Positions 1 to 32,429 of a stretch of DNA of 32,429 nt are shown here, one piece after another. This DNA comes from Candidatus Cellulosilyticum pullistercoris (GTDB lineage Bacteria; Bacillota; Clostridia; Lachnospirales; Cellulosilyticaceae). The stretch lies in contig JAHLFQ010000024.1 in assembly GCA_018883705.1 (NCBI GenBank), positions 1 to 32,429 of the forward strand, read 5' to 3'. Numbering within the stretch: position 1 is the first letter of the stretch; every line of letters starts with the position of its first letter. The translations under genes were made by a program, and so were the position numbers. A model generated the notes under the pieces. It did no database searches. It saw nothing but the letters and a program-made list of their open reading frames with translations, and was not told where the DNA came from.

Positions 1-1464
1 AGATAATAAAAGTAAGCTCATTAAATTTTTTATCGCTTGCCTACGTCTATGATTAATAGTTTCTTCTTGTGTTTCGCCTTCGAAACCCCAATTATAACTG
101 TAGTTTGCATTATGACCATCTCTATTGTTCTCACCATTTGCCTCATTATGCTTATGGTTATAAGTGACTAAATCCCACATCGTAAAGCCATCATGAGCAG
201 TAATAAAATGAATGGTATGATTCTTACCCTTTCTTGTATCTACAAAAGGAATTTCTTTTCCCATCATACAAGCAGATACTGCTGGTACAATACCTTGATC
301 GCCTTTAATAAATTTACGTATGGTATCTCTAAAATAATCACTCCATTCACAAAAAGGTGCAGGCATACGCCCAACATCATAATTCCCTTTCGCATCCCAT
401 CCTTCAGTAATCAATTTTACCTTTGATAAAATAGTATTTTCTGCAATTTCATTAAGTAGAGACTCATTGAGCCATCTTCCTCTTTCATCCTGACCTAATA
501 TGGATGCTAAATCAAATCGAAAGCCATCTACACCTATCTCACTTACCCAATAAGTAAGACTTTCTTTTATTAGATTTTTAACAAGAGGATGATTTGTATT
601 TAAAGTATTTCCTGTTCCTGCACAATTTAGAAATTTGTATTGTTCATCATATTTATAATATATCTCTGGCGCCAAATATTTAAAGTGGATAGCAACACCA
701 TCTTCTCCCCCTTCTCCTGTGTGATTATAAACCACATCCAATATAACTTCGATTTTTTCATGGTGTGCAGCCTCAATAAAAGATTGAAGTTCTCTTAATG
801 ATGCCTCACTTGTTTTTTCGACACTATATCTTTCATCTATGGCGAAAAAGGCAATTGGATTATATCCCCATACATCTTCTAATAAATCATTAGTATATGG
901 ATTTTTATTTTTTAAAGTATATGGATACCACTTGAAAATAGGTAAAAGTTCTAAAGTTGTAATGCCTAGTTGCTTAAGATAGGGTAATTTTCGTATGAGT
1001 CCTTTAAAAGTGCCTCTTTCCTCATAGGGAATACTTGAATCAATTCTAGTAAAGTGTCCAACATGTATTTCATAAATTATTGTCTGCTCCCATGGAATCT
1101 GTGGTTTCGAGACTTTATAATATTGTTTTGAAGTAATCAGATTTCGCCACTCCCCTTGAAAGTAGGTCACACCTTTAGCATAAGGGTCCATAATAGATGG
1201 GGAGTAAGAATAGTCTTCATGCATAATACGCCATACATAGTACATACCTCTCTTAGCTTGAGGTATAAAAGTACTAAAAAAATTACTATCTCCTATTCTT
1301 TCAATGACTTGTTTAATAATAGGCGTTGAATGATTAACATTTTGATAAATCTCCAGTACCATCGCAAAGGCGTTCTTGGCATAAATTTTAAAAGTAGCTC
1401 CCTTATCATTTAAATGGCACCCTAAATTGTCTCTACTATCTGTGTATGCTGATAAACTATTCAT
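1..1464 (-). CDS. Glycogen debranching enzyme / GH13 isoamylase-type (GlgX-like), 3' end truncated by window edge
   Basis: Not in ORF track because it runs off the window. Reverse-strand reading from ATG at 1464 is open to position 1: MNSLSAYTDSRDNLGCHLNDKGATFKIYAKNAFAMVLEIYQ... (CBM48-like), YEIHVGHFTR, VWGYNPIAFFAIDERY, DVVYNHTGEGG, GFRFDLASILG, FITAHDGFTMWDLVTYNHKHNEANGENNRDG (GlgX/isoamylase hallmark). Confidence 0.9.
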   Translation of the reverse strand, partial: MNSLSAYTDSRDNLGCHLNDKGATFKIYAKNAFAMVLEIYQNVNHSTPIIKQVIERIGDSNFFSTFIPQAKRGMYYVWRIMHEDYSYSPSIMDPYAKGVTYFQGEWRNLITSKQYYKVSKPQIPWEQTIIYEIHVGHFTRIDSSIPYEERGTFKGLIRKLPYLKQLGITTLELLPIFKWYPYTLKNKNPYTNDLLEDVWGYNPIAFFAIDERYSVEKTSEASLRELQSFIEAAHHEKIEVILDVVYNHTGEGGEDGVAIHFKYLAPEIYYKYDEQYKFLNCAGTGNTLNTNHPLVKNLIKESLTYWVSEIGVDGFRFDLASILGQDERGRWLNESLLNEIAENTILSKVKLITEGWDAKGNYDVGRMPAPFCEWSDYFRDTIRKFIKGDQGIVPAVSACMMGKEIPFVDTRKGKNHTIHFITAHDGFTMWDLVTYNHKHNEANGENNRDGHNANYSYNWGFEGETQEETINHRRRQAIKNLMSLLLLS

Positions 1465-1530
1465 TTTTCACCTTCTTTATAACCTATGATCAATTCGTCT
1501 CTTTTAATTATTGATCTTTCCTATACATAC

Positions 1531-1559
1531 TTGAAATATCTTTTATCCTATGCTATAGT
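1531..1559 (+). promoter_or_regulatory. Sigma-A-type promoter for T-box/tyrS (TTGAAA-N17-TATAGT)
   Basis: ttgaaa at 1531-1536, 17-nt spacer, tatagt at 1554-1559, just upstream of the T-box leader. Confidence 0.65.
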
Positions 1560-1565
1560 ATGCAT

Positions 1566-1795
1566 TAATTAAATAACTTATAAAATGATGAAGAAGAATG
1601 AGTAGTAATTTAAAGTGTTGTTTTAGAGAATGTGCGGTCGGTGCAAGCACATCACCTTTTCATTATGAATTACACCTTTGGAGTTTTAATTCGGCTGTCA
1701 CCGTTATCGACATGAGGCAAATTTTATTTGTAAATTAAGGTGGTACCACGGGTTATCTCGTCCTTAGCGGATGAGGTGCCCTTTTTTATTTATTA
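1566..1795 (+). promoter_or_regulatory. T-box leader (tyrosine) upstream of tyrS
   Basis: Canonical T-box AAGGTGGTACCACG at 1737-1750, followed by terminator-like gggttatctcgtcc/ggatgaggtgccc + T-run. Stem I AGAGA motif near 1625. Putative specifier TAC (Tyr) at 1671-1673 in GAATTACACC. Precedes tyrS. Confidence 0.9.
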
Positions 1796-1816
1796 CAATT
1801 TTAGGAGGAAACAATA

Positions 1817-3040
1817 ATGAACGTTTTTGATATTTTAATGGAACGTGGTTTTATTCAACAATGTACCCATGAAAAAGAAATTAAAGAACTTTTAGATAAG
1901 GAAAAAGTTACTTTTTATATTGGTTTTGACCCTACTGCAGACAGCCTTCATGTTGGCCATTTTGTAACTGTTATGGCAATGAGCCATATGCAACGTGCTG
2001 GTCACCGTCCAATTGTTTTATTCGGTGGTGGAACAGGTATGGTAGGTGACCCAACTGGTAAAACAGATATGCGTAAGATGATGACTACAGAAACAATTGA
2101 TCACAATATTGCTTGTTTCAAAAAACAAATGTCTCGCTTTATTTCATTTGATAATGATGCAGCGATTATGGTAGATAATGGTGATTGGCTTCGTAATCTT
2201 AACTATATCGACTTCTTAAGAGAAGTAGGTGTACATTTCTCTGTAAATCGTATGCTTACAGCTGAATGCTTTAAACAACGTCTGGAAAAAGGGCTTTCTT
2301 TCTTAGAATTCAACTACATGCTTATGCAATCTTATGATTTCTTAGAACTTTTTAGACGTTATAATTGTAAACTTGAGCTAGGTGGTAATGACCAATGGTC
2401 TAATATCCTTGGTGGTGTTGAACTTGTTCGTAGACTTCATGGTGAACAATCATTTGGTATGACTTTCTCACTTCTTACAAATAGTGAAGGTAAGAAAATG
2501 GGTAAAACAGAAAAAGGTGCGGTTTGGTTAGATCCTGAAAAAACTTCTCCATATGAATTCTATCAATACTGGCGTAATGTAGCTGATGCAGATGTTAAGA
2601 AATGTTTATCACTACTTACTTATGTGCCAATGGATGAAGTAAATGCACTTACTAATGTAGAAGGTTCAGCTATTAATAAGGCTAAAGAGCGACTTGCTTT
2701 TGAAGTAACTAAAATTGTACATGGTGAAGAAGAAGCTCACAAAGCAGATACAGCTGCAAAAGCTCTGTTCTTAGGTGGTGCTCATGGTGGTTCTATTCCT
2801 ACTACTGAGTTTACATCTAGTGATTTTGAAGGAGGTATGGATATTCTAACCTTACTTCAACAAACTAAATTAGTGCCTTCTCGTTCTGAAGGTCGTCGTT
2901 TAGTGACTCAAAATGGTATTAAGGTAAATGAACAACCTGTAACAGATCCAAATGCTCAAATTACTATGGCAGATTTTAAAGATAATGAATTAATGATTCA
3001 AAAAGGTAAAAAAGTTTTCCATAAAGTAGTACTAAAATAA
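1817..3040 (+). CDS. tyrS: Tyrosine--tRNA ligase
   Basis: 407 aa; [16 protein letters not shown] (HIGH-like), [22 protein letters not shown] (KMSKS-like), C-terminal S4 domain; RBS AGGAGG; T-box upstream. Confidence 0.98.
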
Positions 3041-3049
3041 TAATATGAT

Positions 3050-3093
3050 AAAAATAAGAGGATGCTATATTAGTTAGCGTCCTCTTATTTTTA
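3050..3093. terminator. Bidirectional Rho-independent terminator between convergent tyrS and AI-2E transporter genes
   Basis: aaaataagaggatgct-atattagtt-agcgtcctcttatttt, with T-runs on both strands. Confidence 0.85.
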
Positions 3094-3116
3094 CTTTCTA
3101 TAAACTCATATATGAC

Positions 3117-4319
3117 TTATCCTTCATTCTCTCCAAAAATTTCGGGCATGTAGCGAATAAGTAATAATCTAATAAAAGCAGCAACTGGAACTGCTAAAAG
3201 CATACCAACTAGCCCAAATAGATGTCCACCTATTAATATGGCTAATAAGACAACAATAGGATGTAAATTGACACAATCCCCAACAATCTTAGGTACAATA
3301 ATCCAACCATCTATTTGCTGAATGATTAGTATGGCAACGGCTCCATATATAGCTTTCATAGGATTCGGATCCAATATACCGATAATGATAGATAGTATAA
3401 ATCCTACAATAGGCCCAAAATAAGGAATTAGATTAAATATCCCAGAAATAATTCCGATAATAATAGCAAAGTCAAGGTCAATAAGTGTTAACGCTATACT
3501 TGTTAAAATAGCTATGATAATAGAATCAATGACTTCACCCCGTATATAACCTGTAAAAACAATGTCTACATCTTTAGCTAGTGATTTTATTCCTCTATAA
3601 TGTTTACCACATAAATGATTAAAAATTCTATCACTAAGTGCCAAGCAACGTGCTTTATCTTGTAAGAGATAGAATGCAACAACAAAAGCTAATAACCAAT
3701 TCATTGCATGTATACCCATCTCTGTTAAACCATTTATAAAGTGTATATAAAGACTTAATACGAATCGATTGATGGCATCATAAATATCTTGTATAAATGC
3801 TGCTCTTTCCTGTAAGATACCTAATTCATTTGTAAAAGTCATAAAACTATTTATCATCTCTTCAAAATAAGCCACATAATATGTCATACTTTCTTTTAAG
3901 CTAGATAAAGTGAAGCTACCTGATATTTGGTCCACATTGATCATAATCATTAAGATAAAGACACCTATGATAGAAATGACAGTTAAAAATGTTAAAAGCG
4001 TTGGCATCGTTCTCGTATGCCAACGCTTGTTTTTTACCTCATTTGAATGAAGTTGTTTATGACGTTGAAACTTATTAGAAGAAGCTATTTTATGCCATCT
4101 GCACTCATAGAAATCCACGATTGGGTCTAATAAATAGGCAATTACAATCCCAATAATTAAAGGCTCTAATAGAGTATAGACAATACCTAGCCCTAACTTT
4201 ATAATTTGCCAAACAAGATTTAATCGTAAGAGAATGCAGGTGGCTATAATAATGGCAATACATGTACAGAAGGTGTACACAGCAATATTAAAATAGCGGT
4301 TATTCTTCTCAAGTTTCAT
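3117..4319 (-). CDS. AI-2E family transporter (PerM/YtvI-like membrane protein)
   Basis: 400 aa, multiple TM segments; GEVIDSIIIAILTSIAL, GIFNLIPYFGPIVGFI, IDGWIIVPKIVGDCVNLHPIVVLLAILIGGHLFGLVGMLLAVPVAA typical of the family. Confidence 0.92.
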   Translation of the reverse strand: MKLEKNNRYFNIAVYTFCTCIAIIIATCILLRLNLVWQIIKLGLGIVYTLLEPLIIGIVIAYLLDPIVDFYECRWHKIASSNKFQRHKQLHSNEVKNKRWHTRTMPTLLTFLTVISIIGVFILMIMINVDQISGSFTLSSLKESMTYYVAYFEEMINSFMTFTNELGILQERAAFIQDIYDAINRFVLSLYIHFINGLTEMGIHAMNWLLAFVVAFYLLQDKARCLALSDRIFNHLCGKHYRGIKSLAKDVDIVFTGYIRGEVIDSIIIAILTSIALTLIDLDFAIIIGIISGIFNLIPYFGPIVGFILSIIIGILDPNPMKAIYGAVAILIIQQIDGWIIVPKIVGDCVNLHPIVVLLAILIGGHLFGLVGMLLAVPVAAFIRLLLIRYMPEIFGENEG

Positions 4320-4341
4320 ACCTCAATCACGCTCCTAATAA

Positions 4342-5802
4342 CTAATATGTTATTAGACTCTCCAAAAGTTTTACTAGATATTCATAAACACGCGCCATAG
4401 AAGAAATACTTGCAACTTCTTGAGGTGAATGAATATGTTTAAGATTTGGTCCCATTGAAATCATATCCAGACCTGGACACTTTTCTGCAATAAAGCCACA
4501 TTCTAATCCTGCATGAATTGCTGTTACAGCTGGTTTTTTACCATACATTTCTTCATATAGTGAAATAGATAAATCACGAATACGAGAATGTTCATTATAC
4601 TGCCATGCTGGATAGTCGCCTTTAACTTCAAATGTCATATTCATTGCTGTACTTAAAGCTTTTAGTTTATTCAAAAGTTCTTCTTTACGTGAAGCAACAG
4701 AACTACGTACTGCTGTTCCAAAGCGAATTTTGTTATTCTCAACCTTTACAATACCTAAATTTAATGATGTTTGAACAAGCCCCTTCATATGTTGATCATA
4801 TCCCATCACTCCATTTGGAATGATTAAAAGAAGATTAATGAGTTGATCTACCGCACTTTTGCAAATACCTTGTTCTTGGTATGCTGTTTCTGTTACTGTC
4901 ATAGAAATGTCTGGATCTTGCACTGAAAGTTCTGCTTTAAATACTGTAAGCATTTCTTGAGCGACTTCTTTTAATAGATTAACATGATCTTTAGAAAGAG
5001 CAAGAACAACTTCACATTCACGTGTAATAACATTATCTTTTGTTCCACCTTCAAAGCTAACAAGTTCAAAATCTAGCTGCTTTCTAAGTGCATTTAGTAC
5101 TCTTCCCATAAGAAGGTGTGCATTTCCTCTCTCATAATGAATTTCAGCTCCAGAATGTCCACCTTTCAATCCATTTAAGGTAATTTTATAAAGGACTGCA
5201 TCCTTTGAAATTTTTATGGGTTCATAAGGCATTGTTAAATAAGCCTTTGCTCCTCCTGCACAACTTACTAAAAATTCTCCTTCTACCTCAGTATCTAAAT
5301 TTAAAAGGATTTTTCCTTGTAAATATTCTGGATGTAGATTAGATACACCTGTCATTCCACGTTCTTCATCCGTGGTCATTAAACATTCAATAGCTGGATG
5401 TTTTAGTGTATCATCTGCTAATATAGCCATCTGATAAGCGATAGCTACACCATTATCAGCGCCTAAAGTTGTCCCCTCTGCACCAATCCAATCTCCATCA
5501 ATATAGAGTTTAAGCCCTTCTGTTTTAAAGTCATGCTGTGTATCTTTATTTTTTTCACATACCATATCTAGGTGTCCTTGTAAAATAACAGCAGGTACGT
5601 TTTCATATCCTTTTGTAGCTGGTTTTTTAATATAGATATTATATGCTTCATCTTGATGAACTTCTAAACCAAGATCTTTTGCAAATTTTACCATATAGTC
5701 ACTAATTGCTTTTTCATTTCCTGATTCCCTTGGAATACTACTAATTATTTCAAAGTACTCAAATACTTTTTGAGGTTGCAATGCTTTTAAAACGTTTGAC
5801 AT
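4342..5802 (-). CDS. pepD: Aminoacyl-histidine dipeptidase (beta-Ala-His dipeptidase, M20 family PepD)
   Basis: 486 aa; FEIISSIPRESGNEKAISDY, LQGHLDMVCEKN, GTTLGADNGVAIAY, TTDEERGMTG, GGHSGAEIHYERGNA, HAGLECGFIAEKCPGLDMISMGPN. Confidence 0.95.
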   Translation of the reverse strand: MSNVLKALQPQKVFEYFEIISSIPRESGNEKAISDYMVKFAKDLGLEVHQDEAYNIYIKKPATKGYENVPAVILQGHLDMVCEKNKDTQHDFKTEGLKLYIDGDWIGAEGTTLGADNGVAIAYQMAILADDTLKHPAIECLMTTDEERGMTGVSNLHPEYLQGKILLNLDTEVEGEFLVSCAGGAKAYLTMPYEPIKISKDAVLYKITLNGLKGGHSGAEIHYERGNAHLLMGRVLNALRKQLDFELVSFEGGTKDNVITRECEVVLALSKDHVNLLKEVAQEMLTVFKAELSVQDPDISMTVTETAYQEQGICKSAVDQLINLLLIIPNGVMGYDQHMKGLVQTSLNLGIVKVENNKIRFGTAVRSSVASRKEELLNKLKALSTAMNMTFEVKGDYPAWQYNEHSRIRDLSISLYEEMYGKKPAVTAIHAGLECGFIAEKCPGLDMISMGPNLKHIHSPQEVASISSMARVYEYLVKLLESLITY

Positions 5803-5830
5803 AAGTATTTTCTCCTTTTTATTTTATAAA

Positions 5831-7189
5831 TTAGTTTTTAAAACTATGAATTGGAGCCGGAATTCTTCCGCCTCTTGTAATAAAGTCCACACATTGATAA
5901 GGATTAACTGGCATAATAGGCGCATATCCTAATAGACCACCAAATTCAACACTATCTCCAACTTTTTTTCCAATAGCAGGGATGATACGAACTGCTGTTG
6001 TTTTAGCATTAATCATACCAATAGCCATTTCATCTGCAATAATGCCGGAAATAGTTGCCGCACTAGTATCACCTGGAATGGCAACCATATCAAGTCCTAC
6101 TGAACATACGCAAGTCATTGCTTCAAGTTTTTCAAGAGTTAAAGCACCTATTTCGGCAGCACGGATCATGGCATGATCTTCACTAACAGGAATAAATGCA
6201 CCACTTAAGCCACCTACGCATGAAGATGCCATCACACCGCCCTTTTTAACAGAATCATTTAAAATAGCAAGTGCCGCAGTTGTTCCTGGTGCACCTGCAC
6301 TTTCAAGACCCATTTCTTCAAAAATCTCTGCAATACTATCTCCTACTGCTGGTGTTGGTGCAAGTGATAAATCAATAATACCAAATGGCACATCTAACAT
6401 TGAAGAAGCTTCTCTTGCAACCATTTGACCCGCTCTTGTGATTTTGAATGCTGTACGCTTTACTTGTTCACATAATGTTTCAAAGTCTGCGCCTCTAACT
6501 TCTTCTAATGCTTTTTTAACAACACCAGGGCCACTTACACCTACGTTAATAACTGCCTCTCTTTCACCTACTCCATGAAAGGCACCGGCCATAAAAGGAT
6601 TATCTTCTGGTGCATTACAGAAAACAACGAATTTTGCACAACCAATACTTGCACGATCAGCTGTTCTTTCGGCTGTTAATTTAATAATTTCGCCAATACG
6701 TTTAACTGCGTCCATATTGATTCCTGTACGTGTAGAACCAACATTTACTGAAGAGCAAACGTTTTGTGTGACATCTAAAGCTTCTGGAATAGATTCTATA
6801 AGCACATTATCTGCATTTGTACAACCTTTATGCACAAGTGCAGAAAAACCACCAATAAAGTTAACCCCTACAGTTTGTGCAGCTCGGTCTAATGCTTTCG
6901 CAATAGGTACATACGAATGGGCCCCCGTAGCTCCGCCAATTAAGGCAATAGGTGTAACTGAAATACGCTTATTTACAATGGGTATACCGTATTTTTTAGA
7001 GATGATTTCTCCTGTTTCTACTAATTTTTCTGCTTTACGAGTAATTTTATCATAGACTTTATTACAGAGCTTATCCATATCATCACATGCACAGTCTAAT
7101 AAGCTAATCCCCATAGTAATCGTACGAATATCTAAATTTGACTCTTGAATCATTTTATTTGTTTCTTGCACTTCATATCTTGAAATCAT
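5831..7189 (-). CDS. PFL family protein (UPF0210/DUF711)
   Basis: 452 aa; glycine-rich conserved sequence, e.g. [58 protein letters not shown]; adjacent to ACT protein as usual. Confidence 0.93.
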
Positions 7190-7233
7190 GATTATTATTC
7201 CTCTCTATTTATTCCTATGTCACTATTCGTTTC

Positions 7234-7503
7234 TTAAATTCTGTGCATATTATCAAAAATATTTTGATGTTGCAAACGAATGTCTACGCCGATTTCTTGT
7301 CCTAATTTAGAAAGTTGATCTACGATCTCTACAAAATCACCTTTTGCAGCATCTATATCAACAATCATCATCATGTTAAAGTAACCTTGTACGATTGTTT
7401 GAGAAATATCTAAAATGTTAATATTTTTCTCACTTAAAAATGAACATACCTTTGCAATGATACCAACTTTATCTTTTCCTACTACTGTAATAATTCCTTT
7501 CAT
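7234..7503 (-). CDS. ACT domain-containing protein (UPF0237)
   Basis: 89 aa; MKGIITVVGKDKVGIIAKVCSFLSEKNINILDISQTIVQGYFNMMMIVDI. Confidence 0.95.
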   Translation of the reverse strand: MKGIITVVGKDKVGIIAKVCSFLSEKNINILDISQTIVQGYFNMMMIVDIDAAKGDFVEIVDQLSKLGQEIGVDIRLQHQNIFDNMHRI

Positions 7504-7549
7504 ATTCGGCCTCCTATCCCATTTAACTTAATTCTTACTCATTAATTGT

Positions 7550-9595
7550 TTACTTTTTCCAATAAATTTCTAATATATCTCCATCATGTAAAATATCAGT
7601 TAGTGCACCACTTCTACCATTTCTTATGAGTTGAATGGTACCTTGTGGTCTGGATAAATCAAAATCTATAAAATCAAATACGCCTGCAAAAATATAGTCC
7701 GAATCTTTTTTAGGTAAACAAACGAGCTGATGATTTACAGTAACATATAGACTTTCCTTTTCTATTTCAATACTTTTCTGCTGCATGGCAATTTTCTCTT
7801 GAGGTATTTCTTCAGGTATGCGCCTCTTTTCATGATCCGTAATTTGTTCTATAGGTGCCACTAGAAAATCAATTAAAAAAGCATCTCCATCTTGTATCAT
7901 ATAATCAGGCTTAACCTCTTTAAAATCTTTAGTAACTAATTTATTATCCATTGAAATACCTAAATTATCTAACAAGTCTTTCAGTGTATTGATAGAGCTG
8001 ATTGTAATTTCATCATTTGATAAAATAACATAATCTTTCGTTACTAAATTACCATTAACTAATACAAGTGGTAAATCATAGCTTTGTCCTTCAAGTTTTA
8101 CTTGCTTTTCACTTTTTATAAGATCACCTATGGTTAGATGGGGTGCCATACCATGCGTTGCAAATTCAATCCCAATGACATCTCCATCCTTAATGTGTTC
8201 TTGAATAGAAGCTTCTTTCCCATTTAGTAAAATAGTTGCTGGTACACCACTTTCTCCTTTTATCTTTTGGCGCTCACCATTTAACTTAAACATAAGTGTA
8301 TTGCCTTTTTTAGGGAAAATAGCACTATGTTCAATTCCTACGGCTATGATAGCATCTAAAATGGTAAGTTTTTTGGCATTAAGAAGTTGAACCTTCTGAT
8401 CATTAACCTCGACACATGTAAATTGATTATATTTATCCTGTATCATATTCATACAAATACCTACTGGTGTAATCATTTCAGGACTATCAAGCATACCAAT
8501 TTCATCCTTGAAGTTTACTAGATGTGTCGTACTTCTTAATGCTACTCGCTCCTTAGCTATTCCTAAGTGTGATCCTAGCCTTGATGTTACTTCTAACATT
8601 TGACTACCACCACCTACACAAAATACAGCATTAGGAGAAGTGCCTCCATTAAGACTTAAAATACGCTGTGCAATCTGACAAGTCATGGTCTCAATAACAG
8701 GTACAATCATTTCACTAAGTTCACTTGATGTAATGGTATGCGTCATTCCAATAATATCTGTAAATGTAATCTTCTCATTGATAATGGCTTGTTTCTTCAT
8801 CATTTCTGCTGTATTAAAATCCACCAAATATTTATGTACAATTGCTTCGGTTACCTCATCACCAGCACTCGGAATCATACCATATGATACAATGCTTCCT
8901 TCTTTAGTAATGGCAATATCAGATGTACCAGCTCCAATATCAATGAGCGCCAAATTTAGCAGTCTGATTTGCTTTGGAATAACTGCATTTATAGCAGCAA
9001 TAGGCTCTAATGTCAGATGACTCACAATAAGTTCCGCTCTTTCTGTTACTGCATATAAGCTATCAATAACTTGTTTAGGTAAGAAAGTTGCAATAAGCTT
9101 TGCTTTTATCTGATGGCCTTTATGTCCTTCAAGATTGACCATTACATACTCATCTAAGTAATACTGAATCACTGAATAAGCTACACAATAATAATCTGTT
9201 TCTTGCATCTTATCCTGCTGTTTAACCTTTGCCTTTTCTACACCTTCTAACTCCAAGTGATGAATATCTGATAAGGTAATCTCACGTACTTCATCAAAGG
9301 CTTCTGTTACTTCTACAATCTGCGTACTTAATGACCTACCGGCAGCAGCAACTGCTACTTCTTTTAGGACAACTCCTAATCTTTTTTCTAAAGCTATCTT
9401 TATTTCATAGACAATACGGGTCACTTTCTGTATATCATGAATTTGGCCATTTATCATGGCTCTTTCTTCGTGTGCTCTACATTCATAATCTACCAGCACA
9501 AAGTCCTCACCGTCTCTGTAGCCAACTACACCTATGACTGTCCGTGTACCGATATCTAATCCAAAGCATAATGTTTCTTTTAAATATGCATTCAC
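7550..9595 (-). CDS. FtsA-like actin-fold ATPase with long C-terminal extension (cell division FtsA domain protein)
   Basis: 681 aa, GTG start; FGLDIGTRTVIGVVGY, LALIDIGAGTSDIAITKEGSIVSYGMIPSAGDEVTEAI, AVFCVGGGSQM (actin-fold motifs) plus about 300 aa C-terminal extension. Confidence 0.85.
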   Translation of the reverse strand: MNAYLKETLCFGLDIGTRTVIGVVGYRDGEDFVLVDYECRAHEERAMINGQIHDIQKVTRIVYEIKIALEKRLGVVLKEVAVAAAGRSLSTQIVEVTEAFDEVREITLSDIHHLELEGVEKAKVKQQDKMQETDYYCVAYSVIQYYLDEYVMVNLEGHKGHQIKAKLIATFLPKQVIDSLYAVTERAELIVSHLTLEPIAAINAVIPKQIRLLNLALIDIGAGTSDIAITKEGSIVSYGMIPSAGDEVTEAIVHKYLVDFNTAEMMKKQAIINEKITFTDIIGMTHTITSSELSEMIVPVIETMTCQIAQRILSLNGGTSPNAVFCVGGGSQMLEVTSRLGSHLGIAKERVALRSTTHLVNFKDEIGMLDSPEMITPVGICMNMIQDKYNQFTCVEVNDQKVQLLNAKKLTILDAIIAVGIEHSAIFPKKGNTLMFKLNGERQKIKGESGVPATILLNGKEASIQEHIKDGDVIGIEFATHGMAPHLTIGDLIKSEKQVKLEGQSYDLPLVLVNGNLVTKDYVILSNDEITISSINTLKDLLDNLGISMDNKLVTKDFKEVKPDYMIQDGDAFLIDFLVAPIEQITDHEKRRIPEEIPQEKIAMQQKSIEIEKESLYVTVNHQLVCLPKKDSDYIFAGVFDFIDFDLSRPQGTIQLIRNGRSGALTDILHDGDILEIYWKK

Positions 9596-10497
9596 TTATA
9601 CATCCCCTTTAAAATTTTCTTAATTTGCTCAGCATACATATCAGGCGCTATGCTTATAATATGACAACCTGTAGCAATTTCAAAGCCTGCTACCTTTCCT
9701 ATACGAAGCATAAGTTTTATATGGAAATGATAAGGATATTCCTTTTTTAAATCACCACTCATAAAGCAGATATTAAAGGCATACTGAGATTTTATTTGAT
9801 GATATACTTGTAATAAATACTTCATTAACTTTCCTAACTCTTTTATTTCTTCTAATGAAAGCTCTCCATAATGTTGATAATGCTTTTTGGGAACAAGCCA
9901 CACTTCATAAGGAAATTGTGGTACTGGAGGTATCCAGATTTCCCACAAGCTATCCTCCCAAATCACACTCCCCTCTTGCTTATGTATGTTACTGCATAAA
10001 TAGCAACATTGTGTATGTAGACTATTATATGCTTGATACTTGATCTGCATAGTATAAGGTATGACTTCTAATGCAATCAATTGCCAATGAGAATGACTAA
10101 TACTTGCACCTGCATCTTCTCCGTAGTTCTTAAATACTTCAATTAGGCGAATGTTAGGCAAGGTCATAATGGCATGCCATCTCTTTTGAATCATACATAA
10201 TAATATTTCCCAGTGCTGAATTGTAAAATCTTTTGGATGAAATGTATGATTATGAGTATCGATAATCACATCATGTAGCCCTTTTGCTCGTTCTTCTGAA
10301 GTTACTGGATAGCGATTAGAAACAATTCTGGCAAAGAGTTCATCTGACTGCCAACTTTCATCAATTATCTTTTCTAAACTGGATTCATTGGCTAAACAAA
10401 AAGGACATGTTGTATCCCCTTCATGAATGAAAGGGCGATTATCGCGCTTTTGAGCAATAATGCATGCATCATAAAAAAACTTTTGATAATATTTCAT
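9592..10497 (-). CDS. GalT-like / DUF4931 family protein (HIT-superfamily nucleotidylyltransferase-like)
   Basis: 301 aa; CPFC...C-type start (TTCPFCLANE), VIIDTHNHTFHPKDF, GASISHSHWQLIALEVIP (HxH-type motif), CCYLCSNIHK, PYHFHIKLMLRIGKVAGFEIATGCHI. Overlaps the FtsA-like start codon (GTGA). Confidence 0.75.
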   Translation of the reverse strand: MKYYQKFFYDACIIAQKRDNRPFIHEGDTTCPFCLANESSLEKIIDESWQSDELFARIVSNRYPVTSEERAKGLHDVIIDTHNHTFHPKDFTIQHWEILLCMIQKRWHAIMTLPNIRLIEVFKNYGEDAGASISHSHWQLIALEVIPYTMQIKYQAYNSLHTQCCYLCSNIHKQEGSVIWEDSLWEIWIPPVPQFPYEVWLVPKKHYQHYGELSLEEIKELGKLMKYLLQVYHQIKSQYAFNICFMSGDLKKEYPYHFHIKLMLRIGKVAGFEIATGCHIISIAPDMYAEQIKKILKGMYK

Positions 10498-10562
10498 ATC
10501 CCTTCGCCTCTCTTTTTAATCATTTTACACTATAAGACTCTAAAATAAAAGTAATAATGTGC

Positions 10563-10608
10563 ATAAAAAATAAAAGACAAGGCTAGGCCTTATCTTTTAT
10601 TTTTTCCC
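10563..10608 (-). terminator. Rho-independent terminator of SBP gene, overlapping its stop codon
   Basis: aaaaaataaaagacaaggc-tag-gccttatcttttatttttt; near-perfect 19-bp stem; TAA stop of the SBP CDS (10597-10599) lies inside the stem. Confidence 0.8.
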
Positions 10609-12213
10609 TATTGTCCACTCTTCTACATTAGCAAAAACGTTTAAAGGTGTTGGCTCAATATTGCCTCCTATGGTGTTTTGAGTCATAAGTACTGATTTCT
10701 TAAAGTACAAACTAATATATGGATTTGAAGATGCAAAATACTGTTGAAGTTCACTATAAGCCTCATAAATCGTATCACTTGTCGCTAAAAAGGCTTGCTG
10801 TAATAATTCATCCATTTTATTATCTCGATAACTGATATAATTTTCCCCATTTAAAACACTTGCAGAATGAAAAGCAAAGCTTAAATCTAAGGCATAAGAA
10901 AGTTGCCAGCCACCTAAAAAGGCATCATATTGCTTTGCTACAAGTCGGCTTAAATAGACATCTTTATCTACGATGTCGATCTGCATATCAATCCCGATCT
11001 CTGCATACATACGTTGCATTTCTTTAGCTACCTTAACACGATCACTATTTTCCTTATTGACCATTAATGTAAATGAAAAAGGGATGCCGTTCTTTGTCAT
11101 GAGTCCAGTATCATTATCTAACTGATAGCCCTCTTGGGTTAAAAGAAGTCTCGCCTTTTCTTTATCATATGCTTTTATCTCAAGATTTTTATCATATAAA
11201 TAAGATGTTGGACTAATAGGTGTATCCGTTATAACTGCATGTCCCAAATAATATAAACGTACGATATCTTCTCTATTAAGTGCATAAACTAGCGCATTTC
11301 GTACCATCTCATTTTGAAAAAGTGGTTTATTAAAATTAAGTCCCATAAATTCATAGATTGGAGATACCATCTCAACTGAAGGATTAGAGTTATTGTTTGC
11401 ATACTTACCCCATTCTGTTTCTGAGGTATAAATCACATCAATTAATCCTTGCTTAAAAGAATGTAAGCTACTTGCTTCATCCGGAATCAAATTAATTTGT
11501 ATCTTCTCTATATTAGGTTTCCCATTAAAATAATTAGCATTAGCTACTAAATGAATGGCCTCTAATGGTGTTGTACTTTCATATTTATAAGGGCCTGACC
11601 CAATAGGTGTAATACTCATAGAGTCACTATTTTCTACATTATAAATATGCTCTGGTATAACTGGGAAAAAGAGTGTTTGCAATACACTGCTAAAACTTTG
11701 TTTATAAACAATCTTAAAGGTGGTGCTGTCAATTTTTTCTACAGTTTGTAGGTTTTCCACTGCTTGCTTATAGGGAGAATCTGCAATAGTCTGTATCTTA
11801 CCTAATGTAAAAATAACATCATCACTTGTAAGAGGCATTCCATCATGCCAGGTTAGACCTTCTTTTAATGTAATCGTTACTGCTGTATTATCCTCATTGG
11901 TAACCCATGATTTAGCTAAGTTTGCACTAATAGATCCATCTTCTTTAATATTTACAAGAGGACTAAATATTAAATATAAAGCTTGCTCTACATTAGCTTG
12001 CGTATTATAAAGTGGATTAAGTGTTTTGGGTGTATTCATCGCAATAACCATTTGAGATGCGCTATTTTGCGTAGTTGTCTCTTGCTTTAAATCTGAACCT
12101 TCTTCAGATAAATTATTTTGTTCATTACTGATATCTTTATGCAATAAACTACATCCTGATACACTCATCAATAACAAGCCTATCAGCATAAGCTTCTTAA
12201 GCTTTTTCATCAT
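10597..12213 (-). CDS. ABC transporter substrate-binding lipoprotein, peptide family (SBP_bac_5)
   Basis: 538 aa; lipobox LMSVSGC; TLNPLYNTQANVEQALYLIFSPLV, LTWHDGMPLTSDDVIFTL, IGSGPYKYES, RNALVYALNREDIVRLYYLGHA typical of OppA/DppA-like proteins. Confidence 0.95.
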   Translation of the reverse strand: MMKKLKKLMLIGLLLMSVSGCSLLHKDISNEQNNLSEEGSDLKQETTTQNSASQMVIAMNTPKTLNPLYNTQANVEQALYLIFSPLVNIKEDGSISANLAKSWVTNEDNTAVTITLKEGLTWHDGMPLTSDDVIFTLGKIQTIADSPYKQAVENLQTVEKIDSTTFKIVYKQSFSSVLQTLFFPVIPEHIYNVENSDSMSITPIGSGPYKYESTTPLEAIHLVANANYFNGKPNIEKIQINLIPDEASSLHSFKQGLIDVIYTSETEWGKYANNNSNPSVEMVSPIYEFMGLNFNKPLFQNEMVRNALVYALNREDIVRLYYLGHAVITDTPISPTSYLYDKNLEIKAYDKEKARLLLTQEGYQLDNDTGLMTKNGIPFSFTLMVNKENSDRVKVAKEMQRMYAEIGIDMQIDIVDKDVYLSRLVAKQYDAFLGGWQLSYALDLSFAFHSASVLNGENYISYRDNKMDELLQQAFLATSDTIYEAYSELQQYFASSNPYISLYFKKSVLMTQNTIGGNIEPTPLNVFANVEEWTIGKK

Positions 12214-12243
12214 CTTTCCTCCTTTATCTACAAAACAGCTAAC

Positions 12244-12837
12244 TTATAATAAGGTTAAAAGCTGCTTAATTTGAGTAGTTGTCGCATCTAAAGAGATACC
12301 ATTATCAATTACATAATCTGCTGCTGCCTTAAGTTCTTCCCATTCTTTTTGTGCTTTAAATCGTTTTAGAATATGCGCCTCATCTAAATTTTCTCTAGCC
12401 ATCACACGCTTTACTCTTACATCTTTATCTGCATAAACGGCAATGACTAGATCAGTTAGATCAACCAATCCACTTTCCAGTAACAGCGCTGCTTCTAAAA
12501 TAATATGCTGACCCGGTGCAGTCTTCTGATAATAGGCAATACGTTCCTTTATTTTTGTTGTGATTATGGGATGGGTAATTGTATTTAATAATGCCACTTT
12601 TTCTGGATTTCCAAAAACTGCTTGTCCTAGCTTTTTTCTTATAATCTCTCCTGATTCATCTAATATCTCTTTACCAAATGCTTTAATAATAGGCTGATAG
12701 GCATCTGCACCTTTTAGTAGAATCTCATGTCCTATTAAATCTGCTGAAATATAAGAAAATGGCTGTATTTCATTCATTATAGCAATAACTGTTGACTTAC
12801 CAGCTCCCATTCCTCCTACTATACCAATTACTTTCAT
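12244..12837 (-). CDS. coaE: Dephospho-CoA kinase
   Basis: 197 aa; MKVIGIVGGMGAGKSTV P-loop; ISADLIGHEIL, HPIIT, EAALLLESGL. Confidence 0.96.
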   Translation of the reverse strand: MKVIGIVGGMGAGKSTVIAIMNEIQPFSYISADLIGHEILLKGADAYQPIIKAFGKEILDESGEIIRKKLGQAVFGNPEKVALLNTITHPIITTKIKERIAYYQKTAPGQHIILEAALLLESGLVDLTDLVIAVYADKDVRVKRVMARENLDEAHILKRFKAQKEWEELKAAADYVIDNGISLDATTTQIKQLLTLL

Positions 12838-12847
12838 TTTTACACCC

Positions 12848-15490
12848 CTATTTTACTTCTAGCCAATTTTGTCCTTGATGTACATCTACGTGTAAAGGCA
12901 CACTTAAATCTGCTGCATGCTCCATTTCTTCTTTAAGAAGCTGTCTTACCATTTCAATTTCCTCACGATGAGTCTCAATAAGTAATTCGTCATGTACAGT
13001 TAAAATTAATTTAGAACGTAACTTAAGCGTTTTTAGTTTACGATGTACTCTAATCATGGCTATTTTAATAATATCTGCTGCAGTACCTTGAATAGGTGTA
13101 TTCATAGCAATACGTTTTCCAAATTCCCTTAAATTATAATTACTTGCTAAAATTTCAGGGATTTCTCTTTTACGATGATAAAGTGTTTCTACATATCCAT
13201 GCTCCATAGCATATGAAATGGTACTTTCAATATAACTTTTAATATTAGGATATTTTTCAAAGTATCCATCAATATAACGTTGTGCCTCTTTCTGAGATAT
13301 TTTAAGGTCTTCTGAAAGAGCAAAAGCACTAATTCCATACACAATTCCAAAATTAACTGCTTTTGCATTGCTTCTTTGAATAGATGTCACCTCATCAAAA
13401 GGGACATGAAATACTTGTGAAGCTGTTAAGGCATGAATATCCATATTGTGCTTAAATGCATCAATAAGCGTATGATCTTTTGAGATATGTGCTAGTAATC
13501 TAAGTTCAATCTGTGAATAATCTCCATCTAAAAATACATACTCATCTGATGTTGGTATAAAAAGACTTCGAATTTTTTTGCCCATCTCAAATTTAACAGG
13601 TATGTTTTGTAGATTAGGTTCAGTACTACTTAGTCTACCAGTCGCTGTAATTGTTTGATTGAAAGTAGAATGAATTTTGTAATCATCTGAAATCACATTT
13701 AGTAAGCCATCTACATAAGTAGATTTAAGCTTTGCATATTGGCGATATTCTAGAATCTTTTCAACAATTGGATAATCTTTTTTTAGTACTTCTAATACTT
13801 CTGCAGCTGTAGAATAACCTGTCTTTGTTTTTTTAACCACAGGAATCTGCATTTTTTCAAATAAAATAACTCCTAGTTGTTTAGGTGAATTAATATTAAA
13901 AGTTTCACCTGCTTCTTCATAAATCTGTTCAGATATCTTATCAAGTAACGCTTGAAGCTCCTTACCATAAGTAGTAAGGCCACTAGGATCGACAGTAATT
14001 CCTGCTATTTCCATATCAAATAAAACTTCAATAAGAGGCATTTCAATTTCGTTAAATAAAGAGAGCATGTGCTCTTCTTCTAATTTAATAGCCATCACTT
14101 TTTTTATCTGGCAGAGTATAAGGGCACGCTTTCCTAGCTCTTGCAAACGAATACTTTCCTCTAATTCGAGCCACTTTTTCTGAGACTTGCCTTTGCCTAA
14201 AAGTAATTCATCATGAGATACACTATGGCTACCTAAGAATAACTCCTCAAGTTCTGATAAAACGTATTCTTTACTTGTTGGATGTAAAAGATAGGCTGCA
14301 ATAAACGTGTCAAAATTAGCATTTACCAACCTTATATGATACGTTATAAGGTCATGCATCATCTTCTTGCTGTCATGAACAATTTTTTCATAACTTGGAC
14401 TTTCCAAAAATTCGGTAAGCAGTGTAATTTCTTCATCACTATTCATATCCCACTCTTTATAATAAATCTGATCTTCAATTGAAAGAGCAAGTCCAAGCTT
14501 ATCTTTCTCTAAAAAGTAGCTCATTCCTATTTCACTACCTTTTTTATCTATAAGAAACTGCTTAAAAGTTTCTGTTGTCAAAGTAGTAATATTGGCCTCT
14601 TTGACAGGAGACGCTACTTCATTTTTAGGTAACTTGGCTAGAATTGATTTTAATTCTAAAGCTTTAAAAAGTTCTGTGGCCTCTTCATCAAGTGTTAAAT
14701 CAAAATCGAAATCTTGCCATGCATATTCTAATGGTACATCACATACGATTGTTGCTAGCATTTTACTATCTCTTGCATCTTGTGCAAAATTTGTTAGATT
14801 TTCTTTAAGTTTCTTCTGCTTAATTTCATCTAAATGCTCTAAGAGATTTTCAATGCTACCATATTCCTTGATGAGTTTAATGGCTGTCTTCTCACCAATC
14901 CCTGGTACGCCTTTTATATTATCCGAAGCATCTCCCATAAGACCTTTTACATCCACAAATGCACGAGGTGTCACTCCATATACAGCCTCTACATCTTTTG
15001 CAAAAAAACTTTCGATTTCTGTACCTGTTTTCTTCGTACGTGGGATTTTAATTTCAATATCTTGAGAAGTAATTTGAAATAAATCACGATCTCCTGATAC
15101 AACCGTTACACACATACCTTCCTTTTCTGCAGATTTCGCTAATGTACCTAGAACATCATCCGCTTCAAATCCTTCTTTTGAAACAATATGAATATGCATT
15201 GCTGTAAGTACTTTTTTTATAAGAGGAATTTGTGAGCGAAGTTCCTCTGGCATTCCTTTACGATTCCCCTTATATTCACTTGAAAATTCGTGTCTAAAAG
15301 TTGGCACATTTAAATCAAAGCAAACGCCTAAGTAATTAGGTTTTTCCTTTTCTATAATACTAAGCATCATATTTAAAAAGCCAAAAACTGCATTTGTATA
15401 TTGTCCTTCTTTATTGGTTAATAAAGGGACTCCATAAAAAGCACGATTGGCTATACTATGTCCATCAAATAATAATAATTTTTCTTTCAT
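12848..15490 (-). CDS. polA: DNA polymerase I
   Basis: 5' nuclease domain (LLLFDGHSIANRAFYG, SGDRDLFQ), polymerase motifs (DGDYSQIELRLLAHIS, QRSNAKAVNFGIVYGIS, LTVHDELLIE). Track ORF begins at 15502 (MRCSMKEK), but the first ATG sits in an SD-like ATGAGGTG, so start at 15490 (MKEKLLLFDGH) is more likely. Confidence 0.97.
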   Translation of the reverse strand: MKEKLLLFDGHSIANRAFYGVPLLTNKEGQYTNAVFGFLNMMLSIIEKEKPNYLGVCFDLNVPTFRHEFSSEYKGNRKGMPEELRSQIPLIKKVLTAMHIHIVSKEGFEADDVLGTLAKSAEKEGMCVTVVSGDRDLFQITSQDIEIKIPRTKKTGTEIESFFAKDVEAVYGVTPRAFVDVKGLMGDASDNIKGVPGIGEKTAIKLIKEYGSIENLLEHLDEIKQKKLKENLTNFAQDARDSKMLATIVCDVPLEYAWQDFDFDLTLDEEATELFKALELKSILAKLPKNEVASPVKEANITTLTTETFKQFLIDKKGSEIGMSYFLEKDKLGLALSIEDQIYYKEWDMNSDEEITLLTEFLESPSYEKIVHDSKKMMHDLITYHIRLVNANFDTFIAAYLLHPTSKEYVLSELEELFLGSHSVSHDELLLGKGKSQKKWLELEESIRLQELGKRALILCQIKKVMAIKLEEEHMLSLFNEIEMPLIEVLFDMEIAGITVDPSGLTTYGKELQALLDKISEQIYEEAGETFNINSPKQLGVILFEKMQIPVVKKTKTGYSTAAEVLEVLKKDYPIVEKILEYRQYAKLKSTYVDGLLNVISDDYKIHSTFNQTITATGRLSSTEPNLQNIPVKFEMGKKIRSLFIPTSDEYVFLDGDYSQIELRLLAHISKDHTLIDAFKHNMDIHALTASQVFHVPFDEVTSIQRSNAKAVNFGIVYGISAFALSEDLKISQKEAQRYIDGYFEKYPNIKSYIESTISYAMEHGYVETLYHRKREIPEILASNYNLREFGKRIAMNTPIQGTAADIIKIAMIRVHRKLKTLKLRSKLILTVHDELLIETHREEIEMVRQLLKEEMEHAADLSVPLHVDVHQGQNWLEVK

Positions 15491-15663
15491 ACTACACCTC
15501 ATTTATTCATTTAAATGTATTATAGCATATTTCACCAATTTATATCTTAAGAATTATAAAATCTTACCACTTATCTCTATATAGTATACCCTAAATATAA
15601 ATTTTCAAATAGTGACTATCTTCTCGTTATTTCTTCTTTGATGCGATTTATTTTCTTTATATA

Positions 15664-15701
15664 AATAATAAAAGGAGGCTATTTAGCCTCCTTTTATTAT
15701 T
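15664..15701 (-). terminator. Rho-independent terminator following recO
   Basis: aataataaaaggaggct-attt-agcctccttttattatt: perfect 17-bp stem abutting the recO stop codon. Confidence 0.85.
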
Positions 15702-16462
15702 TATATCATTGCCTCTATACGATCAATAAATTCAACTGTTTTAAATATTTTATCAACATAAAAAGGTACATAGTAGTTACAGACTTGATTTAATTCTTGT
15801 TGTATCTCATGAGTTACCCTAAAGTGGTAAAGCTTATTAATTGATGAACTTAGTATGTACTGTAAGGTATAACGTGTACTATAGCTAATCATCACCGTAT
15901 CTTTATAATACGATTTACAACTTTCACAAACTAGCCCACCAGCTTCTGCTGAGAAATAGTACTTACTTGTTTCACCTTCTTTTAAGACTTCTCCACATTC
16001 TGTACAACTTGCTAACTGAGGCATAAAGCCTAGCTCTGCTAAAGCTCTTAATTCATAGATACGTCTAATAAGACTATAACTGGCCTCTTCATAAGTTAAG
16101 GCTTTAAGCGTTTTTAGAGTAAGCCTTAATAATTCAGGCTGGGCCAACATAGGTTCAGTAACATATTGTAGAAATTCCATAATATAGCTTGCATAACTTA
16201 ATGATTCAAGTCTATTTCTGATGTTGTGAAACATTTCTATAATATCAACATTTACTAATCGATAGGTGTCTTTAAAAGATGTCAGGATAAACTCTCCATA
16301 AACAAAAAGTTGTGTTGCAGATGCAAACCCTCTATCTACTTTTTTGGCTTTGGGTGCCAATACTTGAATTTTACCATATTCTTTTGTGAAGAGAGTGATA
16401 TACTTATCACTCTCACCCACAATATATTCTTTAACTACTAATGCTTTTGTTCTAATCAGCAT
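15701..16462 (-). CDS. recO: DNA repair protein RecO
   Basis: 253 aa; KALVVKEYIVGESDKYITLFTKEYGKIQVLAPKAKK; CTECG...CESC zinc-binding cysteines; synteny with era/yqzL. Confidence 0.96.
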   Translation of the reverse strand: MLIRTKALVVKEYIVGESDKYITLFTKEYGKIQVLAPKAKKVDRGFASATQLFVYGEFILTSFKDTYRLVNVDIIEMFHNIRNRLESLSYASYIMEFLQYVTEPMLAQPELLRLTLKTLKALTYEEASYSLIRRIYELRALAELGFMPQLASCTECGEVLKEGETSKYYFSAEAGGLVCESCKSYYKDTVMISYSTRYTLQYILSSSINKLYHFRVTHEIQQELNQVCNYYVPFYVDKIFKTVEFIDRIEAMI

Positions 16463-16469
16463 ACTACAA

Positions 16470-16607
16470 TCATCCTACCTCATTCTCACCGTTAGGCAGC
16501 TTTTGGAAATCACTGCTATTTTTAGTAACTTCCTCATAAGCCTTATAGTTAAGATACGTATCAACTTGTCCTGTTATCATAAAATAACTCCAAAATTCTT
16601 GTAACAT
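16470..16607 (-). CDS. yqzL: YqzL-like small protein (45 aa)
   Basis: Too short for the ORF track. Reverse-strand reading MLQEFWSYFMITGQVDTYLNYKAYEEVTKNSSDFQKLPNGENEVG*, resembling YqzL (W...F..TG.ID.YL.YK) and located between era and recO as in Bacillus. Confidence 0.8.
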   Translation of the reverse strand: MLQEFWSYFMITGQVDTYLNYKAYEEVTKNSSDFQKLPNGENEVG

Positions 16608-16706
16608 ATTCTCAAGCCCCCTAATGGTTCATTTATAGTTAAGTTATGCAGTTTTGGGCTAACTATCCTACAAAAAAAATACCAATTGCAAGTACCTTGA
16701 CATTTA

Positions 16707-17615
16707 TTACATTAGATCTTTTCCATTATAACCGTAGTTTTTTATTAAAAAATCACTATCGCGCCAATTCTTTTTAATTTTTACCCATAGCGTTAGATAA
16801 ATTTTAGAACCTAATAAGCGTTCAATATCATATCGTGCTTTAGTTCCAATTTCTTTAATCATTTGTCCCTGTTTTCCAATGATAATGCGTTTATGAGAGT
16901 CTCTTTCACATACAATTGTTGCTTCAATATCAACAACATGTCCTTTTTCTCTTCTTTTCATGGTGTCTATTTCTACAGCAATACCATGTGGGATTTCTTT
17001 ATCTAAAAGATGAAGTGCTTTTTCACGAATAATTTCTGCTACAATTTGTCGTTCAGGTTGATCCGTTAACATATCACTTGGGAAAAATTGAGGACCTTCT
17101 GGTAAATAAATTGGCATTGTTTTTAAGATAGCTTGTAAATTAAGTCCTTCATATGCAGAAATAGGAATAATTTCCTTGAAGTCATAGACTTTACGATAAG
17201 CATCTATGGTCTCTAGTACCGTTTCCTTTGGCACACTGTCGATTTTATTAATACATAAAAATACAGGTGTTTCAATGTGCTTTAAACGTTCGATAATTTC
17301 TTCATCTACTCTTCCAATAAAAGGGTCTGCTTCTACTAAATAAAAAATAACATCTACTTCATTAAGTGTTGTAATAGCAGACTTCACCATAAATTCACCT
17401 AATTTATTCTTTGGAGTGTGAATCCCTGGGGTATCAATAAATACTGCTTGAAATTCTTCCGTTGTTAATACGGTTTGAATACGATTTCTAGTCGTTTGAG
17501 GCTTATTAGACATAATGGCTACTTTTTCTCCAATAAGCTGATTCATGAGTGTTGATTTTCCTACATTGGGTCTTCCAATAATAGATACAAAACCTGATTT
17601 AAATGATGCGTTCAT
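16707..17615 (-). CDS. era: GTPase Era
   Basis: 302 aa; GRPNVGKSTLMNQLIGEKVAIMSNKPQTTRNRI, DTPGIHTPKNKLG, NKID, C-terminal KH domain. Confidence 0.98.
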   Translation of the reverse strand: MNASFKSGFVSIIGRPNVGKSTLMNQLIGEKVAIMSNKPQTTRNRIQTVLTTEEFQAVFIDTPGIHTPKNKLGEFMVKSAITTLNEVDVIFYLVEADPFIGRVDEEIIERLKHIETPVFLCINKIDSVPKETVLETIDAYRKVYDFKEIIPISAYEGLNLQAILKTMPIYLPEGPQFFPSDMLTDQPERQIVAEIIREKALHLLDKEIPHGIAVEIDTMKRREKGHVVDIEATIVCERDSHKRIIIGKQGQMIKEIGTKARYDIERLLGSKIYLTLWVKIKKNWRDSDFLIKNYGYNGKDLM

Positions 17616-17685
17616 TAACTTCTCCTATTCTTCCTCTTGTAAATCTATTTTATTGTCTCTTTATTCCATGATTATTTATAGCTTT

Positions 17686-18186
17686 TTATCTTAATATAGA
17701 TAAATATTGTAACACACTTTCTTGCTTATTGACCATCTTTTTCTCATCTTCAGGTGTCATATGATCATAACCTAATAAATGAAACATACTATGTGCTACT
17801 AAAAAACATACCTCACGTTCTAAACTATGTCCAAGGTATTCTGCTTGTTCTCTTGCTTTCTCGTCACATAAAATAATATCTCCGAGCATGACTTCCTCAG
17901 TATCATAATTTATGCAACTTGAGTAGTCAATTTGATCCCAATTAATATAACCTATTTCTTCTGCATCTATTTGTGGAAAAGATAAGACATCTGTAGGGCG
18001 ATCTATATTTCTATGTGTTTTATTAATTTCATGAATACGATTCATATCTACCATGGTTAAGCTTACTTCTACTTCATAAGGTACTTCTTCTTCATCTAAA
18101 CAACGTTCAATAACGCTTTCAACCTTTTTATACAGGTTTGGATATTGGTTAAAAAAACCAGTTTCATCTTCTAATAAAATTGTCAC
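17686..18186 (-). CDS. ybeY: rRNA maturation endoribonuclease YbeY
   Basis: 166 aa, GTG start; NRPTDVLSFP-like (NIDRPTDVLSFPQ), HSMFHLLGYDHMTPEDEKKM metal-binding motif. Confidence 0.97.
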   Translation of the reverse strand: MTILLEDETGFFNQYPNLYKKVESVIERCLDEEEVPYEVEVSLTMVDMNRIHEINKTHRNIDRPTDVLSFPQIDAEEIGYINWDQIDYSSCINYDTEEVMLGDIILCDEKAREQAEYLGHSLEREVCFLVAHSMFHLLGYDHMTPEDEKKMVNKQESVLQYLSILR

Positions 18187-20232
18187 TTATTTATCATTCC
18201 TTTCTGGATAAGCTATACGTTGATGATACATGCCAGTTAGCATTTTTGTAAAGGAGTCTATGATTTTATCTAAATCAGAAATATAAATTTCACATTCATC
18301 AAGCTGACCTTCTTCTAATTTTTGCTTGACACTTTTTCTAACAACATCTTCAATTTGGACTTCTCTACCTAACTTATCCTGCATAGATCTTACAGTAGCT
18401 TCAACGATATCTGCAAGCATTACAAGTGCAGTCTCTCTTGTTTGTGGTTTAGGTCCTGGATATTGAAAACTTTTTTCTAATATTGGTTCTTTTGATTCTT
18501 TTTGCGCTTTAACATAAAAATATTGCATAATGCTTGTCCCATGATGTTGGCGAATAAAATCTTTAATATAGTTAGGTAACTGATATTCATCTGCTAATGT
18601 TATACCTGCTATGACGTGAGATACAATGACCTCATAACTTTCTTTTGGTGTCATATAATCATGAGGATTAATAATACCTTGGTTTTCTTTAAAATAATTA
18701 CTACAGGTCAGCTTACCAATATCATGATAATAACCACCAACTCTAGCAAGTAAAGCGTTAGCACCTATGCTTGCTGCTGCAGCTTCAGCTAAATTAGCTA
18801 CAAGCAAGCTATGATAATAAGTCCCTGTCGCTTCGATTAAAAGACGCTTCAAAATAGGTTGATTAGGATTTGTCATTTCTAGAAGTTGCATAGGTGTTAC
18901 AAAGTCAAACAATGATTCAAACATAGGCAATGCTCCAATGACAGCAACAACTGAAATAATCCCCATAATAAATGCAACAATACCTTCTGAAACAACACTC
19001 ATACTTAGATTAGCACCGATCAGTAGTTTAAGTGCTAGATAGGTTGCAAATTGGATCCCTCCAACGGACACTGCACTAATTAATGTTTTTGTACGTTCAT
19101 GCATTCTTGTTACAATAAGAGTACTTGCAATACCAGCTATTATAAAGTATAAGATAAAAACGATGTCACCTTTAAAAATAACAGCTGAAAAAATGACAAT
19201 AAGAATATGCGTCATAAATGCAATATGAGGTCCCATTGCAAAGGCAATAATCATACATACAACACTTAGCGGTAGATATACAAAAGGTAATCCTAATAAA
19301 GTTCTTGTTACAAGCAAAGCCATACTGTATAAAATAAAAATCAAACTAAATTGTTTGTTTTGATGTCTTCTTGTAATAGATTTATTATAAAGAATATAGG
19401 TTTTTCTTATATAATAATAATATAAAAACCCTACTAATAGGATAAGTAAAATAATGCCGATATATTGCTTGATGCGACTAGCTGGATCTGTATCTAGATA
19501 TCCAACTTTCTCTAGAAGTTTATATACTTCCTCAGTTACTCTTGAACCCTTTTCAACAATCTTTTCTTGAGCAAGAACATATACTGTATCTACTTTATCT
19601 CTTGCAACCTTTTTTTGCTCATTTGTTGCAACCTCATCTATAACCACATTAGGCTCTAATACAGTATTAATAATATCTTCAGCGATTTTTTTTAGTGAAG
19701 CACTTAACTCTGTTTGCTCTATAGCTTGGCGTACTTCTATACTTTTATTACTATCTTCTTGAGAAATACCAGCAGCAAATAGCTGGCTTGCCGTATCTAT
19801 ACATATAGCTTTCATTTGCTCTAGTGTTTCCGAAGAAGCATTTAACAAAATTTCGTATTGTTCATTATATAGTCCAATGGGAGAACGACCACTTAAAACT
19901 TCAACTTTTGACTTTTGTAACTGTTCTGCAACTTCTGTTGTTTGAATGGTATTAATATACCTAAATAATGTCTCAATATTACCAATTGCTTTTTCTTGAA
20001 TGGTACTATCTTTTTTATAAACATTCTCTACAGCAGCTTCTGCTTCTTGTTTTTTTCTCGTTGTTGCCTCTTCATTCTCTACTTGAAATGGTGCATAAAG
20101 CGTTTCTTTAGCTATTTCCCCTATTTGAAGAGATATTTTCTGTGTGAAGAAGTTACCTGATACAATACAAAAGAAAGTAATAACTATTGCAATCACAGGG
20201 AAAATAGCCCATCCATATTCTTTGTTTTTCAT
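18187..20232 (-). CDS. 7TM-HD domain phosphohydrolase (PgpH-like, c-di-AMP phosphodiesterase family)
   Basis: 681 aa; N-terminal extracellular 7TMR-HDED-like region, TM cluster, HD motifs GGYYHDIGKLTCSNYFKENQ...HVIAGITLA...IRQHHGTSIM. Confidence 0.94.
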   Translation of the reverse strand: MKNKEYGWAIFPVIAIVITFFCIVSGNFFTQKISLQIGEIAKETLYAPFQVENEEATTRKKQEAEAAVENVYKKDSTIQEKAIGNIETLFRYINTIQTTEVAEQLQKSKVEVLSGRSPIGLYNEQYEILLNASSETLEQMKAICIDTASQLFAAGISQEDSNKSIEVRQAIEQTELSASLKKIAEDIINTVLEPNVVIDEVATNEQKKVARDKVDTVYVLAQEKIVEKGSRVTEEVYKLLEKVGYLDTDPASRIKQYIGIILLILLVGFLYYYYIRKTYILYNKSITRRHQNKQFSLIFILYSMALLVTRTLLGLPFVYLPLSVVCMIIAFAMGPHIAFMTHILIVIFSAVIFKGDIVFILYFIIAGIASTLIVTRMHERTKTLISAVSVGGIQFATYLALKLLIGANLSMSVVSEGIVAFIMGIISVVAVIGALPMFESLFDFVTPMQLLEMTNPNQPILKRLLIEATGTYYHSLLVANLAEAAAASIGANALLARVGGYYHDIGKLTCSNYFKENQGIINPHDYMTPKESYEVIVSHVIAGITLADEYQLPNYIKDFIRQHHGTSIMQYFYVKAQKESKEPILEKSFQYPGPKPQTRETALVMLADIVEATVRSMQDKLGREVQIEDVVRKSVKQKLEEGQLDECEIYISDLDKIIDSFTKMLTGMYHQRIAYPERNDK

Positions 20233-20274
20233 CTTTTGTCCCCCTCTAAGCTCTAAGCTTAGCCTGCTTAGAAT

Positions 20275-21234
20275 CTAGCGCTTATGTTCAAAAGCATCAT
20301 AAGCCTCTACTATTCTTTGTACAATTGGATGCCTTACAACATCTTTTTGACTTAAATACGTAAAACCAATTCCCTCTACCCCATCTAATATTTTCATCGC
20401 ATGTTTTAATCCACTCATTTCTTGGTTAGGTAAATCAACTTGAGTCAAATCACCTGTTACAACTACCTTTGAGTTAAAGCCTATTCGCGTTAAAAACATT
20501 TTCATTTGAGGTGATGTTGTATTTTGTGCTTCATCTAGTACAATAAAAGCATTATTTAAAGTGCGTCCTCTCATATAAGCAAGTGGTGCTACTTCAATAA
20601 GACCTTTTTCCATATTCTTTTCAAAATTTTCTGGCCCCATAATCTCAAACAATGCATCATATAATGGACGTAGATAAGGGTCAACTTTACTTTGCAAATC
20701 TCCTGGCAAAAATCCTAGTTTTTCTCCGGCTTCGATGGCTGGTCTTGTTAAAATAATTTTATTTACTTCATTTTTACGAAAAGCATTAACTGCCATTGCC
20801 ATTGCTAAGTAAGTTTTTCCTGTTCCAGCAGGTCCAATACCAAAAACAACTGTGTTCTTTTTAATTTTTTGAATATACTCATTTTGGCCTAAGGTTTTAC
20901 ATTTGATAGGTTTACCCAGATGGGTTAATATCACTGTATTTTGCTCCATTACATTAGGATCCTCTTCTTTCTTTGTTCCTAATAGATCTAGCATATATTT
21001 AACTCGTTGAGAATCAATTAATTCATTTTTTTCAGCTAGTTTAAATAGTTTTTTAAGGATCTTAAGTGCTAAGTTAACTTGCTCTTTTTCACCTGATACT
21101 TTTAACTTATCATTTCTCAAAACGATTTGAACATTTAATGTTTTCTCAATAAGAAGAGTATGTTCATCAAACTGTCCAAATACATTGGACAAATCATGTG
21201 CAGGTACTTCTATTTCTTTTTCTATTTTATTCAT
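20275..21234 (-). CDS. phoH: PhoH family ATPase
   Basis: 319 aa; GIGPAGTGKTYLAMAMAV, LTRPAIEAGEKLGFLPGDLQSKVDPYLRPLYDAL, FIVLDEAQNTTSPQMKMFLTRIGFNSKVVVTGD. Confidence 0.96.
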   Translation of the reverse strand: MNKIEKEIEVPAHDLSNVFGQFDEHTLLIEKTLNVQIVLRNDKLKVSGEKEQVNLALKILKKLFKLAEKNELIDSQRVKYMLDLLGTKKEEDPNVMEQNTVILTHLGKPIKCKTLGQNEYIQKIKKNTVVFGIGPAGTGKTYLAMAMAVNAFRKNEVNKIILTRPAIEAGEKLGFLPGDLQSKVDPYLRPLYDALFEIMGPENFEKNMEKGLIEVAPLAYMRGRTLNNAFIVLDEAQNTTSPQMKMFLTRIGFNSKVVVTGDLTQVDLPNQEMSGLKHAMKILDGVEGIGFTYLSQKDVVRHPIVQRIVEAYDAFEHKR

Positions 21235-22447
21235 TTAGCATTTCTCCTTTATTTTGCATCTCTTGTTCAACTCCTACTGGATAACTAATTTCTTCTTCTG
21301 CAACAACATATAAGGTACCAGAAATATGCCTATCTGTTTGTTTAAAATATGCCTCTCGTTTTAGAATACGTACTTCTCCTGATAGGCTTTCACTAACTTC
21401 ATTCCATAATTCAGAAAGTAATCGATCCTCTGCTTCTTCCTTAGTTAGAGTATAATAGGCAGGGACATAGCTAATACACGTTTGTACTTCAACTGCAAAA
21501 GGAAGTGGAAAAAGTTTTGTTATGCGAAGTTGATGCAAAGTAAGCATTTTATCATAGTGATCTGTTAATGCTTTTTCAGAAAACAAAGTTAGGTTTTTAT
21601 CAAAAAACTTTAAAATGTATTTCTTACTTGTTTCATTAGTATAATTTTTTCTAACCTGGTCAAGTGAAATATCACCTGATACTGTATAAATTGTTTTGCC
21701 CCTTATGGTAGCTTTGGATGCAGTATAATAGGGGCTAGGATCCTCTTCACCTAATGGCATCTCACCAGCAACTAACATGTCCCCTTTTTTCACAATGTCT
21801 CCTGCCTTAACCATAGGTTTACCCTTTTCTACAGCGATATATGTAATGAGTGCATCTCTTTTAGCTATAAGTGAGCTTGGAGCTATATCTAAAGCATTCA
21901 TTGTAGGTGGTAAAATACTCTCAGCCACTCTTACAATCATTCGTGTCCCTTCATAATCAATACCAACCCAAATAATATCTGGATAATGCTTAAGAAGAAT
22001 TGTTTCTGCCTCACGTAGATTCATTTTCCCTTTCCAATTTCCTGTGCTATAGCCATTTTCTTCTAATGTATGAATAATATCTAAACTATTAATACGATGA
22101 CTACCTTCTACTTCTACAAGCCATACAAAAGAAGAAAGAAGCCACAACATCATAATAAATATCCCAATACCAATTGCAAATAACTTACGTTTTTTATAAC
22201 GATAAGTAAAAAAAGGAAGTCCATATTTCTCAACGATTTTTAATCTACTTCTTGTTTTTCTTGCATCTTGTTTCATAGCTTTAAAATCTTCTATAGAAGT
22301 AGAAAAGTAAACTTTTTCTCCGATACGTTGAATATTCCACAAAATTAGACCATGATAAGTTGTAAGATTAAGAAATTTTTCGACATTAAATCCACTTATC
22401 TCTACTATAACATACCCTTGTAAATAATGCCATAATGATAAAAACAA
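21227..22447 (-). CDS. yqfD: Sporulation protein YqfD
   Basis: 406 aa; GYVIVEISGFNVEKFLNL, GIDYEGTRMIVRVAE; upstream of phoH with yqfC. Confidence 0.93.
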   Translation of the reverse strand: MFLSLWHYLQGYVIVEISGFNVEKFLNLTTYHGLILWNIQRIGEKVYFSTSIEDFKAMKQDARKTRSRLKIVEKYGLPFFTYRYKKRKLFAIGIGIFIMMLWLLSSFVWLVEVEGSHRINSLDIIHTLEENGYSTGNWKGKMNLREAETILLKHYPDIIWVGIDYEGTRMIVRVAESILPPTMNALDIAPSSLIAKRDALITYIAVEKGKPMVKAGDIVKKGDMLVAGEMPLGEEDPSPYYTASKATIRGKTIYTVSGDISLDQVRKNYTNETSKKYILKFFDKNLTLFSEKALTDHYDKMLTLHQLRITKLFPLPFAVEVQTCISYVPAYYTLTKEEAEDRLLSELWNEVSESLSGEVRILKREAYFKQTDRHISGTLYVVAEEEISYPVGVEQEMQNKGEMLNE

Positions 22448-22461
22448 AGTTTATCCTCCTC

Positions 22462-22755
22462 TCAAAGTACAAATCCAACTTGTATAATAGTACCGCTAAT
22501 CATAATATAATCAGAAGTCATCTTTCTTACTTCAAGCTCTATACCATCAATTACTACGACACCACATTTAGTATTCATACGAATCTTCTGTGCTGTATAT
22601 TCTATAAGACCATTAAAATTCTCAATGCTTATTTCCTGATTGCCTGCTAGTACAATTTTAGGAAAGTCACTTACTACCTCCGGTGGCACTTCAAACAATT
22701 TTGAAAGTTGCTCTCTAAATGCCTCTTGATTTTTCTTATTTTTCCCTTTCATCAC
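22462..22755 (-). CDS. yqfC: Sporulation protein YqfC (YabP/YqfC family)
   Basis: 97 aa; LFEVPPEVVSDFPKIVLAGNQEISIENFNGLIEYT...IRMNTKCGVVVIDGIELEVRKMTSDYIMISGTI. Confidence 0.93.
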   Translation of the reverse strand: MMKGKNKKNQEAFREQLSKLFEVPPEVVSDFPKIVLAGNQEISIENFNGLIEYTAQKIRMNTKCGVVVIDGIELEVRKMTSDYIMISGTIIQVGFVL

Positions 22756-22852
22756 ATACTGACCCCCTTATACTATTATATTTATGCAAACATACGGACG
22801 AGTAGAAGTAAAACATAAGGATATATTATTTAAGTTACCATTTACTTTATGC

Positions 22853-22888
22853 AAAAAGAGACTAAAGTTTACACTTTAGCCTCTTTTA
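22853..22888 (-). terminator. Rho-independent terminator downstream of the DUF523 gene
   Basis: aaaagagactaaagt-ttac-actttagcctctttt stem with T-run on the minus strand. Confidence 0.75.
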
Positions 22889-22952
22889 TATCGATTAAGT
22901 ATGTTATAACAATCCGAATAGGTAAGTCTTCTTGATAGGATTTCTTCTTTAG

Positions 22953-23408
22953 CTAGCATTGCTTAGATAATTCTGCTTCTGTAATCACTTCAATACCTTC
23001 TTTTAAAAGAAGTTCTGCTGTAATCCCATTTCCAACAACAAGATTATGATGAAACGAACCATCGTAAACTTTTCCTTTTCCACACGAAGGAGATTTCGCT
23101 TTAAAAATGGCCTTTTTAATATTGAACTGTTTTGCCAGCTCAAGTACTTTATGAGCTCCCTTTATAAAAGCTATTGTCACATCATCTCCTTCCTTTGTCA
23201 TAACTTTGGCCTTTCCTTCAAGAACATCTCTTGAGCTACCACCCACGATTTCAGCTGGTGTACGAGGTGTATCTAATCCGCCTAATACTTCAGGACAAAC
23301 TTGTATCACCTCCTTGTCTTCCAAATAGGCTATTACATCTTGGTTTAAGTTATCTCCTCCATTGTACTTACATTTTTCACCGCATAGGCAACTACTTACT
23401 AAAATCAT
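22953..23408 (-). CDS. DUF523 domain-containing protein
   Basis: 151 aa; MILVSSCLCGEKCKYNGGDN, CPEVLGGLDTPRTPAEI, AIFKAKSPSCGKGKVYDGSF. Confidence 0.94.
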   Translation of the reverse strand: MILVSSCLCGEKCKYNGGDNLNQDVIAYLEDKEVIQVCPEVLGGLDTPRTPAEIVGGSSRDVLEGKAKVMTKEGDDVTIAFIKGAHKVLELAKQFNIKKAIFKAKSPSCGKGKVYDGSFHHNLVVGNGITAELLLKEGIEVITEAELSKQC

Positions 23409-23498
23409 TGTATCATCTCCTCTAGCTTAATATAATAACTGTATTTTTATATTCAATCTACATAAAAAGCTTTCATTTTATTAATAAATTTCCATCAA

Positions 23499-23538
23499 AA
23501 AATTCCTAATGAGATAGGCTCACTCATTAGGAATTTTT
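23499..23538 (-). terminator. Rho-independent terminator of clpB
   Basis: aattcctaatgag-ataggct-cactcattaggaatt stem-loop directly after the clpB stop. Confidence 0.8.
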
Positions 23539-23541
23539 ATT

Positions 23542-26145
23542 CTAGCTTTCTACATTGATGACTAGGCCTTGCTCATTATAATCTACAACAAAGGTAGAAA
23601 ATGGATTAACTTCTTGTGCAATCAGTGTTCTGGCAATCAGTGTTTCCACCTTGCGTTGCAAAAACCTTCTAAGTGGTCTGGCACCAAAAACAGGATCAAA
23701 TCCTTGTTCTGCAATGTAGGATTTAGCTCTCTCTGTAAGTTTAACATAAAGTTGTTTACCTTCTAGACGTTTATTCAAATCTTTTTCAAGTAATGTAACA
23801 ATCTGAATGATTTCATGCTTTTGTAGTGGTTTATAAAGTACAATTTCATCTAATCGATTTAAAAACTCAGGTCTAAAATGCGTTTTTAGAGTTTGGTTAA
23901 CGGCTTCTTCTACTTCCTCATTGATTTCTCCATTTTCATTAATCCCTTCAAGAATAAGTTGTGAGCCTATATTAGAAGTTAAAATGATAATCGTATTTTT
24001 AAAATCAACTGTACGTCCTTTAGAATCTGTAACACGACCATCGTCTAATACTTGAAGTAGTACATTAAACACATCTGGATGCGCCTTTTCTACCTCATCA
24101 AATAAAATAACAGCATAAGGTTTTCTTCTAACTGCTTCTGTTAGTTGTCCACCTTCTTCATAACCGATATAACCCGGAGGTGCTCCAATAAGTCTTGCTA
24201 CAGAATGCTTCTCCATATATTCACTCATATCAATACGAATCATACTATGCTCATCATCAAATAATGACTCTGCAAGTGCTTTAGCAAGTTCTGTTTTTCC
24301 AACTCCTGTTGGCCCTAGGAATAAGAAAGAACCAATTGGCCTTCGTGGGTCTTTAATACCTGCACGTGAACGTAAAATAGCATCTGTTACTGTATTAACT
24401 GCTTCATTTTGACCAATCACACGTTTGTGCAAAATTTCTTCTAAACGAAGTAACTTATGACGTTCACCTTCCATAAGTTTTGTGATTGGAATTTGTGTCC
24501 ATCTAGAAATAATCTTTGCAATCTCTTCTTCATTAACTTTATCTCTAAGTAGTGTATGTTCACCACTAGATTGTGCTTTAATCTCTGCAGCTTCAAGTTT
24601 CTTTTTAAGTTCAGGTATCACACCATATTTTAATTCTGCTGCCTTATTATAATCATACTCACGTTCTGCTTTTTGCATATTAGCTGTTTGATTTTCTATT
24701 TCTTCTTTGATACTACGTACAGCTGTAATTGCTTCTTTTTCATTTTCCCATTGCATTTTCATTGCTTTAAATCGATCACGAAGTTCTGCTAACTCTTTTT
24801 GCGTTTCTACTAAATTTTGTTTTGAAATGGGATCTTCTTCTTTTTTTAGTGCTGTCTCTGCAATTTCAAGTTGAAGCATTTTTCGCGAAATCTCATCTAA
24901 TTCTACTGGCATAGAATCAATCTCTGTTCTTAAAAGTGCACAAGCCTCATCTACTAAATCAATCGCTTTATCAGGAAGGAAACGATCAGAAATATAACGA
25001 TCGGATAAAGTAGCTGCAGCAATAAGCGCGTTATCTTGAATTTGTACACCATGATAAATTTCATAGCGCTCCTTAATACCACGTAAAATAGCAATCGTAT
25101 CTTCTACTGTAGGTTCTTCTACCATAACAGGTTGAAAACGTCTCGCTAAAGCAGCATCAGATTCAATATATTGTCTGTACTCATTCAGTGTGGTTGCACC
25201 AATACAGTGAAGTTCTCCACGTGCAAGCATAGGTTTTAGTAAATTTCCTGCATCCATTGATCCTTCTGTCTTACCAGCTCCTACAATGGTATGAAGTTCA
25301 TCAATAAAGAGAATAATTTTCCCCTCACTCTTCTTTATCTCTTGAAGGACAGCTTTAAGCCTTTCTTCAAATTCACCTCTGTATTTAGCACCAGCTATAA
25401 GTGACCCCATATCTAATGAGAAAATTCGCCTATCTTTTAAAGTCTCTGGTACATCGCCTCTTACAATACGTTGGGCAAGGCCTTCAGCAATCGCTGTTTT
25501 ACCGACACCTGGCTCACCAATCAAGACAGGATTGTTTTTTGTTTTTCTTGATAAAATACGAATCACATTACGTATTTCACTATCACGACCTATAACAGGG
25601 TCTATCTTGTGCTCTCTTGCTCTCTCTACTAAGTCATAACCGTATTTATTAAGCACATCATAAGTGCTTTCTGGCTCCTCGCTTGTAACATGCATGTCTC
25701 CTCGTATTTCTTTAACAACGTCCATAAAAACTTTTTTATTAACGGCAAAGGCTGATAAAATCTTACTTAATTCTCCTGATGCTGTTTCAATAAGTGCGAG
25801 CATTAAATGTTCTACTGAAACATATTCATCTTTCATTCTTTTTGCAAGATCTTCACTTTTATTAAGTGCTTTTTCTGTCTCGCTTGAAACATAAACTTTA
25901 TCTAACTCTCTACCAGGTCCGCTTACTTTAGAAAGTTTACTAATAGCATCACCCACAGACTGTGTGATAGCACTTACATTAACATTCATCTTTGTTAGAA
26001 CCTGTGGAATAAGTCCTTGTTCTTGTGTAAGTAGTGCATATACTAAATGTAGTGGCTCAATTTGATTATTTTGATAGCTTATTGCCATTTGCTGTGCTCT
26101 TTGGATTGCTTCAATAGATCGTTTTGTATAATTTTGTCCATTCAT
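23542..26145 (-). CDS. clpB: ATP-dependent chaperone ClpB
   Basis: 867 aa; two AAA+ modules ([34 protein letters not shown]), coiled-coil middle domain, [25 protein letters not shown]. Confidence 0.98.
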
Positions 26146-26179
26146 GTTATTTCCTCCTTTATTTTATCTATTTTGTAAC

Positions 26180-26818
26180 TTATATCAGGTGATGCATTTT
26201 TTTATAATGCTCCCTTAAAAGATTATATTGATTCTTTTCATTTTCTAAAGATCCAAAATATAGTTTTAAGCCATCATCTAATCCTTTGATATAAGTAGAT
26301 AGCGCACTGGCTAAATCAGTACTTTGATGGGGTTTTTGAAAAAGTTCTAATCTTAAGGTGCGAAGCCATTTAGAACCCTCTTCTTGTTCCCATAAAGTAG
26401 GGCTCATTTCATTTTCTATATGTTCCCACAACCGAAAGAACTCATTCAAATAGAAATAGAGTATGTCGCTTTGTGTACGAGAAATGACTCTAAGTTGACC
26501 TGTTAGATGGCCTTCTTGTTGTCCTAAATAAACACAATAACGAATTGTTGGATTATATTTGTATCTTAATGCACTTTTCACGCTATACATATGATCAGCT
26601 GCTTGATTTTGAATTTGAAAATGTGCATAGGGTTTTAGATAATCTGATAAACTTTGAAATATCTTTTGTAAATACTGTTCAGGTGTTGTTAGTGATACCT
26701 TCTCAGCCAATATTTGATTAATTAAGTTAGAACGACTGGTATGAAGAGAATAAGCTAATTCATCTATTGCTTCTACTACATCATCCATTAAAACTAAGCT
26801 ATAAACACTCTTTTTCAT
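26180..26818 (-). CDS. Uncharacterised protein with ribbon-helix-helix-like N-terminus; probable regulator co-transcribed with clpB
   Basis: 212 aa; N-terminal KKSVYSLVLMDDVVEAIDELAYSLHTSRSNLINQILAE matches the RHH pattern (strand + helix + 'tSRSNLINQIL' helix). About 165 aa C-terminal part of unknown function. 34 bp gap to clpB with no terminator. Confidence 0.7.
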   Translation of the reverse strand: MKKSVYSLVLMDDVVEAIDELAYSLHTSRSNLINQILAEKVSLTTPEQYLQKIFQSLSDYLKPYAHFQIQNQAADHMYSVKSALRYKYNPTIRYCVYLGQQEGHLTGQLRVISRTQSDILYFYLNEFFRLWEHIENEMSPTLWEQEEGSKWLRTLRLELFQKPHQSTDLASALSTYIKGLDDGLKLYFGSLENEKNQYNLLREHYKKMHHLI

Positions 26819-26835
26819 AGCCTCACCTCACTTCT

Positions 26836-26870
26836 AATAATAGAATATCCCTATTCTATTATTTTGTCAA
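26836..26870 (-). promoter_or_regulatory. Promoter TTGACA-N17-TATTCT with overlapping 12-bp perfect inverted repeat (candidate operator)
   Basis: Minus strand: -35 TTGACA (26870-26865), 17-nt spacer, -10 TATTCT (26847-26842). IR aataatagaata-tccc-tattctattatt at 26836-26863 covers the -10 and most of the spacer. Confidence 0.75.
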
Positions 26871-26996
26871 CGTAATTATATAATCATTTAATCAAATTAT
26901 ATGGTTTATTTATCTAATTATCTTCATGAAACACAAGTTATATTTTCTTAGGTTGTGGTTACACTAAATATATTATTTATAAAAGGATGGATACTT

Positions 26997-27803
26997 ATGA
27001 ACACAAAAACTACCATTTTTCTAAGGAAAGGATTGAGCTATTTTATAGCTTTTGTTTTTCTATTTAATCTGTGTACAGTCTCATGTATGGCTGAAACTCA
27101 TGATCTTGATACGACAAAGACTGATTGGTGGCTCGTACGATCCAAAAACCACGAACTACCAGGCTTTAATACGAAATTAGGCTATAAACTAGAAGATTAT
27201 GGAGGGTGCTGCTTAGGTGACACCTCAAAAAAAGTAGTTTATCTGACTTTTGATGAAGGATATGAAAACGGGTATACAGCTAAAATTTTAGACGTATTAA
27301 AATCCCAGGATGTTAAAGCCATGTTTTTTGTGACCTTACCTTATATAGAAAAAAATGAAGATCTTATCAAAAGAATGCATGAAGAAGGACACTTCGTTTG
27401 TAATCATACGAATCATCATTTATCGATGCCAACACTTGTCGGAAATGAGAGCAAGTTCAATAACGAAATTACTAGTGTTTCAGAGGCTTATCAAAAAATC
27501 ACAGGAAGCCAAATGCCCCCTTTCTTTAGGCCGCCTATGGGGCATTATTCTCAAAAATCACTAGCCATGACTAAAGCCTTAGGATACCGTACTGTCTTTT
27601 GGAGTTTTGCTTACTGTGATTGGAAGCCTAATGCACAACCTGTTCCTGCTGAAGCTAAGAAATTAATGTTAGATGGTCTTCATAATGGAGCCATTTACCT
27701 ACTTCATGCTGTTTCCAAAACGAATACAGAAGTGCTTGGTGATTTTATTACAGAAGCTAGAAATATGGGATATACTTTCGAACTACTGCCTACTCAATCA
27801 TAA
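26997..27803 (+). CDS. pdaA: PdaA-like polysaccharide deacetylase (delta-lactam-biosynthetic de-N-acetylase)
   Basis: NodB-fold motifs YLTFDEGYENGYT, HTNHH, FFRPPMG, AIYLLHAVS; signal peptide. Track ORF starts at 26955, but ATG at 26997 (MNTKTTIFLRKG) follows an aaaaggatgg RBS. Confidence 0.9.
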   Translation: MNTKTTIFLRKGLSYFIAFVFLFNLCTVSCMAETHDLDTTKTDWWLVRSKNHELPGFNTKLGYKLEDYGGCCLGDTSKKVVYLTFDEGYENGYTAKILDVLKSQDVKAMFFVTLPYIEKNEDLIKRMHEEGHFVCNHTNHHLSMPTLVGNESKFNNEITSVSEAYQKITGSQMPPFFRPPMGHYSQKSLAMTKALGYRTVFWSFAYCDWKPNAQPVPAEAKKLMLDGLHNGAIYLLHAVSKTNTEVLGDFITEARNMGYTFELLPTQS

Positions 27804-27817
27804 TAAAGTAACAAACA

Positions 27818-27864
27818 AAAAAGAACTACATTTAAGTCATCAATTTAAATGTAGTTCTTTTTAT
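27818..27864. terminator. Bidirectional terminator between convergent pdaA-like and GT2 genes
   Basis: aaaagaactacatttaa-...-tttaaatgtagttctttt perfect stem with flanking A/T tracts. Confidence 0.85.
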
Positions 27865-27872
27865 TGATCTAA

Positions 27873-28847
27873 TTAATGAAAATGGAATGTTTCATGATCA
27901 TCCAGTTCATTTTTAAAATTAATTTTCTCTTTAATGATATAAAGAGGTCTTCCCTTGCCTTCATCATAAATACGTGCAATATATTCTCCTAGTAACCCAA
28001 TGGAAAATAACTGTACGCCACTAAAAAATGTAATGGCAACCATTAAAGATGTCCAACCTGACACAACTGAATGCATAATAAATTTGGAGATTAAAGAATA
28101 TAATAATAGTCCTATAGCAATTATTATTGTAATAAACCCTAAAGATCTTACCATTTTAAGTGGTTTTGTAGAAAAGCTAATAATACCATCCATTGCAAAT
28201 CGTACCATCTTTTTAAATGGATATTTGGTTTCTCCTGCAAACCGTTCATCTCTTTCATATTCTACATAAGTCTGGTCAAAGCCTACCCAACTTACCATAC
28301 CTCTAACAAAGCGATTTCTTTCTGGCATCTGTTTAAAAGCTTCAACAACTCGACGATCCATTAGCCTAAAATCACCTGTATCCATAGGAATCTCAATCTC
28401 TGCCATATAATGAAGAAAACGATAGAAATATTTAGCCGTTACTAGTTTAAAAAAAGTTTCACCCTTACGCTTCTTTCTTTTTGCATAAACAACATCAAAT
28501 CCTTCTTTCCACTTTACTACCATTTCTTCAATCACATGAGGTGGATCCTGTAAATCAGCATCAATAATAACTGCTACATCCCCTGTACAATGAAATATAC
28601 CAGCCGTAACAGCTACTTGATGGCCAAAATTACGTGAAAAATCAATAACTTTAACATTTATATCTGCTTTAGAAATTTCTCTAAGTAATTCTAACGTTTT
28701 ATCTTTACTTCCATCATTAACAAATACAAACTCATATTGCCACTTATTTTTTAACATCACACGCTTTAATTCTTTATAACAGGTTTGTACGACTGCTTCT
28801 TCATAATAAACAGGAATGATGACAGAAAGCAAAAAATGTTCTTTCAT
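27873..28847 (-). CDS. Glycosyltransferase family 2, polyprenyl-phosphate sugar transferase type (GtrB/DPM1-like) with C-terminal TM
   Basis: 324 aa; SVIIPVYYEEAVVQTCY, FVNDGSKDKTLELLREI, DADLQDPPHVIEEMV, DTGDFRLMDRRVVEAF, two C-terminal TM helices, IGLLGEYIARIYDEGKGRPLYIIKE. Confidence 0.93.
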   Translation of the reverse strand: MKEHFLLSVIIPVYYEEAVVQTCYKELKRVMLKNKWQYEFVFVNDGSKDKTLELLREISKADINVKVIDFSRNFGHQVAVTAGIFHCTGDVAVIIDADLQDPPHVIEEMVVKWKEGFDVVYAKRKKRKGETFFKLVTAKYFYRFLHYMAEIEIPMDTGDFRLMDRRVVEAFKQMPERNRFVRGMVSWVGFDQTYVEYERDERFAGETKYPFKKMVRFAMDGIISFSTKPLKMVRSLGFITIIIAIGLLLYSLISKFIMHSVVSGWTSLMVAITFFSGVQLFSIGLLGEYIARIYDEGKGRPLYIIKEKINFKNELDDHETFHFH

Positions 28848-28919
28848 TTCTACGCTCCTCTGGTAATTATTTTTTAATAATTAAACAACTATAGTCATTA
28901 TAAGTATTTTAACTATACA

Positions 28920-29345
28920 TTAATTTATACCCTCTAAAAAGACTCCTATATCCCATGCTTCAATATAAGGAAATACTTTCGACGCATCCTCTATTTCTTC
29001 ATTTATCGTTTCAATCCAATCATCTAAGTCTGCCATCTGATCTTCAATTGCTACATAAAGTTTTTTTCCTATGAGTATTTTAAATGGCATTTCTATGAGT
29101 TCTTCTAAAATTTCTAAGGTTTCTTCTATGATATCCTCATATTGAGTATGGCCACTTAATAGTAGGCTTCTATAGAAAGAATCATTTGACATGTCATTTA
29201 TATGCATTAATAGCTGTTGTAGCTCTTTTATCAAATCACTTAACATATTATAGACTATTTTTTCTTGCTCACTTACTGAATGCATTATCTTATCGTATAT
29301 CTTATTTTCTAACCCAACTAACTTTTTCTGTAATTGTTGATTCAT
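28920..29345 (-). CDS. Hypothetical protein (141 aa, acidic, helical)
   Basis: Complete ORF with ATG start and GAGG-type RBS (gaggatat); no recognised family. Confidence 0.65.
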   Translation of the reverse strand: MNQQLQKKLVGLENKIYDKIMHSVSEQEKIVYNMLSDLIKELQQLLMHINDMSNDSFYRSLLLSGHTQYEDIIEETLEILEELIEMPFKILIGKKLYVAIEDQMADLDDWIETINEEIEDASKVFPYIEAWDIGVFLEGIN

Positions 29346-29453
29346 TTTATATCCTCATTTCTTACATTTATATCTACTATTATAATCATTTATGATTATC
29401 AACACTACTATTAATTTTTATACTCATACACGTATACAACTCCTCCTTATGCG

Positions 29454-29484
29454 AAAAAAGGCTCTACCAAAGTAGAACCTTTTG
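29454..29484 (-). terminator. Rho-independent terminator downstream of the DUF2752 gene
   Basis: aaaaggctctac-caaa-gtagaacctttt stem; T-run on the minus strand. Confidence 0.75.
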
Positions 29485-29499
29485 ATGAATGACTATGTC

Positions 29500-29898
29500 T
29501 TATATAGGAGGCCTTAGATCATAAAATTGTGGTATATTTCTTAAAATACCAAACGCAATCAAGAAAACAATCATAATCCATAGCAACTGTGTTTGTCGCA
29601 AGGATAACTTGACGCTCCCTGTCTTTACATATTGTATCAGTAACTTTATACCTAGTAATAAACCAATAGGCAAACAAATAAATACTGCACGATTATGATA
29701 AAATGCCGTCTTAAAGTCTAGGTTTACAAGTGCTAAACACATTCTTGTTACTCCACATCCTGAACAATATAAACCAGTTAACGAATGAAATAAACAAGGA
29801 ATGCGTAATGTACTTATATGACACCAAACAATATAGGCTACACTACAAGTCATAAGTCCTATAAGATAAATGACTATATGTAAGAATCGTTTTTTCAT
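29500..29898 (-). CDS. DUF2752 domain-containing membrane protein
   Basis: CLFHSLTGLYCSGCGVTRMCLALVNLDFKTAFYHNRAVFICLP is the DUF2752 hallmark. Track start at 29910 is a TTG codon; ATG at 29898 is an alternative start. Confidence 0.85.
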   Translation of the reverse strand: MKKRFLHIVIYLIGLMTCSVAYIVWCHISTLRIPCLFHSLTGLYCSGCGVTRMCLALVNLDFKTAFYHNRAVFICLPIGLLLGIKLLIQYVKTGSVKLSLRQTQLLWIMIVFLIAFGILRNIPQFYDLRPPI

Positions 29899-29899
29899 C

Positions 29900-30274
29900 T
29901 TAGGCAGCAAGTTTATTTAATTCATTCTGAATTAAAGCATAAGCAATAATGCCAGCCAACATATAAACAATTAAATAAAGTATACCCCCATTACTAGCTG
30001 GAATACCTCTATTTTGTTTTGCAATATCTAATTTATCCCCCATTTTATATGCCCAGTATAATCCATAGATACCACATGTTACAATCGTTAAAATAAATGC
30101 AAGTACTCCTGATATTGAATAGTCTCCAGATACCTCATTTACATCATTTGTTAAACAAATAAACCAATAAATTCCATAGATGCCGCATGTAATCAAGGAA
30201 AAAATAATACTTAATGCAATATTTCTTTCTTTTATCATTACAACCTCCCATTGCTCCAGTGATAGTATATTCAT
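29900..30274 (-). CDS. DUF4234 domain-containing membrane protein
   Basis: RNIALSIIFSLITCGIYGIYWFICLTNDVNEVSG...TCGIYGLYWAYKMGDKLD: typical DUF4234 double TCGIYG.YW motif. Confidence 0.85.
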   Translation of the reverse strand: MNILSLEQWEVVMIKERNIALSIIFSLITCGIYGIYWFICLTNDVNEVSGDYSISGVLAFILTIVTCGIYGLYWAYKMGDKLDIAKQNRGIPASNGGILYLIVYMLAGIIAYALIQNELNKLAA

Positions 30275-30423
30275 ATATATATCATTTTTAAATAGTTAAG
30301 TCAAACTTACATTATATATTCATATCCAAGGAATAGAATTAATGATTTTATATCATATTATTAATATCTGTATTTTACATTATGATTGTAATTATTTTAC
30401 AATATAGACATTAACTTTATATA

Positions 30424-30452
30424 TTGTACTTAGTAAAGACATCTATTATAAT
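30424..30452 (+). promoter_or_regulatory. Sigma-A-type promoter of the BMP lipoprotein gene (TTGTAC-N17-TATAAT)
   Basis: ttgtac at 30424-30429, 17-nt spacer, tataat at 30447-30452; 54 nt upstream of the ATG. Confidence 0.65.
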
Positions 30453-30506
30453 GCAAAAGGTTTACCTAATATTTTCAAATCACTATTTTGAAACGGAGTA
30501 TTAATA

Positions 30507-31592
30507 ATGGACAAAAAGAAATTTTTAACACAAATACTATCAGGGGTACTTTCCCTTAGTATCTTAGTAGGCTGTGGTGCAAATACAGCTCCAGAAACAA
30601 CCTCAAAATTTAATCGTCTTGATACAGACCTTAAAGTAGGGATGGTAGTAGGCTCAGGTACAATTGATGATCGATCTTTTAATCAAGGAAGTTGGGAAGG
30701 TATTACTGCAACAGTAAAAAATAGTAAATACGTCATACCTGCTGGTGAAACAGAATCAGATTATCTAGTATCTATTGGAAACTTAACTGACGCTGGATAT
30801 AACTTTATTGTTACGCCAGGATTCTATTTTGAATCGGCTATTTTTAATGCGCAAGCTAAATATCCTAATACGCATTTTGTTATTTTAGATGGGGCACCAG
30901 TTGATCAAGATGGCAATACTGTCATTGCTGAAAATACTGTTTCTATTCATTTTGCTGAACATGAAGCTGGATTTATTGCAGGGGTTGCTGCTGCTGTAGA
31001 AATTCAAGAAGGTGATTTCGGATTTATTGGAGGTATGCAAATTCCTGCCGTTGTTCGATTTGAAGCTGGCTTTACACAAGGGATTGAGTATGCAAATGCT
31101 CACTTAGGAACACAAGTTACTTTAGATGAAGTAAACGTGGTTTACCAAGGTACATTTGGTGATAAAGCTGCTGGCCAACAAATTGCTGCACAAATGTACG
31201 ATCGTGGTGTAAAAGTTATCTTTACTGCTGCCGGTGGTACAGGAATGGGTGCTATTACAGAAGCTAAAAGTCGTGCAAATCAAGGAGAAAAAGTATGGGT
31301 TATTGGTGTAGATTCTGACCAATATCTTGATGGTGTTTATGATGAAGCAACAAACGCTTCTGTTGTATTAACTTCTGCTATAAAATATGTCGATCAAGCG
31401 ACACATGATATGATTGCCGCAGAAGTTGAAGGCAATTTCCCTGGTGGACAAGATATCACCTTTTCAATTGAAAATGATGGTGTCGGACTTCCAGCAGAAA
31501 ATCCTAACTTAAGTGAAAAAACACTTGAAACTGTTAATAAAGTATATGAACAAGTTAAAAATAAAGAAATCGTTGTAAATGAATCTTTATAA
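30507..31592 (+). CDS. BMP family (PnrA-like) substrate-binding lipoprotein
   Basis: 361 aa; lipobox ILVGC; VGMVVGSGTIDDRSFNQGSWEGI, VTPGFYFESAIFNAQAKYPNTHFVILDG, HEAGFIAGVAA, FIGGMQIPAVVRFEAGFTQGI, VIGVDSDQY. Confidence 0.95.
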   Translation: MDKKKFLTQILSGVLSLSILVGCGANTAPETTSKFNRLDTDLKVGMVVGSGTIDDRSFNQGSWEGITATVKNSKYVIPAGETESDYLVSIGNLTDAGYNFIVTPGFYFESAIFNAQAKYPNTHFVILDGAPVDQDGNTVIAENTVSIHFAEHEAGFIAGVAAAVEIQEGDFGFIGGMQIPAVVRFEAGFTQGIEYANAHLGTQVTLDEVNVVYQGTFGDKAAGQQIAAQMYDRGVKVIFTAAGGTGMGAITEAKSRANQGEKVWVIGVDSDQYLDGVYDEATNASVVLTSAIKYVDQATHDMIAAEVEGNFPGGQDITFSIENDGVGLPAENPNLSEKTLETVNKVYEQVKNKEIVVNESL

Positions 31593-31594
31593 TC

Positions 31595-31635
31595 AAAAAG
31601 CACTATTAAACTTAGGTTTAATAGTGCTTTTTAAG
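31595..31635. terminator. Bidirectional terminator between convergent BMP and glmS genes
   Basis: aaaaagcactattaaa-cttagg-tttaatagtgcttttta perfect stem. Confidence 0.85.
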
Positions 31636-31664
31636 TGTCTCTAAAATAATACTAAGAACATTAT

Positions 31665-32429
31665 TTATTCAACAGTTACTGATTTTGCTAAATTTCTTGG
31701 TTTATCAACATCATTTCCTCTTGCAATAGATACATAGTAAGAAATAAGTTGAGTTGGAATAACCGCTAAAACTGGCATGAGTAAATCTTCTGCTTCTGGG
31801 ATATAAACAATGTCATCTGCTACTTTCGCCACCTCTGTATCACCTTTTTTAGCAATAGCGATAACAAATGCACCTCTAGCTTTTACTTCTTTAATATTTG
31901 AAATCATTTTCTCTTCTAATCCACTTTGAGTCATAATAGCAAGTACTGGTGTACCCTCATCAATAAGTGCAATAGGACCATGTTTTAATTCTCCAGCTGC
32001 AAAAGCTTCTGTATAAACATAAGAAATTTCTTTTAACTTAAGTGCTGCTTCTCTCGCAGTTGTATAATCTACACCACGTCCAAGATAGAATGCATTTTGT
32101 GCATCTTTCATATCCATAGCAATTTTTTCGATTTGTTCTTTATCACCTAAAATCTCTTGAACAAGTGGCGCTAATCCTTCAATATGATTAATTAATTCAT
32201 GATATCTTTCTAAAGAAATAGTCTCTTTTTTATATGCAAAATCTAATGCAATCATATAGAAAGCAATCATTTGAGCTGTATATGCTTTTGTTGACGCCAC
32301 TGCAATCTCAGGACCTGCCCATGTATAAAATACATCGTGGGCTTCTCTAGCTACTGATGAACCAACTACATTGGTGATTGCAAGTACTCTTGCACCTTTT
32401 GTTTTGGCAAGCTTCATTGCCGCTAATGT
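31665..32429 (-). CDS. glmS: Glutamine--fructose-6-phosphate aminotransferase (isomerizing), C-terminal part; 5' end beyond window
   Basis: SIS domains: ..TLAAMKLAKTKGARVLAITNVVGSSVAREAHDVFYTWAGPEIAVASTKAYTAQ, FYLGRGVDYTTAREAALKLKEISYVYTEAFAAGELKHGPIALID, KPRNLAKSVTVE C-terminus. Confidence 0.97.
   Translation of the reverse strand, partial: TLAAMKLAKTKGARVLAITNVVGSSVAREAHDVFYTWAGPEIAVASTKAYTAQMIAFYMIALDFAYKKETISLERYHELINHIEGLAPLVQEILGDKEQIEKIAMDMKDAQNAFYLGRGVDYTTAREAALKLKEISYVYTEAFAAGELKHGPIALIDEGTPVLAIMTQSGLEEKMISNIKEVKARGAFVIAIAKKGDTEVAKVADDIVYIPEAEDLLMPVLAVIPTQLISYYVSIARGNDVDKPRNLAKSVTVE

Follow-up and report, generated by a model that had tools for sequence, protein, structure and literature searches.

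An RHH protein encoded ahead of clpB in gut Clostridia: a candidate chaperone-gene repressor and its proposed 42-bp operator

In a 32,429-nucleotide stretch of DNA from Candidatus Cellulosilyticum pullistercoris (henceforth the window; it forms contig C232 of a genome that is 85% complete) a gene for a protein with an RHH-type head precedes clpB, and the promoter ahead of the pair carries a 42-bp dyad that recurs in relatives with the same two genes. We consider it likely that the product of this gene is a chaperone-gene repressor that acts at the dyad on its own gene and on clpB, and in relatives also in trans, and that heat or unfolded protein would lift the repression. The operon, the operator, the co-occurrence of regulator and operator and the targets in trans are all supported by comparison across genomes. 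No CtsR was found in the order to which the window belongs, and nothing that we found assigns a clpB regulator in these gut Clostridia; the conserved pair of regulator and operator is a concrete candidate, and the 42-bp motif could be used for regulon annotation.

The RHH gene and clpB are conserved as a pair

The minus strand of the window carries, in this order, a TTGACA-N17-TATTCT promoter, the RHH gene, a gap of 34 nt, clpB and a terminator-like hairpin (Table 1). Promoter and genes lie where the original prediction had put them, and in keeping with it no terminator-like site was found between the RHH gene and clpB. The closest named relatives, among the best 80 of 418 matches, belong to Cellulosilyticum.

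Table 1. Features of the RHH-clpB locus in the window (strand - denotes the minus strand)
Feature	Coordinates	Strand	Remarks
RHH gene (putative regulator), 212 aa	26180..26818	-	RHH head, ~residues 1-43, and C-terminal domain of unknown family
clpB, 867 aa	23542..26145	-	34 nt downstream of RHH gene; TIGR03346 1334.6 bits vs cut-off 1232.1
42-bp dyad, proposed operator	26859..26900	-	ATAATTTG-N9-TTATATAA-N9-CAAAATAA, 22/24 consensus positions
Dyad left box ATAATTTG	26893..26900	-	
Dyad central box TTATATAA	26876..26883	-	dyad centre
Dyad right box CAAAATAA	26859..26866	-	consensus CAARTTAT; overlaps -35
-35 hexamer TTGACA	26865..26870	-	
-10 hexamer TATTCT	26842..26847	-	putative, by consensus match
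28-bp perfect inverted repeat	26836..26863	n/a	not kept in relatives
Terminator-like hairpin and T-run past clpB	23497..23538	-	operon end

Relatives of the RHH protein are encoded in 418 stretches of GTDB genomes, and the 80 best of these were retained. In all 77 named loci among those 80 that include enough DNA, clpB lies downstream on the same strand, within ~210 nt in 74 of them and beyond other genes in three. In one genome (G036) the RHH gene is followed first by a J-domain protein and then by clpB; at two loci (L053 and L071) the RHH gene and clpB are separated by a gene of ~435 aa whose product has cysteine pairs suggestive of zinc ribbons, as well as hydrophobic stretches. The apparent end of an RHH gene was also seen immediately ahead of clpB at the edge of a contig (G012). 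Across 96 genomes of the window's order the RHH gene is present in 18 of the 38 that are ClpB-positive and in none of the 57 that are ClpB-negative, a count that omits one genome (G004) in which clpB is cut by the contig end. The corresponding Fisher value of 3e-9 treats species as independent, and values of this kind overstate certainty because neither species nor lineages are independent. Gene order and co-occurrence point to a single operon, in which the RHH protein probably controls clpB.

A 42-bp dyad is the conserved promoter element

Upstream regions of the RHH gene, aligned on TTGACA, share a 42-bp element of the form ATAAYTTG-N9-TTATATAA-N9-CAARTTAT, the right end of which overlaps the -35 hexamer. 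It is common to ~80 species ahead of the RHH gene, which in nearly all of them precedes clpB, and 82 of 90 distinct promoters score at least 17/24 against it. Across the aligned promoters the TTGACA and the central TTATATAA hardly vary, and the left box is clearly conserved despite having no promoter role. Positions equidistant from the centre are complementary, with a symmetry at the dyad centre of 0.64 in 43 non-redundant promoters compared with 0.34 +/- 0.05 over all centres (~5.6 SD above). The promoter of most relatives is TTGACA-N17-TAYAAT and thus near consensus; taking the start as inferred from the -10, the dyad spans roughly -65 to -24. In the window itself the right box is degenerate relative to the consensus. 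On this comparative evidence it is the dyad, and not the 28-bp inverted repeat to which the original prediction had assigned the role, that is supported as the proposed operator, and we correct the assignment here.

Dyads at chaperone genes in trans

In three genomes (G062, G081 and G091) the RHH gene is detached from clpB, and the dyad is found on the clpB promoter itself; that of G091 matches at 23/24 positions, and those of the other two have a left spacer of 8 nt. Scanning 392 Clostridia with a profile trained solely on RHH-clpB promoters (R1) placed all of the top 15 hits at RHH-clpB promoters, and nothing else in these genomes matches as well, a result that is partly circular because close relatives are in the training set. 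Hits with E<0.01 occur in 24 of the 29 RHH carriers vs 59 of the 363 other genomes.

Weaker hits of R1 were read in 39 genomes, nearly all of them RHH carriers, and most look like chance. Several lie at the hrcA promoter, in G033, G052 and G082 of one family and in G272 and G472 of another, with a CIRCE site ~30 nt beyond the dyad hit in the first three and in G272. Two are at hsp20, one of them with CIRCE beside it (G008, E 3e-7) and the other in G466, while a third hsp20 dyad, in G036, came from a pattern search and stands directly before the ribosome-binding site. The hit at groESL in G462 is weak (E 0.195). About 30 R1 hits with E<=0.06 lie outside RHH and clpB promoters, and eight of these, G092 included, are at hrcA or hsp20; if up to 1% of promoters belong to such genes the binomial value is 5e-10, for a list that was counted by hand, in which unannotated hits were scored as misses and members of the same family are not independent. 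Within the window's own genome R1 gave no second target at E<=0.3, and a first half-operator pattern did no better there than its control. Judged by sequence, candidate operators thus lie at the promoter of the RHH gene itself and, in trans, at chaperone genes, and the regulon would be wider than originally envisaged, taking in clpB in trans, hsp20 and hrcA.

Two further sites deserve mention. Upstream of hrcA-grpE in G092 (L148) there is a good dyad-like site together with CIRCE, and no RHH gene was found in that genome; the assembly may lack the gene, or the hrcA site may be a relic. A weak dyad-like hit before an apparent Fur/PerR-type gene (L235, G324:C40) may be due to chance.

The distribution of these sites bears on whether the dyad is an operator of the RHH protein at all. 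Its AT-richness and its overlap with a consensus -35 might be expected of a promoter feature (an UP-like element with an extended -35), and it could also be the site of another regulator, the RHH protein being a mere neighbour. We regard both versions as unlikely: the element has dyad symmetry, hits with E<0.01 are concentrated in RHH carriers, and the dyad is found at clpB in genomes with a detached RHH gene, whereas clpB in relatives that lack this gene has CIRCE or neither element; in addition, the hsp20 dyad of G036 is not upstream of a -35.

Proposed repression and its possible release

We infer that the RHH protein binds the dyad directly and that it represses rather than activates. Its RHH head is carried on a large C-terminal domain, and multimers of it would bind the dyad, cover the -35 hexamer and repress both the RHH gene and clpB. 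Given the overlap between the dyad and the -35 of a near-consensus promoter, protein bound there should obstruct RNA polymerase, and since the regulator is the first gene of its own operon it would be autoregulated. In relatives clpB would be a target in trans of the same protein; some lineages would add hsp20 and hrcA-grpE to its targets, sometimes with CIRCE alongside. The idea of an RHH autorepressor coupled to ClpB, put forward in the original prediction together with a mistaken operator, gains good comparative support from the operon, from the conserved promoter dyad and from the dyad at clpB in trans.

The dyad could conceivably serve activation of clpB instead, as its span may include class II activator positions, but a promoter of TTGACA-N17-TAYAAT type should need no activator. 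The hsp20 site of G036 moreover lies downstream of any likely promoter core, and with its place immediately ahead of the ribosome-binding site it is easier to reconcile with a block than with activation. An activator is accordingly improbable in our judgement.

Release of the repressor would be brought about by heat or unfolded protein, either via the C-terminal domain or by titration of a supporting chaperone. In the HrcA-GroE and HspR-DnaK systems the chaperone supports the repressor and is titrated by unfolded protein (PMC6032397), and by analogy something similar could release the RHH protein. In this way ClpB expression may be coupled to misfolding stress.

The 28-bp inverted repeat

The inverted repeat that drew attention to this promoter is as originally described: its arms (26836-26847 and 26852-26863) pair at 12/12 positions with 4 nt between them, and it overlies the -10 and most of the spacer of the minus-strand promoter. 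The pattern occurs once in the window, with 0 occurrences expected by shuffling. When the 136-bp intergenic region is resampled under a Markov model, ~0.2% of the copies contain a perfect 12-bp repeat with a loop of 0-10; such perfect repeats are present at about six distinct places in the whole window, some of which are terminators. The repeat is real and somewhat unusual, uncommon though not unique.

Both the placement of perfect arms across the -10 and spacer and their rarity by chance in this region would suit an operator, whether for the RHH protein or for some other repressor. Comparison with relatives makes this very doubtful. Placed on the -35 in the same register, the arms form at most 7/12 pairs (mean ~4) in 84 other promoters of the RHH gene, and even inside the genus five other members have 2 to 7 of 12 pairs, while the neighbouring dyad, which the repeat overlaps only at the dyad's right end, is conserved across families. 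We reject the repeat as the operator because relatives that have the RHH-clpB pair do not conserve it, the outcome that the original prediction had itself named as refuting it, while they do keep the adjoining upstream dyad; nothing in these relatives suggests a function for the repeat. An RNA hairpin is likewise unlikely by position, as a start placed ~7 nt past the -10 would leave nearly the whole repeat untranscribed.

An RHH head and a C-terminal domain without a family match

The RHH_1 model matches 55 of 68 family members over the first ~40 residues, the best at 1.9e-5. The match of the window protein (E 0.0032, 17.8 bits) is below the Pfam gathering score of 20.5, and the family profile aligns to CopG residues 6-37 with an E-value of 0.053. 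On these sequence matches the family is assigned an RHH (CopG-like) domain. The protein was modelled as a monomer. Its C-terminal part is predicted, at high confidence (pLDDT 94, pTM 0.90), to consist of a helix, four strands, a helix, two strands and two helices. Searches of Pfam and NCBIfam gave no family for this domain, and no fold in the PDB matched it at E<0.001. A secretion-chaperone-like fold was considered, the order of elements being suggestive and ExsC and 2plg appearing among the matches (E>0.07); membership is unsupported because the TM-scores are at most 0.44.

That the protein is an orphan RHH-type antitoxin is highly improbable, for although its RHH part weakly resembles antitoxin models, none scores over its cut-off, the protein is far longer than these models (70-72 positions) and its constant neighbour is clpB, with no toxin gene. 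A search for defence systems gave no match.

NikR combines an RHH head with a C-terminal domain and has a long dyad operator. The RHH protein resembles it in its domain order and its long dyad, and it differs from NikR-type regulators in a C-terminal domain that lacks a family or fold match and in the three boxes within 42 bp. The C-terminal domain may be a new stress sensor.

Relation to known heat-shock repressors

HspR is a MerR-type protein. In the HspR/HAIR system of Streptomyces and Helicobacter a heat-shock repressor acts from within a chaperone operon, and also in trans and beside HrcA (PMC6032397); in H. pylori HspR overlaps both the -35 and the -10 of its own operon (PMC6032397). By its gene order the RHH gene would similarly lie inside a chaperone operon, with dyads in trans that are sometimes beside CIRCE. 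It departs from HspR in its RHH DNA-binding head and in its operator sequence, and no MerR family is among the Pfam matches of the 68 RHH-family members.

CtsR represses clp genes in Firmicutes (PMC3472708). The RHH protein, like CtsR, is a proposed clp-gene repressor; unlike CtsR it has neither a CtsR domain nor heptad pairs. The CtsR winged-helix domain (PF05848) is absent from the Pfam matches of the 68 members, the single match to the CtsR C-terminal model is below its cut-off, and the tandem heptad RGTCAAA-N3-RGTCAAA was found neither in RHH-clpB promoters nor in the intergenic stretches scanned. No CtsR came up in any of the 96 genomes from the window's order. Its model evidently works in the class, as it matches in 272 of the 392 Clostridia; it gave no match in the B. 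subtilis control. CtsR is present in 4 of the 29 RHH carriers vs 268 of the 363 others, an association confounded by phylogeny.

With HrcA/CIRCE the RHH protein shares the proposed repression of chaperone genes, and in some RHH-lacking relatives it is CIRCE that is found at clpB. The two differ in that the RHH-clpB promoters are free of CIRCE (TTAGCACTC-N9-GAGTGCTAA, none within 4 mismatches) and that the same genome has a separate HrcA, encoded, as are two CIRCE sites, on other contigs. At the window promoter neither a CtsR nor a CIRCE site is present, as first reported: in 26101-27000 no CIRCE was found within 6 mismatches, and the one CtsR-like match is at the allowed maximum of 4 mismatches. 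Control of the window clpB by either was set aside for want of such sites.

Our search of the open-access literature, with subscription journals outside its scope, turned up no earlier account of clpB being regulated by an RHH protein; this argues weakly for novelty. If the proposal is true, an RHH family would join the known heat-shock repressors HrcA, CtsR and HspR. Only tentatively would we go further and suggest a separate repressor family, common among gut Clostridia. Its C-terminal domain would itself sense unfolded protein or the occupancy of ClpB, and the regulon that it sets, in places together with HrcA, would be one of disaggregation, made up of clpB, hsp20 and the DnaK operon.

Among the 19 ClpB-positive relatives that lack the RHH gene, CIRCE is found at clpB in 11, and neither dyad nor CIRCE in eight. 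With CIRCE in some of these relatives and the dyad in carriers, lineages appear to use different clpB regulators. The clpB upstream regions of G009, G010, G011, G015, G061 and G090 (L153-L155, L157, L163 and L171) have neither element. In G027 and G080 (L158 and L168), whose clpB promoters likewise lack dyad and CIRCE, there is a long inverted repeat at the promoter, GACATTATGTTTTTGTGT ... ACACAAAAACATAATGTC; its left arm overlaps the -35 TTGACA, and it may serve a further clpB regulator as operator.
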